The notes below the pieces were generated by a model. It saw nothing but the letters and a program-made list of their open reading frames with translations. It was not told the DNA's origin and made no database searches. A stretch of 60,083 nt of DNA from Candidatus Ornithospirochaeta stercorigallinarum (GTDB lineage Bacteria > Spirochaetota > Spirochaetia > Sphaerochaetales > Sphaerochaetaceae): NCBI GenBank assembly GCA_018711525.1, contig DVIF01000010.1, positions 1-60,083 on the forward strand. The letters run 5' to 3'. The translations under genes and the position numbers were made by a program. How positions within the stretch are numbered: position 1 is the stretch's first letter; every line of letters begins with the position of its first letter. Below, one piece after another: positions 1 through 60,083 of this stretch.

Positions 1-218
1 GCCTCCTTGACGCGCTGCTTGACTTCAAACAGCCTCCCACGCCCGGAGATTCCGTAGCTCTTGAGGGAGGGCGTGACCGCAAGGCAGATGGTCTTGTCCG
101 TCCGGCTCTCATCTGCAACGACGAGGTTTGTGTCCAGCGGGTCTAAGCCGCGCTCACGGCACTCAACCGAAGCATAAAAGCTTTTCAGGTCGATTGCGAT
201 ATAGGTGCGCTGCTTCAT
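1..218 (-). CDS. Y-family DNA polymerase (UmuC/ImpB-like), N-terminal 72 residues, cut by window edge
   Basis: The minus strand from an ATG at 216-218 runs open to base 1, so only the first 72 codons are visible. The N-terminus matches Y-family translesion polymerases: the palm segment DLKSFYASVE at about residues 9-18 carries the first metal-binding aspartate and the steric-gate neighbourhood, followed by a TKTICLAVTP-like stretch read here as DKTICLAVTPSLK. A strong AAAGGAGG ribosome site lies just upstream, overlapping the end of the kinase gene, so the two are probably co-transcribed. UmuC-like polymerases of this exact start are common on Firmicutes mobile elements. Family assignment is firm; whether the rest of the gene is intact cannot be seen. 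Confidence 0.85.
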   Translation of the reverse strand, partial: MKQRTYIAIDLKSFYASVECRERGLDPLDTNLVVADESRTDKTICLAVTPSLKSYGISGRGRLFEVKQRVKE

Positions 219-235
219 GCTCCGGCTGCCTCCTT

Positions 236-781
236 TCACATGATACGGTTTTGTCCGCTTTTCAGGTGTGCCTTGATACTTTGGACTGTTTCAGAAACAG
301 TCTGCTCAGTTGTATCAATCACATTTGCTTCGTATTTGCCCAAATCACAGAACTGTTCCCACATAACTTCTACTAACTCGGTGTTAGTTTTCAAATCCAG
401 CTTCGACCGTTCCACCGCCCGTCTCAGCGTGATTTCTCTGGAAGCCCGCAGCACCATGTAATGCACCTCATATCCTTCGCGTGCTGCCCCCAGCCACGGC
501 TCTAAAAACCACGGGCCGACGATCCCATCTACATATACATCGTAGCCGCCTCTGACGAATCGTTTCGCACTCTCCAAAAACGCTTCAATCACCACACCGT
601 TTTGCGCGTTTGACTCCGGCAAATGTGGAGGGATTGCACCTTTTTTGAGATAGTGAAAGAAATCATCTGTCCTAATACAAACGGACTTCTCCATATCCGA
701 TTCCATAGCCGTTTTATCAGCCACAGTGCTTTTACCCGTCCCGGGTGATCCGGTTATAATAGTGATTCTTCCGTGTGTCAT
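236..781 (-). CDS. P-loop NTP-binding small kinase-like protein (AAA/zeta-type)
   Basis: A 181-residue protein beginning MTHGRITIITGSPGTGKST; the Walker A loop GSPGTGKST is at residues 11-19. A D-D pair at about 39-40 and a VDGIVGPW segment near 84 resemble the substrate side of small nucleoside or sugar kinases and chloramphenicol-phosphotransferase-like proteins, and an R-rich lid (residues 113-126) fits that fold. The substrate cannot be named from sequence. It sits 17 bases upstream of the Y-family polymerase on the same strand. Arginine is written with CGG, CGC and CGA as well as AGA/AGG, unlike the AGG/AGA-dominated genes after position 1860, so it looks acquired. Confidence 0.75.
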   Translation of the reverse strand: MTHGRITIITGSPGTGKSTVADKTAMESDMEKSVCIRTDDFFHYLKKGAIPPHLPESNAQNGVVIEAFLESAKRFVRGGYDVYVDGIVGPWFLEPWLGAAREGYEVHYMVLRASREITLRRAVERSKLDLKTNTELVEVMWEQFCDLGKYEANVIDTTEQTVSETVQSIKAHLKSGQNRIM

Positions 782-839
782 CTAATCAGCAACCTCTTGT
801 TCCTGTTCAATCAATATTGTTCTTTACTATAATAAAGGC

Positions 840-1043
840 TTATTTTTTGTTTGGATTGATATTTCCTTTGGTTATAACGGTAACGGCAGTACCAACAACC
901 ATTACTGCGACGCCCAGCGTCGCTTTTCCAGCGTTTTTTATTTTCTGCGCCCGCTCGCTACGGCAGTGCTCGCAGTATTTATACTTGTACCCTTCCGGTA
1001 GCGGACGCTGACACTTTTTATTTTTGCAAAGTTTCTGGCTCAT
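840..1043 (-). CDS. Small zinc-ribbon protein with C-terminal hydrophobic segment
   Basis: A 67-residue protein. I start it at the ATG at 1041-1043, which has a GAGG ribosome site, rather than further upstream, because the N-terminus then begins directly with a zinc ribbon: C-x4-C at residues 6-11 and C-x2-C at residues 24-27. A basic stretch is followed by a glycine/valine-rich hydrophobic run at about residues 43-58 that could be a single membrane segment, then a short charged tail. Function is unknown. It overlaps the end of the next gene upstream by 26 bases, suggesting coupled translation. Small proteins of this design are frequent in Firmicutes-type mobile elements; that is an impression from composition, not a search result. 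Confidence 0.6.
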   Translation of the reverse strand: MSQKLCKNKKCQRPLPEGYKYKYCEHCRSERAQKIKNAGKATLGVAVMVVGTAVTVITKGNINPNKK

Positions 1044-1563
1044 CTTTCTGTTCCTCCAAACACAGTGTAGGGCTATTGCTCGGCAACGCAAAGATTCGGT
1101 TCTCTATCTCGGGCAGCTTTTGCGTCCAATAATTTTCCGGTGACGGGTCAATCATGTCCAGCCTCTCAACGAATTCCTTTGTTTCAAGATAGGTTCTCTG
1201 GATGAACTTTGCGTAATACTCCAAACTTACCTTTGCCGCTTCGGTTTCTCCCATTTCCTGATATGCTATGGCTTCGGCAAGAGATACCATGTTTATGGCG
1301 CATAAGCTTTCTCGCAGTTCATTCATCCGTGCATTTATCTTTTCAGGCGTTGCGCCGGATAAAATCTTGCCCCATGTAGACTCCGGCTGATTTTTAATAA
1401 ACGCGGCATTTGCGCTTTGGCTCTGCATCAACAGATTGCGGCTGTTTTCGGCATCCGACACAAGCTGCATGAGAGCCATTTCCTTTTGACTGGATGTTAT
1501 GTCTTGGAAAGTGTAAATGTTCTTTTTTGATGATGATATCCATGTTCCCTCGATTGATATCAC
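1018..1563 (-). CDS. Hypothetical helical protein, possibly 5'-truncated
   Basis: A 181-residue frame that I do not recognise. It is rich in glutamate, alanine and lysine with long predicted helices and no membrane segment or signal peptide. The only start able to include the whole frame is a GTG at 1561-1563 without a visible ribosome site; an in-frame TAA lies 21 bases upstream of it. The first strong methionine inside is MALMQLV at residue 29. A different frame (1394-1612) has an ATG with a plausible N-terminus, so the original gene may have lost its 5' end or suffered a frameshift close to the tandem GGTACGTTTTT repeat. It could be translated only from the inner ATG. Confidence 0.5.
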   Translation of the reverse strand: MISIEGTWISSSKKNIYTFQDITSSQKEMALMQLVSDAENSRNLLMQSQSANAAFIKNQPESTWGKILSGATPEKINARMNELRESLCAINMVSLAEAIAYQEMGETEAAKVSLEYYAKFIQRTYLETKEFVERLDMIDPSPENYWTQKLPEIENRIFALPSNSPTLCLEEQKDEPETLQK

Positions 1564-1564
1564 T

Positions 1565-1586
1565 GGTACGTTTTTGGTACGTTTTT
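1565..1586. repeat. Tandem 11-bp repeat, two copies of GGTACGTTTTT
   Basis: Two adjacent copies of GGTACGTTTTT lie exactly where the foreign-looking genes end and the AT-rich leader of the nucleoside operon begins. This may mark the edge of an integrated element (an attachment or junction site), but no integrase is visible in the window to support that directly. Confidence 0.5.
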
Positions 1587-1766
1587 AGAAAAAAATAGCT
1601 TATTTCTGACATAATATGGAAAATATGTAGAAAATAAATGCTTACAGAATAATAGGATAAAAATGGGCTTAAAATGTCTTTTTATGTTGCGTTCTGTTGT
1701 TTTTTAGAAATATTTTCTTAAGCTCCGTTTTCCTGTATTTCTTTTATACATTGCGCTTTAAAGTGT
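1587..1766. other. AT-rich stretch without a gene
   Basis: This AT-rich block separates the foreign-looking arm from the nucleoside operon promoters. I see no convincing open frame, RNA fold or repeat beyond short A and T runs. It may contain the end of the inserted element. Confidence 0.5.
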
Positions 1767-1826
1767 TTGACCGCCTCTTCCTGCCTCTCTATTTTATTTG
1801 ACAGCACACCTCTTGCCATTTACAAT
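1767..1826 (+). promoter_or_regulatory. Tandem sigma-70 promoters of the nucleoside uptake operon
   Basis: Two promoters overlap. The first is TTGACC (1767-1772), 17-bp spacer, TATTTT (1790-1795). The second is TTGACA (1798-1803), 17-bp spacer, TACAAT (1821-1826), predicting a transcript start near 1833. The TTGGAGG ribosome site follows at about 1847-1853. No riboswitch fold was recognised in the short leader. Confidence 0.75.
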
Positions 1827-1859
1827 TACTTCACAATAACTCTTGTTTTGGAGGAAATA

Positions 1860-2915
1860 ATGAAAAAATTATTGGCAGTTTTATTGATGATTGCTCTGTC
1901 TTTCTCTGTCTTCGCACAGGGTGCTAAAGAAACATCATCCGATGCCCTCAAGCTCGGTATGGTAACAGACTCCGGTACTATTGATGACCGCTCATTCAAC
2001 CAGGGAACATGGGAGGGTGTTGCTCGTGCCGCTGAGGAACTCGGTCTTGAGTGCACATATCTTCGTCCATCAGGAACAACTACAACAGATTACCTGACAG
2101 CTATTTCCGATCTCTATGACCAGGGATACCGCTTCATCGCATGCCCGGGATACCTCTTCGTTGAGGCTGTCGCCCAGGCTCAGCAGATGTATGATGACCT
2201 TAAGATCATCATCATCGACGATGCTATGGCATCCGGTATTGGAGCTAATACTGTTGCTATTACATTCCGTGAGAACGAGGCTGGATTCCTCGCTGGAGTT
2301 GCTACGGCATTGAAGCTCACAGAAGGAGAGGTCGGCTTTGTTGGAGGTCTTGAGATTCCTGCAGTACAGAAATTCAACTGGGGCTTCCAGCAGGGCGTTG
2401 CATATGCTAACGAAAACCTTGGAACAAATGTCGCAATGAATCCTAACAACTTCGTATATTCCGGTTCTTTCGCAGACCTTGCTCTTGGACAGCAGCTCGC
2501 AACAGCAATGTATGACGCTGGTGTAGATGCAATCTTCGCAGCCGCAGGTGGTACAGGTGTTGGAGTTATAAACGAAGCAAAGAACAGAAGACTCTCAGGC
2601 GAGGATGTCTGGGCGATCGGAGTTGACGTAGACCAGTATTCAGTCGGAGATATGGGTAATGGCGAGTCCTGTATCCTCACAAGTGCAATGAAGGATGTTG
2701 CAGGTGTAGCATATGACCAGGCTGTAGCAGCAGCAAACGGAACATATGATGGTGGACGCCACATTGAGCTCGGTGTTGCTGAAGGTAGAGCAGGAATTCC
2801 TGCATCCAATCCGAACCTCACACCTGAGATTGAAGCACAGGTTGCAGAGGTCGCAGCACTTATTAAAGCTGGAACAGTTACCGTACAGGCAACAGGTGAC
2901 GGCCTTATCAAATAA
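1860..2915 (+). CDS. BMP/PnrA-family nucleoside-binding protein of an ABC importer
   Basis: A 351-residue periplasmic binding protein of the basic membrane protein (Bmp, TmpC/PnrA) family, which captures purine nucleosides in spirochaetes. I start it at the ATG at 1860 because a GGAGG site precedes it and a classic signal peptide follows (MKKLL..., hydrophobic core, FAQ-GAKE). There is no lipobox cysteine, so it should be released or tethered differently from Treponema PnrA, which is a lipoprotein. Family features include MVTDSGTIDDRSFNQG near residues 29-44 and the WGFQQG segment. It leads an operon with an ATPase, two permeases and a purine nucleoside phosphorylase, which supports nucleosides as substrate. 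A terminator follows immediately, so the downstream genes probably depend on partial readthrough. Confidence 0.9.
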   Translation: MKKLLAVLLMIALSFSVFAQGAKETSSDALKLGMVTDSGTIDDRSFNQGTWEGVARAAEELGLECTYLRPSGTTTTDYLTAISDLYDQGYRFIACPGYLFVEAVAQAQQMYDDLKIIIIDDAMASGIGANTVAITFRENEAGFLAGVATALKLTEGEVGFVGGLEIPAVQKFNWGFQQGVAYANENLGTNVAMNPNNFVYSGSFADLALGQQLATAMYDAGVDAIFAAAGGTGVGVINEAKNRRLSGEDVWAIGVDVDQYSVGDMGNGESCILTSAMKDVAGVAYDQAVAAANGTYDGGRHIELGVAEGRAGIPASNPNLTPEIEAQVAEVAALIKAGTVTVQATGDGLIK

Positions 2916-2935
2916 CAATAATTAAATGAATCGTC

Positions 2936-2965
2936 GGCCGCCTTTCTAGTATTGGCGGCCTTTTT
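2936..2965 (+). terminator. Intrinsic terminator between binding protein and ATPase
   Basis: A GGCCGCC arm (2936-2942), an 11-nt loop and a GGCGGCC arm (2954-2960) are followed by five Ts. Sited inside the operon, it should lower expression of the membrane components relative to the binding protein. Confidence 0.8.
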
Positions 2966-3008
2966 GAGCTTTTACCGTGCCATGGAGGCACCCTCATTAG
3001 GAGAAGTA

Positions 3009-4532
3009 ATGAGTCACGTAATAGAAATGATAGGAATCCGTAAGGAGTTTCCTGGAATCGTTGCAAATGATGATATAACATTGCAGGTCGAGGAAGGGGA
3101 GATCCATGCAATACTGGGTGAGAACGGAGCAGGCAAGAGTACTCTGATGAGTATTCTTTTCGGACTTTATCATGCGGACAAGGGAATAATAAAAGTCCGT
3201 GGCAAGCAGGTTGATATCACGAGTCCGAATGATGCCTTCGATCTGGGAATCGGAATGGTGCATCAGCATTTCCAGCTTGTTCATAATTTTACAGTTGCCG
3301 AGAACATCATATTAGGGAAGGAAGGCGGCTTCGTCTACGATATAAAAAGCGCAAGTAAGAAAATCAAGGAAATATCTGACCGTTATGGTCTTTCTATAGA
3401 TCCGGATATGGTTATCGAGGAGATTACCGTAGGCATGCAGCAGAGGGTGGAGATCCTCAAGATGCTCTATCGTGATGCCGATATCCTCATATTCGACGAA
3501 CCGACTGCGGTTCTGACTCCTCAGGAGATAGATGAGCTGATGCAGATCATGAGGAATCTTGCCGCAGAGGGCAAATCGATCATCCTCATCACGCATAAGC
3601 TTGATGAGATAAAGGCTGTTGCAGAACGCTGTACGATTATAAGGCGGGGTAAGCTAATAGATGTAGTGGATGTGAAGAGCACATCAGCAGAGGAGATGGC
3701 CGCCCTGATGGTTGGCCACCCCGTGAGCTTCAAGGTAGAGAAAGCTGAAGCACAGCCTGCAGATGTCGTCCTGGATATCAGGAACCTGAACGTCATGAAC
3801 AACAAGAAGGTCCTTGGTGTGAAGGATTTCTCACTCTCTATTAGAAGAGGGGAGATAGTCGGTATCGCGGGAGTCGATGGAAACGGGCAGAGTGAGCTCG
3901 TCGAGGCGATAAGCGGACTGAGAAAGGTTGAAAGCGGAGAGATCTTCTTCAATGGAAAGGACATCACAAACGTCTCCATCCAGGAGAGGAACGAAATGGG
4001 ACTCGGCCATATCCCGGAGGACAGGCAGAAGAGAGGTCTTATCCTTTCCTCCCCTCTGAGCACGAATTTCGTAATCAAGGAATTCTACAAGGAGCCTTAC
4101 TCAAGACATGGAATCCTCCATAATGATGAGATTGAGGAATATGGAGAGAAGATAATTGAAAGGTTCGATGTCCGCAGCGGAGAGGGTATTTCCTCAATGG
4201 CAGGAACACTTTCCGGAGGAAACCAGCAGAAGGCCATCATCGGACGTGAGATAGAAGCAGATCCTGAGCTTTTGATTGCGGTCCAGCCTACAAGAGGCTT
4301 GGATGTAGGTGCAATTGAGTTCATCCATAAGGAACTGGTAAAGGAAAGGGATAATAATAAAGCTGTACTTCTCGTATCTTTCGAGCTTGATGAGATTTTC
4401 AATCTCTCGGACAGGATTGCCGTAATGAATGCCGGACGGCTTATAGATATCGTCTACACGAAGGAGACGGATGAGCATGCGGTCGGCCTTATGATGGCAG
4501 GAATCAAGAAGGAGGAGAGAAGTGAAGGCTAA
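3009..4532 (+). CDS. Nucleoside ABC importer ATPase (duplicated, sugar/BMP type)
   Basis: A 507-residue protein with two fused ABC domains that energises the importer at the inner membrane face. Domain 1 has Walker A GENGAGKST at residues 37-45, the signature read as ITVGMQQ and Walker B LIFDEPTA. Domain 2 has a degenerate P-loop (GVDGNGQSE), a full LSGGNQQ signature and an altered Walker B (AVQPTRG), the asymmetry usual in BMP-associated YufO/NupO-type ATPases. The ATG at 3009 has a TAGGAGAAG ribosome site; upstream in-frame codons would overlap the terminator. The gene overlaps the first permease by 11 bases. Confidence is high for family and good for substrate class from the neighbours. 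Confidence 0.92.
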   Translation: MSHVIEMIGIRKEFPGIVANDDITLQVEEGEIHAILGENGAGKSTLMSILFGLYHADKGIIKVRGKQVDITSPNDAFDLGIGMVHQHFQLVHNFTVAENIILGKEGGFVYDIKSASKKIKEISDRYGLSIDPDMVIEEITVGMQQRVEILKMLYRDADILIFDEPTAVLTPQEIDELMQIMRNLAAEGKSIILITHKLDEIKAVAERCTIIRRGKLIDVVDVKSTSAEEMAALMVGHPVSFKVEKAEAQPADVVLDIRNLNVMNNKKVLGVKDFSLSIRRGEIVGIAGVDGNGQSELVEAISGLRKVESGEIFFNGKDITNVSIQERNEMGLGHIPEDRQKRGLILSSPLSTNFVIKEFYKEPYSRHGILHNDEIEEYGEKIIERFDVRSGEGISSMAGTLSGGNQQKAIIGREIEADPELLIAVQPTRGLDVGAIEFIHKELVKERDNNKAVLLVSFELDEIFNLSDRIAVMNAGRLIDIVYTKETDEHAVGLMMAGIKKEERSEG

Positions 4533-5763
4533 AGTAATCAACAAACCGCTTGAGGCGAGGAAGGCATCTCCTCTTCTTGTCTCTTTGTCTGCCGTGTTCC
4601 TTGGCATCGTTGCCGGTGCGGTATTGATAGCCCTTATAGGAAAGAATCCGATTGCAGGTTTCGACAGGATCATTTTCGGAGCCCTTTCCAACGTCAGAAG
4701 GATAGGAAACACCCTCGGCATGTCCACTCAGCTCATACTGATAGGACTATCTGTCGCATTCGCATTCAAGACGGGTCTTTTCAATATCGGAGCCTCAGGA
4801 CAGATGCTCATGGGAGGAATCACGGGAAGCATCCTTGCATACTATCTTCCTCTCAGCATGCCAAGGCCTTTATATCTTATCGTAATCATCCTCGCTGCAG
4901 GTCTCGTCGGAGCCTTGTGGGGGTTCATTTCAGGATTCCTGAAAGCGAAGTTCAATGTTCATGAGGTTGTTTCGACAATCATGCTCAACTGGACGGCATA
5001 CTGGCTCGTATATGACTGGATCCAGCGTTTCATAGTCGATCCTACAATCGTCGTGAAATCCAAACCAATAGAGGAAGTCCATACACTCAGAGCCTCATGG
5101 CTTACAGACCTTACAGGATTCTCGACTCTGAATTATGGTTTCTTCATCGCAATCATCGCCTGTGTAATCATCTGGTTCATCCTGGATAAGACGACAGTCG
5201 GTTTCCGTCTGAAGGCAGTAGGAAGCAACAGGTTCTGTGCAGAGTATGCGGGAATCAAGGTGAACCGCTCAATCATGATTTCGATGGCTGTGGCCGGGGC
5301 ATTGGCAGGTCTTGCCGGTCTGACCTACTACTGTGGATATTCAAACATCATGGAGATGGGAAAGATGCCGAATGAAGGTTTTGATGGAATTGCGGTAGCC
5401 TTGCTGGGTAACTGTTCTCCAATCGGTGTGTTCTTCTCCGCCATATTCTTCGGCATTCTGAAGATGGGAAGAGGTTCTCTTGCCGCAACAGGCATTCCTA
5501 CCGAGATCGCAGATACCATCATTGCAACGATCATCTATTTCACAGCAACCAATGTGATTCTCGCAAACTTCTGGAACGGACGGTTCAAGAAGAGCTTCGA
5601 GAAGAAGGAGGAGGCGGTTGCCATTGCTTTGGAGAAGCAGGGCAGAGGGGATGTGGATGTCTCATCCCTGAGCAAAGAGGAGAGGAAGGAGCTTGTGAGA
5701 ATCGGAATGCCGGAACTCAAGGAAAGAATGAAGAACGAGAAGAAGAACAAGGAGGCTAAGTGA
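4522..5763 (+). CDS. Nucleoside ABC importer permease subunit 1
   Basis: A 413-residue multi-spanning membrane protein of the BPD_transp_2 family. Hydrophobic helices begin near residue 17 and continue to about 355, with the conserved FNIGASGQMLMGG-like loop near residue 88 typical of BMP-linked permeases. The C-terminal 55 residues form a charged, lysine- and glutamate-rich cytoplasmic tail that is longer than usual. It starts at a GTG preceded by GGAGGAGAG, overlapping the ATPase gene end, so translation is coupled. With the next gene it should form the heterodimeric channel of the purine nucleoside importer. Confidence 0.9.
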   Translation: MKAKVINKPLEARKASPLLVSLSAVFLGIVAGAVLIALIGKNPIAGFDRIIFGALSNVRRIGNTLGMSTQLILIGLSVAFAFKTGLFNIGASGQMLMGGITGSILAYYLPLSMPRPLYLIVIILAAGLVGALWGFISGFLKAKFNVHEVVSTIMLNWTAYWLVYDWIQRFIVDPTIVVKSKPIEEVHTLRASWLTDLTGFSTLNYGFFIAIIACVIIWFILDKTTVGFRLKAVGSNRFCAEYAGIKVNRSIMISMAVAGALAGLAGLTYYCGYSNIMEMGKMPNEGFDGIAVALLGNCSPIGVFFSAIFFGILKMGRGSLAATGIPTEIADTIIATIIYFTATNVILANFWNGRFKKSFEKKEEAVAIALEKQGRGDVDVSSLSKEERKELVRIGMPELKERMKNEKKNKEAK

Positions 5764-6713
5764 TGGGAGTCTGGTCGGTGATAACAAGTATTATTCCTGC
5801 TGCAATTGCATATACTATGCCTCTTCTTATGGGTGCCCTCGGAGGTCTGTACTCTGAGAGAAGCGGTGTTACAAACCTCTGTATTGAAGGTCTGATGCTT
5901 ACCGGATGTTTTGCATCCGCTACAGTCACATTCCTAATGCAGAGTGCAGGTGTTGATTATAATCTGGCAATCGTATGCGGCATAGTCGCTGCGATGCTTG
6001 CAGGTGCTCTTCTTTCTCTTCTGCATGCATTTGCCGCTATAAACCTGAAGAGCAATCAGGTCATCTCCGGTACTGCTATAAACATGCTTGCCACAGCCCT
6101 TACCCTGTTCCTTGCACAGACGATCACGGGAAGCGGCAACGTAACAGTGCTGAGAGGAATCATCAGACAGGACATCCCTCTTCTTTCGAAGATCCCTGTC
6201 ATCGGACCTCTTCTCTTTACAAGGACATATTGGACGACTTGGATCTGTCTTGTAATCTGGGTGATATCTTTCTTCCTTCTTTATAAGACAAGCTTCGGCT
6301 TGAGGCTCAGAGCCTGTGGAGAGCATCCTTCCGCTGTAGCATCCGCTGGTATAAACGTTCATAAGATGCGTTATATCGGTGTGGTTCTTTCCGGCCTTCT
6401 CTCAGGACTCGGTGGGGCATGTATCCTCGCTACATATGCAGGTGAGTATAATTCCACAAGTGGTATAAACGGACTGGGGTTCCTTGCAATCGCAGCTCTC
6501 ATCTTCGGGCAGTGGAAGCCGCTTGGAATACTCGCATCGACATTCTTCTTCGGAATCTGTATGACGATTGCGAACATGGGTCGTGTAATTCCTGTTTTCC
6601 AGGGCATCCCGACAGGCTATCTCGGACTGTTCCCGTATGTCGCAACACTTATCGCACTTGTTCTCTCAAGTAAGAAGAGTGCCGCTCCGATTGCATCGGG
6701 AGAACCATTCTAG
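5763..6713 (+). CDS. Nucleoside ABC importer permease subunit 2
   Basis: A 316-residue membrane protein, partner of the preceding permease, with the family loop LGGLYSERSGVTNLCIEGLM near the N-terminus. I choose the ATG at 5763, whose A is the last base of the upstream TGA stop, over the overlapping GTG at 5760; AAGGAGG lies just upstream. Eight to ten hydrophobic helices span it. It is the last transport gene before the phosphorylase, nine bases downstream. Confidence 0.9.
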   Translation: MGVWSVITSIIPAAIAYTMPLLMGALGGLYSERSGVTNLCIEGLMLTGCFASATVTFLMQSAGVDYNLAIVCGIVAAMLAGALLSLLHAFAAINLKSNQVISGTAINMLATALTLFLAQTITGSGNVTVLRGIIRQDIPLLSKIPVIGPLLFTRTYWTTWICLVIWVISFFLLYKTSFGLRLRACGEHPSAVASAGINVHKMRYIGVVLSGLLSGLGGACILATYAGEYNSTSGINGLGFLAIAALIFGQWKPLGILASTFFFGICMTIANMGRVIPVFQGIPTGYLGLFPYVATLIALVLSSKKSAAPIASGEPF

Positions 6714-6721
6714 GAGGTTTT

Positions 6722-7540
6722 ATGATCATAGATAATCTGAAAGACAGCGCAGCATATATAAGCAAGAAGTTGGGAAAAGAGAGATATGAGTATGCTCTTG
6801 TTCTCGGTTCCGGTCTTGGAGATCTTGCAGATGAGATAGAGAATCCCATCGTCATAGATTACCATGACATACCGCATTTCCCCATCTCCACAGTCCCCGG
6901 CCATAAGGGGAGGCTGGTTGCCGGCAGACTTGAAGGAAAGAGCGTCATCGCCATGCAGGGACGCTTCCATTTCTATGAAGGGTGGAGCATGGACGAGGTC
7001 GTATATCCGATCCGTGTCTTCAAGCTCCTTGGCCTTGAGAAGCTGATATTGACCAATGCTGCAGGATGTGTGAATAAGGAGTGGAAGCCAGGGTCGCTGA
7101 TGCTTATCACGGACCATATAAAGCTTATTGCGGAATCTCCGAACAGGGGACCGAACATCGATGAGCTAGGAGAGAGGTTCTTCGATATGAGTGAGGCATA
7201 CTCCAAAGAGGGGAGGGCTAAAGTCGAAGAAGCCGCCTCAAGCCTCGGAATCGATTTGAAAAAAGGGGTCTATATGATGTTCGCCGGTCCTAATTTCGAA
7301 ACCCCGGCAGAGGTCCGTTTTGCACGTATCGCTGGTGCGGATGCCGTTGGCATGTCAACCGTCCCGGAGGCGATTGCAGCATCACATATGGGTATGAAAT
7401 GCATCGGGATAAGCTGCATGACCAATATGGCAGCAGGAATCCTGGACCAGAAGTTAAACCATGAAGAAGTCCTTGAGACGGGTGAGAGGGTGAAGAAAAG
7501 CTTCCAGGCTCTCATCCGTGAGACAGTCAGAAGATGGTGA
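6722..7540 (+). CDS. punA: Purine nucleoside phosphorylase (trimeric type)
   Basis: A 272-residue cytoplasmic enzyme splitting purine nucleosides with phosphate into base and (deoxy)ribose-1-phosphate. Phosphate-binding GSGLG is at residues 29-33, the GHKGR segment near 60, GRFHFYEG near 80, TNAAG near 111 and the base-binding GMSTVPE near 212. The length and motifs fit the trimeric PNP I/PunA family rather than hexameric DeoD. An AGGAGG site precedes the ATG. Its place at the end of the nucleoside importer operon makes uptake followed by phosphorolysis the obvious job. A terminator follows. Confidence 0.93.
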   Translation: MIIDNLKDSAAYISKKLGKERYEYALVLGSGLGDLADEIENPIVIDYHDIPHFPISTVPGHKGRLVAGRLEGKSVIAMQGRFHFYEGWSMDEVVYPIRVFKLLGLEKLILTNAAGCVNKEWKPGSLMLITDHIKLIAESPNRGPNIDELGERFFDMSEAYSKEGRAKVEEAASSLGIDLKKGVYMMFAGPNFETPAEVRFARIAGADAVGMSTVPEAIAASHMGMKCIGISCMTNMAAGILDQKLNHEEVLETGERVKKSFQALIRETVRRW

Positions 7541-7547
7541 TGCTTAG

Positions 7548-7570
7548 GCTCCTCGTTTGAGGAGCTTTTT
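7548..7570 (+). terminator. Intrinsic terminator of the nucleoside operon
   Basis: A perfect 7-bp stem GCTCCTC/GAGGAGC (7548-7554 and 7559-7565) with GTTT loop is followed by five Ts. Confidence 0.9.
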
Positions 7571-7636
7571 CTTCTTCATGTCATGGCAGTGGATGGATGT
7601 GGAGATGGTATCTAGAATCGAAGCCTCATCATTTAA

Positions 7637-7642
7637 TATAAT
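7637..7642 (+). promoter_or_regulatory. -10 element 6 nt before a start codon (leaderless type)
   Basis: TATAAT at 7637-7642 is followed by six bases and then the ATG at 7649, so the transcript should start at or next to the A of ATG. The GAGGAT between them is too close to the ATG to act as a normal ribosome site. No good -35 is visible. Confidence 0.6.
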
Positions 7643-7648
7643 GAGGAT

Positions 7649-8329
7649 ATGAAAATCCTCTGCATCTCAGATGCAACAGACACCTTGATTTATTCGAAGA
7701 ATGCTCCCGAACGTTATAAGGATGTCGATTTCGTTATAAGCAGCGGGGATCTTCCTCTGCGTTATTATGATTACATCCAGACTGTTCTTAAGAAAGATGT
7801 CATATATGTCTACGGCAATCATAATCTTGAGGATTTCGACAGAGCCATGGGCAAAGGTCCTGCAATCGGACCTGATTTTTCCCCGGTGATGCCTCTTGTC
7901 TATGCAGGGACGTTTCTTGATGGAAAGGTAAGAAGGCTGAAGCATAGCGGACTTCTCATCGCCGGGCTTGGTGGTTCCATGCTTTACAATTACGGCAAGA
8001 GCCAGTACAGCGAGAAGCAGATGAAGATGAGGATCATGAAGATGATTCCCCACCTCTTATACAACAAGCTCAGGTATGGGCGTTATCTTGACATACTCAT
8101 CACACATGCTCCTCCGCGGGGGCTTGGAGACGGGGAGGACCTCTGCCACAGGGGATTCGACTGCTTCCTGTGGTTCATGAACAGGTTCAAGCCGAAATAT
8201 CTCTTGCATGGTCATGTGCATCTGATAGACATGAATGAGCCGAGAGTAAAGGAATACAGTGATACTAAGGTCATCAATATCTACAAGAACTACATCCTGG
8301 AGGATGATGAATTGGGGGAAAAGAGATGA
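7649..8329 (+). CDS. Calcineurin-like metallophosphoesterase
   Basis: A 226-residue protein of the metallophosphatase fold: SSGDLP (metal-bridging Asp) near residue 31, GNHN near 56, ITHAPP near 150 and HGHVH near 188. The first motif, usually D-x-H, reads SDATDT, so one usual histidine ligand is absent or supplied elsewhere. Substrate is unknown; relatives act on phosphodiesters, nucleotides or phosphoproteins. Its TGA stop overlaps the ATG of the next gene (ATGA), so the two are translated as a pair. The start is the ATG at 7649, six bases after a consensus -10. Confidence 0.8.
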   Translation: MKILCISDATDTLIYSKNAPERYKDVDFVISSGDLPLRYYDYIQTVLKKDVIYVYGNHNLEDFDRAMGKGPAIGPDFSPVMPLVYAGTFLDGKVRRLKHSGLLIAGLGGSMLYNYGKSQYSEKQMKMRIMKMIPHLLYNKLRYGRYLDILITHAPPRGLGDGEDLCHRGFDCFLWFMNRFKPKYLLHGHVHLIDMNEPRVKEYSDTKVINIYKNYILEDDELGEKR

Positions 8330-9228
8330 TTGACGCCATGAGCACAAGGGAAGACTTCTCCAGAGCAAAGACAAGGGCACGTTTCCAGTCCCTTCTGAAC
8401 ACCCTTACATGGAAGAATACCGATCTCCTGTCTTTCTATGAGGTCACAAGCATAATAAAACCCAAGAGCGAGACCTACAGGGGGATGCAGACGATTCCTG
8501 TGAGCAGGATCATCGGCTCTGAAGGGCGCTATCATGATTTTTCATCTGCATTCTTTCCCAAAAGGGAGATGCTTCGCAACCGCTGGGAAAGCGTAGACAG
8601 GGCGGTGCTCAGTGATATCGTGCTTCCTCCGATCTCAGTGTTTTCCCTAGGGGGATATTATTTCGTCAGGGATGGAAACCATCGTGTCTCAGTGGCCAAG
8701 GCACAGGGTGTTGAATTCATTGATGCCGAGGTCGTGGAGCTCGACAGCCAGATCCCCCTGGAAGAGGGGATGACGATGAAAACCCTCAGGCGCAGGGTCG
8801 TCACTTATGAGCGTAATGCATTCATCCAACAGTATAAGCCCTCATATCTTCCAATGGGGGAGATAGTGTTCACATCCCCTGGTGCCTACCCTGAGATGGT
8901 CAATCACATACTGGTGCATAAGTATTTCATCAATCAGAACCAGAAGGAAGAGATTCCATTCGAGCAGGCTGCCGTCAGCTGGTATAAGAATGTATATGCC
9001 CCGATTGTGAAAGTCATCAGGGAGGAGCACCTCCTGTTCCAGTTCCCGGGAAGTACTGAAGGTGATATGTATCTCTGGATTGTGAGAACATGGGATGATA
9101 TGAAGAGGCAGAAGAAAAACCAGAACATCCCGATAGAGGAGGCGGCTGAGGAGATAAAGAAGAGGAACAAGGCGCTGCCCCTCTTCAGATATATAAAATA
9201 CTTTCTTTCAAAACTAAGAAAGGATTGA
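8326..9228 (+). CDS. ParB/sulfiredoxin-fold domain protein, coupled to a metallophosphoesterase
   Basis: A 300-residue protein. The stretch YFVRDGNHRVSVAKAQG at about residues 112-128 matches the ParB-like nuclease/CTPase fold core (compare GHRRxxAA of ParB), but the usual ParB DNA-binding HTH is not evident. The N-terminal 60 residues are basic and helical; the C-terminal 150 are aromatic-rich and end in a lysine-rich helix (about 260-300). Related stand-alone proteins are annotated only as ParB-like or as putative regulators. The four-base overlap with the phosphoesterase suggests the two act together. The 3' end overlaps the flavodoxin gene on the other strand by 15 bases. Confidence 0.65.
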   Translation: MIDAMSTREDFSRAKTRARFQSLLNTLTWKNTDLLSFYEVTSIIKPKSETYRGMQTIPVSRIIGSEGRYHDFSSAFFPKREMLRNRWESVDRAVLSDIVLPPISVFSLGGYYFVRDGNHRVSVAKAQGVEFIDAEVVELDSQIPLEEGMTMKTLRRRVVTYERNAFIQQYKPSYLPMGEIVFTSPGAYPEMVNHILVHKYFINQNQKEEIPFEQAAVSWYKNVYAPIVKVIREEHLLFQFPGSTEGDMYLWIVRTWDDMKRQKKNQNIPIEEAAEEIKKRNKALPLFRYIKYFLSKLRKD

Positions 9229-9759
9229 TTTCACTGCGGAGGCGAGACGTGATGACATGATGTCTATCTCCTCCCCCGGCCTGTTCGGCATCATAAGCCC
9301 GTCCTTATGCATATATGGAGGGTAGTCCAGTGATATCAAGCCCATCAGGTGTGCCCAGTTCTCTACGGATTCTATCGCATCCAGGGCATCCTTGTAGCTT
9401 ATCGAACTTGTGGCGAATGGATAGAAGTACTTCCCTTCAAGCCTTCTCTCCTCATATAGTCCCATAGTACCGTCAAGGAATACCTTCATCTCTGCAGAAG
9501 GCATGCCGAAGACGCTAGGGATTCCAAGCATTATGATATCAGCACTCAGAAGCTTTTCATTCTTTGCAATGGGCAGGGAGAAGATGTCCTCATAGTATTC
9601 GTTCACGTCATTCCTCTCTGCCGCCAGAAGATGCAGGTCAAGATCCTCGATCCTGTACAGCCTGGCGTCTATGCCTTCCTTTATAAGTGCTTCCTTTATT
9701 GATGATGCAATCAGGTAAAGATTTCCTGAGACCGAATGGAATATGATGTTAGCTCTCAT
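9214..9759 (-). CDS. Flavodoxin-fold / NAD(P)H:quinone oxidoreductase-like protein
   Basis: A 181-residue single-domain protein. The N-terminus MRANIIFHSVSGNLYLIA fits the flavodoxin phosphate-binding loop (S/T-x-x-G-N). LGIPSVFGMPSAEMKVFLD at about residues 76-94 matches the WrbA/NADPH-FMN reductase segment that cradles the isoalloxazine ring. I start at the ATG 9757-9759, five bases after AAGGAG, instead of the GTG two codons upstream. It is a monocistronic gene convergent with the ParB-like gene. It likely binds FMN and reduces quinones or similar acceptors, but the acceptor is unknown. Confidence 0.75.
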   Translation of the reverse strand: MRANIIFHSVSGNLYLIASSIKEALIKEGIDARLYRIEDLDLHLLAAERNDVNEYYEDIFSLPIAKNEKLLSADIIMLGIPSVFGMPSAEMKVFLDGTMGLYEERRLEGKYFYPFATSSISYKDALDAIESVENWAHLMGLISLDYPPYMHKDGLMMPNRPGEEIDIMSSRLASAVKSILS

Positions 9760-9812
9760 AATCACTCCTTTTCCTGATTGTACAATGGATTTGACATGAA
9801 ATGTAAAATTGT

Positions 9813-10589
9813 TTAGCAGTATGCGCTGTAGATTTCCCCTGAGCGGCTTAAATGAACCCTCTCTCCAAAGAGAAGGGAAAGGTTCTCTTCAGTGAGGACA
9901 TCCTCCTTCCTTCCATCCATTATGACCATGCCGTCCTTCATTAGAAGCACCCTCTTTATCTCAGGCAGTATTTCATTGAGCTCATGTGTGACCATTATTA
10001 TCGTGCTCTTTTCCGTATATGTGCTTATGAGGCGTCTCAAAGATGCCCTTGATGGAAAGTCGAGTGCAGAGGATGCCTCATCCAGCAGCAGAAGGCGGGG
10101 CTTTGTGATGTTGACTCGTGCAAGCATTATCCTTCTCTTTTCTCCGCTTGAGAGTGTGTTCATCACCCTTTCCCTCTTGTCATAGAGGCCGACCTTCCTA
10201 AGCTCTTCATCTGCACGAATCCAATCATCATCATTTATCCTGTGATGGAAATCAAAGCCAAGAGAAGAATAGAGGCCTGAGCATACTATCTCCCTGACTT
10301 TGTATGAGGTGTTCAAAAATGCTGCATTCCTCTCGGAAACGACTCCGATAAGCTTCTCCAGCTCACTTTTTATCCACTTCTCCTCTCCGAAAAGGACACT
10401 TTTGTATTCATCCAGTGCAAGAGGGTAGATGTTTCTGGCTATCACATCGAGAAGCGTTGACTTCCCGGCTCCGTTCGGCCCGACAACTGCGATATGCTCC
10501 CCCTCATCCAGGGCAAGGGTTGCATCCTTGAGTATCAGGCGTCCGTCCCTTCTTACATTTGCATGTTCAATTCTTACAATCTCAGACAT
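9813..10589 (-). CDS. Stand-alone ABC ATPase
   Basis: A 258-residue single ABC domain: Walker A GPNGAGKST at about residues 37-45, signature LSSGEKRR near 145, Walker B LLLLDEASSALD near 168 and the switch histidine in VTHEL near 200. No permease or binding protein is encoded nearby. The overall pattern (long Q-loop region with RNAAFLNTSYKVREIV) is like the iron/molybdate YlmA-ModF group of soluble ATPases. It starts one base inside the stop of the GntR gene (TGATG), so both are co-translated and it may share the inducer of that regulator. Confidence 0.8.
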   Translation of the reverse strand: MSEIVRIEHANVRRDGRLILKDATLALDEGEHIAVVGPNGAGKSTLLDVIARNIYPLALDEYKSVLFGEEKWIKSELEKLIGVVSERNAAFLNTSYKVREIVCSGLYSSLGFDFHHRINDDDWIRADEELRKVGLYDKRERVMNTLSSGEKRRIMLARVNITKPRLLLLDEASSALDFPSRASLRRLISTYTEKSTIIMVTHELNEILPEIKRVLLMKDGMVIMDGRKEDVLTEENLSLLFGERVHLSRSGEIYSAYC

Positions 10590-11338
10590 CAGAAATCCAG
10601 CTTATCTATCTTGGTTTTCATGTTGGATGTGACTGTCAGGGTCAGTGCTACGGCAAGATCCGTATTCCCGTCCCTGATGGCATCTACAAGATATCTGTAA
10701 TCTAATGTTTTTCTTTTGAGTTCTGCAACACTCTCCTCCGTCTCTTCCAGGACTTTTTTCAGCTGTGGTCCGAGGTCGTTGAGAATCGTATTTAGTATGA
10801 CATTGTTGTTGCTGTGCATTATCATCGTGTGGAAGTCGTAGTCGAGGTCCTTCACTTCCTTGATCATTCTTATGTCGGCATTCTTCTCAAGGCCCTGCAC
10901 CAGGAGCTCAAGGCGGGTGAGCATCGCATAGAGGGCTTTGACTGTGAACTCCCTGTCTGAAAGCCTTGAGAGGGTCCTTGCAGCAGAGACCTCGAGGTTC
11001 ATCCTCACCTCAAGCAGGTCGCTGATGAGCTTATGGTTCGTTATGCTCTTGTTTATCATGGACGCAGATATGTTCTCTATCAGTATGTCCAGGTTGTCTG
11101 ACTTCACCGTACCTCTCTTTCCCTGTCCTATCTCGATGAGTCCTTTTGCCTCAAGGGTCTTGAATGCCTCCCTGATGCACCGTGTGGAGACTGAGAAGAA
11201 GTCTGCGAACTCGTCCTGGGTCGGAAGCTGCTGCCCGACCTTGTATTCCCTTGAGAGTATCTTCTGCTCTATTATCTTTGCGACCTTGTCTGATTTTGTA
11301 TAGTTCTGCATCCCATAGGGATTCTTTCTTTTTGCCAT
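10589..11338 (-). CDS. GntR-family transcriptional regulator with FCD domain
   Basis: A 249-residue regulator. Residues 15-80 form the winged helix-turn-helix (KVAKIIEQKI, PTQDEFADFFSVS, TRCIREAFKTLEAKGLIE), and an FCD-type helical ligand-binding domain covers about 95-230, with DYDFHTMIMHSNNN and a late alanine-rich helix containing possible metal ligands. FCD regulators sense small carboxylates or sugar acids; the ligand here is unknown. It has its own promoter region, contains TGCTATA-type repeats upstream, and is coupled to the following ABC ATPase. A GAGGTG ribosome site precedes the ATG. Confidence 0.85.
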   Translation of the reverse strand: MAKRKNPYGMQNYTKSDKVAKIIEQKILSREYKVGQQLPTQDEFADFFSVSTRCIREAFKTLEAKGLIEIGQGKRGTVKSDNLDILIENISASMINKSITNHKLISDLLEVRMNLEVSAARTLSRLSDREFTVKALYAMLTRLELLVQGLEKNADIRMIKEVKDLDYDFHTMIMHSNNNVILNTILNDLGPQLKKVLEETEESVAELKRKTLDYRYLVDAIRDGNTDLAVALTLTVTSNMKTKIDKLDF

Positions 11339-11656
11339 CGAAGCACCTCTATAGCACTCATGCCCTTCTGAACACTATTTTTAATCAATTATAGCATTCA
11401 ATTTGGGATTTCGCTTCTTTTTGAGTCGAAACTACTGTATTTTCCTATTACTAATCCCAAAAGTACCATTTTCCAGATATCGCATATGGAAAACCTGAGG
11501 GAATGCTTTTCTTTTTGAATTGACAACCTGAAACGGCATCATTTGTTTCATTTTGCATATATGTTGCCGTAAAATCATTCCAATTGACCTATCCTGTGAA
11601 GGGAAAGAGCGGTGCTCAGGGTATTACAAAAGCTTATATTTCGATATAATAAGGAT
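11339..11656. other. Divergent regulatory region between gntR-type gene and E2-like gene
   Basis: No gene is seen in 318 bases. On the minus strand, TGCTATAAT (TATAAT 11388-11393) is a likely -10 for the regulator gene, and a second TGCTATA copy lies closer to the start codon, a possible operator. On the plus strand an imperfect TGAAAC-N10-GTTTCA inverted repeat sits at 11529-11550. Confidence 0.45.
11645..11650 (+). promoter_or_regulatory. -10 element 6 nt before a start codon (leaderless type)
   Basis: TATAAT (11645-11650), six bases, then the ATG at 11657. The layout TATAAT-RAGGAT-ATG is the same as at 7637-7651. Confidence 0.6.
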
Positions 11657-12508
11657 ATGGCAAGAAGACAAAAAGAAGGTAGGAAGCTTAGGCTTGATCC
11701 GTTTTCTGCGATTATCCCATATATAATGGTCGAGAGGGCCGATGCGCAGAACCATATCGAGATAAGCTTTGAGACTGCTAACGCTGAAGCCATGATCAGG
11801 GAACTTAGGCATGAGGGATATGACAGCATAGGGATGCTTCATATCATAATAGCGTCATATGTCCGTACCGTATCACAGCGACCGGCGGTAAATAGGTTTA
11901 TACGAGGGCAGAAGATTTATGCCCGTAATGATATCGTCATAAATCTTGCAGTAAAGAAGAAGATGAGCCTTGATGGGATTGAGACTACGGTCAAGATGCA
12001 TTTCCGTCCCGAGCATACGATCTTCGATGTATATGAGATCGTCAATGAGGCATTGAAGGAAGTGTACGAGGAGAAGGGTACAAGTGTCGACAGGGTTGCG
12101 AATGTAATAAACTACATCCCCGGCCTTATAAAGAAAGGTGTGATAGCACTGTTGAAGACGATGGATTACTTCGGGCTCATTCCCGGTTTCCTTCTCGAGG
12201 CCAGTCCTTTCCACGGATCCCTTTTCATAACGAACATGGCATCATTGAACATCCCTCCGATAAAGCATCATCTTTATAATTTCGGAAACGTCCCTCTTTT
12301 CATTGCGTTCGGAGCCAAAAGGGGGGATCTCTTCCTGGATGAGGACGGCACGGTAAGGAAAAGGCGTGTGATCGATATGATCCTGAACATGGATGAGAGG
12401 ATCTGCGACGGGTACTATTATGCATCTGCCATGAAGATGCTTAAGAAGTATCTTTCAAATCCTGAGGAGCTCAGAGAGCCCCCGAAGGAGATCGTCATCG
12501 ATAAATAG
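11657..12508 (+). CDS. Stand-alone 2-oxoacid dehydrogenase E2-like protein (CAT fold), active-site His replaced
   Basis: A 283-residue protein resembling only the catalytic domain of E2 acyltransferases and chloramphenicol acetyltransferase: no lipoyl or E1/E3-binding domain is present. The segment near residues 246-252 reads DERICDG where catalytic members have D-H-R-x-x-D-G, so the general-base histidine is a glutamate. The HGSLFITNMASLNIPP-like strand near 190-205 and the FGAK segment also fit the E2 fold. It is therefore likely non-catalytic or catalytically altered. The start is the ATG at 11657 just after a -10 element; earlier GTG codons would put this promoter inside the gene. No E1 or E3 genes are adjacent. 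Confidence 0.7.
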   Translation: MARRQKEGRKLRLDPFSAIIPYIMVERADAQNHIEISFETANAEAMIRELRHEGYDSIGMLHIIIASYVRTVSQRPAVNRFIRGQKIYARNDIVINLAVKKKMSLDGIETTVKMHFRPEHTIFDVYEIVNEALKEVYEEKGTSVDRVANVINYIPGLIKKGVIALLKTMDYFGLIPGFLLEASPFHGSLFITNMASLNIPPIKHHLYNFGNVPLFIAFGAKRGDLFLDEDGTVRKRRVIDMILNMDERICDGYYYASAMKMLKKYLSNPEELREPPKEIVIDK

Positions 12509-12571
12509 ACGTATATTTTTACGTAAAAAGTAGTTCTTTGACTGTATATTTTACATAATTATGCATAAATC

Positions 12572-12609
12572 TATGGATTTTTATTCATAGATTTGTATAA
12601 TTATTCCTA
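12572..12609 (+). promoter_or_regulatory. Double ARG box (ArgR operator) overlapping the argC promoter
   Basis: Two 18-bp sites lie 2 bp apart. Box 1, TATGGATTTTTATTCATA (12572-12589), matches the ARG consensus at all fixed positions but one. Box 2, TTTGTATAATTATTCCTA (12592-12609), has two mismatches and contains the likely -10 TATAAT (12596-12601). Paired boxes a few bases apart are the classic hexameric ArgR operator, so arginine should repress this operon. Box 1 also lies within a 9-bp inverted repeat AAATCTATG/CATAGATTT. Confidence 0.75.
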
Positions 12610-12622
12610 TATGGAGTAAAAA

Positions 12623-13654
12623 ATGGTCAAAGCAGCAGTAATAGGGGCTACAGGATATGCCGGCTCCGAGCTTGTGAGGATTCTTTCCTCCCATAAGGAT
12701 GTCGAGCTTGCATATCTTGCCTCCCACTCTTATCAGGGGAAGAAGTTCTCAGATGTCTATCCCGCGTTCTACTCTAAGGTGGATCTTCCTCTGATGGAGG
12801 ATGACATTGAGAAGGCGGCAGATGTAAGCGATGTGATATTCCTCTCCCTGCCTCATGGAATTGCAAGCAGGATGGTCACTGCAGATATATTGAAGGAGAA
12901 GGTCGTAATCGACCTCGGTGCGGATTTCCGTCTCAAGAGCATCGATGAGTATAAAAAGTGGTATGGCTGTGAGCACTATGGGCAGAGCTTGTTGCCCGAG
13001 GCGGTATACGGACTGCCTGAGATACACAGAAAAGAGATAAGAGGAAGTCATCTGATTGCGAATCCCGGATGCTATACAACATGTTCCATCCTTACCCTCT
13101 ATCCACTTGTGAAACATCACCTGATAAAGAAAGAGAGCATCATAATCGATGCCAAGAGCGGGGTAAGCGGAGCCGGACGCAGTGAGAAGACGGCAAATCT
13201 CTTTTGTGAGGTGAATGAGAGCATAAAGGCCTATGGCGTCACCACCCATCGCCACACTCCCGAGATTGAGCAGGAGCTCTCCCTTGCTGCTGGAGAGGAT
13301 GTCAGGCTCACGTTCACTCCTCATCTTGTACCGATGCAGAGGGGTATTCTTTCAACCTGTTATGCAAGTCTGGCTGACGGGGTTTCCGCCCTCGATGTCG
13401 ATGATGCCTACAGGGATTGCTATGACGGGGAGCCGTTTGTCCGTCTTACTCCGTACATCCCGGAGACAAGGTATGTCCGGACTACCAATTTCTGCGACAT
13501 CGCATATAAGATAGATGAAAGGACAGGAAGGGTCATAGCACTCGGGGCTATCGACAATCTTGTAAAAGGTGCAGCCGGTCAGGCTGTGGAGAACATGAAC
13601 ATAGCATTTTCTCTTAATGAGACAGAGGCTCTGGAGGCAAAGGGGGGAATATGA
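12623..13654 (+). CDS. argC: N-acetyl-gamma-glutamyl-phosphate reductase
   Basis: A 343-residue NADPH-dependent enzyme, third step of arginine biosynthesis, reducing acetylglutamyl phosphate to the semialdehyde. The Rossmann start GATGYAGSELVR is at residues 8-19 and the catalytic cysteine is Cys150 in ANPGCYTT. The His in THRHTPEIEQ near residue 210 fits the second catalytic position. GGAG precedes the ATG. It is the first gene of argCJBD and its stop overlaps argJ by four bases (ATGA). Confidence 0.95.
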   Translation: MVKAAVIGATGYAGSELVRILSSHKDVELAYLASHSYQGKKFSDVYPAFYSKVDLPLMEDDIEKAADVSDVIFLSLPHGIASRMVTADILKEKVVIDLGADFRLKSIDEYKKWYGCEHYGQSLLPEAVYGLPEIHRKEIRGSHLIANPGCYTTCSILTLYPLVKHHLIKKESIIIDAKSGVSGAGRSEKTANLFCEVNESIKAYGVTTHRHTPEIEQELSLAAGEDVRLTFTPHLVPMQRGILSTCYASLADGVSALDVDDAYRDCYDGEPFVRLTPYIPETRYVRTTNFCDIAYKIDERTGRVIALGAIDNLVKGAAGQAVENMNIAFSLNETEALEAKGGI

Positions 13655-14862
13655 TCATCTTGGATAAAATGAAGATGCCTGAGGGATTCAAAGCCGCGGG
13701 AATCCATGCGGGAATCAAGAAGATAAAGAAGGATATGGCGTTGATATACTCTGAAAAGGAGTGTTCTGCTGCAGGGACGTTTACGACAAATCGTGTGAAG
13801 GCCGCACCTGTGAAATACGATATCTCCATTCTCGATAGCAGCAAGCACGGGGTTGTGGTAAATAGCGGGAATGCAAACGCATGTACAGCAGAAAGAGGGG
13901 ATGAGGATGCGAAAAGGATGGCGGCATTAGCTTCTTCGTTCCTCTCTGGAAAGGCTGAGGACTACTTCGTCTGCTCTACAGGTGTCATCGGGGTTCCTCT
14001 TCCGATGAAGGAGATTGAGAGCGGCATAAAGGCTCTCTCTTCATCCCTCTCTTCCTCTTCCGAGGCCCTTATGGACGCCTCTGAGGCGATTTTAACAACG
14101 GATACTTTCAGAAAGGAGGCTTCCGTCTCCATCAAGATAGGGGGGAAGGATGTCACTCTCACAGGGTTTGCCAAAGGCTCGGGAATGATACATCCGAACA
14201 TGGCGACCATGCTTTCATTCGTCATCACCGATGCCTCCATCTCCTCCTCTCTTCTTCAGAAGATGCTTGGCAATGCCGTTGAGGATACGTTCAACATGAT
14301 AAGTGTCGATGGCGATACATCGACCAACGACACATGCCTTGTCCTTGCAAATGGAGCCTCTGGAGCTGATGAGATAAAAGAGAAAAACGTTGAAGAGGCT
14401 GTATTCAAGGAGGCCCTTGATTATGTCCTCATGACACTTGCCATCCTGATAACCAAAGACGGAGAGGGAGCGGGCAGATTCATAGAGGTCAAGGTCGAGG
14501 GTGCGAAGACGAAGAAGGATGCGAAGACCCTTGCCCGCTCAGTCGTATCTTCTAATCTTGTGAAGACGGCATTCTTTGGAAGCGATGCCAACTGGGGAAG
14601 GATCCTCTGTGCGATGGGCTACAGCGGTGCTGATTTCAATCCGGATGATGTAAGCCTTGTCTTTTCTTCAGCAAAGGGTGCGATAGAGGTCCTAAAGGAT
14701 GGTGTGCCTGTTGCCTTCAATGAGGATAAGGCGAAGATGATACTGATGGAGAAATGCGTCTCGGTCCTTGCCGTATTGAAGGACGGGGAGGAGAAGGCGA
14801 CGGCATGGGGATGCGACCTCACTTATGATTATGTGAAGATCAACGGAGACTACAGGAGCTAG
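13651..14862 (+). CDS. argJ: Bifunctional ornithine acetyltransferase / N-acetylglutamate synthase
   Basis: A 403-residue enzyme that recycles the acetyl group from acetylornithine to glutamate; many members also use acetyl-CoA. The self-cleavage site sits in HPNMATML (residues 181-188), with Thr186 becoming the N-terminal nucleophile of the beta chain after processing. GSGMI just before it and DTSTNDT later form the active site. No argA or argE gene is seen in the operon, which fits the cyclic pathway using ArgJ. It overlaps argC and is followed three bases later by argB. Confidence 0.95.
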   Translation: MIILDKMKMPEGFKAAGIHAGIKKIKKDMALIYSEKECSAAGTFTTNRVKAAPVKYDISILDSSKHGVVVNSGNANACTAERGDEDAKRMAALASSFLSGKAEDYFVCSTGVIGVPLPMKEIESGIKALSSSLSSSSEALMDASEAILTTDTFRKEASVSIKIGGKDVTLTGFAKGSGMIHPNMATMLSFVITDASISSSLLQKMLGNAVEDTFNMISVDGDTSTNDTCLVLANGASGADEIKEKNVEEAVFKEALDYVLMTLAILITKDGEGAGRFIEVKVEGAKTKKDAKTLARSVVSSNLVKTAFFGSDANWGRILCAMGYSGADFNPDDVSLVFSSAKGAIEVLKDGVPVAFNEDKAKMILMEKCVSVLAVLKDGEEKATAWGCDLTYDYVKINGDYRS

Positions 14863-14864
14863 AG

Positions 14865-15752
14865 ATGGATTACGATTCATATATAAAGAAGGCGGAGGTC
14901 CTCATTGAGGCGATTCCATATATAAGGAAGTTCCGAGGCTGCATCGTCGTTGTCAAATACGGCGGTTCTGCAATGCTTAATGAAGAGCTCAAGAAAGCTG
15001 TCATCACAGATATCGCGATGCTCAAATACATAGGGCTCTATCCTATAATCGTTCATGGTGGTGGTAAGGAGATATCGTCGCTTCTGAGCCGTCTTGGTAA
15101 GGAGAGCGTGTTCATAGACGGGCTGAGGTATACGGATAAAGAGACTGCAGATGTTGCGGAGATGGTTCTCTCAGGTCATATAGGAAAGGCCCTTGTGGAG
15201 GATCTGGAGGCTGTAGGCATCCATGCCTGTTCGATCAACGGAAAAGACGGGCATACCCTTTTAAGCGGGAAGAAGGATGATGAGAAGGGAAGGGAGCTTG
15301 GATATGTAGGCTTTGTGAAGAAAGTCGACCCTACTCTCATCGATACCCTTCTTGATGCCGATTTCGTCCCTGTCATATCTCCCGTCGGGGTCGATGAAGA
15401 GGGAAACACCTATAATATCAACGCAGACTATGCCGCTGCGGCAATCGCAGGCGCCCTTGGAGCGCAGAAACTTGTCTTCATGACCGATGTCGAGGGCATT
15501 CTCAGAGACAAGGACGATCCCTCTTCCCTTATAAGGAGGCTGAGTGCTCAAGAGGCCAGGGAATATATTAAGAGCGGTGTGATAAAAGGTGGTATGATTC
15601 CTAAGACAGAGTGCTGTCTTGAAGCCATTGAGAAAGGGGTCAAAAGTGTTCACGTCCTTGATGGTAGGACTCCTCATTCGATACTTCTCGAGGTCTTCAC
15701 AAGTGATGGAATCGGCACCATGATCAATAATACGGATATCGAGGAGGGCTGA
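14865..15752 (+). CDS. argB: Acetylglutamate kinase
   Basis: A 295-residue amino-acid kinase-fold enzyme phosphorylating N-acetylglutamate. The ATP-binding KYGGSAM is at about residues 29-35, HGGGKEIS at about 64-71, and NINADYAAAAIAGAL near 185 forms the substrate and Mg sites. The N-terminal extension (about 25 residues) resembles the helix used in the hexameric, arginine-inhibited kinases, so feedback inhibition is likely but not proven by sequence alone. Start ATG 14865 has a weak GGAGCTAGAG ribosome site. Confidence 0.95.
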   Translation: MDYDSYIKKAEVLIEAIPYIRKFRGCIVVVKYGGSAMLNEELKKAVITDIAMLKYIGLYPIIVHGGGKEISSLLSRLGKESVFIDGLRYTDKETADVAEMVLSGHIGKALVEDLEAVGIHACSINGKDGHTLLSGKKDDEKGRELGYVGFVKKVDPTLIDTLLDADFVPVISPVGVDEEGNTYNINADYAAAAIAGALGAQKLVFMTDVEGILRDKDDPSSLIRRLSAQEAREYIKSGVIKGGMIPKTECCLEAIEKGVKSVHVLDGRTPHSILLEVFTSDGIGTMINNTDIEEG

Positions 15753-15753
15753 T

Positions 15754-16929
15754 ATGGATTATATCTCTCTGGCTAAGGAGAACTTCATGCATACCTATTC
15801 CACCCAGGAATTGTGCATAGACCATGCAGATGGTGTGAGGGTCTATGGAACGGATGGGAAATGCTATCTTGATATGGTTGCTGGTATTGCTGTAAATGCA
15901 CTCGGATACAATAACAAAGCGATAAAGGATAGGGTCGAGGAGGTGATGAATGACGGCTTCTTCCATGTCTCAAACCTCTATTACAACAAATGGGCTCCTC
16001 AGGCTGCATCAAGGCTGAACAGACTGTCGGGAGGAAGCGAGGTATTCTTTGCAAACAGTGGTGCGGAAGCTAATGAAGCGGCCCTCAAAGCAGCCAGGAA
16101 ATATGGATCAAGAACCGGTATAAGCAAGGTGATCTCATTTGAGCACAGCTTCCATGGAAGGACATATGGCGCGATAACGCTCACAGGGCAGGAGAAGTAC
16201 CACAAGGGTTTTTCCCCGATGGTTCCCGATATCGTATATGCCGAGTACAACAACCTCGAGTCGGTTAAGGCCTTGGCGGATGAGAGTGTATGTGCAATCA
16301 TTCTCGAACCTGTCCAGGGGGAGGGAGGCATAATCCCTGCAGAGATTGGTTTCCTTAAAGGGGTTAGGAAGATAGCAGATGAGAGAGACCTCATCCTCAT
16401 ATTCGACTGTGTCCAGTGCGGACTTGGCAGGACGGGAAGGAATTTCGCATTTGAGCATTATGGTGTGAAACCTGACATCATGACCCTTGCAAAGGCAATC
16501 GGATGCGGACTTCCTCTTTCTGCCACAGTCGCATTTGAAAAGGCGGAAGGGATATTCTCTCCCGGCGACCATGCATCCACATTCGGAGGAAACGCACTCT
16601 CGACAGCCCTCTCCCTCGTTCTTTTCGATGCACTTGAAGGCGGACTTTCATCAGAGGTGGAGAAGAAAGGGGAGTATTTTAAAAAAGGGCTTGAGGAAAT
16701 CAAAAGAAAACATCCGGATAAATGTTCTGCTGCAAGGGGGCTCGGGCTCATGCTCGGCCTCGATTTGAAGGTGAAACCTGCGGATGTCATCGCAAGATGC
16801 AGGGAGAGGGGGCTCCTTGTATGCTCTGCGGGATACACTGTCCTCAGATTCGTACCTCCCCTTGTGATAGATTATACTGATATCGATGAAGCACTTGCTA
16901 TCGTTGATGGAGTTCTTTCTGAAATATGA
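15754..16929 (+). CDS. argD: Acetylornithine aminotransferase
   Basis: A 391-residue class III pyridoxal-phosphate aminotransferase converting acetylglutamate semialdehyde to acetylornithine. NSGAEANEAALKAARK near residue 91 and the HGRTYGA loop near 133 are family hallmarks, and the PLP lysine is in MTLAKAIGCGLP near residue 240. Acceptance of ornithine or diaminopimelate pathway substrates is possible, as in other ArgD proteins. It is the last gene of the operon; GAGGAGGG precedes the ATG and a strong terminator follows. argF, argG and argH must be elsewhere. Confidence 0.94.
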   Translation: MDYISLAKENFMHTYSTQELCIDHADGVRVYGTDGKCYLDMVAGIAVNALGYNNKAIKDRVEEVMNDGFFHVSNLYYNKWAPQAASRLNRLSGGSEVFFANSGAEANEAALKAARKYGSRTGISKVISFEHSFHGRTYGAITLTGQEKYHKGFSPMVPDIVYAEYNNLESVKALADESVCAIILEPVQGEGGIIPAEIGFLKGVRKIADERDLILIFDCVQCGLGRTGRNFAFEHYGVKPDIMTLAKAIGCGLPLSATVAFEKAEGIFSPGDHASTFGGNALSTALSLVLFDALEGGLSSEVEKKGEYFKKGLEEIKRKHPDKCSAARGLGLMLGLDLKVKPADVIARCRERGLLVCSAGYTVLRFVPPLVIDYTDIDEALAIVDGVLSEI

Positions 16930-16934
16930 TTTCC

Positions 16935-16964
16935 CATCCTCCTAGAAGTGGAGGATGTTTTTTT
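16935..16964 (+). terminator. Intrinsic terminator of argCJBD
   Basis: An 8-bp perfect stem CATCCTCC/GGAGGATG (16935-16942 and 16950-16957) with a 7-nt loop is followed by seven Ts. Confidence 0.93.
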
Positions 16965-17037
16965 AATTAATCTGATTTTAACATGGAGGAGATAATAAAT
17001 AAAACTTTTCTCATCATAATACCTCTATGGAGGAATT

Positions 17038-18621
17038 ATGAGAAAATTCGTTGCTCTTTTTTTAACTGTGTTTTTTTCCCTCTTTTCTTTTGCTTCCGCA
17101 TCAGACCTGTCACTTACGTTCCTTGACCGCTACGAAAGCGGTATGTTCAATACCGATGGCGGGGTAATGGAGATTGTTGATTATTCTCCATATTCAGGAA
17201 AGGCTTATGCCGTTAACGGGCAGAGCGGACTGTTAGCGATTATCGGATATGATGAAAACGGCTTATACGGAGAAGATTTTGATGTGAAGGCTGTCATAGA
17301 AGAAGCCGATGCTTCTTTCTCCTATGGGGATATGACAAGCGTCTCCGTCTCATCTGACGGATCTCTTCTGGCTGTTGCCTTGCAGGCTGAAGGGTATGAT
17401 GAGAACGGAAGGATTGCTCTTTTCAGCATTGCAAAGGATGGTAGCATCACTTTAAGAAGCATATATGAGGCGGGTGTTCAGCCTGATATGGTTGTCTTCG
17501 GCGGGTATCTTATCCTCAGTGCTAATGAAGGAGAGCCCAGAGAAGGCTATGATGCAGCAGATCCGAAGGGAAGCATCACGGTTGTGGATCTCTCTTCATC
17601 AAGTGTCGAGAATCTTTATTTCGATGATTTTGACGGAAAGAGGGATGAGCTTGTAGAGAAAGGAATAGTAATCAAGAAGGGAGCACTGCCTTCTGTCGAT
17701 TTCGAACCTGAGTATATTGCAGTAAGCGGAAACCTTGCGTTCGTCACTCTTCAGGAGGCGAACGCGGTTGCGACTGTGGATTTGAAAAACAGAAGGATTG
17801 TCGATATAAGCTCCTTGGGATTTGAGGATTATTCAAAGACTGCTATCGACATCGATAAGAAAGACGATACATATGCTCCAGAGACATATGATGGTCTATA
17901 TGGAATCAGGATGGCTGATGGCATTGCAGCATTCTCCATCGATGGAAGGACTTATATCGCAACGGCAAATGAAGGGGATAGCCGTGAATGGGATGATTAC
18001 CTAAATGAAGTCGAAGCCGATTTCGGAGATGGGAATCTCTCTCCTTCCTCTAGAAGCTATGATGTGGAAGGAAAAGTGGTATTCTTCGATTCCTCTGATT
18101 ACGATGGGCTTGATTCAGAATACGACTATCTTTTCGGGGGAAGGAGTATGACAATATATTCAGTTGAGGATGGAGAGCTTGTCTTTGCTTCTGCAGACGA
18201 TGCAGAGAGCATCACATATTCCATTCTTCCTGAGTATTACAACTCCTCGAATGATAATGCCACAATCGATGACCGCTCTGGAAAGAAAGGTCCTGAGCCT
18301 GAGAGCATCACAGTAGGAGAAGTGAATGGAAGATACTATGCATTCCTTGCTCTGGAGCGCACAGGCGGTGTTATGGTCTACGATGTTACAGACCCATATG
18401 ATGCAGAGTTCGTGACCTATGTGAACACAAGGGATTTCACATCCATAGTTCCAGGCTCTGAGGAGTATGAGGATGGAGAGCTTGACAAATGGGTGACAGG
18501 GGGAGATGTCGCGCCGGAGGGTCTTTGCTTCATTTCTGAGGAAGAAAGCCCGATAGATGCACCTGTCCTTCTTGTCGCCAATGAGGTTTCGGGAACAGTA
18601 GCAGCCTACTTGGTAGACTGA
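17038..18621 (+). CDS. Secreted choice-of-anchor-I type beta-propeller protein
   Basis: A 527-residue exported protein. A signal peptide (residues 1-21, ending ASA-S) precedes repeated beta-strand blades with motifs typical of the choice-of-anchor I family: PDMVVF near residue 150, ANEGEPR, PEYIAV, IATANEGDSREW near residue 300 and the late GDVAPEGL segment. Acidic loops rich in D, E and S suggest calcium binding. There is no anchor domain at the C-terminus, so it is probably periplasmic or secreted. The family is loosely tied to phosphoesterases and cell-surface functions; the substrate is unknown. GGAGG precedes the ATG. It is a single-gene unit with its own terminator. Confidence 0.8.
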   Translation: MRKFVALFLTVFFSLFSFASASDLSLTFLDRYESGMFNTDGGVMEIVDYSPYSGKAYAVNGQSGLLAIIGYDENGLYGEDFDVKAVIEEADASFSYGDMTSVSVSSDGSLLAVALQAEGYDENGRIALFSIAKDGSITLRSIYEAGVQPDMVVFGGYLILSANEGEPREGYDAADPKGSITVVDLSSSSVENLYFDDFDGKRDELVEKGIVIKKGALPSVDFEPEYIAVSGNLAFVTLQEANAVATVDLKNRRIVDISSLGFEDYSKTAIDIDKKDDTYAPETYDGLYGIRMADGIAAFSIDGRTYIATANEGDSREWDDYLNEVEADFGDGNLSPSSRSYDVEGKVVFFDSSDYDGLDSEYDYLFGGRSMTIYSVEDGELVFASADDAESITYSILPEYYNSSNDNATIDDRSGKKGPEPESITVGEVNGRYYAFLALERTGGVMVYDVTDPYDAEFVTYVNTRDFTSIVPGSEEYEDGELDKWVTGGDVAPEGLCFISEEESPIDAPVLLVANEVSGTVAAYLVD

Positions 18622-18646
18622 TGAAATAGAGTTATTCATTCTGCCT

Positions 18647-18678
18647 GCACCTATGGCTTATGTCGTAGGTGCTTTTTT
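18647..18678 (+). terminator. Intrinsic terminator of the beta-propeller gene
   Basis: A 7-bp stem GCACCTA/TAGGTGC (18647-18653 and 18666-18672) is followed by six Ts. Confidence 0.9.
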
Positions 18679-18691
18679 GTTTTTCCCTCTA

Positions 18692-18756
18692 TTGACACTT
18701 TTCCCATTATTCATATTTTCTATTTGTGATTAGGGAAAATCTGTATTTGTCAAATA
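18692..18756 (+). promoter_or_regulatory. Promoter and candidate operator of amino-acid transporter genes
   Basis: TTGACA (18692-18697), a 16-bp spacer and TATTTT (18714-18719) predict a start near 18726. Downstream, the 13-bp inverted repeat TATTTGTCAAATA (18744-18756) lies in the leader and would suit a repressor. Which regulator binds is unknown. Confidence 0.6.
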
Positions 18757-18796
18757 TGGATTGAATATCTATAATTATCTGGCTTGGAGATATATT

Positions 18797-19471
18797 TTGG
18801 ACAGCAGAATAATAGATATCTTGATATCGTCATTTCCTCAGATCCTGATTCCAGGGCTGACAATGACAATACCTTTGACGATAATATCCTTCTTCTTCGC
18901 ACTTGTCATTGCTGTGATTACCGCAACAATCCAGTATGCAAAGGTGAGGATCCTCAAGGATATCGTGCGCTTCTATATCTGGATAACCCGTGGAACCCCT
19001 GTCCTGGTCCAGCTTTACGTAGTGTTCTATGGACTGCCGAGTGTAGGGCTTACGCTGGATTCTTTTCTTGCTGCCGTAATCGTGTTTTCCTTCAATGAGG
19101 GCGCTTATGCCTCCGAGACGATCAGAGCTGCGTTGGAGGCGATTCCCGTAGGACAGAGGGAGGCGGGCATGTCCCTCGGCCTGAGCTTTTATCAGGTGAT
19201 GAGGTACATCATCTATCCGGAGGCGATGAGGATTGCATTCCCCTCCCTTTTCAATGCCCTTATAGGAATGGTGAAGGACACAAGTCTTGCAGCGAACATC
19301 ACTGTCCTTGAGATGTTCATGGCGACACAGCGCATAGTCGCCCGTACTTATGAGCCTCTGCTGCTCTATCTGGAAGTTGCATTCATATATCTGATGTTCT
19401 GCACTGTCCTTACAAAGCTTCAGAGCTATGGAGAGAAGAGATTGAATAAATACGGCTATTCTAAAGCCTAG
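18797..19471 (+). CDS. Amino-acid ABC transporter permease (His/Glu/Gln/Arg type)
   Basis: A 224-residue HisM/GlnP-type permease with about five membrane helices. The EAA loop EAIPVGQREAGMSLGLSFYQ near residues 112-131 is the docking site for the ATPase. I favour the TTG at 18797 as start because GGAG lies seven bases upstream and the family begins close to this point; an earlier in-frame TTG at 18761 is possible. It is followed nine bases later by the binding protein. The ATPase subunit is not encoded here, so it must come from another locus. Confidence 0.85.
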   Translation: MDSRIIDILISSFPQILIPGLTMTIPLTIISFFFALVIAVITATIQYAKVRILKDIVRFYIWITRGTPVLVQLYVVFYGLPSVGLTLDSFLAAVIVFSFNEGAYASETIRAALEAIPVGQREAGMSLGLSFYQVMRYIIYPEAMRIAFPSLFNALIGMVKDTSLAANITVLEMFMATQRIVARTYEPLLLYLEVAFIYLMFCTVLTKLQSYGEKRLNKYGYSKA

Positions 19472-19480
19472 GAGAAAAGA

Positions 19481-20278
19481 ATGAAGAAAGTATTCAAAAC
19501 AGCCATATTGGCGTTAATAGTATTATTGGCATTCTCATCATGCAGAAAAAGTGATGAATCATCAAAAGGGAATGAGAATCTTTTAACTACTGTAGAAGAA
19601 AGGGGAAAACTATATATCGGAACGGAAGGTACATGGGCTCCTTGGACATATCATGATGAGAGCAATGCCCTTGTCGGCTTTGATGTGGAGGTTGCGACGA
19701 GGATTGCTGAAATCATGGGGCTGGAGCCTGTCTTCTACGAGAGTGAATGGGACGGCCTGTTCGCCGGTCTCAATTCCGGACGTTATGATATCGTGGCAAA
19801 TGGTGTTGAAGTCACCGAAGAGAGGGCCCAGGCATATGATTTCTCAGAGCCGTATGCATATATAAATACTGTAATCATCGTACGTGATGATAATGATGAT
19901 ATCAAAAGCTTTGAAGATCTTGAAGGAAAGACCACTGCAAACACTCTTGCCTCGACTTATTCACTCCTTGCAGAAAGCTATGGGGCAAAGGCGACAGGAG
20001 TCGACTCCCTTGCAGATACCATCCTCCTTGTAGAACAGGGAAGGGTTGATGCGACTCTCAATGCGGATGTCTCCTTCTTCGATTACATGAAGGTGCACAC
20101 AGATGCCCCACTCAAGATCGTAGCGGAGACAGATACCCCTTCAAAGGTATCGATTCCTGTGAGGAAGGGAGAGCCCGAATTCCTTGAAGCTATAGACGAT
20201 GCGATTGTCCAGCTCAGGGAGAGTGGAGAACTCAAGGAAATCTCCATCAAGTACTTCGGTTCTGATGTAACAGAGTAA
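19481..20278 (+). CDS. Amino-acid ABC transporter substrate-binding lipoprotein
   Basis: A 265-residue family 3 solute-binding protein. A lipoprotein signal ends in LLAFSSC with Cys21 as the lipidated residue. The ligand site elements are visible: GTEGTWAPWTY near residue 47, DVEVATRIAE near 69, and DGLFAGLNSGRYDIVANGV near 90-108; these resemble cystine/polar amino-acid binders (FliY/TcyA-like), so cystine or a related amino acid is a reasonable guess. It is co-transcribed with the upstream permease. GGAGAAAAG precedes the ATG. Confidence 0.87.
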   Translation: MKKVFKTAILALIVLLAFSSCRKSDESSKGNENLLTTVEERGKLYIGTEGTWAPWTYHDESNALVGFDVEVATRIAEIMGLEPVFYESEWDGLFAGLNSGRYDIVANGVEVTEERAQAYDFSEPYAYINTVIIVRDDNDDIKSFEDLEGKTTANTLASTYSLLAESYGAKATGVDSLADTILLVEQGRVDATLNADVSFFDYMKVHTDAPLKIVAETDTPSKVSIPVRKGEPEFLEAIDDAIVQLRESGELKEISIKYFGSDVTE

Positions 20279-20282
20279 AATC

Positions 20283-20321
20283 AAAAAAAGAGAACAGGGA
20301 AGGCGAAGAGCTTTCCCTGTT
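20283..20321. terminator. Hairpin between convergent genes, best as minus-strand terminator
   Basis: An AACAGGGAA(G)G arm (20293-20303) pairs with CTTTCCCTGTT (20311-20321). The A-run at 20283-20289 gives a U-tract only in the minus direction, so it best serves the lipoprotein gene at 20328-20825; it may also stop plus-strand transcripts inefficiently. Confidence 0.75.
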
Positions 20322-20327
20322 GCTATC

Positions 20328-20825
20328 TTATATCGTAATAGTTAATGCCCTGCTTTCGAGGATGCGGATTAAGATGCATTGTTTGGTTTCTTCAGAGTTA
20401 CCAGATGATACTAAACATTCCAATACATCCCTGTTCCCGTCTTTGAATCGATATTTAATGGTATACAAAGGGTTTGTAGAATCTGGATAGGATATGATGA
20501 ACCATCCATCTTCAGTCTCTGTGCGGTTGGATTCCATTATTACGCCAGTTGTTGGTTCATTCTCAGTGGTTGGTAGGTTCCATCGTATCCATGACCCAGG
20601 CATTGTATATTGGATATCAATGATAACACCTGTTTCTTCTATCATAGGTGGGTCTGTATTTGTTTCGTCTAACGTTAAAGTATACATCTCCCATTGCCCT
20701 CTGAGGTCAGAAGCATCTAAAACATCATCCGGGAGGGGTGAGTCCGGCTTGCAGGATGTGAAGACTGCAAGAAGTGCTAATGCTGCTAAAAATAAAGACA
20801 GTGCAGCTTTTGTTTTCCTTTTCAT
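20328..20825 (-). CDS. Small lipoprotein of unknown function
   Basis: A 165-residue protein with a strong lipoprotein signal peptide; the lipobox is VFTSC with Cys25. The mature part begins with a proline/aspartate-rich linker, then a compact, tryptophan-containing beta-rich domain (DLRGQWEMYTLTLDE, GSWIRWNLP, GWFIISYP, KYRFKDGN). This resembles the lipocalin-like domains of many surface lipoproteins, though I cannot assign a family. AAGGAG precedes the ATG. It is monocistronic, with the terminator described at 20283-20321. Confidence 0.75.
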   Translation of the reverse strand: MKRKTKAALSLFLAALALLAVFTSCKPDSPLPDDVLDASDLRGQWEMYTLTLDETNTDPPMIEETGVIIDIQYTMPGSWIRWNLPTTENEPTTGVIMESNRTETEDGWFIISYPDSTNPLYTIKYRFKDGNRDVLECLVSSGNSEETKQCILIRILESRALTITI

Positions 20826-20969
20826 GTTTTTCTCCTTTTTTGTTGAACATGTAGTACTCGAATGACAAGGAGCCAGCCCTTGCCAGTGTATGGATGTTTG
20901 CCTTTTATCCCTCCTCCATACAGAAGTATTTTCCTAAATTATATTTTAAATCTTCCCGATTACAAAGAA

Positions 20970-20989
20970 TTATCCACATTTGTGTGGAT
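20970..20989. repeat. Inverted repeat containing a DnaA-box-like TTATCCACA
   Basis: TTATCCACA (20970-20978) is the textbook DnaA box, and ATCCACA pairs with TGTGGAT (20983-20989) across a TTTG loop. A single isolated pair between two monocistronic genes is not an origin; it might titrate DnaA or simply be a chance hairpin. The rest of the gap 20826-21028 shows nothing else. Confidence 0.4.
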
Positions 20990-21023
20990 GGAGTGAATAT
21001 GGCGTCTTTACGATGAAAGGATG

Positions 21024-21051
21024 AAAAAGAGAAAGCCTCTCAGGCTTTCTC
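21024..21051 (-). terminator. Intrinsic terminator overlapping the esterase stop codon
   Basis: On the minus strand, GAGAAAGCC/GGCTTTCTC (9-bp perfect stem, 21043-21051 with 21029-21037) is followed by five Us. The loop bases 21038-21042 contain the TGA stop (21040-21042), so the last codons of the gene form one arm of the stem. Confidence 0.88.
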
Positions 21052-22089
21052 GTCCTTCTCGTCAAGAATCGAATGATGGTTTGCCTTTGCTTCTCTTTTT
21101 AAAACGCTCTCGGAGATGAACTGTACATTCTTAAGGTTCCTGCCGGATACGAACTGCCTTATAGCACATTCACCCTCAAGACGGCCGGATGCATGACGGT
21201 ACATCATGAAGCCATGGAACGCCCCCGGTGCGGTGAAGGCTTTCACCGGTGTTTCCGCTTTTTCCAATTCCATTGCATAAAGGCATCCGTCATCCATTAA
21301 AGGGTCATACTCTGCTGTGATTATCAGGGCAGGGGCAAGACGTGTCTTGTCCGGGGCGAGCAGAGGAGAGAATGCGGAGGAAAGTATGTCTTTCGGCTCT
21401 CTTGCATAAGAGTCTATGTAGAAGCTCAGTCTCTTTGCATTGAGCATCGGGGTATTCTCATGCTCCTCGAGTGAAAGTGTCCTTAGTCTGCCGTCGGTGA
21501 TAGGGTATATGAGTATCTGGCCTGCCAGGCTCGGACCTTTCCTGTCTCTGGCGAGCAGGGCTACGACAGAGGCCAGGTTCCCTCCCGCGCTGTCTCCTGC
21601 AACGAATATCCTGTCTGGGTCTATCTTCCAGTACTTCGTACCCTCTGCAGCCCAGAGAAGGGCGTCATAGCAGTCTTCGACAGGGGTTGGAAACTTGTAT
21701 TTGGGGGAAAGCCGGTAGTCTATGCTTAGTATGCATGCCCCTGTAACATCTGCAAGATGGGAAAGATACGACTCATAGAATTCCATGTTCCCGAAGGTCC
21801 ATCCTCCTCCATGGTAGTAGACGATGAGTGGGGAGAGCCCCATTGCCGTCAGATGCGGGTTTGAGAAATAGTATCCTGTTACTACTCCAGATGTCACTGG
21901 GATTATGAATGAACTCGTCAATATCTTCTTTGAGGGTGGAACGAGCACTTTCCTGTGCTTCTTCTCCAGACTCATGTTGTTTACCTGATCTACCATTTCA
22001 TCCGAAGGACGGTCCTCGTTGCGGATGAAGATATCGGTCGTCGACTCGATGATCTTACGCATCCTTCTGGATAGTTTATATTCTGTCAT
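21040..22089 (-). CDS. Alpha/beta-hydrolase esterase (hormone-sensitive lipase family)
   Basis: A 349-residue carboxylesterase/lipase-like enzyme. The oxyanion-hole motif HGGG is at residues 93-96, the nucleophile elbow GDSAGG at 165-170 (Ser167), the acid in AEYDPLMDD near 265 and the histidine in FHGF near 295. This is the bacterial family IV (HSL) signature. No signal peptide is seen, so it is cytoplasmic, and the natural ester is unknown. The start codon lies six bases downstream of a TAAAAT -10 with no ribosome site, a leaderless arrangement. It is monocistronic; the terminator is embedded in its 3' end. Confidence 0.88.
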   Translation of the reverse strand: MTEYKLSRRMRKIIESTTDIFIRNEDRPSDEMVDQVNNMSLEKKHRKVLVPPSKKILTSSFIIPVTSGVVTGYYFSNPHLTAMGLSPLIVYYHGGGWTFGNMEFYESYLSHLADVTGACILSIDYRLSPKYKFPTPVEDCYDALLWAAEGTKYWKIDPDRIFVAGDSAGGNLASVVALLARDRKGPSLAGQILIYPITDGRLRTLSLEEHENTPMLNAKRLSFYIDSYAREPKDILSSAFSPLLAPDKTRLAPALIITAEYDPLMDDGCLYAMELEKAETPVKAFTAPGAFHGFMMYRHASGRLEGECAIRQFVSGRNLKNVQFISESVLKREAKANHHSILDEKDEKA

Positions 22090-22095
22090 AATTAG

Positions 22096-22125
22096 ATTTT
22101 AGATAAAGTTTGTCTATAAATGCAA
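22096..22125 (-). promoter_or_regulatory. Promoter of esterase gene, leaderless type
   Basis: Minus strand: TTGCAT (22120-22125), 18-bp spacer, TAAAAT (22096-22101), six bases, then ATG (22087-22089). The transcript start falls at the ATG. Confidence 0.65.
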
Positions 22126-22303
22126 TAAAAAGAGATGAAGATGGAGGATAATGCCTCTTTTTCCATCTGGAAAGGTGATTTTACTGTGTTGATATGCATT
22201 GTTTTACTGGTGGATCGGGCAACTTCTGACAGAACTTTAAACGTGCTGTATATGATTTTCAAAAAAATTTTTGAATAATTTTGTAAATTTCGTGTAAAAA
22301 AAT

Positions 22304-22332
22304 TTGCATTCCTTTTTTATTCGTGCGATAAT
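22304..22332 (+). promoter_or_regulatory. Strong sigma-70 promoter of small RNA candidate
   Basis: TTGCAT (22304-22309), an exact 17-bp spacer and GATAAT (22327-22332) give an expected start at about 22338. An A/T-rich palindrome lies upstream. Confidence 0.7.
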
Positions 22333-22337
22333 CTAGA

Positions 22338-22434
22338 TGTTCAGATGTTGTACTGATTGTTCTTGCATACAGCTATGGATACCCGTTTTATTTCGGGACA
22401 AGGAGGTTGCCGCTGGGTTTTCAGCGGTTTTTTT
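22338..22434 (+). ncRNA. Putative ~97-nt small RNA, family unrecognised
   Basis: A transcript from the 22304-22332 promoter would end in a clean terminator (CCGCTG/CAGCGG, loop GGTTTT, seven Ts, 22410-22434). Inside are a CCCG-N8-CGGG hairpin (22382-22397), a CATA/TATG mini-stem and a flanking CTTG/CAAG pair that could close the CCCG hairpin domain. An AAGGAGG motif (22400-22406) is not followed by a usable start codon. I could not match it to SRP RNA, 6S RNA, tmRNA or the common riboswitch classes. It could instead be an attenuating leader of the lipoprotein gene 56 bases further on. Confidence 0.5.
22410..22434 (+). terminator. Intrinsic terminator of the small RNA candidate
   Basis: A 6-bp perfect GC-rich stem (22410-22415 with 22422-22427) is followed by seven Ts. 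Confidence 0.85.
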
Positions 22435-22478
22435 ATGAATTTTCACTTCAAAGTGTAACTTTGATGTCAATTTTCTGT

Positions 22479-22484
22479 TAAATT
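22479..22484 (+). promoter_or_regulatory. Weak -10 element 6 nt before a start codon
   Basis: TAAATT (22479-22484), six bases, then ATG at 22491, with no ribosome site. The -35 is poor. It fits the leaderless pattern but is the weakest member. Confidence 0.35.
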
Positions 22485-22490
22485 GTAGCA

Positions 22491-23261
22491 ATGAGAAAAA
22501 TTCTGACCTTTTTATTGATGCTTGCATTTCTTATCTCCTGTTCCACTACGCAAGAGGCCATTGTGGAAGAAGATGTGGTTGACAGGGGTGATGAAGTCGT
22601 TAATTTCAGCATCAGGGAAGAGGTTGGAGATTCTTACAGCGGGCTTGAAGAGCCTGAGGCGGAAGCGATTCAGCCTGTAGTTGTTGAAGAGGCTGTGCCT
22701 GTTGAGAGCGTTGTTGAAGAGGAAGTGGAGACCCCTGCTCCTATACAGCAGGAGACGGAGGAAGAGAGAAAGGATATAAGTCCGCTTTCCATTGTCGAGG
22801 AGATAAGCGGAAGGATATTGGAGCCTGAGAAGGTTGAGGCAATAGAGGAAGAGGTATCTCCTCCTGACACTGAGACTGCTGTTGAAGAAGAGACGACTGA
22901 AGAGGCGGAAGAAGATACATCACTGCCTTCTCCTGTGATTGTGGAAAATGATGTGATTGAAGAGATTCCTCCTCAGCCTGCAGTCCCCAGGTCGGTTCTT
23001 GATAATGAGCTCAATGATGAAATCCTTTATGTGATGATAGAACTTATCGTAATTGTGTTCCTCTTCACAATCTCCAGTGTGATAAGAAACAAGAGCAGAC
23101 ATCCTCTTCCTGTGTTCGTCTCCCTGCTTCTTGCTCTTCTTTTCACTGCAATCCCCGTCATCTCCAGTATGGTATTCTCAGGGTGGAGCAATCTGCTGCT
23201 GATCTATCTTGTGATACTGCTCTCGTTCGGCATATTCCGTTCCAAGGATAAGAGATTCTAA
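22491..23261 (+). CDS. Lipoprotein with acidic low-complexity linker and three C-terminal membrane segments
   Basis: A 256-residue protein I do not recognise. The signal peptide ends in FLISC, with Cys17 as probable lipidation site. Residues 20-165 are a low-complexity run dominated by E, V, P and T with no likely fold. Then come three hydrophobic segments at about residues 177-197, 206-228 and 233-248 and a basic tail. A lipidated N-terminus joined to C-terminal membrane helices through an acidic spacer is unusual; the N-terminal segment could instead be an uncleaved anchor. The gene meets the ROK regulator gene end-to-end with a four-base overlap. Confidence 0.65.
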   Translation: MRKILTFLLMLAFLISCSTTQEAIVEEDVVDRGDEVVNFSIREEVGDSYSGLEEPEAEAIQPVVVEEAVPVESVVEEEVETPAPIQQETEEERKDISPLSIVEEISGRILEPEKVEAIEEEVSPPDTETAVEEETTEEAEEDTSLPSPVIVENDVIEEIPPQPAVPRSVLDNELNDEILYVMIELIVIVFLFTISSVIRNKSRHPLPVFVSLLLALLFTAIPVISSMVFSGWSNLLLIYLVILLSFGIFRSKDKRF

Positions 23262-24322
23262 TACAGCTCAAGCACCTTCAGACTCTCTAGAAGCTGTTTC
23301 TTGTAGAAGAAGTGGTCCAAGGCCTTGTGGCATGCCCCTTCAATGGCACCCCCATCTCCTGCAATGCTTTTGTAGACTACGAAATCATTCTTCCATGATG
23401 GAAGGAGTGAGATAGTCATCTCATTCAGATGTGCATATGCCTCATCTTCAAGATTTGAATACTCTCCTATGAGCATCGCACTCTTTGCTCCAAGGACTTC
23501 CGCGGCCTGGGAAATGGAGATGGCAAGCATCTTCAAATTCTTCTCTATCATCGCCCTGCCTTCCTCGCAGGAGAGTATCTCCCTTGCAGAAAGGACTTTG
23601 TCGTATATCCTCTCCATCTCCTCCTTGAATGCATTCCCGCTGAAATAAGCACCTATGCATCCAACGGCCCCGCATGTGCATGCCTTATCTGTCCCGACTC
23701 TCAGATGAGAAAACTCCCTGAGCTCCTTTCCTTCGTAATAGGCGCTTATCTCGTCCGAGATGTGTAGAAACAACATCCCGTCCAGTTCCTCAGAGCATCT
23801 TCTCTGCTCTGCCAGCACCTGCGCCTCCGTCTCTCTTATGCATATGCTCTCGAAAGGGAGGGATGCTGCAATATCTTCTGCATCCTCGTCAGAGACAACC
23901 ACAGCTCCATAGATTCTCACATTCTCGTTTCTCAGTATTCTCTCAAGGGAGGATTTCAGGTTCTCTTTCAGCTCATCCGGGGTTTTCCCTCTTGGAAATC
24001 TCTCAAGACGGAGTATCTTTCCCTTCAGATCGCTTGCCGCGATCAGGCATCCTTTCTCCCTTATGACCAGACCGATGACTTTCCCCGCCCTCACGTCGAT
24101 ATCCAGAAGTGTCGCCGGGCGTCCTGAGTCTATGGTGAGCTTCCCGCTTTCCTTCACAAGCCCTTCCTTTATAAGGGTATCGACTATTTCCGATACGGAT
24201 ACTTTGTTTATCAGGAGCTCCCTGGAGAGCTCTGCCCTTGTCATGTTCTTTTTCTCTCTTATTGCTAAGAGAGTTTTCAACCTGTTTATGAGTCTTGCAT
24301 TGTCTGGTCGGGAGAAGTCCAT
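23258..24322 (-). CDS. ROK-family transcriptional regulator (NagC/XylR-like)
   Basis: A 354-residue regulator. An N-terminal winged helix-turn-helix covers about residues 8-60 (LLAIREKKNMTRAELSRELL, VSEIVDTLIKEGLV), and the ROK sugar-kinase-like domain follows. The zinc motif C-T-C-G-x2-G-C is at about residues 216-223 (CTCGAVGCIG). The kinase phosphate-binding loop is degenerate, as in sensor-only ROK repressors, so it probably binds a sugar or sugar phosphate and controls sugar genes. I start at ATG 24320-24322: a longer frame to 24472 overlaps htpG and its promoter. An extended -10 sits six bases upstream. Its targets are not evident here. Confidence 0.85.
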   Translation of the reverse strand: MDFSRPDNARLINRLKTLLAIREKKNMTRAELSRELLINKVSVSEIVDTLIKEGLVKESGKLTIDSGRPATLLDIDVRAGKVIGLVIREKGCLIAASDLKGKILRLERFPRGKTPDELKENLKSSLERILRNENVRIYGAVVVSDEDAEDIAASLPFESICIRETEAQVLAEQRRCSEELDGMLFLHISDEISAYYEGKELREFSHLRVGTDKACTCGAVGCIGAYFSGNAFKEEMERIYDKVLSAREILSCEEGRAMIEKNLKMLAISISQAAEVLGAKSAMLIGEYSNLEDEAYAHLNEMTISLLPSWKNDFVVYKSIAGDGGAIEGACHKALDHFFYKKQLLESLKVLELY

Positions 24323-24328
24323 AGAAAA

Positions 24329-24337
24329 AGAATACCA
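24329..24337 (-). promoter_or_regulatory. Extended -10 (TGG-TATTCT) 6 nt before the ROK regulator start
   Basis: Minus strand TGGTATTCT (24337 down to 24329), six bases, then ATG. There is no ribosome site, so this is predicted to be leaderless. Confidence 0.55.
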
Positions 24338-24365
24338 GATGATATCCTCTTTTTCCACAAAGGAG

Positions 24366-24394
24366 TTGCCGTTTTGCCGTTTTGTGAATAATTT
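24366..24394 (+). promoter_or_regulatory. htpG promoter
   Basis: TTGCCG (24366-24371), 17-bp spacer and TAATTT (24389-24394). The -35 lies in a short tandem TTGCCGTTT repeat. No CIRCE-type heat-shock operator was seen. A GAGGTG ribosome site follows. Confidence 0.55.
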
Positions 24395-24415
24395 TATTCG
24401 GTGAGGTGATAATAA

Positions 24416-26296
24416 ATGGCAACAAAGAAATTCAAAACTGAAGTCACCGACCTGCTTCAGCTTATAATCCATTCCCTCTATTCAAACAGGGAGATTTTCT
24501 TACGTGAGCTTATCTCTAACGCATCTGACGCGATAGATAAACTTAAATACATGAGCCTTGTCGACGGCTCTCTGAAAGGTTTCTCTTTCGATCCGAGGAT
24601 CGACATCTCTTTCACTGAGGATGGAAAGAGGACTCTTACGATCAAGGATAACGGAATCGGAATGAACGAGGAGGACCTCAACAACAACCTTGGTACAATC
24701 GCATCCAGCGGTACCAGGAAGTTCCTCTCCTCCCTTACAGACGAGCAGAAGAAGGACAGCAACCTCATCGGACAGTTCGGTGTAGGCTTCTATTCCGCAT
24801 TTATGGTCGCAGACAAGATCGAAGTACTCTCCAGGAAGGCAGGAGAGGAGAAGGCCTACAGATGGGTAAGCGATGGAAAGAGCAGCTATGAGATTGAAGA
24901 GGCTGAGCGCGATGAGCAGGGGACTACAATCATCCTGCATCTTACAGAAGACGGCTATACATATGCAAACCGCTATGAGATTGAAAGCCTTGTAAAGAAA
25001 TATTCAGATCACATCGCATATCCTATCTATCTTGAGTACGACAAGGTCAACTACAACTACGAGAAGAAGGATGAGAAGGGTGAGCCTGAGAAGACAAGCG
25101 AGCATGTAGTCGAGCAGATCAACACATGTTCCGCTCTCTGGAGAAGGGCGAAGAATGAGATCAAGGAAGAGGAGTACAAGGAGTTCTATAAGAACAACTA
25201 CTATGACTCTGAGGACCCTCTCTTCTACATCCATACGAAAGCAGAGGGGACGACGGAATACATAACGCTCTTCTATATCCCCCAGAAGGCTCCTTTCGAT
25301 ATGAACTATGCCGACTACAGACCGGGTGTCAAGCTCTATGTGAAGAGGGTGTATATCACAGATGATGATAAGACGCTTCTTCCTACCTATCTGAGGTTTG
25401 TAAGGGGAATCATCGACAGTGAGGACCTTCCATTGAATGTCTCAAGGGAGATCCTCCAGGAGAACAGGGTCATGGCTTCCATCAGAAACAGCTCTGTCAA
25501 GAAGCTTCTCTCCGAGTTCAAGAGAATCAGTGAGAACAATCCCGAACTTTACGAGAAGTTCATCAAGGAATACAACAGACCTCTCAAAGAGGGTCTTTAC
25601 AGTGATTATGCCAACAGGGACGCTCTTCTTGAGCTCGTCCGCTATCACTCATCCTCCCGTGATGGATATGTCTCCCTCAAGAGCTATAAGGAGAACATGC
25701 CATCCGACCAGAAGGCCATCTACTACTTAAGCGGAGGAAAGGAGGAGACTCTCAAGGCATCCCCGCTTCTTGAGGCATATAAGAAGAAGGGCTACGAGGT
25801 CCTCATAATGGATGATGATATCGATGAGATCGTCATCGGCAGTGTCTATGAGTATGACAAGATTCCTCTCAAGGCGATAAACAAGGCCGCCGCAATGGAC
25901 GACCTTAAAGAGGAAGGGGATGAGAAGGATAAGGAAGAGAAGAAGGGCCTTGCGGAGAAGATCAAGGCAGCCCTTGGAGACAAGGTGAAGGATGTCCGTA
26001 TCTCGACACGTCTTGTCGATACCCCTGCCGTTGTCGTCAACGATGACAGCGACCCGAGTGCCCAGATGCAGAGGATTCTCAAGCAGATGGGGAATGCGGA
26101 TCTCGGGGATATTAAGCCGATTCTTGAAATCAACGCATCAAGTCCTCTCATCAAGAAGATCGAAGAGAGCAGCGATGATGAGTATGTGAAGACACTCTCT
26201 TCCATCGTACTATCTTCTGCAATGCTGCAGGAAGGAATCCTTCCAAGCGACCCGGTGGCCTATACAAAGGCGATTTCTGAACTACTTTCGAAATAA
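24416..26296 (+). CDS. htpG: Molecular chaperone HtpG (Hsp90)
   Basis: A 626-residue cytosolic ATP-dependent chaperone. The GHKL ATP site is complete: ELISNASDAIDKL at about residues 30-42, DNGIGM near 77 and GQFGVGFYSAFMV near 117. A middle domain (about 225-480) contains the catalytic arginine region NVSREILQ, and the C-terminal dimerisation domain completes the family length. The linker near residues 495-510 is strongly charged (KEEGDEKDKEEKK). It is divergent from the ROK regulator, with a promoter in the 93-bp gap, and followed by a terminator. Confidence 0.96.
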   Translation: MATKKFKTEVTDLLQLIIHSLYSNREIFLRELISNASDAIDKLKYMSLVDGSLKGFSFDPRIDISFTEDGKRTLTIKDNGIGMNEEDLNNNLGTIASSGTRKFLSSLTDEQKKDSNLIGQFGVGFYSAFMVADKIEVLSRKAGEEKAYRWVSDGKSSYEIEEAERDEQGTTIILHLTEDGYTYANRYEIESLVKKYSDHIAYPIYLEYDKVNYNYEKKDEKGEPEKTSEHVVEQINTCSALWRRAKNEIKEEEYKEFYKNNYYDSEDPLFYIHTKAEGTTEYITLFYIPQKAPFDMNYADYRPGVKLYVKRVYITDDDKTLLPTYLRFVRGIIDSEDLPLNVSREILQENRVMASIRNSSVKKLLSEFKRISENNPELYEKFIKEYNRPLKEGLYSDYANRDALLELVRYHSSSRDGYVSLKSYKENMPSDQKAIYYLSGGKEETLKASPLLEAYKKKGYEVLIMDDDIDEIVIGSVYEYDKIPLKAINKAAAMDDLKEEGDEKDKEEKKGLAEKIKAALGDKVKDVRISTRLVDTPAVVVNDDSDPSAQMQRILKQMGNADLGDIKPILEINASSPLIKKIEESSDDEYVKTLSSIVLSSAMLQEGILPSDPVAYTKAISELLSK

Positions 26297-26316
26297 ATTT
26301 TGCTGAAAGCTATTTT

Positions 26317-26342
26317 AAGGGAGGCCCGTCCTCCCTTATAAT
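26317..26342 (+). terminator. htpG terminator hairpin fused to the mscS -10 element
   Basis: AAGGGAGG/CCTCCCTT (26317-26324, 26330-26337) forms an 8-bp stem with a CCCGT loop. Its final T is the first base of TATAAT (26337-26342), the -10 of mscS, seven bases before the ATG at 26350. One element thus serves as hairpin and promoter; the U-tract is poor. Confidence 0.65.
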
Positions 26343-26349
26343 AGCGCCC

Positions 26350-27192
26350 ATGGAACAATCATTAATCACACAGCTTGGAGCTGACGAGTTTGTCAGCGAT
26401 ATTACAAAATATTTCAATCCGGAGAGATTCATTCCCCGTGTCATAGCTTTCATTGTCATCCTTGCCATCGCCATTGCTCTTACAAGGTTGGTAAGGAAGT
26501 CTTTCAAGAAGCTTCAGAGCATGCATAAGATCTCCTCGATATTCGGAACGCTGATGCGCAAGGTGCTCAACGCCATCATATGGATTGTCGCCGCTGTCTT
26601 CATCCTGCAGGATTTCGGAGTGGACCTCACCCCGGTTATCGCAGGTCTTGGAATTTCAGGTGTCGTCCTAGGCTTTGCACTTCAGGAGACCATTGCTAGT
26701 TTCTTTTCTGGTTTCATCATTGCGGTGAAAAGACCGTTTGAAATCGGCGACTATGTCTCAATCGGAGGGACAGAAGGGACTGTGAAGACGATGGATATCA
26801 TGGGAGTCTCCCTTGCTACAGGGGATAACAAACTCATCACAATGAGCAATAAGAATGTCTGGGGCAGTGTCATCATAAACACTTCTGCACTTGATAAGAG
26901 AAGAATCGACATGATAGTCCCTGTAGCCTATGATACGGATCTGGTGAAGGCAAAGGATGTGATTTCTTCTGTCATTCTCTCATATCCAGAGGTGCTCAAG
27001 GATCCTGAAGCGAAAATAGAAGTGCATACTCTTGCTGATTCCTCAATCAATTTCATCGTTCGTCCATGGGTTGCCAATGCCGATTACTGGACTGTCTATT
27101 GGAGGTTCCAGAAAGAGATTGTCGACGCATTCAGGGCAAACGGCATCGAAATACCATATAACAAACTTGATGTCACTCTTCTCAAGGACTGA
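26350..27192 (+). CDS. mscS: Small-conductance mechanosensitive channel MscS
   Basis: A 280-residue inner-membrane channel that opens under membrane tension to release solutes on osmotic downshock. Three membrane helices occur at about residues 28-48, 68-90 and 94-125; the third is the glycine/alanine-rich pore helix (GLGISGVVLGFALQETIAS, about 99-117). A beta-rich vestibule domain follows (VKRPFEIGDYVSIGG). The length equals the compact E. coli MscS type. The start lies seven bases after a -10 element with no ribosome site. It converges on rlmE through a hairpin containing both stop codons. Confidence 0.93.
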   Translation: MEQSLITQLGADEFVSDITKYFNPERFIPRVIAFIVILAIAIALTRLVRKSFKKLQSMHKISSIFGTLMRKVLNAIIWIVAAVFILQDFGVDLTPVIAGLGISGVVLGFALQETIASFFSGFIIAVKRPFEIGDYVSIGGTEGTVKTMDIMGVSLATGDNKLITMSNKNVWGSVIINTSALDKRRIDMIVPVAYDTDLVKAKDVISSVILSYPEVLKDPEAKIEVHTLADSSINFIVRPWVANADYWTVYWRFQKEIVDAFRANGIEIPYNKLDVTLLKD

Positions 27193-27211
27193 TTATTTCC
27201 TATTCAGTCCT
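27185..27211. repeat. Hairpin spanning the convergent stop codons of mscS and rlmE
   Basis: AGGACTGA (27185-27192) and TCAGTCCT (27204-27211) form a perfect 8-bp stem with an 11-base loop. The mscS TGA is the end of the left arm and the rlmE TAA (27193-27195) opens the loop. Neither strand has a U-tract, so it may protect 3' ends or stop transcription weakly from both sides. Confidence 0.65.
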
Positions 27212-27792
27212 ATCAGGAAGATTTCAAAACTATCATCACGGGAGGCCTTCGGTTTGAAGGCCTTTGCTTTTGCAAAAAGCTCCCTCATATGTCTCAGGAT
27301 CTCTGCCTCTCCGCCTCCCTGGAAGATCTTTATGACAAGATTCCCTCCCTTTTTAAGCTGCTCCTCAGCAAGTCTGACAACCTCGGAGGCAAGGTGTTCG
27401 CTTCTGCTTGTATCCACAGTCCTGTTGCCTGTCGTCATAGGGGCGGCATCGCTTATGATGGCATCGTATGGTCCCAGTTCTGTAAGACGCGCTCTGATTT
27501 CCTTTGAAAAGGCATCACCGGTTATTTCTGTCACGGTAGGTGGGACGGGATCGAGGGAGAGGGGATTGAGGTCGCACGAGACGATCCTTCCGTTTCCCTT
27601 TAGAAGCATCCTGTGCGTGTATAGCGTCCATGATCCGGGAGCCGCTCCGACATCAAGAACGCTGTCCCCGGGCTTTATGATCCTTTCTTTCGCGTTGATC
27701 TCTTCAAGCTTGTATACGCTTCTTGCAGGATAACCTTCCCTGTGCGCTCTCTGTGTGTATGAGTCTGCCTTATCCCTTCGTGAATTCGCCAT
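27193..27792 (-). CDS. rlmE: 23S rRNA 2'-O-ribose methyltransferase RlmE (FtsJ)
   Basis: A 199-residue SAM-dependent methyltransferase modifying U2552 of 23S rRNA in the family. K28 of the catalytic K-D-K-E set is in SVYKLEEI, the SAM motif VLDVGAAPGSW is at residues 46-56, the catalytic Asp is in ISDAAP near 107 and the Lys in VIKIFQGG near 147. I start at the ATG 27790-27792 because family members begin just before the YxxRAxxEGYxARSxYKL segment; a longer in-frame reading to 27894 runs through a terminator and is rejected. TATAGT lies six bases upstream, again leaderless. Confidence 0.93.
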   Translation of the reverse strand: MANSRRDKADSYTQRAHREGYPARSVYKLEEINAKERIIKPGDSVLDVGAAPGSWTLYTHRMLLKGNGRIVSCDLNPLSLDPVPPTVTEITGDAFSKEIRARLTELGPYDAIISDAAPMTTGNRTVDTSRSEHLASEVVRLAEEQLKKGGNLVIKIFQGGGEAEILRHMRELFAKAKAFKPKASRDDSFEIFLIGLNRK

Positions 27793-27798
27793 GTGTAG

Positions 27799-27804
27799 AC
27801 TATA
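27799..27804 (-). promoter_or_regulatory. -10 element 6 nt before rlmE start (leaderless type)
   Basis: Minus strand TATAGT (27804 to 27799), six bases, then ATG at 27792. It lies just beyond the U-tract of small RNA B, so rlmE is insulated from the upstream sigma-54 transcript. Confidence 0.6.
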
Positions 27805-27815
27805 CAGCAAAAATG

Positions 27816-27867
27816 AAAAAAAAACAGCATCGTCGACGGATGGGATGGGAGAGAGTGTCGACGATGC
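27816..27867 (-). terminator. Intrinsic terminator of small RNA B
   Basis: An 11-bp perfect stem (GCATCGTCGAC/GTCGACGATGC; 27857-27867 with 27827-27837) is followed on the minus strand by TG and nine Ts. Confidence 0.9.
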
Positions 27868-27929
27868 CACCATTCTAATTTGTTTTTCACTCATATATAC
27901 AAGGAGGTGAAAAAACTGTTGCTCTGTTA
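27816..27929 (-). ncRNA. Sigma-54-dependent small RNA B with anti-Shine-Dalgarno loop (~114 nt)
   Basis: Transcription from the sigma-54 promoter at 27940-27956 should start near 27929 and stop in the U9 tract at 27824-27816. The 5' part matches RNA A: AACAGAGCAA, CAG, a U6 run and CACCUCCUU. Bases UUUUUCAC (27914-27907) pair perfectly with GUGAAAAA (27890-27883), placing CUCCUU in a 16-base loop. The second hairpin is the terminator, whose 19-base loop is also C-rich (CUCUCCC, then AUCCCAUCC). C-rich loops of this kind bind ribosome sites in Gram-positive sRNAs. No protein frame fits, so I infer a regulatory RNA. Confidence 0.7.
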
Positions 27930-27939
27930 TCTTTTATTA

Positions 27940-27956
27940 CGCAAAGTACGTGCCAA
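27940..27956 (-). promoter_or_regulatory. Sigma-54 (RpoN) promoter B
   Basis: Minus strand TTGGCACG-TACT-TTGCG matches the consensus YTGGCACG-N4-TTGCW except for the last base. It sits directly upstream of small RNA B. Confidence 0.8.
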
Positions 27957-27999
27957 GTCTGTTTTTCGGCCTTTTTATGCTGTAAACAGAGGAAAGCAA

Positions 28000-28032
28000 T
28001 GTGAAATTTTTTCACAGTGGGAAATTTTTTCA
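28000..28032. promoter_or_regulatory. Candidate enhancer (activator) site between the two sigma-54 promoters
   Basis: TGTGAAATTTTTTCACA (28000-28016) is a 17-bp palindrome centred about 79 bases upstream of the predicted start of RNA B, a usual distance for sigma-54 activators. Its core GAAATTTTTTCA (28003-28014) is repeated directly at 28021-28032, 18 bases on. Confidence 0.45.
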
Positions 28033-28037
28033 TGCAT

Positions 28038-28067
28038 AAAAAATGGCACCCTATAGGAAAAGGTGCC
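28038..28067 (-). terminator. Intrinsic terminator of small RNA A
   Basis: On the minus strand GGCACC/GGTGCC (28062-28067 with 28045-28050; 6 bp, 11-base loop) is followed by A and six Ts. Confidence 0.85.
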
Positions 28068-28114
28068 GAAAATGCTAAAAAAAGGAGGTTGAAAAAAACT
28101 GTTTTGCTCTGTTA
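28038..28114 (-). ncRNA. Sigma-54-dependent small RNA A with single-stranded anti-Shine-Dalgarno (~77 nt)
   Basis: From the promoter at 28125-28141 the RNA should start near 28114 and end at the terminator at about 28038. Its 5' half is nearly identical to RNA B: AACAGAGCAA, CAG, a U7 run, then CAACCUCCUU and a U-rich tail before the terminator. The C-rich stretch lies between U runs with no obvious partner, so it should be accessible for pairing with AAGGAGGUUG-type ribosome sites. The 180-bp offset between the two units suggests a duplication whose 3' parts have diverged. No protein frame is credible on either strand. Confidence 0.7.
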
Positions 28115-28124
28115 CTTATTACGT

Positions 28125-28141
28125 AGCAAATAGCGTGCCAA
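28125..28141 (-). promoter_or_regulatory. Sigma-54 (RpoN) promoter A
   Basis: Minus strand TTGGCACG-CTAT-TTGCT is a perfect match to YTGGCACG-N4-TTGCW. It is oriented away from the rhomboid gene and toward small RNA A. Confidence 0.88.
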
Positions 28142-28161
28142 GTTGCAGTCAGCCGTGAAAC

Positions 28162-28190
28162 TTGACCATCGGGAGGAAAGAAGTTAATTT
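28162..28190 (+). promoter_or_regulatory. Rhomboid gene promoter, leaderless type
   Basis: TTGACC (28162-28167), a 17-bp spacer and TAATTT (28185-28190), six bases before the ATG at 28197. A GGAGG lies 20 bases upstream of the ATG, too far to help translation and inside the spacer. Confidence 0.6.
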
Positions 28191-28196
28191 TTCTTT

Positions 28197-28820
28197 ATGC
28201 CTAATATCCTGAACAGGAAATTCCAGTATTCGTTCTGGAATGCCAATATGATGATTGTAGCTTTGAACGTATTAGTCTTCTTCATCTCTAATTACGTCTA
28301 TCCATATCTGACCTACATGCTTGCTTTGATGCCTTTGCGCATAATCGCCGAGCCTTCAAGCTGTTATACCTTCGTGTCATATATGTTTGTCCATGGGAGC
28401 ATCTATCATCTGTTCTCGAACATGCTCGGCCTTGTTATCTTCGGTACGATTCTTGAACGCCGCATAGGAAGCAAGGAGTATCTTCTGTTCTATTTCCTTA
28501 CCGGGACGCTCTCCGGAGTGCTTTCCTTCCTCTTCTATTATCTCACGGGTTCTTATTTCGTATTCCTCTTAGGAGCCAGCGGTGCCTTATATGCGGTGAT
28601 GCTGCTCTTTGCGGTATTCTTTCCTGATGCGATGGTCTTTGTATTCGGTATCATCCCGATGCGTGCCATCACACTTGTCGTCTTCTATTTCATAATAGAG
28701 TTCGCATCTTCCTTCGCCTCAGACGGCATAAGTCACATAACACATCTGTTCGGACTTCTTGCGGCTCTTCTATACATAATGATCAGGATGAGGATCAATC
28801 CATTCAGAAGGCGTCAGTAG
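28197..28820 (+). CDS. Rhomboid-family intramembrane serine protease
   Basis: A 207-residue membrane protein with six helices, the minimal bacterial rhomboid core. The conserved HGSIYHLFSNM segment (residues 66-76) supplies the oxyanion residues, the nucleophile is Ser128 in GASGA and the general base is His183 in HITH. It cleaves membrane-anchored substrates within or near the bilayer; the substrates are unknown. The 3' end overlaps the pullulanase gene on the other strand by seven bases. The start is the ATG at 28197, placed six bases after a -10 element. Confidence 0.9.
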   Translation: MPNILNRKFQYSFWNANMMIVALNVLVFFISNYVYPYLTYMLALMPLRIIAEPSSCYTFVSYMFVHGSIYHLFSNMLGLVIFGTILERRIGSKEYLLFYFLTGTLSGVLSFLFYYLTGSYFVFLLGASGALYAVMLLFAVFFPDAMVFVFGIIPMRAITLVVFYFIIEFASSFASDGISHITHLFGLLAALLYIMIRMRINPFRRRQ

Positions 28821-30733
28821 GAGAGGAGATATACCGTCGGACCGCTGAGGTGGAGGCCCTCTTTGACTTTGACCGGGGCATCCAGTCTGTTTGAGCATTC
28901 CATATCCAGAAGAACATCGTATTGCCTTGAGAGGGGCAGTACGGTCTCTTTATCTTCATTGGAATAGATGAGCAGAAGATGCTTGTAGCGCTCTGAATCT
29001 GAATTATCCAGCTCGATTACTGCGGTCTTTTTAAATGGAAGCTCAAAGCTTGTTATTCTTTTTATCGCCTCAGGGGATTTATCGTAGAGTGCTGGAATCG
29101 ATTTCCTCAGCCTGATAAGCCCTTTGTAGTAGGAGATGAGCTCTGTGGCGTCCTTTGTCCTCGTCCAGTCGAACCGGTTGATGAACATCGGGGCGTTATA
29201 GGAGTTCTTGACTCCGATTTTCGTCCTCGCCGCCTCCTCCCCGGAGAGCATGAACGGCCTTCCCTGCATTGTGAAATACATCGCCGCTGCGGCTTTGTTG
29301 GCCCTCAGTGTCTTTTCATCCAGAGTAAGGAAGTCCTCTTTGTCCTCACATGTGAATTTCAGCTTGTCCCAGAGCGTCCAGTCATCGTGACTTGATAGAT
29401 ACTGTATCGTCTGATTCGCAGTCTGCGTCCTGAAATGCCAGTCCCCGTTCATCCAACCGGCAACAGCATGCCTGAGCAGATGCATCTCTATCTGAGCGCC
29501 ATTTACGAAGCCCGATGATTTGAAGTCGAAGTTGCTTCCTTTTATCAGGTCCCTCGTGGAATCACAGAAGGCTCCGATGTCATTGCTTAGAAGGGGTAGT
29601 GCGTTCTTGTCCGAGAGCTGGAAGCCTTCCTTTACTGCAGTGCCTCCTGCAGCCCAGGGCTCTCCATAAAGCAGTTTCTCTCCTTTTCCGTATATGCGGT
29701 CGAGATTCTCTCTTATGTCGTTCATCAGCCGTGTGTCGAGAAGACCCATCAGGTCGAAGCGGAATCCGTCGATGTGGTATTCCCTTGTCCAGTAGAGGAT
29801 TGAATCGAGGATGTAGCGGTGGACCATTGGGCGTTCCGATGCTATATCATTGCCGCATCCTGAGCCGTTGGAGGGGCTTCCATCCTTGTTGCGGCGATAG
29901 AAATACCATGGCTCTATTTTGAAAAGGGCGCCGTCCAGATGGTAGGTATGGTTGTATACGACATCCATTATGACTCTCAGTCCGCTCTCATGCAGGGCTT
30001 TTATCATCTCCTTGAGTTCCCTTACCCTGACTTCCCCGTTTTCTGGATCAGTCGAGTAGGAGCCCTCAGGGACATTATAGTTCTCAGGGTCGTATCCCCA
30101 GTTGAACTGGCTGTCTGCACCCATCTCATCTACGGATGCATAATCGAATATAGGCATCAGCTGCACATGTGTGATTCCAAGGCTTTTAAGGTATTCCAGT
30201 CCTGTAGGATAGTTCTCGTCGAATGTAAGATGGGTCCCTTTCTCCGTCAATGCAATGAACTTGCCCCTTCCTCTTTCGCTTATTCCGGAGAATCTCTGGT
30301 AGGTGAAATCCTTCACATGTATCTCATATATGATGTCTTCCCTCTGCCTCTTAGGAGCTTTGTCTTCCCTCCAGCCTTCGGGGTCGGTCTTCCTCAGGTC
30401 AAGGACCATGGCTCTTTTCCCGTTTGCTCCTGCACTGACTGCGTACGGGTCTGTCGCCTGATAAGTCTCCGTACCTCTTTTTATGCTGTAGTCATAGTAG
30501 ATGCCTTCGAGATTTCCATCGATTTCCACCTCCCAGTGTCCATCCTGGTATTTCTCCAGCTTTTCACTTCTGAATCCTGGTCCGAAGAGACCGTCATGGT
30601 AGAGATTGAGCACCACATCATCCGCACTTGGAGCCCAGAGCCTGAAGATGACCGCACCCTCGCAGATTTCGAACCCGAGCGGTCCGGAATAGTAGGGGAG
30701 CGTATCAAGATTATATGATTCATTCAGGGCCAT
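28814..30733 (-). CDS. pulA: Type I pullulanase (GH13 debranching enzyme)
   Basis: A 639-residue enzyme hydrolysing alpha-1,6 branches in pullulan, glycogen or limit dextrins. An N-terminal CBM48-like domain (about 15-110, with VIFRLWAPSADDV) precedes the GH13 barrel. The pullulanase hallmark reads FNWGYDP (usually YNWGYDP). GH13 regions I-IV are DVVYNH, GFRFDLMG (nucleophile Asp), YGEPW (acid Glu) and SSHDDW. There is no signal peptide, so it acts on internal glycogen or imported dextrins. I use the ATG at 30731-30733, which has GAGG 11 bases upstream, rather than a GTG three codons earlier. Confidence 0.93.
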   Translation of the reverse strand: MALNESYNLDTLPYYSGPLGFEICEGAVIFRLWAPSADDVVLNLYHDGLFGPGFRSEKLEKYQDGHWEVEIDGNLEGIYYDYSIKRGTETYQATDPYAVSAGANGKRAMVLDLRKTDPEGWREDKAPKRQREDIIYEIHVKDFTYQRFSGISERGRGKFIALTEKGTHLTFDENYPTGLEYLKSLGITHVQLMPIFDYASVDEMGADSQFNWGYDPENYNVPEGSYSTDPENGEVRVRELKEMIKALHESGLRVIMDVVYNHTYHLDGALFKIEPWYFYRRNKDGSPSNGSGCGNDIASERPMVHRYILDSILYWTREYHIDGFRFDLMGLLDTRLMNDIRENLDRIYGKGEKLLYGEPWAAGGTAVKEGFQLSDKNALPLLSNDIGAFCDSTRDLIKGSNFDFKSSGFVNGAQIEMHLLRHAVAGWMNGDWHFRTQTANQTIQYLSSHDDWTLWDKLKFTCEDKEDFLTLDEKTLRANKAAAAMYFTMQGRPFMLSGEEAARTKIGVKNSYNAPMFINRFDWTRTKDATELISYYKGLIRLRKSIPALYDKSPEAIKRITSFELPFKKTAVIELDNSDSERYKHLLLIYSNEDKETVLPLSRQYDVLLDMECSNRLDAPVKVKEGLHLSGPTVYLLSY

Positions 30734-30802
30734 GTGCAGCACTACCTCTCTCTTCCAGATTGCAACAGAACAATTCTACAATCAATCACCATGTGTGGAC
30801 AA

Positions 30803-30814
30803 GGAAAATTTTCC
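30803..30814. repeat. 12-bp palindrome GGAAAATTTTCC after the adenosine deaminase stop
   Basis: This perfect palindrome sits two bases beyond the add stop codon and upstream of the pullulanase promoter region (TTGTCC-N18-TAGAAT, minus strand). It could be an operator or a weak transcript-end hairpin. Confidence 0.35.
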
Positions 30815-30815
30815 A

Positions 30816-31898
30816 TCACTGGATTGAGTATTCCTCTCTCAGTCTGTTATATCCGGATTTGATTACATCGTAGATGATCCTTATCTTCTCATCATGATGG
30901 ATGAATGCACTTTTCATTGCATTGATAGTGATCTTCTCAAGGTCCCTGATGTTGAGCCCGTATTCCTTTACGGCGATGTTCATCTCCTTCGTGAGGTTCG
31001 TGTCGCTCATAAGCCGGTTGTCCGAGCAGAGGAACACCCTGAATCCGCTTTTGAAGAAGATTGGGAATGGATGCTCCTGGTAGTTCTCAACCGCACCTGT
31101 TCCCACATTGCTCGTAAGACACATCTCAAGCGGTATCCTCATATCATTGATGAAGTGTGAGAGGCTGCCCATCTTCCTGATCGCGCCTCCCTCTATCAGC
31201 ATATCCTCCACAAGGCGCACCCCATGTCCGATCCTATGTGCTCCGCAAAGCTGGATCGCCTGCCATATGGATTCGACTCCGAATGCCTCTCCTGCATGTA
31301 TCGTTATATTGAAATTCTTATTCCTTATGTACCTGAACGCCTCGATATGCTTCTTTGGCGGATGTCCGTACTCATCCCCTGCGATATCGAAACCTACGAC
31401 CCCTTTTTCCCTGAAGGCCACGGCAAGTTCCGCAATCTCCAGCGTAGATGAAGGCTCTTCGTTGCGCATGGCGCAGAGAATGAGGGTGCAGTATGTCCCG
31501 CTTTCCTTCTTTCCCTCTTCAAGGCCTTTTAGGACTGCTGTGACGACCTCTTCAAGGTTCAGCCCGTTTTGTGTGTGCAGGGATGGTGCGAATCTTATCT
31601 CCGCATAGACTACGTTCTCTTTTGCAAGGTCCAGGACTGCTTCCCTTGCGACTCTCACAAGGTTCTCCCTGCTCTGCATGACTGCAGTCGTAACAGCAAA
31701 TGCCTCAAGATAGAGTTTCAGTGATTTCTGCTGACATCCTTTTACAAGATATTCCCTCAGCTCATCTACATCATAGCAGGGTAGTGCGATGTTGTCTTTC
31801 TTCGCAAGCTCTATTATCGTTTCGACTCTCAGCCCTCCGTCAAGGTGGTCGTGCAGTTCGACCTTAGGGCATTTCTTAATCATCTCGTAAGTAATCAT
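30816..31898 (-). CDS. add: Adenosine deaminase
   Basis: A 360-residue zinc enzyme converting adenosine and deoxyadenosine to inosine forms, linking imported nucleosides to the phosphorylase at 6722-7540. Zinc ligands are H16 and H18 in ELHDHLDGG, a third histidine in ITIHAGEAFG near 200, and the Asp in the late CSDN segment (commonly TDD or TDN). RIGHGVRL near 227 is the usual catalytic-loop motif. I place the start at ATG 31896-31898, six bases after TATAAT; two more upstream ATGs would lie on or before that -10. Confidence 0.93.
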   Translation of the reverse strand: MITYEMIKKCPKVELHDHLDGGLRVETIIELAKKDNIALPCYDVDELREYLVKGCQQKSLKLYLEAFAVTTAVMQSRENLVRVAREAVLDLAKENVVYAEIRFAPSLHTQNGLNLEEVVTAVLKGLEEGKKESGTYCTLILCAMRNEEPSSTLEIAELAVAFREKGVVGFDIAGDEYGHPPKKHIEAFRYIRNKNFNITIHAGEAFGVESIWQAIQLCGAHRIGHGVRLVEDMLIEGGAIRKMGSLSHFINDMRIPLEMCLTSNVGTGAVENYQEHPFPIFFKSGFRVFLCSDNRLMSDTNLTKEMNIAVKEYGLNIRDLEKITINAMKSAFIHHDEKIRIIYDVIKSGYNRLREEYSIQ

Positions 31899-31904
31899 GG
31901 ACAT

Positions 31905-31910
31905 ATTATA
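31905..31910 (-). promoter_or_regulatory. Consensus -10 six nt before add start (leaderless type)
   Basis: Minus strand TATAAT (31910 to 31905), six bases (ATGTCC), then the ATG at 31898. The intervening ATG would be inside the initiation window and has no ribosome site. Confidence 0.6.
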
Positions 31911-32076
31911 AGGCAGAAAAAGCCCGATAAGAATATTTTTCTCCTCATCGGGAGTGTCCATATTTTTTGAAAATGGGGTGCCGGATAGTCTATTTTTCTT
32001 AATATGATTTTTATAATTTTTCCAAGAATAAAGATTTATATCTTAGAAAAATTGAGTAATTTTGCCTCTTAATCTA

Positions 32077-32105
32077 TTTACAATTCTTAAGTAAAGAATA
32101 ATAAT
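32077..32105 (+). promoter_or_regulatory. Promoter of ankyrin-repeat gene
   Basis: TTTACA (32077-32082), 17-bp spacer and AATAAT (32100-32105), then AGGAG before the ATG. Confidence 0.55.
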
Positions 32106-32128
32106 CTGGGCTATAGGAGATTTCTTTT

Positions 32129-32641
32129 ATGGCAAAAACAACAGATTCACTTAACAAAAAGCTTCTTGCTGCTGCAATCAGCTCAACGAAAGCCAAAGAT
32201 ATTAAAGATCTTATCGCAGCAGGTGCAGATGTAAACACCCATAACGAATGGGGCCTTACCCCTGTGATGCTTGCAGCACAGTACAACAATTCAACTGTCG
32301 TGCTCAACGCTCTCATCGCAGCTGGAGCAGACATTCATGAGGCAGAGCCGAAGTACCGCTCAAACGCTCTTCATCTTGCAGCAAACAGCAGCAAGAACCC
32401 TAAGATCATCGAGGCCCTCCTTGCCGCAGGTGCCAACATCGATGCAAGGAACTACCTTGGTGAGACAGCTCTCATCATGGCTGTGAACAGCAACAGTGAG
32501 ACAAAGATGACCACACAGCTTATCAAGAGCGGCGCAGATGTCAATGCATGTGACTACCAGGGACACAGCGTCCTTGATTATGCAAGAGCTGCAAAGAGGA
32601 CATATGTCATCAACCTTCTTAAGGAGCATGGAGCAAACTAA
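32129..32641 (+). CDS. Ankyrin-repeat protein
   Basis: A 170-residue soluble protein made almost wholly of about four ankyrin repeats: IKDLIAAGADVN at about 28-39, GLTPVMLAAQ at 44-53, LIAAGADIHE, NALHLAANSS, LLAAGANIDARN, GETALIMAVN, LIKSGADVNACD and HSVLDYARAA. There is no signal peptide or membrane helix, so it is a cytoplasmic binding protein with an unknown partner. AGGAG lies at the right distance before the ATG. It is a single-gene unit with its own promoter and terminator. Confidence 0.9.
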   Translation: MAKTTDSLNKKLLAAAISSTKAKDIKDLIAAGADVNTHNEWGLTPVMLAAQYNNSTVVLNALIAAGADIHEAEPKYRSNALHLAANSSKNPKIIEALLAAGANIDARNYLGETALIMAVNSNSETKMTTQLIKSGADVNACDYQGHSVLDYARAAKRTYVINLLKEHGAN

Positions 32642-32664
32642 GCTTCATATATCTTTATGAAAAG

Positions 32665-32695
32665 AGCCTGAGGCACGGAGCTTCAGGCTTTTTTT
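32665..32695 (+). terminator. Intrinsic terminator of ankyrin gene
   Basis: AGCCTGA (32665-32671) pairs with TCAGGCT (32683-32689), followed by a T-run to 32695 that overlaps the stop codon of the opposing PHP gene. Confidence 0.88.
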
Positions 32696-33431
32696 ATGCA
32701 TGGAGTTTCTCTTCTTTTCTTCTTGATATGTAGTCTTCCATGAGTTCCCGGGATGTGTTGAGAATCCTCTGGGGAGGAAAGCCCATCTCCTCAAGCAGTT
32801 TCATAGAATAGGAGACATCGCATAGGTTCCATATGTGATGGGAATCGCTGGTGGCGACGACGGGGACATCGTACTTCATGCAGAGTCTTATTATATCCTT
32901 GCAGTTTTCCTCGCTTCCTTTTCTTGCAACAGGGGAGTTCGAGTTTATTTCAAGTATTTTACCGCTGTCACGAAGTGCTTTTATTACAGGCTCATGATCA
33001 AAATCGTACCTTGGATTGCCCGGGTGTCCGAGACAGTCGACATATCTGTTGCCGATCACATTCAGCCATCCCTCGGTGTTCTCCTCCCTCGTCCCTGCCT
33101 CTATGGCTTCCGCATGGTAGCTTGCGATTATGAAATCGAGCTTTTTCAGGATGCTGTTGTCAAGGTCTATCCTGCCTTTGAAGTTCTTGATGTTGACTTC
33201 AGCTCCTTTGAAGAGCCTTATCCCGTCTATTACATCAGGCAGACGTGAGAGCCCCAGGAAATGGAGGCGGTTTGCACCATCCGTCATCTCAGGGCCATGG
33301 TCGGTTGCCGCAAGGAACTCCATCCCCAGGCTCTTAGATCGTCCTATCAATTCTGCTATGGTTGAGAATGCATGTTGGCTTGCAACTGTATGAGTATGCA
33401 TGTCTCCTTTTATCCTGTATCTTTCGTCCAT
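32694..33431 (-). CDS. PHP-domain phosphoesterase
   Basis: A 245-residue stand-alone polymerase/histidinol-phosphatase (PHP) domain of the YcdX type. Metal ligands are visible in DMHTHTVASQHAFST (residues 9-23), TDHGPEM near 43, GAEVNI near 76, ASYHAE near 107 and a late SDSHH near 200. Such proteins hydrolyse phosphomonoesters; the substrate is undefined. The start codon lies two bases after the U-tract of the proS terminator, with no ribosome site in between, so expression likely depends on readthrough from proS or a start within the terminator. Confidence 0.87.
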   Translation of the reverse strand: MDERYRIKGDMHTHTVASQHAFSTIAELIGRSKSLGMEFLAATDHGPEMTDGANRLHFLGLSRLPDVIDGIRLFKGAEVNIKNFKGRIDLDNSILKKLDFIIASYHAEAIEAGTREENTEGWLNVIGNRYVDCLGHPGNPRYDFDHEPVIKALRDSGKILEINSNSPVARKGSEENCKDIIRLCMKYDVPVVATSDSHHIWNLCDVSYSMKLLEEMGFPPQRILNTSRELMEDYISRRKEEKLHA

Positions 33432-33433
33432 AG

Positions 33434-33461
33434 AAAAAATGCAGGCCTTTTTGAGACCTGC
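33434..33461 (-). terminator. proS terminator abutting the PHP gene start
   Basis: Minus strand: GCAGGTC (33461-33455), 7-base loop, GGCCTGC (33447-33441; one G-U pair), then ATTTTTT. The PHP ATG begins two bases further on. Confidence 0.82.
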
Positions 33462-33467
33462 TGCTCC

Positions 33468-35228
33468 TTATTTCACAAGATTCTTATCTACTATGTTATC
33501 TTCAATCCTGCTTCTTTCCTTCCTTATCTCTTCTTTGATCTCCTTGGCAAGATTCTCGATGTCATAGCTTGTCGTCTCTCCCGTGGCTCTCAGCTTCACC
33601 TCGACCTTCTTCTCCTTGAGGCTTCTGTTGCCGAGTGTGATCCTGATTGGAACTCCGATGAGGTCGGCATCTGCAAACTTCACTCCTGCAGATTCCTTCC
33701 TGTCGTCATAAAGGACGTCGATGCCGCTATCAAGAAGTTCCTGGTAGATCTTCTCTGCAATCTCCGTGTCCTTTACAAGGGATACGAGGTGCACATCGTA
33801 TGGTGCGACCGTGATAGGAAGCTTGAGTCCACTTTCGTCGTTGTATTCCTCTGCAAGGCATGCAAGGAGTCTTCCGATTCCGATTCCATAGCAGCCCATG
33901 ATCACAGGTCTCTGCACTCCGCTCTCATCCTGGAAGTTGCAGTTCATCGCCTCGCTGTATTTTGTTCCAAGCTGGAAGATGTTTCCAATCTCTATTCCCT
34001 TCGAGGCCTTGAGGGGCTTGCCGCATTTCGGACATAGGTGTCCTTCGCGTGCCGATGCGATATCTGCAACGATGCCATCGTAGTCCCTCTTGAAGTTTGT
34101 GTTGATGAAGTGGTAGCCCTCTTCGTTTGCTCCTGCAACAAGGTTGTTCGAGTAGGCGGCACTCTCGTCGACGATGGTTATGAAGTCCCCCTTCGCTCCG
34201 ATTGCAGAGGCAAAGCCGGGAACCATGCCGCACGCTCTGATCTCCTCTTCATGTGCAGGACGGAGGCTGTTCGCTTTCGCAGCATGCTGGAGTTTCGCCT
34301 CCTCGACCTCCATATCTCCACGGATGAAGGCGGCGATCAGCTTGTCCTCTTCCTCCCCTGTCTTTTCATTTATGAACGACCCGACCATGAATACAGCCTT
34401 GCAGGTCTTCTGAGGTGGGATGCTAAGGAATGATGCAAGGTCGTCTATTGTCTTTGCATGTGGGGTTGCAACCTTCTCAATAGGCCTCTCCTCTTCCTTG
34501 GAATACTCTTTCTTGATTTCAGCGATCTGCCTGTTCGCAGTATATCCACACTCATCACAGATGATGATCGTATCCTCTCCGATAGGTGAGAGGTACATGT
34601 ATTCATGTGCGACCTTCCCTCCCATCATACCTGTATCGGAGGAGACAGCGATTGAAGGCAGTCCGCAGCGGTCGTAGATCCTGAAGTACGCCCTGTAGTT
34701 GTCGGCGTAGATCTTCTCGAGTCCCTCCTGGTCACGGTCGAAGGAGTAGGCGTCCTTCATCGTGAACTCCCTGACTCTGATGAGTCCCGCTCTTGGGCGT
34801 GGGTCGTCACGGAACTTCGTCTGGATCTGATATACAAAGAGTGGAAGGCGCTTGTATGAGTCGATCTCCCCTCTTGCGATATCTGTGACAGCCTCCTCAT
34901 GGGTCATTGCAAGGACCATGTCCCTTCCAACCCTGTCCTTGAAGCGTGCAAGTTCCTTATCGATTGAGTAATATCTTCCGCTTTCCTTCCATAGGTCCCC
35001 GGGATTCACAACAGGCATGAGGATCTCCTGCCCTCCGATCCTGTTCATCTCCTCCCTTACGATGTTCTCGATCTTCTTTGTGCTTTTGAATCCGAGAGGA
35101 AGAAGTGAAAATATTCCTGCTCCGAGCTGGCGGATGTATCCTGCTCTGAGCAGGTATTCATAACCCTTGCTTTCTGCTCCGCTTGGAGCTTCCCTCAGGG
35201 TACGGGAAAACATGTTGGACATTCTCAT
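33468..35228 (-). CDS. proS: Prolyl-tRNA synthetase (bacterial type with editing insert)
   Basis: A 586-residue class II synthetase charging tRNA-Pro. Motif 1 region GFKSTKKIENIVREEMN near residues 47-63, motif 2 TKFRDDPRPRAGLIRVREF near 136-154 and motif 3 GIGIGRLL near 445 are present. The stretch between motifs 2 and 3 (about 230-390) is the YbaK-like insertion that edits mischarged alanine. An anticodon-binding domain ends the protein. The ATG at 35226-35228 follows GGAG. It is transcribed after hipA on the same strand but with a 115-base gap that can hold its own promoter. Confidence 0.95.
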   Translation of the reverse strand: MRMSNMFSRTLREAPSGAESKGYEYLLRAGYIRQLGAGIFSLLPLGFKSTKKIENIVREEMNRIGGQEILMPVVNPGDLWKESGRYYSIDKELARFKDRVGRDMVLAMTHEEAVTDIARGEIDSYKRLPLFVYQIQTKFRDDPRPRAGLIRVREFTMKDAYSFDRDQEGLEKIYADNYRAYFRIYDRCGLPSIAVSSDTGMMGGKVAHEYMYLSPIGEDTIIICDECGYTANRQIAEIKKEYSKEEERPIEKVATPHAKTIDDLASFLSIPPQKTCKAVFMVGSFINEKTGEEEDKLIAAFIRGDMEVEEAKLQHAAKANSLRPAHEEEIRACGMVPGFASAIGAKGDFITIVDESAAYSNNLVAGANEEGYHFINTNFKRDYDGIVADIASAREGHLCPKCGKPLKASKGIEIGNIFQLGTKYSEAMNCNFQDESGVQRPVIMGCYGIGIGRLLACLAEEYNDESGLKLPITVAPYDVHLVSLVKDTEIAEKIYQELLDSGIDVLYDDRKESAGVKFADADLIGVPIRITLGNRSLKEKKVEVKLRATGETTSYDIENLAKEIKEEIRKERSRIEDNIVDKNLVK

Positions 35229-35343
35229 TTTATCTTTTCTCCGTTATGGTCTGAATCTTTATATCAAAACAAGCCCGCTAAGGCATATAGCATTCTACCT
35301 TATTCCAATCTCATCTTCAACGGGAGGGCATGCATCTTTCTTC

Positions 35344-36441
35344 TTACTTTTTGACGGCCCTCCTCGTATCCTTTATGATTTCCTCCCTCTTGCTTTCCTT
35401 GATGGCGAATTCATCGGCAAGTCTCCTCAGGTCGTCGTCATTTATGTTTTTCCCCTTTTTCATTACGGTAGTGGAATGTTCCCCGAAAGATGTATTTGAT
35501 ACTGTCAGGTCATATGCGGGAGAAAGATACCATCTTCTTCCTTCCTCATATAGGAAAGCGAAATTACGACCATGATCGTCCTGATTGCCTAGAAAGACAT
35601 TGAAACATGCTCTCCTGAAGGCTTCCTCGACCTCTTTTTCCGACTGAGTAAGTATGGCTGTCGCTTTCAGGAGATGATAATAATCAAGCGAAGGGTACAT
35701 CGGAGATGATTCCAGAAGGCCGGAAAGGGAAATCATATGTATTCGTTTCTCTTTTTTCCTGTCAAATCTCTTAGATGCGAAAAAACCTTTTGTCAATGAA
35801 GATTTCATAAGACGGAAAGGTGCAACATCAAGTCCTGCGTCAACGGCTCTCTCATTGCACTCGAATTCCTTCTTCCCTGCATCATTCCCATCAAAGGAAG
35901 ATGGAAACTTCACAATCCATAGCTCGTTGTCGATCAGGGCATTCACTTTCGGTCTCGCTCCTCCAGAGGACCCTCCTTTCCTGTAAAGGCACTCAATTTC
36001 TTCTTCCGTTACAGAAATTTCCCCGAGGATGTTTCTTGCTGTCATGAAAACATCATCAAAATCCTCTTGATGCAGATCATCATCAGATTCTATTTGCGGC
36101 AGATAATCAAGACTGCCGGATGAGTTTCGGTTGAGCATGCATAGTCTTGTCAATGGATTTATTTCTTCTTTGGAAATCCCTTTGGCCTGAAGATATCGGT
36201 CTGTCAGGAATCGTCCCCATCCGTCTGGAAGACAATCGGCGAAAACACCGAAAAGTCCTTCAAATTCAAAATCTTTTGGAATGAAAAGCTCGTTTTTCAA
36301 AGGAAGGGAGAAAGGATTCAGCGAAAAACCCTCGGCAAGCCAATATGTAGAATATTGGAATGCAATCCTGTTTTCGTATTCTATCAGCGTTCCAACATGT
36401 CTTTCATCTATTTTTACGTCTGTTTTTTTTATTTTCCTCAT
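35344..36441 (-). CDS. hipA: HipA-family serine/threonine kinase toxin
   Basis: A 365-residue HipA-like protein. The N-terminal subdomain 1 (about 1-100, with PLKNELF and GVFADCLPDGWGR) and the kinase core are present. GGSSGGARPK (about 158-167) is the phosphate/ATP loop, KFPSS near 180 carries the ATP lysine, NVFLGNQDDHGRNFAF near 280 is the catalytic loop with the N-x-D-D-H-x-x-N core, and LSPAYDLT is the metal-binding DFG-like motif. In E. coli HipA inactivates GltX by phosphorylation. The ATG at 36439-36441 overlaps hipB by 38 bases, so translation is coupled. Confidence 0.88.
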   Translation of the reverse strand: MRKIKKTDVKIDERHVGTLIEYENRIAFQYSTYWLAEGFSLNPFSLPLKNELFIPKDFEFEGLFGVFADCLPDGWGRFLTDRYLQAKGISKEEINPLTRLCMLNRNSSGSLDYLPQIESDDDLHQEDFDDVFMTARNILGEISVTEEEIECLYRKGGSSGGARPKVNALIDNELWIVKFPSSFDGNDAGKKEFECNERAVDAGLDVAPFRLMKSSLTKGFFASKRFDRKKEKRIHMISLSGLLESSPMYPSLDYYHLLKATAILTQSEKEVEEAFRRACFNVFLGNQDDHGRNFAFLYEEGRRWYLSPAYDLTVSNTSFGEHSTTVMKKGKNINDDDLRRLADEFAIKESKREEIIKDTRRAVKK

Positions 36442-36712
36442 CAAGAATGTCCTTTATGTCTTTATATTTCACACTTGGAAACAGAGAGAGAAACTCTTCC
36501 TGGGAACCGAGGACCAGGGCTATTTTCACCAAGCTTGAAAGTGCGATTTCCCCTTTCTGTTCAAAACGACGGATGGAAGGAAGTGACACTGATGATTCCG
36601 CGGCAAGTTCACTTTGTGTCAATCCAAGCTGCTTTCTTCTTTTCTTTTCATTTTCCGCGACAGACATGAGTAGTTCCCGTGGTGTTTTTCCATATGCATC
36701 AAGGTTTATCAT
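36404..36712 (-). CDS. hipB: HipB-like helix-turn-helix antitoxin
   Basis: A 102-residue Xre-type regulator. The helix-turn-helix is at about residues 30-75 (LGLTQSELAAESSVSLPSIRRFEQKG), and a lysine/asparagine-rich tail follows. As antitoxin it should bind HipA and repress the operon. The start ATG 36710-36712 has no ribosome site and lies a few bases after an AT-rich TATTAT, suggesting a leaderless or near-leaderless transcript. The gap up to 36864 is unusually AT-rich and carries likely operators. Confidence 0.85.
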   Translation of the reverse strand: MINLDAYGKTPRELLMSVAENEKKRRKQLGLTQSELAAESSVSLPSIRRFEQKGEIALSSLVKIALVLGSQEEFLSLFPSVKYKDIKDILDEENKKNRRKNR

Positions 36713-36734
36713 ATTAATAATATTTTATTATTTT

Positions 36735-36771
36735 ATGCTAAATTTTGCAATAATTAATAATATATTAGCAT
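36735..36771. promoter_or_regulatory. Wide inverted repeat in the hipBA control region
   Basis: ATGCTAA (36735-36741) and TTAGCAT (36765-36771) are perfect inverted repeats 23 bases apart in an A/T block, well placed as a split HipB operator. Shorter AATAATATT-type palindromes lie nearer the start codon. Confidence 0.45.
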
Positions 36772-36850
36772 TTTTATTTTAAATCCTACATTCCCATATA
36801 GGTTCCATCCTCAAAAAGAAAATAACTTTTCTTCCACATTGTTGTTGGGT

Positions 36851-36856
36851 TATACT
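36851..36856 (+). promoter_or_regulatory. -10 element 8 nt before the aldolase start (leaderless type)
   Basis: TATACT (36851-36856), eight bases and then ATG at 36865, with no ribosome site. Confidence 0.5.
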
Positions 36857-36864
36857 TATCTTTG

Positions 36865-37500
36865 ATGTCTGAAGAGAGAAAAAGAGCGGAAAAAGAGATT
36901 GCGGATACCATGAGGAGGGTCTACGAAAGGGGACTTACCACGAGTTTGGGTGGCAATATCTCCATGCGCTTAGGCTCCGTTATGCTCATCACACCTTCTT
37001 CCCTTGACAAGGCATCCCTTGGAGATGAGGATATCGCAAAGGTCAATATTGAGAGCGGGAGGAATCTCACACCATGTCTTAAGCTCAGCATCGAAAGTGA
37101 GATGCACCGCCTTATATACCTGAAACGTCCGACCTGCAAGGCCGTCATCCATGCCCATCCTGTCTTTTCATCCCTTTTCTCTGCATCTGAGGAGGAGATA
37201 CGTACGGATATCATTGCCGAAAGCTACTATCAGCTGGGAAGGGTGGTGAAGACACCATATGCCATCATGGGAAGCCGTGAGCTTGCAGAAAAGGTGAGTG
37301 ATGATGCTTCTTCCTGCTGCGCCGTGCTGCTTGAGCGTCATGGAGTCCTCACTGTTTCCGATAAGAGCCTTCTGGAGGCCCTTGAGCGGCTTGAATGCCT
37401 TGAGAATGCGGCACGCATGAGCCTTCTATCTCGCGATATGAAATTGAACTGCCTTTCAGAAAATGAGAAATATGAATTAGATCTGTTGAGAAAAAAGTAG
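36865..37500 (+). CDS. Class II aldolase/adducin family protein
   Basis: A 211-residue zinc-dependent aldolase of the FucA/AraD/MtnB fold. SLGGNISMR (about 26-34) binds the substrate phosphate, ESEMH near 81-85 carries the catalytic glutamate region, HAHP near 100 supplies two zinc ligands and LERHGV near 157 the third. Likely substrates are short phosphorylated ketoses such as fuculose-1-P or ribulose-5-P. It leads an operon with a split transketolase, a plausible sugar-phosphate module. The start at ATG 36865 follows an AT-rich promoter without a ribosome site. Confidence 0.87.
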   Translation: MSEERKRAEKEIADTMRRVYERGLTTSLGGNISMRLGSVMLITPSSLDKASLGDEDIAKVNIESGRNLTPCLKLSIESEMHRLIYLKRPTCKAVIHAHPVFSSLFSASEEEIRTDIIAESYYQLGRVVKTPYAIMGSRELAEKVSDDASSCCAVLLERHGVLTVSDKSLLEALERLECLENAARMSLLSRDMKLNCLSENEKYELDLLRKK

Positions 37501-37508
37501 GAGGAAAA

Positions 37509-38345
37509 ATGGATCAAAAGACACTGTCAATGCTTAAAGAAGAGGCATTGGATACGAGGATCAAGACCATAGAATGCATTTCGTCTTTCGGATCCGGGCA
37601 CATTGGAGGTGCCATGTCGATAGTCGAGGTTCTCACATACCTCTATTATGACCAGATGAGAATCGACCCTGAGAATCCATGCTGGGAGGACAGGGACCGT
37701 CTTGTACTGTCGAAAGGTCATAGTGGTCCATCACTTTATGCAACTCTTGCAAAGAAGGGATTCTTCCCTCTTGAGTGGCTTAAGACGCTTAACAAAGGAG
37801 GGACCAGCCTTCCTAGCCATGTAGATATGACGAAGACTCCAGGCATCGACTTCACCGCAGGAAGTCTCGGACAGGGAATCAGTGCTGCTCTTGGCATCGC
37901 CCTCGGTCTCAGGATCCAGAAGAAGGATGCGTATGTATATGCAATCGTCGGAGATGGAGAGAGCCAGGAAGGAGAGGTCTGGGAAGCAGCTGAGCTTGCA
38001 GGGGCTCAGAAGGTTGAGAACCTGATTGCATTCACAGATCTCAACGGCCAGCAGCTTGACGGCTATACGGAGGACATAATCCCGATGCACCATCTCAAGG
38101 AGCGTTACGAGACCTTCGGCTGGGACAGCTATGAGATCGACGGGCACTCATTCGAGGAGATCGATGCTGCTGTTAAGAAGGCAAAGAGCGTGAAGGGAAA
38201 GCCCCATATGATCATCATGCATACCAATAAGAGCCAGGGGTACATACCGGGAGAGGGAGTGAAAGCGAACCATAGCATGACAGTAAGCGCGGAGCAGGCT
38301 GAAGAGGCCATAAAGGCTCTTAAGGAAAGGGAGGGAGCTGTATGA
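37509..38345 (+). CDS. Transketolase N-terminal subunit (split transketolase)
   Basis: A 278-residue thiamine-diphosphate-binding half of transketolase. GSGHIGGAMS near residues 28-37, SKGHSGPSLYA near 71-81, SLGQGISAALGIA near 121 and the GDGESQEGEVWEA ThDP/Mg motif near 155-167 are all present. The pyrimidine-binding half is the next gene, overlapping by four bases, so the active enzyme is a heteromer. Split transketolases are common in anaerobes for pentose phosphate metabolism. AGGAGGAAAA precedes the ATG. Confidence 0.94.
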   Translation: MDQKTLSMLKEEALDTRIKTIECISSFGSGHIGGAMSIVEVLTYLYYDQMRIDPENPCWEDRDRLVLSKGHSGPSLYATLAKKGFFPLEWLKTLNKGGTSLPSHVDMTKTPGIDFTAGSLGQGISAALGIALGLRIQKKDAYVYAIVGDGESQEGEVWEAAELAGAQKVENLIAFTDLNGQQLDGYTEDIIPMHHLKERYETFGWDSYEIDGHSFEEIDAAVKKAKSVKGKPHMIIMHTNKSQGYIPGEGVKANHSMTVSAEQAEEAIKALKEREGAV

Positions 38346-39286
38346 GCAAGGCAAGAGAATTCAAGAACTACAGGGAAGTTGTCGTTGGAGCTGTTTCCGA
38401 GCTTGCTAGGGAGCATGAGGATATCGTATTCCTCGACTCGGACCTCTCCTCCTGTATCACGAGCACAAGTTTCGAAAAGGAATTCCCCGATCGTTTCATA
38501 AACTGTGGGATTGCGGAGGCGAACATGGCCGCAGTCGCTGCCGGAATGTCGGCAGCAGGACTGACTCCGTTCATCCATAGCTTCGGATGCTTTGCTTCCA
38601 GGAGGATGTACGACCAGGTCTTCCTTTCAATCGGATATGCGAAGAGATGCGTACACATAATCGGAAGCGACCCTGGGATTACAGCCCAGTATAATGGGGG
38701 TACGCACATGCCTTTCGAGGATATAGCCCTCTATCGCCAGATTCCTGATTTCATTGTAATTGAACCCAGCGATGGGGAGAGCCTCTATGAGCTTACAAAG
38801 CAGGTCTATGCAGCAAAGAAGAACTCATATATAAGAACCCCTAGGAAGGGTGTCGCCTTCCGTTACGATGAGGGCACGAAGTTCGAAATAGGAAAAGGTA
38901 TCGAGCTGAAGGATGGCAAGGATGTGGCAATCATCGCAACCGGTGCGGTGATGGTTGATAATGCAATGGAGGCGTATGAGATTCTCAAAAAGGATGGCAT
39001 AAACGCAACCGTGGTGGACCTTCATACCATCAAGCCTCTCGATGCAGAGCTAATCCTCAAGGTAGCCAGGAGGACGGGTCATGTCATCGTCTGTGAAAAC
39101 GGACGCTATGCAGGAGGAGTCGGGGAAGGCATTGCCGCATTCCTTGCAAAGAACTGTCCTGTGAAGATGGACTTCATGTGTGTCTGGGAGAGGTTCGGTG
39201 AGGTTGGAAATCTTTCCTATCTCAAGGAGGCTTTCGGTTTCACAGGCTCTCATCTCGCTTCAATGTGTAAGGAAATAATCAAGTGA
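38342..39286 (+). CDS. Transketolase C-terminal subunit (split transketolase)
   Basis: A 314-residue partner with the pyrimidine-binding domain (DSDLSSC near 33, FINCGIAEANMAAVAAGM near 56-73 carrying the catalytic glutamate) and the C-terminal transketolase domain (about 190-310). With the previous gene it transfers two-carbon ketol units between sugar phosphates. Start ATG overlaps the upstream stop (ATGA). A few deoxyxylulose-5-phosphate-synthase-like subunits have the same split look, but the aldolase neighbour supports transketolase. Confidence 0.93.
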   Translation: MSKAREFKNYREVVVGAVSELAREHEDIVFLDSDLSSCITSTSFEKEFPDRFINCGIAEANMAAVAAGMSAAGLTPFIHSFGCFASRRMYDQVFLSIGYAKRCVHIIGSDPGITAQYNGGTHMPFEDIALYRQIPDFIVIEPSDGESLYELTKQVYAAKKNSYIRTPRKGVAFRYDEGTKFEIGKGIELKDGKDVAIIATGAVMVDNAMEAYEILKKDGINATVVDLHTIKPLDAELILKVARRTGHVIVCENGRYAGGVGEGIAAFLAKNCPVKMDFMCVWERFGEVGNLSYLKEAFGFTGSHLASMCKEIIK

Positions 39287-40020
39287 AGATCCAGCTTGAG
39301 ACGATTCCCGTCTGGGACGGACTTAAAAGCGGGAGCGAGTGTTTCATCTGCTCCCTCATGAAGGAGGCGGAGATCGACAGCATCAGGTACTATCTCTCAT
39401 CCGCCATCATGACTCCTGAGGTAAGGGTCGAGACGAATACCCATGGTTTCTGCAGGAAGCATTTCTCGCTTCTTGCAGAAGGCAATAAAGCACAGAGCCT
39501 TGGGCTGGTGATGGACACATACTATGAGGAGGATAAGAAGAGCTTCTATCCCGCTCTGGAGGGCATCGCAGCCGCATCAAATGTGAGGAAGGCGGAGAAG
39601 GCGTTCTCCGCCCTATATAAGGCTTATGATGAGAGGATGGGAGGCTGCCTGATCTGCTCAAGGATGAATGACAGGCTCTATCGTTATTCCTATACGGTGG
39701 CCGCTCTTTTCGAGGAGGATCCTGAATTCAAGGAGGAGCTTAAGAGAAGCAAGGGGTTCTGCATGCATCATACCAGGGTACTGTATGAGACGGCATCAGA
39801 TGCCATAAAGGGGGATGTCCTTCTGGAGTATTACAAGACACTTGCAGATCTTCTTAAGAAGAATCTTGAGAGGGTGCAGGCGGATGACTACTACCTTACC
39901 CAGAAATATAAAAGTGAGAACAAGGATAAGCCCTGGAACGGGTGTGAGGATGCCGCAAAGCGTGCGGTTTACAAACTCATAGGGGAGGCGGAGGTCATAG
40001 ATCCTGTCAGGAAGAGGTAG
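39283..40020 (+). CDS. DUF6062-type protein with two CxxC/FCxxH modules
   Basis: A 245-residue cytoplasmic protein of unknown function. It shows a repeated pattern: C-F-I-C at about residues 21-24 followed by FCRKH near 57-61, then C-L-I-C near 122-125 followed by FCMHH near 161-165, as in a tandem zinc-binding module with long helical spacers. This matches the DUF6062 layout. It starts at a GTG overlapping the transketolase stop by three bases, so it is co-translated with the sugar-phosphate genes. The 3' end forms a hairpin with the stop codon in its loop and overlaps the opposing gene by 14 bases. Confidence 0.7.
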   Translation: MKIQLETIPVWDGLKSGSECFICSLMKEAEIDSIRYYLSSAIMTPEVRVETNTHGFCRKHFSLLAEGNKAQSLGLVMDTYYEEDKKSFYPALEGIAAASNVRKAEKAFSALYKAYDERMGGCLICSRMNDRLYRYSYTVAALFEEDPEFKEELKRSKGFCMHHTRVLYETASDAIKGDVLLEYYKTLADLLKKNLERVQADDYYLTQKYKSENKDKPWNGCEDAAKRAVYKLIGEAEVIDPVRKR

Positions 40021-40525
40021 TCCTCTTCTTCTTGATCTTAAAGAGTGTCGGGTCCTTGTCGTCGTCATCCTTGATGAGGCAACGCTTTAGAACCGTATCC
40101 TGATATTCCTGCTCGGGGTAGATGTGCATGTAGTCTATGTATTCCTTTTCAAACCGGTAGATGAGCATGTAATCCTTTCCCTCCAGCAGGCTGAGGGCCA
40201 ATGTAAGGGCGGGCTTTGCCGTAAGATGGAAGAGCCTTGCCCTTTCTTTCTGCGCGGAAGAGACATAGTCTTTTGAAATGAAGAGGGCAAGGGGGATGTT
40301 GCCCTGCCTGTCCCAGATGAGTATGTCCGAGCCGTCAATCGCCGCATCTATGTACCATCCGTAACCGAAGTACTTGTTCAAATGCTGTGCCATGCGGCAT
40401 GAGAAAGACTCCCTTCTGGCTTTCCTTGCAAAGAGGAAGCTGTCTGATTCCACAAGTTCCTCCAGTGCTTTCTTGAAGAGTGAGAAAGTATCTATGTTTT
40501 CACTTCTAAGGTCTTCCCTGACCAT
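40007..40525 (-). CDS. Hypothetical cytoplasmic protein, last gene of the aspS operon
   Basis: A 172-residue protein I do not recognise. It is mixed alpha/beta without membrane segments: a helical, charged N-terminal third, a core with WDRQGNIPLALFISKDYV near 70-87 that resembles the strand pattern of small nuclease-like folds, and a lysine/aspartate-rich tail. I use the ATG at 40523-40525, two bases after the OsmC stop, because an upstream reading overlaps OsmC. Position links it to OsmC and the flavoprotein. Confidence 0.6.
   Translation of the reverse strand: MVREDLRSENIDTFSLFKKALEELVESDSFLFARKARRESFSCRMAQHLNKYFGYGWYIDAAIDGSDILIWDRQGNIPLALFISKDYVSSAQKERARLFHLTAKPALTLALSLLEGKDYMLIYRFEKEYIDYMHIYPEQEYQDTVLKRCLIKDDDDKDPTLFKIKKKRTTSS
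40011..40028 (+). repeat. Hairpin with the DUF6062 stop codon in its loop
   Basis: GAAGAGG (40011-40017) and CCTCTTC (40022-40028) form a 7-bp stem; the TAGT loop contains the TAG stop (40018-40020). The following TTCTTG is a poor U-tract, so it is a possible weak terminator. Confidence 0.6.
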
Positions 40526-40527
40526 AT

Positions 40528-40905
40528 CTAATCCCCAAAAGCGATCTGGATTTCCATCTCGCTGACTTTGCTTATCGTTTGATAAATAGAACAAGACTCT
40601 GATGCCTTGGTTACTGATTCCCTGAATTTTTCCTTGTCTTTTATTCCCTTTACGTCAATCAGGAGCAACGTGTGCTTCAGCGTCGATGGTATCCCATCTC
40701 TTTTCTCACCTTCCACGTGGACTGATATGTCAGTGTATTCATCTTTCCAGTAATCCAGAAGGGTGGAGACAAAACATCCTGCAAGTGCTCCTAACAGGTA
40801 CTCGTATGGACCTGTTGATGCGGTATAGTCGAACTCTCTTCCTATCTGGTTCTCGAAATACCTTCGCCCGGGTGTGAAATGTGCGTCTATGATTCTCTTT
40901 GCCAT
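40528..40905 (-). CDS. OsmC-family protein
   Basis: A 125-residue OsmC/YhfA-like protein. GPYEYLLGALAGCFVSTLLDYW near residues 35-56 contains the family cysteine (Cys in LAGC); many members are thiol peroxidases with a second cysteine near residue 105, here CSIYQT, which may complete the pair. It starts at ATG 40903-40905 with GAGG upstream, overlapping nothing but lying inside a longer non-coding reading that runs into the flavoprotein gene. It is co-transcribed with that gene, fitting a redox role. Confidence 0.8.
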   Translation of the reverse strand: MAKRIIDAHFTPGRRYFENQIGREFDYTASTGPYEYLLGALAGCFVSTLLDYWKDEYTDISVHVEGEKRDGIPSTLKHTLLLIDVKGIKDKEKFRESVTKASESCSIYQTISKVSEMEIQIAFGD

Positions 40906-40909
40906 GTCC

Positions 40910-42061
40910 TCATGATAGCACAAGTTTCTTTTTCTTGCGAATCTCCGATGCGGCTGTGAATGCGGATGCGAACGCCCATGTAAGATTGTAGCCTCCGCAC
41001 TCTCCATCCACATCCAGCACCTCTCCTGCGAAATAGAGGTTCTCCACGAGTCTCGATTCCATGGTCCTTCGATCCACCTCATCAGTTGCAACCCCTCCTT
41101 TCGTGCACATCGCTCTCCTCTCGTTAAGCTTGATGGGGACGGTGTTTCCGCTTAAGGCATGTATGATTTCGTCTTTCTCTTTGTTCGACAGGTCAGAGAC
41201 ACGTTTGCCGCTCAAATCGGGCAGGAGTACGGCTGTTAGACGCTCGGGTAGCGGCAATGCGTTCTTCAAAGCAGCTTTCGCATTCAGTGACGAGAAACTT
41301 TCCCTTGTAAGTGGCAGGAATTCAATAGTCGCTTCATCCTTCGTCTCCAGATAGTGCGAGAAGTTCTCAGGGGCTGGCCCTGAGATGCCTCTTTTTGTGA
41401 TGACAGCATCCCCATGGACCTTTGTCTTTCCTTTTTTCAGTGTGAGAGTGAGGCTTATACCTTCTGCTTTGAATAGTGGAAGAGTCGGTGTCATTATCTC
41501 GGTAAGCGTTCCATGCTGTGCTATGATCTTGTGTCCGAGGCCTCTGATTATCTTATTCAGCGAGCCGTCGCTTCCAGTCTCAGGAAATGTGATTCCACCT
41601 GTGGCGATGATGATGAATTCTGCTGTGTAGACCTTCCTCTCTGTTTCAATATGGAAGATTCCACCGCTCTTTTTGATACCTGTGATCTTTTCTCCATATA
41701 TAACACTGTCTGTCTTATCCAACAGGGCATCCCTTATCTCCCTTGCCTTGCCGCTTGATGGGAATACCTTACCGTTTTCTTCGACGGTTGATTTTATTCC
41801 CAGCGTTTCGAAATAGGCTGTTATCTTTTCCGGAGGGAAGGTGTGGAGGGCAGGTGAGACGAAGTTCTTTTTCTCGTAATACCGGGAGGAAAGCATTTCC
41901 ATGGAATCTGATGAGGTGTAGTTGCATCGGCCTCCTCCTGTAATCAGGAGTTTCTTCCCTCCCTCGTCTCCATGTTCCAAAACAAAGGCCTCCGGGCCTA
42001 GAATACTAGACGCCATGAGGCCTGCTGCTCCACATCCGATTATGGCTGTGGTCTTATTCAT
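40910..42061 (-). CDS. HI0933/YhiN-family flavoprotein (NAD(P)/FAD-dependent oxidoreductase)
   Basis: A 383-residue FAD-binding protein. The Rossmann start AIIGCGAAGLMAS is at residues 6-18, the family signature GGKKLLITGGGRCNYT at about 34-49 and the C-terminal FAD segment NLYFAGEVLDVDGECGGYNL near 342-361. The substrate is unknown for the family. Its start lies eight bases inside the end of aspS, so it is translationally coupled to aspS. It is shorter than the usual 400-420 residues but all motifs are present. Confidence 0.88.
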   Translation of the reverse strand: MNKTTAIIGCGAAGLMASSILGPEAFVLEHGDEGGKKLLITGGGRCNYTSSDSMEMLSSRYYEKKNFVSPALHTFPPEKITAYFETLGIKSTVEENGKVFPSSGKAREIRDALLDKTDSVIYGEKITGIKKSGGIFHIETERKVYTAEFIIIATGGITFPETGSDGSLNKIIRGLGHKIIAQHGTLTEIMTPTLPLFKAEGISLTLTLKKGKTKVHGDAVITKRGISGPAPENFSHYLETKDEATIEFLPLTRESFSSLNAKAALKNALPLPERLTAVLLPDLSGKRVSDLSNKEKDEIIHALSGNTVPIKLNERRAMCTKGGVATDEVDRRTMESRLVENLYFAGEVLDVDGECGGYNLTWAFASAFTAASEIRKKKKLVLS

Positions 42062-43844
42062 TCTTCTTATCTTCGACTATTGCAAGATGAAGTTCATCAA
42101 GCTGTTTCTGCTCCACATATGAAGGGCAGTCGTCCATAGGGGAGAGGGCCGCAGTATTCTTCGGGAATGCTATGACCTCCTTTATGGAGCTCTGACCTGC
42201 AAGGATCATGCAGAGTCTGTCGATTCCAGGTGCGATTCCTCCGTGTGGTGGTGGCCCGTACTTGAAGCAGTCGAGCAGGAAGCCGAAACGTTCCTGAGCC
42301 ACATCATCAGGGAAGTTGCAGATCCTGAAGACTCTCTTCTGCAGTTCGATGTCATGGATTCTTATCGATCCTGAAGCGAGCTCATAACCGTTGAGGACGA
42401 GGTCGTAGAGGTCTCCCTTGACCCTTCCCGGATCCTCTTCCATGTTGTCGATGTATTCTGCCTGAGGCATGCTGAACATATGGTGTGCAGCCTCCCAGTG
42501 TCCTTCATCCTCGTTGTATTCGAAGAGCGGGAAGTCGATTATCCAGCAGAACTCATAGCCCGGCCTTATAAGCCCGAGTTCCGCACCGAGCTTGTTTCTT
42601 ACAGCACCAAGGCTGTTTGCACATTTCTTGAAATCCTTATGGGCGACAAGAAGGATCACATCCCCGTCCTTTGCTCCTGTAGCAGAGAGGACCTCGTCAT
42701 CCATTGATGCGAAGAACTTGGATACTCCTCCTGAGAGAACGCCGTTTTCAACCTTCATCCATGCCAGTCCGTGTGCTCCATAGATCTTGGCTGCACTCTC
42801 AAGTTCTGAAAGGTATTTCCTTGTGTATTCATGCCCCTCTGTCTTAGGTGCGACTATGTAGCGCACAGCTCCACCTTCGGCAAGTGTCTCGGTGAATGCA
42901 TTGAATGTGCTCTTTGCGGCAAATGATGAGGCATCCCCGATTTCAAGACCGAATCTGAGGTCTGGCTTGTCCGAGCCGTATTTCTCCATCGCCTCCTGGT
43001 ATGTGATTCTCCTGAAATGGGCGGGAAGGTCCACATTCATGACGGTCTTGAATACATAATTGAACAGATTCTCCATCAAGAGAAGGACATCGTCACGCTT
43101 TACGAAGCTCATCTCGACATCCAGCTGTGTGAACTCAAGCTGCCTGTCTCCGCGTGGGTCCTCATCGCGGTAGCATCTTGCAATCTGGAAGTACTTGTCG
43201 AATCCCGAGACCATGAGTATCTGCTTGTACAGCTGCGGTGACTGAGGAAGGGCGAAGAACTTTCCGGGATATATCCTGGATGGTACGAGGAAGTCCCTTG
43301 CCCCCTCCGGTGTGCTCTTTACAAGTGTGGGGGTCTCTATTTCATAGAAGTCTGTCTTGTAGAAGAACTCCCTTATGGCCTTGATCACCTCATGGCGCAG
43401 TCTGATTCTCTTCTGCATGCCGTTTGTCCTGAGGTCTAGGAAGCGGTATTTCAATCTCAGATCCTCTCTTGCGCTGTTCTCCTCTTCAATCATGAAGGGC
43501 AGGGTGGCGCACTCTGAAAGGATTTCGATCTTTTCGGCTTTCACCTCAATCTCCCCCGTCTCCATATCGGCATTGATCATCTCATCCGGGCGTTTCCTTA
43601 CTATTCCCTTTACTGCTATGCAGTATTCCATCTTCAAGGAGCTTGCTGTTTTCTCAAGTTCTTCAGAGGCATCGTCATCGACGACAACCTGTGTCACTCC
43701 GTAACGGTCTCTAAGATTGATAAAGTGCAGCGCTCCATGATCCCTGTTCCTGGCGACCCAGCCGTTGAGGATGACGCTTTTCCCCTCATCCTTCGCTCTG
43801 AGTTCTCCACAGGTCACAGTCCTCTGCATGAATGCTTCTTCCAT
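42054..43844 (-). CDS. aspS: Aspartyl-tRNA synthetase
   Basis: A 596-residue bacterial-type class II synthetase. The anticodon-binding OB domain comes first (TVTCGELRAKDEGK, LNGWVARNRDHG), then the catalytic core with motif 2 ARCYRDEDPRGDRQLEFTQLD near 218-238, the bacterial GAD insert (about 290-420) and motif 3 GIAPGIDRLCMIL near 540. The long bacterial form is often non-discriminating when gatCAB is present; gatCAB is not visible here. The start ATG 43842-43844 has GGAGAG six bases upstream; a start five codons later is less well supported. Confidence 0.95.
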   Translation of the reverse strand: MEEAFMQRTVTCGELRAKDEGKSVILNGWVARNRDHGALHFINLRDRYGVTQVVVDDDASEELEKTASSLKMEYCIAVKGIVRKRPDEMINADMETGEIEVKAEKIEILSECATLPFMIEEENSAREDLRLKYRFLDLRTNGMQKRIRLRHEVIKAIREFFYKTDFYEIETPTLVKSTPEGARDFLVPSRIYPGKFFALPQSPQLYKQILMVSGFDKYFQIARCYRDEDPRGDRQLEFTQLDVEMSFVKRDDVLLLMENLFNYVFKTVMNVDLPAHFRRITYQEAMEKYGSDKPDLRFGLEIGDASSFAAKSTFNAFTETLAEGGAVRYIVAPKTEGHEYTRKYLSELESAAKIYGAHGLAWMKVENGVLSGGVSKFFASMDDEVLSATGAKDGDVILLVAHKDFKKCANSLGAVRNKLGAELGLIRPGYEFCWIIDFPLFEYNEDEGHWEAAHHMFSMPQAEYIDNMEEDPGRVKGDLYDLVLNGYELASGSIRIHDIELQKRVFRICNFPDDVAQERFGFLLDCFKYGPPPHGGIAPGIDRLCMILAGQSSIKEVIAFPKNTAALSPMDDCPSYVEQKQLDELHLAIVEDKKNE

Positions 43845-44045
43845 TTATGTCTCTCCTAATGGTATGAACTATTCTATCAGAAAGAGGATAATGTTTCATC
43901 AATGCTTTTACAAGATGGGATTTTCCCTGCTCCCGTCGTCCTACCTCGATTAAAGGAAGGACCAGCAAGCGGAGAGAGATTTATCTTCCTAAGGATAAGA
44001 ATAAATATTTATTCTGATATAATTATTTTGAATATAACATTTTAC

Positions 44046-44090
44046 AAAGTTTTGAAAAATCTTGAAAATTTTGCAGAAAGTTTGAAAAAT
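44046..44090 (+). repeat. Direct repeats upstream of the sugar operon promoter
   Basis: AAAGTTTTGAAAAAT (44046-44060) and AAAGTTTGAAAAAT (44077-44090) are 30 bases apart, about three helical turns, with a third TTGAAAATT between them. They end four bases before the -35 and could bind a regulator, possibly one of the LacI proteins of this operon. Confidence 0.45.
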
Positions 44091-44093
44091 AAT

Positions 44094-44122
44094 TTGACAA
44101 CTCGAAATACCTGCCTGATAAT
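44094..44122 (+). promoter_or_regulatory. Sugar operon promoter
   Basis: TTGACA (44094-44099), an exact 17-bp spacer and GATAAT (44117-44122) predict a start near 44129. AAAGGAGG follows before the ATG at 44144. Confidence 0.85.
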
Positions 44123-44143
44123 TACCTTTGAAAGGAGGCTTTT

Positions 44144-45103
44144 ATGAAAAAAGCATTAGTTTTAGTTCTTGTTGCTTTAATGGCTGTTACTTCCGTATTT
44201 GCCAATGGAGCAAATGAAAGTGCTGGTTCATCCGGCGATGTCCATAGAATAGGTATTCTCGCACCGGCTGTCACACATGGATGGTCTGCAGGTGTTGCAT
44301 ACTATGCAGAGCAGAGATGTCAGGAGCTTGCCGACCAGGGCCTTATCGAGTACAGGGCATACACATCAAACAATGCTGATGAGATGACGACACAGCTCGA
44401 TGACCTCATGGTCTGGGGAGCGGATGCAATCGTGGCATTCCCTCAGTGGACAGGAATGGAAGTACCTATCCAGAATGCAATCAACTCAGGAATCGTAGTT
44501 GTGAACTTCGATATCGAAATCGCAGCTGACGGTGTCTACAGAGTAGCTGGCGACAACTACAACATGGGTGAGGAAGGAGCAAGGTACATTGTCGATAAGA
44601 TCGGTACAGAGGGAACTGTTGTAATTCTCGATGTTCCTACTTCTGGTTCCGTAGCAGAGCTCAGGAAGCAGGGGTTCCTCGATGTCCTCGCAGAGATCGC
44701 TCCAGAGATGAACGTCCTTACATACGCAACACAGTTCACAAGGGAAGCAGGCCTTGCAGACATGGCGGATATCCTTACGGCAAATGACCATATCGATGCT
44801 GTCTACAGCATGGATGACGAGACATCAATCGGAGCTATCCAGGCCATTGAGGAAGCTGGAAGGACGGATGTAAAGGTCATCACAGGTGGTGGTGGATGCC
44901 AGGAATACTTCAACATGATGCCTGAGTACGAGGACCTCTGGGTGGAGAGTGCTCTCTACAGCCCTGAAATGGTAGAGGATGCCGTAGACATGGCTGTTGC
45001 AATCCTCAACGGAGAGGAAGTCGAGCCGGTTAAAATCATTCCTACGACAATCGTAGATAAGACGAACTATCAGGATTATCTCGATCCGAACTCACCGTAT
45101 TAA
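44144..45103 (+). CDS. Sugar ABC transporter substrate-binding protein
   Basis: A 319-residue periplasmic binding protein of the RbsB-like (Peripla_BP_4) class. The signal peptide ends FAN-GANES with no cysteine, so the mature protein is soluble. The fold begins at HRIGILAPAVTHGWSAGVAYYAEQ; GADAIVAFPQW near 98 and the late TGGGGCQEYF near 250 line the sugar pocket. The ligand is unidentified; the catabolic neighbours (two Gfo/Idh/MocA oxidoreductases and two xylose-isomerase-like barrels) point to an inositol, a sugar acid or a modified hexose. It is first in a nine-gene operon with a strong promoter. Confidence 0.9.
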   Translation: MKKALVLVLVALMAVTSVFANGANESAGSSGDVHRIGILAPAVTHGWSAGVAYYAEQRCQELADQGLIEYRAYTSNNADEMTTQLDDLMVWGADAIVAFPQWTGMEVPIQNAINSGIVVVNFDIEIAADGVYRVAGDNYNMGEEGARYIVDKIGTEGTVVILDVPTSGSVAELRKQGFLDVLAEIAPEMNVLTYATQFTREAGLADMADILTANDHIDAVYSMDDETSIGAIQAIEEAGRTDVKVITGGGGCQEYFNMMPEYEDLWVESALYSPEMVEDAVDMAVAILNGEEVEPVKIIPTTIVDKTNYQDYLDPNSPY

Positions 45104-45134
45104 TCTTCAATCCAAATGAAAAAGGAGACATGTC

Positions 45135-46622
45135 ATGAATCTGGAAATGAAAAACATCTGTAAATCTTTCGGTGCCAACCTCGTTCTTGATGATGTCTCC
45201 TTCTCTCTTCCAAGCGGGCATATTAAGGCCCTCTTGGGAGAAAACGGTGCAGGGAAATCGACACTGATGAACATCCTCGGCGGTGTCATCCCCTCCGATG
45301 GCGGCAGTATTTTCCTAGATGGGGAGGAGGTTTCATTCTCAACTCCAAAGGAGTCGCTTGACAGGAAAATCGCATTCATCCATCAGGAGCTAAACCTTAT
45401 AAACGATCTGCCGATATATGAGAATCTTTTTATAGGAAGGGAAATGAGGAGGAAGTCGGGGTTTCTTGATCATGAAAGCATGATTAAGGAGACCGAGAGG
45501 GTCTTCAAGGACATGGCTCTCGACCTCGATCCAAGTACTATGGTCCGGGATCTGGATGCTTCCTATAAGCAGATTGTCGAGATATCCAGAGCGATGCTCA
45601 TGGATGCGAAGATAGTCATAATGGATGAGCCTACTACAAGCCTTACTGAGAATGAGATAGAGAGGGTTTTCACCCTTATGAGGCATCTGAAGAGCAAAGG
45701 AGTGGGCATAATCTTCATCTCACATAAACTCAATGAGGTTGTTGAAATCTGCGACAGCTACACAGTCCTGAGGGACGGCCACATGATTAAGACCGGCTTG
45801 ATTGAAGAGACTGATACTAAAACCCTTGCCTCTCTCATGGTAGGACATGATGTCGTTGAAGGTGCCCGGGCATCTGAGAAGACAGAGGGAAGGGTTGTCA
45901 TGGAGGCTGAGGGCCTTTCCGACGCTAAGAATTTCAAGGATATAAGCTTCAAGCTCAGGGATGGGGAGATTGTCGGATTCACAGGCCTTCTGGGAGATGG
46001 AAGGAGTGAGCTGTTCCAGTCGATTTTCGGGGCTGGCACCTCGCACACAGGTACTCTCAAAGTCGAAGGAAAGGAGGTCAGGATCCATACCACGGCACAG
46101 GCTGTAAAGCTCGGTATCGGTTATGTTCCAAGGAACAGAAAGGAGAATGGAATCGTAAAAGACCTCGACATCCTTACAAACGGCTCCCTAGTGACACTCT
46201 CAAGCAGGAAAAAGAACATCTTCTTCCTCGACGAGGAGACGATACGAAGAGAGTTTGAGAATGAAAAACGCAATCTGCACATAAAGATGGGTGCTGACAG
46301 TGATTCGATAACGAGTCTCTCAGGGGGAAACCAGCAGAAGGTCGTCCTTGCCAAATGGCTCAGTGCGGATCCGAAGATCCTTATCCTAGATAACCCAACA
46401 CAGGGTGTGGATGTAGGTGCAAAAGAGGAGATCTACCAGATAATAACCGACCTTGCAAAGCGCGGGGTGGCGGTAGCTGTCCTCTCCAGCGAGTCGAAGG
46501 AGATCATAAGGGTTTGTTCCAGATGCTATGTGATGTATCACGGAAGAATACTCAAGGAGCTCAGAGGGGATGAGCTTAACGAGAATACGATTATGCAGTA
46601 TGCGACAGGAGTTGATGATTAA
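45135..46622 (+). CDS. Sugar ABC transporter ATPase (RbsA/MglA type)
   Basis: A 495-residue protein with two ABC domains. Walker A of domain 1 is GENGAGKST at about residues 36-44, with Walker B VIMDEPTTSL; domain 2 has GLLGDGRSE in place of a good P-loop and the full LSGGNQQK signature near 396 with LILDNPTQGVDVGAK. This asymmetry is normal for sugar importers. Start ATG 45135 is used because an ATG six bases upstream runs into a stop after one codon; GGAG lies eight bases before. The stop overlaps the permease start (TAATG). Confidence 0.94.
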   Translation: MNLEMKNICKSFGANLVLDDVSFSLPSGHIKALLGENGAGKSTLMNILGGVIPSDGGSIFLDGEEVSFSTPKESLDRKIAFIHQELNLINDLPIYENLFIGREMRRKSGFLDHESMIKETERVFKDMALDLDPSTMVRDLDASYKQIVEISRAMLMDAKIVIMDEPTTSLTENEIERVFTLMRHLKSKGVGIIFISHKLNEVVEICDSYTVLRDGHMIKTGLIEETDTKTLASLMVGHDVVEGARASEKTEGRVVMEAEGLSDAKNFKDISFKLRDGEIVGFTGLLGDGRSELFQSIFGAGTSHTGTLKVEGKEVRIHTTAQAVKLGIGYVPRNRKENGIVKDLDILTNGSLVTLSSRKKNIFFLDEETIRREFENEKRNLHIKMGADSDSITSLSGGNQQKVVLAKWLSADPKILILDNPTQGVDVGAKEEIYQIITDLAKRGVAVAVLSSESKEIIRVCSRCYVMYHGRILKELRGDELNENTIMQYATGVDD

Positions 46623-47659
46623 TGGAAAAGAGAGAAGGAAGATTCAATTTTATCACATGGTTCAGAGGGATGTGGGTGTCCCATCCTCTGTTCTCAACCT
46701 TCTGTGCGCTTGTTCTGATGATTATTCTTCAGACCATTGCATTGGGCTTCGACCAGGGGTCCTTCTCAAGATGGTTCGCAATATGGTCACGTAACTGGAT
46801 CAATATCCTGAGGAACAATGCGACGATAGGAATAATATCGCTTGGAATGACGTTTGTAATCATAACGGGAGGAATAGACCTTGCTGTCGGCTCCACTCTC
46901 GTGGCAATCGGTGCTATCATCATGGTATTCATCGATTCCTCCGCAACAGGGCTGCTTACCGCAATCGGTATCACAGGTGTTCCAAGTTATCTTATCGGAA
47001 TCATAATCGGGCTTATCGCAGGTGTGATTCTTGGGGAATTCACGGGTATTCTCATCACAATAGGAAAACTTCCACCTTTTATTGCAACCCTTGGTATGAT
47101 GAAGATCTGCAGGTCTGTCACCCAGCAGTGCATGCAGACTCTTAACCCTCAGGTTCCACGTGAGTTCACACAGATAGCCAACCTCTCGATCGGCGGACAG
47201 ATGTTCATGCCTATAATATACTGGCTTGCGATAGCCTTCATAATGTATATGATATCAAAGCATACGGCGTTCGGAAGGCATGTTTTTGCAGTAGGCTCGA
47301 ATGAAAGGGCTTCCAGGCTCTCAGGAATAAATGTAGAGCGTGTAAAGAGGACTGTTTATGCGATAATGGGTCTTCTCGTAGGATGTGCTGCTGTCCTTCA
47401 GGTCTCCAGGATCGGAGCAATGGACTATGCGAATGCAGGAAGCGGATATGAGATGGATGCGATTGCGGCAGTCATAGTCGGTGGTACAAGTATGGCAGGA
47501 GGCAGGGGAAGTATTTCCGGCACGATTCTTGGTGTGCTTATCATCGCAGTAATGAACAACCTTCTCAACCTGATCGGCGTCCCTCCGTTCCTCAGAGAGG
47601 CTTTCAAAGGATTCATCGTAATTGCAGCAGTTCTTCTTCAGAAGAAGGAGAAGGCTTGA
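46622..47659 (+). CDS. Sugar ABC transporter permease (RbsC type)
   Basis: A 345-residue membrane protein of the BPD_transp_2 family with about nine helices. ITGGIDLAVGSTLV near residues 80-93 and AVIVGGTSMAGGRGSISGTILG near 283-304 are family signatures. It has a long N-terminal cytoplasmic or periplasmic lead (residues 1-25). Only one permease is encoded, as expected for homodimeric RbsC channels. Its ATG shares the A of the upstream TAA stop. Confidence 0.93.
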   Translation: MEKREGRFNFITWFRGMWVSHPLFSTFCALVLMIILQTIALGFDQGSFSRWFAIWSRNWINILRNNATIGIISLGMTFVIITGGIDLAVGSTLVAIGAIIMVFIDSSATGLLTAIGITGVPSYLIGIIIGLIAGVILGEFTGILITIGKLPPFIATLGMMKICRSVTQQCMQTLNPQVPREFTQIANLSIGGQMFMPIIYWLAIAFIMYMISKHTAFGRHVFAVGSNERASRLSGINVERVKRTVYAIMGLLVGCAAVLQVSRIGAMDYANAGSGYEMDAIAAVIVGGTSMAGGRGSISGTILGVLIIAVMNNLLNLIGVPPFLREAFKGFIVIAAVLLQKKEKA

Positions 47660-47670
47660 TAGGAGGGCTT

Positions 47671-48696
47671 ATGTATAAGATTGGAATCATCGGATGTGGA
47701 AAGATCGCCCAGGTAAGGCATATTCCTGAATATATTGCAAATAGCAAGGCTGAGATCAAAGCCGTATATGACATCAATAGAAATAGAGCAGAGGAGATCG
47801 CCTTGAAAGTCGGGGCGACTGCATATGAGGAGATAGACGAGCTTCTCTCCTCCGACCTTGATGCCGTCTCAATCTGCACAAGTAATGACAGTCATGCGGA
47901 AATAGCTGTAAAGGCATTGGAAAAGGGTATCAATGTTCTTTGTGAGAAACCAATGGCCGTAACCCTTGAAAGTGCAGAAAGAATGGTGGATGCTGCAGAA
48001 AAGAGCGGGAAGATACTGATGATAGGGCAGAATCAGCGTCTCAATGGAACCCATATGAGAGCCCATGATCTCATCATGCGCGGAGAGATTGGAAGGGTGA
48101 TTTCTTTTGAAACGGTATTTGCACATTCCGGTCCGGAGACCTGGAGCATAGATCCGGGAAAGAATACATGGTTCTTTGATAAGAAGAAAGCTGTAATGGG
48201 TGCGATGGCGGATCTGGGAATCCATAAGACAGACCTTATCCGTTTCCTGCTTGATGATGATATCTCAAGTGTTTCCGCTAAAATCGCGACACTCGATAAG
48301 AGAGGTGCAGACGGTTCTCTGATTGCAGTTGATGACAACGCGTTCGTAATCTATACGATGAAAAGCGGGGCTGTCGGAATAATGAGGGCGAGCTGGACGA
48401 ACTACGGCCCTGAGAACAACTCGACAGTCATTTATGGCAGTGAAGGGGTCATGAACATATTTGTGAACCCTGAGCATTCAATCGAAGTCGTCAAGAAAAA
48501 CGGAGAGAGGGATTTCTACGATGTCGAGAAAATCCAGACAAACGACAGTCAGACCTCAAGCGGTGTCATAGATGCTTTCATAGAGAGTCTCGACAGGGGA
48601 TATACGGATATAAGCGGAGAGGATGTCCTTAAGAGCATGAAGGCCGTTTTCGCCGCTCTTGAGAGTGCTGAAAAAGGAAAGGAGGAGAGAGTATGA
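47671..48696 (+). CDS. Gfo/Idh/MocA-family oxidoreductase 1
   Basis: A 341-residue NAD(P)-dependent dehydrogenase. The Rossmann loop GIIGCGKIAQVRHIP is at about residues 5-19, the cofactor/catalytic motif CEKPMA near 92-97 carries the conserved lysine, and the DLGIHKTDLIRFLL segment near 182-195 supplies the catalytic histidine and aspartate. Substrates in this family are cyclic polyols, sugars or sugar acids. I start at ATG 47671 (AGGAGG upstream) instead of a TTG five codons earlier. It is likely the first oxidation of the imported substrate; a second copy of the family lies at 50416. Confidence 0.93.
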   Translation: MYKIGIIGCGKIAQVRHIPEYIANSKAEIKAVYDINRNRAEEIALKVGATAYEEIDELLSSDLDAVSICTSNDSHAEIAVKALEKGINVLCEKPMAVTLESAERMVDAAEKSGKILMIGQNQRLNGTHMRAHDLIMRGEIGRVISFETVFAHSGPETWSIDPGKNTWFFDKKKAVMGAMADLGIHKTDLIRFLLDDDISSVSAKIATLDKRGADGSLIAVDDNAFVIYTMKSGAVGIMRASWTNYGPENNSTVIYGSEGVMNIFVNPEHSIEVVKKNGERDFYDVEKIQTNDSQTSSGVIDAFIESLDRGYTDISGEDVLKSMKAVFAALESAEKGKEERV

Positions 48697-49607
48697 AACT
48701 GGGAATTCTAAGCAGTATAATGGATGGCTGGACCTATGAGGAGATGATTGATGATATCTCGAAAATAGGGTATGAGTCTGTCGAAGTCGCATGTTGGCCT
48801 CAGGGGAAAAGCGAAAGACGCTATGCCGGTGTGAGCCATATAGACACTGAGCACCTTGATGGCGTTAAGGCAAAGGCGCATCTTTCTTATGCAGAAGAGA
48901 AGGGAGTCGAGCTCTCTGCTCTTGCATTCTACCCGAACACACTCGATCCGAATGAAGAGAAGAGAAAGGCGAACATCGAGCATCTGTATTCTGTAATCGA
49001 TGCCGCTGCAAGTCTTGGTGTGAATCTTGTGAATACGTTCATAGGAAGAGACCAGAGCAGGAATGTAGAGGAGAACCTCAAGCTTGTAGAGAAGATATGG
49101 CCTCCTATATTGGAGTACGCGAAGAAGAAAGGAGTCAGGGTGGCAATCGAGAACTGTCCTATGCTTTTCGGACCCGACCAGTGGCCGGGAGGACAGAACA
49201 TATTCTCGTCCCCTGTGCTCTTTGATAAGGTGTTTGAAATCCTACCTTATGATAATTTCGGTATAAACTTCGATCCAAGCCACTTTGTATGGCAGCAGAT
49301 GGATTATATCAGGGTCCTGTATGAGTATGCGGATAAGATCTTCCATGTCCACTTCAAGGATATAAAGCTCTTGAAGGACAAGCTTTCACGTTGCGGTGTC
49401 ATGGCCTATCCTCTCGATTTCATGATTCCGAAACTTCCTGGACTCGGTGATGTCGACTGGGGTGCTTTCATATCCGCACTTACTGATATCGGTTACTCAG
49501 GTTACACTGCAGCCGAGATTGAGGATAAGGCCTTTGAGACAGGTAGGGAAGGGGTGATCAGATCGATGGAACTGACATACAGATATATGAGAAATTTCGT
49601 GATATGA
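48693..49607 (+). CDS. Sugar phosphate isomerase/epimerase (TIM barrel) 1
   Basis: A 304-residue AP-endonuclease-2-like TIM barrel. ALAFYPNTLDPNEEKR near 75-90, VAIENCPM near 148 (metal-binding Glu), NFDPSHFVWQQMD near 193-205 (Asp and His ligands), HVHFKDIKLLK near 220 and a late AAEIED (Glu) form the usual divalent metal site. Family members isomerise or epimerise keto-inositols and sugars. ATGA overlap with the oxidoreductase before it and a four-base overlap with the next barrel indicate coupled translation. Confidence 0.9.
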   Translation: MKLGILSSIMDGWTYEEMIDDISKIGYESVEVACWPQGKSERRYAGVSHIDTEHLDGVKAKAHLSYAEEKGVELSALAFYPNTLDPNEEKRKANIEHLYSVIDAAASLGVNLVNTFIGRDQSRNVEENLKLVEKIWPPILEYAKKKGVRVAIENCPMLFGPDQWPGGQNIFSSPVLFDKVFEILPYDNFGINFDPSHFVWQQMDYIRVLYEYADKIFHVHFKDIKLLKDKLSRCGVMAYPLDFMIPKLPGLGDVDWGAFISALTDIGYSGYTAAEIEDKAFETGREGVIRSMELTYRYMRNFVI

Positions 49608-50419
49608 GAAATCGTAGGATAATTGTAAATTCAAACTGCTACCATGGCTATGATGTTTTTGAAGCTGTCGATGGCATTGCTGGGGCCGGTTTCAAGAACA
49701 TAGAGCTGACTGCGACTAAGGGATGGACGGAGCATGTCTTTCCATGCATGAGCTTCTCTTCCCTTTTGAAGATCCGGGATTATATAGAGAAAAAAGGGCT
49801 GAGCATCCCATCGATGAGCGGGCACACGAATCTGATGGATGAGGAGAGGATTCCCGATTTCATGGAAAACATCCATCTTGCCCATTTCTTTGGTGCCGGG
49901 ATGATTGTATCGAGTATAGGAGAGGCACATATCGCAGATAAGAGGAAGGGAGGGCTTGATATCATAAAGAGGAATATCTCATCATTGCTCCCCCTTCTGG
50001 AGAGATATGACATGTCTCTTTCCCTTGAGACTCATGGAGAACATGGTACGGGGATGGCGATTGCAGAGGTCGTGGAGGCCATAGGCTCTGAGCGGGTCGG
50101 CATCTGCTATGATACTGCAAACGTCATTTTCTATGGACGTGTAGATGGAAATGAAGACCTTTCTTCCTGCATAAGGCATGTCAATTATCTTCATATCAAG
50201 GATAAGGCAGGCGCCCCCGATGAATGGGACTTCCCCCCTTTAGGCAAAGGATATGTCGATTTCAAATCGATTTTCTCTATTCTCGATGGCAATGATAACA
50301 ATGCACCGATGTCGATTGAGATAGAGTTCACAAAGGAAGGCCCCGCCTCTCTGGATGAGGTGAACAAGGCCGTTCTTGATAGTGCAGAGTATCTGAAGGG
50401 GCTTGGCTACGAATTATGA
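49604..50419 (+). CDS. Sugar phosphate isomerase/epimerase (TIM barrel) 2
   Basis: A 271-residue second TIM barrel of the same superfamily, but only distantly similar to its neighbour. Metal ligands are seen in LSLETHGEHG near 141-150 (Glu), GICYDTANV near 167 (Asp), HVNYLHIKDKAG near 189-200 (His) and MSIEIEF near 232 (Glu). GHTN near 75 fits the substrate loop. Together with the previous barrel and two dehydrogenases it could run an oxidise-epimerise-reduce sequence on a ketosugar or ketoinositol. Confidence 0.88.
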   Translation: MRNRRIIVNSNCYHGYDVFEAVDGIAGAGFKNIELTATKGWTEHVFPCMSFSSLLKIRDYIEKKGLSIPSMSGHTNLMDEERIPDFMENIHLAHFFGAGMIVSSIGEAHIADKRKGGLDIIKRNISSLLPLLERYDMSLSLETHGEHGTGMAIAEVVEAIGSERVGICYDTANVIFYGRVDGNEDLSSCIRHVNYLHIKDKAGAPDEWDFPPLGKGYVDFKSIFSILDGNDNNAPMSIEIEFTKEGPASLDEVNKAVLDSAEYLKGLGYEL

Positions 50420-51363
50420 AAGTGCTTCTAATCGGTATGGGGGGAATGGGAAAGGTCCATTATGCCAATTCCAAGGAAATCGATGGGTTCGACATCGCAG
50501 CAGTTGTCGGAAGAGGGGCAGATGATAGAAGAGCTGCAGAAGAAAGAGGCCTTCCGTTCTATGAAAGCATAGATGATGCCATTGCCGTCATTCCTTCAAT
50601 CGCGGTGGTTGATATAACGACACCGACATTCCTGCACAAGTATTATGCAATCGAGGCTTTGGATCATGGTCTTGATGTGATATCGGAAAAGCCCTTGGCC
50701 CTTTCTGCAAAAGATGCAGATAAGATATTCTCCTTGGCTGAAAAGAAGCATAGACATGTATATGTAGCACAGGTTCTCCGCTACACGAAGGAATACAGCC
50801 CGATTAAGAGAATAGTTGAAGAGGGAAGGTATGGGCGCCCTGTCGATGCCTTCTTCTCCCGTATGAGCAGCTACCCGGGATGGGCTGCGGATTCATGGCT
50901 TTTCGATAAGAGCAAAAGCGGCCTTGTGCCCTTCGATCTGCATATCCATGACTTGGATATCATAATAAGTTCCTTCGGCATACCTTTGAATGTAAGATCT
51001 GAAGAGCATACCGGGTGTGGTGATTACTGGAATTTCACTTATGACTATGACGGGTTTTCAGTGAGAGCTGAAGCCGGATGGATAAAAGCACCGATTCCAT
51101 TCTCTGCAACATATAGGATCATATTCGAGCATGGTACGCTTTCCTTTGACGGAGGAAAGCTTCTGATGTACGAGGAGAGCGGAGCTGTTGAAGAGTATGA
51201 CATCTCATACGACAAGATCATAAGCACAGGCATAAACGTCCCCCCTACAGGATGGTATTACGAGGAGCTTAAAGCTATAAAAAACCTACTTGAGTCAGGA
51301 CTTCCTTCAAATGTAGAATATGAGGAAGTAGTTAGTGTCCTGAGGATTGTCGAAGGCATGTAG
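50416..51363 (+). CDS. Gfo/Idh/MocA-family oxidoreductase 2
   Basis: A 315-residue NAD(P)-dependent dehydrogenase. GMGGMGKVHYANSKE at about residues 6-20 is the nucleotide loop, SEKPLAL near 93-99 carries the catalytic lysine, and PFDLHIHDLDIIIS near 175-188 has the catalytic Asp/His. It is slightly short but complete. It overlaps the upstream barrel by four bases. It is distinct from the 47671 copy, so the pathway probably uses two different redox steps. Confidence 0.92.
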   Translation: MKVLLIGMGGMGKVHYANSKEIDGFDIAAVVGRGADDRRAAEERGLPFYESIDDAIAVIPSIAVVDITTPTFLHKYYAIEALDHGLDVISEKPLALSAKDADKIFSLAEKKHRHVYVAQVLRYTKEYSPIKRIVEEGRYGRPVDAFFSRMSSYPGWAADSWLFDKSKSGLVPFDLHIHDLDIIISSFGIPLNVRSEEHTGCGDYWNFTYDYDGFSVRAEAGWIKAPIPFSATYRIIFEHGTLSFDGGKLLMYEESGAVEEYDISYDKIISTGINVPPTGWYYEELKAIKNLLESGLPSNVEYEEVVSVLRIVEGM

Positions 51364-51378
51364 ATGGGGGATTGAAGG

Positions 51379-52383
51379 ATGGCAAATGGAAAGAAGTTCA
51401 CTTATGCAGAGCTTTCTAAGGAGACAGGTATTTCCATTGCCACCATTTCCAGGGTCATGAACCGCTCCCATCTTGTAACATCCGAGACCAGGAGGAAGGT
51501 GCTTTCAGCACTTTCTAACTGTGGTGTAGATATCAGCGAGCTGGAGTTTGAAGAAGAGAATGAGAAACTCATCGTATTCAATGTTCCGACGCTTAAGAAC
51601 ATGTTCTACTCTCCGATAATATCTTCTGCACGCCTTGCCGCATCTAGACGCGGGTATAATCTTTTAGTGAATGAAGACCCTGTATCATCTGAAAGCCTGC
51701 ACGCGTTTCTCCGTCTTCTGCGCAGTACGAAAGCCTCTGGCCTCATACTCGCGAACTCCATCACGCAAGAGAGGCTTGAAAGCCTTTCAAGGGAGATTGT
51801 TACGGTAACATGCTGTGAGGCTGTTCCTGATTCAAATGTACCATATGTCACCATCGATGATGAAGGTGCAAGCTACAATGCCGTGCGCTATCTGATTTCG
51901 CTTGGACGCAGAGGTATAGCATTCATAAACGGACCCCGTTCCTTCAAATACGCCAGAGAGAGGGAGAAGGGATACCTCGAGGCCCTTCATGAGTCCGGCT
52001 TTGAAGCTGAGCACCGGTACATGGCTGAAGTTGGCGAAGATATGGATTTTGAGACTGCAAGGGCGATAGCGACTCATATGCTGAATTATCCTGACCGGCC
52101 CGATGCTTTCTTCTGTGTTTCTGATATCATAGCATGTGCAGTGGAGAAGGCGGCTCTTCAGCTGTCTCTCAGAATCCCTGAGGATATCGCTATTGTCGGC
52201 TTTGATGATATCATGGCAAGCCATATGGCGAATCCAAGTATTACGACAGTGCGTCAGCCGACTGTGCAGATGGGGGCTCTTTCAACAGAGATGGTCATAA
52301 AACTCATAGAAAAGGATGAGAACAGCATCAAATCCGTAATACTCGGAACTGAGCTTGTAATCAGGGAGTCTACAACGGTATAG
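51379..52383 (+). CDS. LacI-family transcriptional regulator 1
   Basis: A 334-residue repressor. The helix-turn-helix is at about residues 8-30 (YAELSKETGISIATISRVMN), the hinge near 50, and a periplasmic-binding-like sensor domain covers about 60-330 with FINGPRSFKYARER near 191 and IVGFDDIMASHMANPSITTV near 270. It is encoded at the end of the sugar operon and presumably senses the substrate or an intermediate. It is nearly the same length and layout as the next gene, so the pair is a tandem duplication. Only a weak GAAGG site precedes the ATG. Confidence 0.93.
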   Translation: MANGKKFTYAELSKETGISIATISRVMNRSHLVTSETRRKVLSALSNCGVDISELEFEEENEKLIVFNVPTLKNMFYSPIISSARLAASRRGYNLLVNEDPVSSESLHAFLRLLRSTKASGLILANSITQERLESLSREIVTVTCCEAVPDSNVPYVTIDDEGASYNAVRYLISLGRRGIAFINGPRSFKYAREREKGYLEALHESGFEAEHRYMAEVGEDMDFETARAIATHMLNYPDRPDAFFCVSDIIACAVEKAALQLSLRIPEDIAIVGFDDIMASHMANPSITTVRQPTVQMGALSTEMVIKLIEKDENSIKSVILGTELVIRESTTV

Positions 52384-52385
52384 AT

Positions 52386-53390
52386 ATGGCAAGGGGGAAA
52401 GGACCTACATACTCGGAGCTTTCAAATATGACAGGGATATCGGTTGCAACGATATCGCGTGTAATGAACCGCTCATCTCTTGTCACTGATAAGACAAGGG
52501 AGAAAGTTCTCTCTGCTTTAAAATCATCAGGTGTCGATACATCAGAGTATGAGATGAGGGATACCTTCAGCAACCTCATCGTATTCAATGTTCCATCGCT
52601 GAGGAACATATTCTATTCCCCCGTGATTTCTTCTGCCAGAATAAGGATAGAGGAAAAGGGCTATACGCTGTTTATAAATGAAGATACGGTGAATGATGAT
52701 AACATCGACTCTTTCATCGCGAGGATGAAGAGGGTGGGAGCAAAAGGTCTGGTTCTGGCAAATCCTTTGAGCGTTGATGCTCTTGAAAGGCTTTCACATG
52801 AATTTCATATAGTGACATGCTGTGAGACGGTACCTTCCTCTGAGTTCCCTTTTGTAAATATCGATGACAGAGGTGGCGCTTATAAGGCGGTACGGCATCT
52901 TCTTTCCATAGGGCGGAGACGTATTGCAATGATCAACGGTCCTGAGGAGTTCAAATATGCGAGAGAGCGTAGGGCGGGGTATGAAGAGGCTCTCTGGGAG
53001 TATGGAATCGATGTGGATGAAAGCTATGTCGCCTGCGTAGGAGAGGATATGGATTATGATACCGCTAAGCGCCACGCCGAGCGTCTTCTGAATCTTGCCG
53101 ATCCTCCCGATGCGTTCTTCTGCATCTCCGACATCCTTGCATCTGCTGCAGAGAATGCGGCTGTCAAGAAGAAGCTTGATGTTCCTTCTGATGTGGCGAT
53201 TGTCGGCTTTGACGACACAATGGTAAGTCATATAGCGAATCCTGCAATTTCGACAATCAGACAACCTGTTGAGAGAATAGGCTCATCAGTTGCAGACCTT
53301 ATAATCGGCCTCATCGAGGGAAAAGAGGGGATAAACAGATCTGTTCTTCTGGATACAGAGCTTGTAATCAGGGAATCTTCCGCTGTTTAG
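52386..53390 (+). CDS. LacI-family transcriptional regulator 2 (tandem paralogue)
   Basis: A 334-residue LacI-type regulator starting two bases after the end of its paralogue. The helix-turn-helix YSELSNMTGISVATISRVMN and the segments INGPEEFKYARERRAGYEEAL and IVGFDDTMVSHIANPAISTI align with the first copy across the full length. The hinge-proximal region and the inducer-facing residues differ (for example DESYVACVGEDMDYDTA), so effector or operator preference has probably diverged. The recognition helix is nearly unchanged, so both may see the same operators and form mixed dimers. Confidence 0.93.
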   Translation: MARGKGPTYSELSNMTGISVATISRVMNRSSLVTDKTREKVLSALKSSGVDTSEYEMRDTFSNLIVFNVPSLRNIFYSPVISSARIRIEEKGYTLFINEDTVNDDNIDSFIARMKRVGAKGLVLANPLSVDALERLSHEFHIVTCCETVPSSEFPFVNIDDRGGAYKAVRHLLSIGRRRIAMINGPEEFKYARERRAGYEEALWEYGIDVDESYVACVGEDMDYDTAKRHAERLLNLADPPDAFFCISDILASAAENAAVKKKLDVPSDVAIVGFDDTMVSHIANPAISTIRQPVERIGSSVADLIIGLIEGKEGINRSVLLDTELVIRESSAV

Positions 53391-53616
53391 TATAACTTAT
53401 AACTAATTTAAATATATGCAAAATTATTTCTTTGCAACTTATGTATTTTCAAAGAAATATTAGTTTACAATTCGGTGTATTTTGATAAATTATTTCTTTG
53501 CAATCCAATATAGAAGGTATGTATTTATTTATAATAGAAAAGAATATAATGATATTATCCTAACAACAATAATACTGTGCATACAAAAATAACTCAGATA
53601 AATACTTGTGATTAAA
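53391..53616. other. AT-rich gap with repeated TATTTCTTTG elements
   Basis: The convergent gap between the second LacI gene and carB is very AT-rich. The 17-bp sequence AAATTATTTCTTTGCAA occurs at 53421-53437 and again at 53487-53503, and its core appears inverted (CAAAGAAATA, 53450-53459) between them. No terminator is visible for the plus-strand operon in the first 200 bases. The repeats look like regulator sites or a small degenerate repeat family. Confidence 0.55.
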
Positions 53617-53640
53617 AATCGACCTCCGAAGAGGTCGATT
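53617..53640 (-). terminator. carAB terminator
   Basis: A 10-bp perfect stem AATCGACCTC/GAGGTCGATT (53617-53626 with 53631-53640) has a UUCG loop on the minus strand and is followed by a short U-tract. It could also stop transcription arriving from the sugar operon. Confidence 0.88.
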
Positions 53641-53645
53641 GCTGA

Positions 53646-56600
53646 TTATTTCCTTGGAAGTTCCCTTACCGTGTAGCGCCCCATCTGTATGTATCTGATG
53701 GCCTCGACCGCGGCATTTGCGGCACTTGTCGTCGTAGTGTAGGGGATGTGCGACCGGATTGTCTCCGTTCTTATGTCATCATCGCTCCTTCTTGCGTGGA
53801 AGCCCATCGGAGTGTTGATGATGAGGTCGACTTTCTTCGCCCTTATGTAGTCCACGATGTTCGGATGACCTTCATGGACTTTGAGCACCACATCCGTAAG
53901 TATTCCAAGATTGAAGAGGTCTCTTGCCGTTCCTTTTGTACATAAGATCTCGAATCCCATCTCCTGAAGGGCTTTCGCAATAGGTGCGATAGTCACCCTG
54001 TCCTTGTTGTTCACACTTATGATGACCCTTCCTTTTGAAGGCAGGATGTTGTTTGCTCCAGCCTGGCTCTTTGCGTATGCCTCTCCGAAGGTGCGTCCCA
54101 TGCCGACGACCTCTCCTGTGCTTCTCATCTCAGGACCGAGAGCCGGGTCTACATCTGCAAAGCGGTCGAAACTGAATACCGCCTCCTTGATGGCCCAGCC
54201 TGTGATGCAGCGTCCTTCCCTTATCTCCTCTCCTTCTTCAAGAAGTCCCTGCTGTACGAGGTCCTCCCCTTCGAAGACCCTCACAGCTGTCTCTATGAGG
54301 TTCACACCGCTTGCCTTGGATATGAAAGGTACTGTTCTGCTTGCTCTGGGGTTTACTTCGATTATATAGAGCTTGCCGTCCTTTTCTGCGAACTGGATGT
54401 TCATAAGCCCTTTTACTTTGAGCTCTTTTGCAAGCTTGAGTGTCCATCTTCTCATCTGATCGAGGATTTCCGGTTTTGATTTGTAGGGCGGGAAGACTGC
54501 CGCACTGTCTCCGGAGTGTATTCCTGCCGCCTCTATATGCTGCAGTATTCCTCCGATATAGATCCTCTCCCCGTCTGAGACGGCATCGAGGTCGTACTCG
54601 AATGCATCTTCAAGGAACTGGTCTACGAGGATGGGGTGGGTCTTGGAGACCTGAACGTTCATCTTTGTGAAGAATTCATCGAGGCTCTCTTCATCATATG
54701 CGATGAACATGCTTCTTCCTCCGAGTACGAAGGAAGGCCTGAGCAGGACAGGGAATCCTATCTCTTTCGCTTTCTCAAAGACCTCCTCCCTGCTGTGTCC
54801 CATCCTGTTCTCAGGCTGCCTCAGCCCAAGCTCCCTTACAAGATTTGAAAACAGCTCCCTATCTTCCGTCCTGTTGATTGAATCAAGACTTGTACCGACG
54901 ATGTGGGCTCCAGCCTTCTCAAGTGTTTCAGCCATATTAAGAGGAGTCTGCCCTCCCAGCTGTACTACAACATCTTTCGTCTTTTCCTTCCTCATTATCT
55001 CAAGGACGGACTCGGGGCATAGCGGTTCCACGTAAAGACGGTTTGAAGTGTTGTAGTCTGTGGATACTGTCTCGGGGTTGCTGTTTACCATGATGGTCTT
55101 CCTGCCAAGACGTCTGTATGCCTGGCTTGAGAGAGTGCAGCAGGTGTCGAACTCAAGGCCTTGTCCTATCCTGTTCGGACCTGATGCGAGTATGATCACA
55201 GCCTTCTCTCCAAGAGCCTCTCCCTCATCCTCTTCTCCGTATGTGAGGTAGCAGTATGGGGTCTTTGCCTTGGTCTCTCCCGCACAGGTGTCTACATAAT
55301 GGGAGACTGCATCCATGTGGTATGGAAGCTCGGCGATGCCGGAAAGGGTGGAGATCCTCTTATCGCTCATACCTGCCATCTTTGCTCTTTTATATGTCTC
55401 TTCATCGAGGGTTCTGCTGATGGCATCATCGAGTTCAGCCTGCTCCTTCAATGCCTCGAGGAAATATACATCATAACCTGTCTTCTCGCTCAGCCCCACA
55501 AGGTCCCTCTCTCCCTCCTTTATGAGTGTGTAGAGGGCGAGGAAACGCATCGGATGGGCGCTCCTTGACAGCAGCTCGACATCGTATTTATTCCTATCGA
55601 GCTCTACTATGCCTTCCATCTTCTGCTCTGAAGAGCGGAATGCCTTGTTGAGTGCTTCGCCCAGTGTCCTTCCAAGAGCCAGGGCCTCTCCGACACTTCT
55701 CATCTGGGTTCCAAGGGCAGATGCGGGAAGGGGGAATTTCTCAAGCTCGAAGCGAGGGACTTTCACTGCGACATAATCCAGTGCCGGCTCGAAGCAGCTT
55801 ACGCTCTCACCTGTGATCTCATTGAGTATTTCACTCAGAGTGTATCCTACAGCAAGCTTTGCGCTGATTCTTGCGATAGGGTATCCTGTGGCTTTTGATG
55901 CGAGTGCAGATGAACGCGATACCCTTGGATTCATCTCGATGACGATCATCCTCTTGTGGTCCGGAGAGATTGCAAACTGCACGTTGGATCCGCCGCAGTC
56001 AACTCCGACTGCTCTCAAAATATCTATTGAGGCCGTCCTCATCTTCTGGTACTCGTCATCACTGAGGCTCTGGATCGGGGCGACTGTGATGCTGTCACCA
56101 GTGTGTACTCCCATAGGATCGATGTTCTCGATGGAGCAGACGATGATGGCATTGTCGTCCCTGTCCCTCATGACCTCCATCTCGAACTCCCTCCAGCCGA
56201 TCAGGGATTCTTCAAGAAGGATCTCCCTTACAGGGCTTATGTCCAGAGCGTTCTCAACCAAAGGGATGAACTCCTCTTCTGTCTTTGCAATCGCACCTCC
56301 CATTCCTCCAAGTGTGAATGATGGGCGGATGATCAGAGGCAGTCCGATCTCTTTCTTTACCTTCAATGCTTCATCTATTGAGTGCGCTATTCCACTTTTA
56401 GCACTCTCAAGACCGAGGGCTGTCATGATCTCTTTGAATTTCCCCCTGTCCTCAGCTCTTTCGATGGCTTCGGCACTCGCTCCGATCACCTTGACTCCGT
56501 ATTTCTCAAGTATGCCTCTTTTCTGCAGCTCCATCGTTAGGTTGAGCGCAGTCTGTCCTCCCATGGTGGAGAGGATTGCATCAGGCCCTGCCTGTTCGAA

Positions 56601-56828
56601 TATCTTCTCGATGTATTCCGGGGTCAGGGGCTCCATGAAGATGTGGTCGGCAAGCCCTGGGGTGGTCATGACTGTCGCAGGGTTGGGGTTTATGAGAGAG
56701 ACCTCATATCCCTCTTCTTTGAGGGCCCTTACTGCCTGTACTCCCGAGTAGTCGAATTCACAAGCCTGCCCGATTACGATCGGGCCGCTTCCGATTACAA
56801 GTATGTGCTTGATATCATCTCTTCTCAT
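53646..56828 (-). CDS. carB: Carbamoyl-phosphate synthase large subunit
   Basis: A 1060-residue enzyme making carbamoyl phosphate from ammonia, bicarbonate and two ATP. It has the duplicated architecture: two ATP-grasp halves (about 1-400 and 555-935, with [18 protein letters not shown] near 300 and [16 protein letters not shown] near 840), an oligomerisation region between, and the C-terminal MGS-like allosteric domain (about 935-1060) that binds regulators such as ornithine and UMP in E. coli. The start overlaps the carA stop. Length is normal for bacteria. The product feeds both arginine (with argCJBD here) and pyrimidine synthesis. Confidence 0.96.
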
Positions 56829-57925
56829 CAGTTTGCCTTTTCCTTGAAGTAGTCGAAAATCCAGAGTGCATCTTCAGGTCCCGGGGCAGCCTCAGGATGG
56901 AACTGCACCGAGTAGACCCTCTTCTTCTCATCGTAGAGACCTTCGACTGTATTGTCGTTTGCATTCCTCATCCATACCTTCACGCCTTCAGGGAGGCTCT
57001 CTTCATCACTCATGAACCCATGGTTCTGGGCGGTGACGAATGTCTTTCCTGTATCCATATCCTTTACAGGCTGGTTTGATCCGTGATGACCGAATTTCAT
57101 CTTCACCGTCTTTCCTCCGAGGGCGAGTGTGATGATCTGATGTCCAAGACAGATCCCCTCTACCGGGATCTTGCCTATGCATCCCTTTGCAAGTGCGACT
57201 GCATCTTTTAATAATGCGGGGTCTCCGGGACCGTTTGAAAGAAAGAGGCAGTCGGGATTGATCTCCAGCACTTCATCTGCTCTTGTCGTGGCCTTCATGA
57301 GGGTCACTGCGATGTTCCTCTTGTAGAAGTTCTCTATGATGGATTTCTTGAGACCGTAATCGACAAGGGCAAAGTGCTTGTCGGGATTTGACGGTGGAAG
57401 TGTCCTTCCTTCCCCGAGCTCAGGGTTGTATGTGTTTTCCTTGACGGTCACCTGGTCTATCAAGTCGATCTCTGTGATCTCCGGATAGCTGTCAAGCTTC
57501 TCCTCTGCCTCTTTCCTCTCTTCCTCATAGAAAAGGATTCCGTTCTGGCTGCCGTTCTCTCTTAAATGTATTGTGAGTGCTCTTGTATCCACACCTTCGA
57601 GGGCAGGGATTCCTTCCTTCTTCAGATACTCATCCAGTGTGAGCCGACCAGGCATCACAGTTCCACGATAGAGCTTCTTTATAATAAGAGCAGTAGATTT
57701 AACACCACTGCTCTCACCGTCTTTGACTGTAATTCCATAGTTGCCTATCATGGGGGATGTAAGCACTACGATCTGCCCCTTGTAGGAAGGATCTGTCAGG
57801 ATTTCCTCATATCCTGGGGTTCCTGTATTGAAAACGACTTCGGAGCACTCAAGGTTGATCGGGGCTCCAAAAGCGATACCTTCAAATTCTTTTCCGTCTT
57901 TAAGTTTCAATATTGCTTTTTTCAT
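56828..57925 (-). CDS. carA: Carbamoyl-phosphate synthase small subunit
   Basis: A 365-residue glutaminase subunit supplying ammonia to CarB. The N-terminal carA domain (about 1-150, with [17 protein letters not shown] near 32-48) is followed by a class I glutamine amidotransferase domain: the oxyanion segment SNGPGDP near 230, the nucleophile Cys in GICLGHQ near 258 and the His/Glu pair in [12 protein letters not shown] near 342. The ATG at 57923-57925 has its promoter about 20 bases upstream. It is first in a two-gene operon with carB, one-base overlap. Confidence 0.96.
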
Positions 57926-57942
57926 AGGTCCAAACTTTTAGA

Positions 57943-57971
57943 AGTGTAAGAAAATAGAACATGTATTGCAA
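57943..57971 (-). promoter_or_regulatory. carAB promoter
   Basis: Minus strand: TTGCAA (57966-57971), 17-bp spacer and TACACT (57943-57948), 17 bases before the carA ATG. Confidence 0.65.
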
Positions 57972-58002
57972 CACTGTTGCAGAAAATACACCAAGTTGCA
58001 AC
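57967..58002. promoter_or_regulatory. Palindromic TGCAACA-C-TGTTGCA operator candidate at carAB
   Basis: The 15-bp perfect palindrome TGCAACACTGTTGCA (57967-57981) overlaps the carA -35, and a second palindrome GTTGCAAC (57995-58002) lies two turns further upstream. This looks like a repressor pair controlling carAB and perhaps the divergent flavin reductase gene. It does not resemble the ARG boxes at 12572-12609. Confidence 0.6.
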
Positions 58003-58073
58003 AAGAAAAGCTGCACTTTCTTTTCTGGACGGAAATGAGTAGATGGAATATCTTAGATAGAAGAGGTGGATAT

Positions 58074-58691
58074 ATGAAAGTGATTCTTCTAAATGGCAGC
58101 AGTCATGATGACGGTGCTACAGCAAGTCTTTTAAAGGAAGTTGAAGATACGCTGAGAAGTGAAGGAATAGAGACGGAGGTCTTCTTCATCGGCAACGACC
58201 CGATCAGGGATTGCATCGGATGCAGGAAGTGTGCATCCCTGGGGAAGTGTGTTTTCGAGGACAAGGTGAACGAGTTCGTCCAGAAGGCAAGAGGTGCGGA
58301 TGGCTTTGTCTTTGCATCCCCTGTGTATTACGCACATCCGTCAGGCAGGCTTCTTTCATTCCTTGACAGGGCGTTCTATTCGGGTTCTTCTGCATTCTTC
58401 CACAAACCTGCAGCCGCAGTACTCTCTGCCCGCCGTGCAGGGACGGTCGCATCCTATGATGTGATAAACAAGTATTTCGGAATCACATCGATGCCGATAG
58501 TGACCTCAACCTACTGGAACCAGGGGTATGGGAACAACAAGAATGAGAGCGAGCAGGATATAGAAGGACATGACACCATGAAGAATCTTGCCCTCAACAT
58601 GGCATGGCTTCTAAGGTGCATAGATGCGGGAAAGAAGCTTGGAATGGATGCCCCAGAGAACAAGAAGAGGGGTATGAATTTCATAAGATGA
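58074..58691 (+). CDS. NADPH-dependent FMN reductase / flavodoxin-like (iron-sulfur flavoprotein type)
   Basis: A 205-residue flavodoxin-fold protein. The FMN phosphate loop NGSSHDDGATASLL is at about residues 7-20. C-I-G-C-x2-C-A-x4-C at about residues 47-58 resembles the cysteine cluster of archaeal and bacterial iron-sulfur flavoproteins, and SPVYYAHPSGRLLSFLDR near 82-99 holds the isoalloxazine ring. I start at ATG 58074 with GAGGTGG upstream; longer readings enter the carAB control region. It is divergent from carA and followed by a hairpin at 58700-58723. Confidence 0.85.
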   Translation: MKVILLNGSSHDDGATASLLKEVEDTLRSEGIETEVFFIGNDPIRDCIGCRKCASLGKCVFEDKVNEFVQKARGADGFVFASPVYYAHPSGRLLSFLDRAFYSGSSAFFHKPAAAVLSARRAGTVASYDVINKYFGITSMPIVTSTYWNQGYGNNKNESEQDIEGHDTMKNLALNMAWLLRCIDAGKKLGMDAPENKKRGMNFIR

Positions 58692-58699
58692 AACCAAGA

Positions 58700-58723
58700 A
58701 GGCAGGAGATCCCAATCCTGCCT
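58700..58723 (+). terminator. Hairpin after the FMN reductase gene
   Basis: An 8-bp stem AGGCAGGA/TCCTGCCT (58700-58707 with 58716-58723) is followed by CCTTCGATTTT, a weak U-tract; it is probably a modest terminator. Confidence 0.6.
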
Positions 58724-58865
58724 CCTTCGATTTTACTGTAGGCTTGTTTTTTTCATTGAAGTATTCATCTTAAATATTATCTAATAGAGAGGTTTTTTCT
58801 TGAAAAAAGCAATAAAACCAGAGTAAAGTTAGACAGTATCAAGAAATGATGTGGGGTACGGTTTT

Positions 58866-60083
58866 ATGCTGAGAAGATTTCTTGTTTTTTTATCTGTTTT
58901 TATTTTCATGGCATTCTGCCTGCATTCAGAAGATTTGATTGCACAAGGAAAAGGATCTACAAGGGATGAAGCCTTAAATATGGCATGGAGTGATATGGCT
59001 TCGAAAGCAGGTGTGAGCGTAGAAGGTTCTTCTGATATTTTTATTCATGGAAGAAACAATGGAGAATATGAGAATACCGCTACTGTAGATAATGCCATCA
59101 GTATAAATTATGAGTTTACTTTATATGGTGCAAATATAGAAACCAATATCAACAGGGCAGGGGAATATGTGGTTAAAGTTACAGTTCCTGAGAATATGGC
59201 TTCTGCTTATCTGCAGGAATGTAATCAGTTGTATCCTGTAATAAATAAAATATATAAGTCAATCTATGGAAGTTTTCTTGCATCCTTGAATCTTAAGCTT
59301 ACGGAATTAAGTGATTTGCAAGTTTTATTGAATCTAGTGAAAAGCTATAATGCATATGCAAAATTCTCAATAATGCTTAATCCTTCTTTAGCTTCTGAAA
59401 TAAAAATTCTTCCAATAACTGAAGGCCAGATTAATGCGGATATCCAGACAAAACTTACAGGAGAAAGGAACTCTCTTGCTTATCAATCGGAAATACAGAG
59501 GGTTCTGCAAGAGGCTGGGCAGCTTTCAGAGGAAGAGGAGAAAGCATTTGCAGATATGAATAGGGAACTTGCAGAGAATGCACAGTTGCAGAGCAAGATG
59601 GAAAAAGAAAGATATGAAGCCCTTAAAGTCCAACTTCAAGGTAGCTTGGATTCAACACTTGCAATGCTTGAAAATGCAGAAGAGATTGGTATGGCGGAAA
59701 GTGAGTTCTCTCTTACGGATTTGATTATTCAGGTTGAGGCCCGAAGAAATGTATTTTCCATCATGTTGAACGAGATGGATGAGGAGCTTACTTCTGTATA
59801 TGATGCCATGGAGGAAGAAAGTAAGGAATACTATGATAGGCGCATGGCGGAGGATTACCCTGATAACGATAAAAACTTTTTCGGGTTTGTGAAGAGCTCG
59901 GAGAAAAAGAAACGTGAAGAAGGTGTGAAATATTCAATAAAAGAGACTATTCAACCTAAATATATAGAACAGGCAAAAAATATCTATCAGATTTATGCAA
60001 CACATCTGGTTGAGTTCAGCGAAGAAGTACGGGAGGATATCACCGCAATAAACAAAGATACATTTACTTTGACAACGAATGAT
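58866..60083 (+). CDS. Exported LPP20/FlgT-N-like protein with coiled-coil region, cut by window edge
   Basis: An open frame of 406 codons without a stop. The signal peptide covers about residues 1-22 (MLRRFLVFLSVFIFMAFCLH, then SED); a cysteine at residue 18 could be a non-canonical lipobox. Residues 27-105 contain GKGSTRDEALNMAWSDMASK, a pattern of LPP20/FlgT-N-type domains in which repeated alpha/beta elements process envelope signals in spirochaetes and others. From about 205 to 330 the sequence is strongly helical and E/K/L-rich, probably coiled coil. The C-terminus and any anchor lie outside the window. No obvious ribosome site stronger than GGGGTACGG precedes the ATG. Confidence 0.65.
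   Translation, partial: MLRRFLVFLSVFIFMAFCLHSEDLIAQGKGSTRDEALNMAWSDMASKAGVSVEGSSDIFIHGRNNGEYENTATVDNAISINYEFTLYGANIETNINRAGEYVVKVTVPENMASAYLQECNQLYPVINKIYKSIYGSFLASLNLKLTELSDLQVLLNLVKSYNAYAKFSIMLNPSLASEIKILPITEGQINADIQTKLTGERNSLAYQSEIQRVLQEAGQLSEEEEKAFADMNRELAENAQLQSKMEKERYEALKVQLQGSLDSTLAMLENAEEIGMAESEFSLTDLIIQVEARRNVFSIMLNEMDEELTSVYDAMEEESKEYYDRRMAEDYPDNDKNFFGFVKSSEKKKREEGVKYSIKETIQPKYIEQAKNIYQIYATHLVEFSEEVREDITAINKDTFTLTTND

Follow-up and report, generated by a model that had tools for sequence, protein, structure and literature searches.

Two short transcription units lie in tandem on the minus strand between an rlmE/FtsJ-family gene and a divergent rhomboid-family gene in the window, by which we mean the whole 60,083-nucleotide stretch of Candidatus Ornithospirochaeta stercorigallinarum DNA that was analysed (Table 1). 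As the initial annotation had proposed, each unit has its own sigma-54 promoter, a shared 5' block and its own intrinsic terminator. It also held that neither has a credible protein frame, and inspection of the open reading frame list by eye gives no plausible one. The RNA starts predicted from the −12 elements fall near 28114 and 27929, so that both RNAs would begin at a −24/−12 promoter, which is the criterion for a sigma-54-dependent sRNA. The predicted folds of the pair are unlike, with a 5' hairpin in unit 2 and none in unit 1. A covariance model of the family, R1, matches unit 1, which is itself in its training set, at 28037-28112 with 65.6 bits, and unit 2 at 27815-27927 with 36.9 bits (E = 4.3e-7).

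Table 1. Positions of the two units, their parts and the flanking genes in the window
Feature	Position	Strand	Remarks
Sigma-54 promoter, unit 1	28125..28141	−	TTGGCACGctatTTGCT; core TGGCACG-ctat-TTGCT at 28126-28140
sRNA, unit 1	28037..28114	−	type A, without 5' hairpin, short terminator; ~76 nt; predicted start
Conserved 5' block, unit 1	28082..28113	−	AACAGAGCAAAACAG-U7-CAA-CCUCCUU; antisense AAGGAGG-UUG-AAA-AAA-ACU-GUU
Intrinsic terminator, unit 1	28038..28067	−	
Palindromic enhancer-like site	28000..28016		TGTGAAAAAATTTCACA; between the two units; putative
Sigma-54 promoter, unit 2	27940..27956	−	TTGGCACGtactTTGCG; core TGGCACG-tact-TTGCG at 27941-27955
sRNA, unit 2	27815..27929	−	type B, 5' hairpin and C-rich terminator loop; ~113 nt; predicted start
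Conserved 5' block, unit 2	27901..27928	−	AACAGAGCAACAG-U6-CAC-CUCCUU; antisense AAGGAG-GUG-AAA-AAA-CUG-UUG-CUC
Predicted hairpin, unit 2	27883..27915	−	UUUUUUCAC paired with GUGAAAAA; anti-SD CUCCUU within the loop
Intrinsic terminator, unit 2	27816..27867	−	
C-rich motif	27842..27852	−	UCUCCCAUCCC; within the terminator loop of unit 2
Rhomboid-family gene	28197..28820	+	divergent flank
rlmE/FtsJ-family gene	27193..27792	−	flank

Conservation, setting and structure of the units

The 1.93 Mb assembly contains six copies of the pattern TGGCACN5TTGC, two of these being the promoters discussed here, and none of the reversed pattern. Another site precedes a pspA-like operon (on contig C27) beside a PspF-like EBP, assigned by resemblance. 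Separate from it, a PspA/IM30-family gene on C52 (L133, near 9145) has its own sigma-54 promoter. On C57 (L134, near 13042) a further sigma-54 promoter, with GTGTATCATAATGACACATT twice upstream, precedes two hsp20-like genes (Pfam was run on one), which are likely a sigma-54 heat-shock operon. The sixth site, inside a gyrase-B-like coding sequence, is probably due to chance, as judged by eye.

Beyond this assembly, we collected 106 distinct matches on promoter, TTTTTC and ACCTCCT alone, without the AGAGCA word. AGAGCA is nevertheless present in 93 of them, and GAGCA or AAGCA in 100. In 89 of the 93 cases AGAGCA starts 11-17 nt downstream of TTGC, so that the conserved block lies at the predicted sigma-54 start or immediately downstream. 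Over the 106 matches the 10 nt that precede the U-run have an information of 0.8-1.7 bits, which drops to 0.1-0.6 bits further upstream; in a second set of 136 units, anchored on AGAGCA-like words, the conservation seen is partly a product of that choice. The conserved 5' block spans ca 30 nt, and CCUCCUU is present in 131 of 133 units. At locus L033, from 1241 onwards, the promoter and the C-rich terminator loop occur, but CCUCCUU is missing and no CA follows the U-run, and the upstream copy at this locus is one unit that lacks CCUCC.

The promoter followed by ACCTCCTT is found in 85 of the 139 genomes of the window's family (f1, taken as GTDB's Sphaerochaetaceae; NCBI puts Bullifex and Ca. 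Ornithospirochaeta in Spirochaetaceae), while the reversed pattern is found in none. In a sample of 297 genomes of the class there are 32 matches, 30 of them among 44 f1 genomes and two among 253 outside. One of these two (G202 of family f3; locus L035, on the same contig as L123) has rhomboid and FtsJ-like neighbours and a variant block, and is likely a homologue; the other (G375) was judged by eye to be a chance match. The conservation in relatives on which the initial annotation depended is seen most fully with R1, which finds the sRNA family in 123 of the 139 genomes. A related pattern matches 74 stretches of the named collection, all from spirochaetes. Their titles give bacteria of the Spirochaetes, Spirochaetia, Spirochaetales, Spirochaetaceae or Sphaerochaetaceae and, at the level of genera, Sphaerochaeta, Pleomorphochaeta, Bullifex, Ca. 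Ornithospirochaeta and Ca. Aphodenecus. A gene of the rhomboid or FtsJ cluster lies near 57 of the 75 loci examined, and both lie near 34; many of the 75 end at a contig edge and some lie in other settings. With relaxed promoters, two or more units are found at 43 of 79 distinct loci. Judged from these patterns, many gut and anaerobic spirochaetes seem to have at least one sRNA gene with a stress-type switch.

Terminators were detected in 133 of the 136 units, with 95 distinct arm sequences, and score at least 14 in 115 of 134 units versus 9 of 670 shuffles. The terminator stems covary: their pairs change on both sides, at 7/7 and 10/10 pairs in two alignments. For alignment, near-identical units were collapsed (60 of 133 kept). 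The type-B alignment has 22 of 25 rows (without the first unit of L016, L033 and L040) and the type-A alignment, on which R1 was built, 29 of 35 (without L035, two of L043, two of L047 and L073); a further alignment, A2 (26 of 28 rows), was set aside, part of it having slipped out of register.

The C-rich terminator motif assigns 62 of 133 units to type B and 71 to type A, with a few labels wrong. TCTCCC occurs in 60 of the 62 type B units, where the presence of a C-rich motif is given by definition, and its mean unpaired probability over the 60 is 0.98. A 5' hairpin whose loop contains the anti-SD is associated with type B: 33 of the 42 distinct B segments have at least four expected pairs (shuffles 90/210), versus 5 of 40 A segments (shuffles 30/200). 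Such a hairpin in type A finds no support, with 1.53 expected pairs versus 1.75 in shuffles over 40 segments. The U-run and the rest of the 5' block are unpaired to 0.51 and 0.58, respectively, in the predicted folds of 133 units. The U-run of most type B units is enclosed in the unit's own predicted hairpin, and this pairing is another possible reason for its conservation.

Control of the units

From the sequences upstream of the units a palindrome, TGTGNAAWWWTTNCACA, can be read. When scored on the same sequences from which it was derived, it reaches at least 13/15 in 99 of 151 units versus 10 of 1510 shuffles, the other 52 units being below 13. Eight of 36 genomes contain its strict form, seven of these at the sRNA locus, and the seven include three genomes that the strict promoter pattern misses. 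In the window's assembly the strict form occurs only at the site between the two units, whose centre is ca 53 bp upstream of promoter 2 and ca 120-130 bp from promoter 1. Unit 1 lacks a good palindrome of its own (9/15). A comparison by eye shows no palindrome shared between these units and the hsp20 or pspA promoters, and hsp20 has a repeated motif of its own.

The window's genome (G000) is one of the 59 of 60 genomes in which rpoN is found, as the sigma-54 reading of the initial annotation presupposes. G031, from the window's genus, has no match to rpoN or to the sRNA and no group B regulator, while EBPs remain; this is either a real loss or an assembly gap. Four strong EBPs are encoded in G000, two of them in the NtrC-type groups A and B, and four genomes (G076, G109, G106 and G063) have only two EBPs at E ≤ 1e-20, from groups A and B. 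A PspF-like EBP as the general activator is doubted, being absent at the same threshold in four sRNA-bearing MAGs.

At E ≤ 1e-150, group B is detected in 116 of the 139 genomes, and at E ≤ 1e-180, group A in 120. The sRNA and group B occur together in 108 genomes, the sRNA only in 15, group B only in 8 and neither in 8 (Fisher p = 0.0009); the corresponding numbers for group A are 108, 15, 12 and 4 (p = 0.24). These p values ignore phylogeny and MAG gaps, which can fake co-absence, and group B absence in three genomes follows from elimination among the matches listed. Five of the eight double absences of sRNA and group B fall in the window's genus, and four of those cluster in the EBP tree. 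G103 (three contigs, 98% complete) has the sRNA and group B without group A, while G061 (98% complete) and G028 (95%) have the sRNA and group A with no detected group B. The kinase beside the group B regulator has a hydrophobic N-terminal part followed by HisKA and HATPase.

Pairing with translation starts, and rival readings

Reverse-complemented, the 5' block reads AAGGAGG-(spacer)-NUG-AAA-AAA-CUG-UUG-CUC, or NUG-AAA-AAA-ACU-GUU-GCU after the spacer when there are seven U, so that one RNA carries the complement of both SD and start codon and the block resembles, in antisense, the beginning of a signal-peptide gene. In all 110 distinct blocks an anti-start codon follows the U-run (UUG 58, AUG 44, GUG 7, CUG 1), where the C is given by selection for T5-8 then C and many blocks are related by descent. 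Divergent blocks retain a similar reading, MKKLLLC with other Leu codons (L040), MKKIVLLC (L048), MKKTFLL (L217) and MKNTLTAL (L035). Five U are found in 18 of the 110, and 14 of these 18 read KNCC, not KK.

We now consider which mRNAs such a block would favour. Export genes were called by a simple in-house rule that requires early Lys/Arg, not by SignalP, with gene starts chosen partly by SD score in parts of the genomes, and on this basis the coding-side pairing in G000 (555 genes) separates export genes with AUCs of 0.653 and 0.594 versus a shuffled mean of 0.381, as good a value being reached by 0/31 and 1/31 shuffled blocks. In G117 (362 genes) the AUC is 0.614 versus 0.414, with 0/31 shuffles as good. 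These AUCs are modest. When the U-run and CA are kept and the rest is shuffled, 72, 61 and 47 of 100 shuffles give an AUC as good or better, and the mean export-gene pairing beats 94, 96 and 80 of 100.

In samples of 850 (G000), 362 (G117) and 295 (G106) genes, the in-register match to export genes has z values of 6.5-8.9 if the start codon is counted and 4.0-6.3 if it is left out, over five block/genome pairs. Non-export genes also match in register (z 5.0-7.7), mainly via the start codon. Genes starting with NTGAAAAAA are export-like in 15 of 16 cases in G000 and 10 of 10 in G117. Antisense positions 10-18 (CUG-UUG-CUC, codons 4-6) are not above background against export genes (z 0.2-1.0). 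An extended codon match thus lacks genome-wide support, codons 4-6 being at background and shuffling of the 5' part leaving the AUC unchanged, and the conserved 5' part would have another role or few targets. From these comparisons, selectivity appears to rest on the anti-start triplet and the anti-Lys run, with the anti-SD added. In the window itself, the predictions include as a strong target the start region of a choice-of-anchor I gene (17038-18618, plus strand), to whose antisense the sRNA model also has a weak match, at 16983-17059 (15.3 bits, E = 0.045).

The initial annotation had taken CCUCCUU, which is the usual 16S 3' tail, to be a general anti-SD seed. A seed role is in line with its being predicted mostly unpaired (mean 0.85, 131 units), but its generality is doubtful, because the conserved block is longer and U-run-CA is antisense to start codon-Lys-Lys. 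Generic anti-SD RNAs would block any mRNA with a strong SD, with the remaining block serving stability or protein binding. The near-constant CCUCCUU, predicted to be mostly accessible, suits such RNAs, and AAGGAGG precedes 46 of the 555 G000 genes sampled and 11 of the 362 from G117. They would not, however, readily account for conservation over some 30 nt, for a constant CA followed by a base that varies like that of a start codon, or for pairing that favours export genes, and we regard this explanation as unlikely.

A rather slimmer chance is given to the possibility that the RNAs have one or few specific targets, e.g. a periplasmic 5'-nucleotidase, and that the likeness to signal peptides derives from that target. 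A 5'-nucleotidase-family gene ranks 1/850 among the predicted targets in G000 and 1/295 in G106, with different blocks, and the start of a G000 gene for an exported protein of no Pfam family matches perfectly over 16 nt, the longest match in the sample. The nucleotidase rank, on the other hand, was noticed after the fact in partial genome samples, and three other nucleotidase-like genes of G000 rank 69, 80 and 344, while one in G117 ranks 80/362.

The U-rich and C-rich motifs are conserved and several copies occur per locus, as might be expected of decoys that titrate an RNA-binding protein by their U-run and C-rich loops; CrcZ is an RNA that acts in this way. None of 60 genomes, however, has a match to Hfq, the only RNA-binding protein looked for (among controls, 5 of 14 genomes gave one), and CA-CCUCCUU follows the logic of a ribosome site, which makes decoys improbable. 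A small plus-strand signal-peptide gene, to which the minus-strand reading would be secondary, can be dismissed as very improbable: the antisense reads SD, NUG, KK and often hydrophobic residues, and 24 of the 136 frames are at least 40 codons long, but the SD-start distance is at most 1 nt in 90 of 134 cases, the frames are short (median 18.5 codons, 136 frames), conservation between block and promoter is poor, and promoters and terminators are oriented the opposite way.

Known systems and proposed function

Rfam, which holds the Qrr and GlmY/GlmZ families, gives no gathering match in the window or in 20 related loci, so that neither family is recognised here. An assignment of unit 2 to LhrC (RF00616) was rejected, its score being 19.6 bits where 110 are required (E = 1.6), as were two permissive matches below threshold, Atu_Ti4 on the opposite strand (25.4 bits) and a viral leader hairpin (16.8 bits). 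GlmY/GlmZ, to which the initial annotation had likened the pair, act through RapZ and seem a poor model; Qrr, LhrC and the csRNAs fit better. These three are the mechanistic relatives of the spirochaete sRNAs.

In the available part of the published account, LhrC1-5 of Listeria are multicopy sRNAs that respond to envelope stress via a two-component system, with Hfq dispensable, and bind the SD by CU-rich UCCC motifs in a hairpin loop, a single strand and the terminator loop (PMC4132741). Unit 2 likewise has CU-rich motifs in its predicted hairpin and terminator loops, and the likeness extends to multicopy arrangement and, as proposed for the window's RNAs, to action without Hfq, SD binding and induction by envelope stress. 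The organism and the LisRK system differ, and that part of the account describes no anti-start/Lys block (PMC4132741).

The csRNAs of Streptococcus are, according to the sections available, five similar sRNAs under one two-component system, CiaRH, in hosts without hfq, and are complementary to SD and start codon (CAU in 53/61, others anti-GUG or anti-UUG); they differ in CiaR control and in an anti-TIR placed between two hairpins, and no Lys-codon run is described in those sections (PMC3091779, PMC4507080). The Qrr sRNAs of Vibrio, in the portion available, have a sigma-54 promoter (TGGCA-N7-TGC) and upstream sites for the NtrC-type response regulator LuxO (PMC10162802); five Qrr siblings are given for V. 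harveyi. The sigma-54 promoter is the likeness to our units, for which the upstream palindrome and the NtrC-type regulators are candidate counterparts. Qrr sRNAs differ in having quorum regulators as targets and are Hfq-dependent, and we know of no anti-SD seed of the spirochaete kind in them. SisA-D of Caulobacter, likened here by description and not by sequence, are four siblings with a common 10-mer of anti-SD signature, and SisA overexpression represses many targets, as far as the available part of the source goes (PMC12559287); phylum and control are different. For the pair in spirochaetes itself, the initial annotation knew of no precedent, and the titles and abstract starts met in searches of open-access literature contain no description of the family.

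We propose that the units form a conserved family of sigma-54-dependent, trans-acting sRNAs that represses the translation of exported proteins, and give this reading a probability of roughly 0.6. Transcription from the sigma-54 promoters to the intrinsic terminators is strongly suggested by the sequence. With weak to moderate confidence, an NtrC-type response regulator would bind the palindrome and fire the promoters, with group B, whose regulator neighbours a membrane histidine kinase (G000:C83), a likelier candidate than group A. In cells without detected Hfq, CCUCCUU and U5-8-CAN, the antisense of a start codon and Lys codons, would then pair with translation initiation regions and together favour mRNAs of signal-peptide proteins, with the C-rich terminator loop as an additional contribution of type B units. 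More speculatively, the result would be a smaller load of exported proteins during envelope stress, the sRNAs supplying the repression within a sigma-54 regulon that here also seems to include two pspA-like genes and the hsp20 pair. Such an arm is plausible, since the other likely sigma-54 genes of G000 are envelope or heat-stress genes. RybB and MicA form the sRNA repression arm of the sigma-E envelope-stress response; the proposed role is analogous, but they depend on sigma-E and Hfq and target outer-membrane proteins.

A bolder version, which we put forward tentatively and with the odds somewhat against it, is a two-component system whose main output would be the sRNAs, throttling secretome initiation collectively by antisense pairing under envelope stress, with the open A and two-loop B forms as paired tools. 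If the main proposal is true, there would be a global sRNA circuit in a spirochaete family without detectable Hfq, present in most of its genomes, and an sRNA may recognise a protein class by its export-signal codons instead of one mRNA each. The family offers a test case for sRNA action without Hfq.
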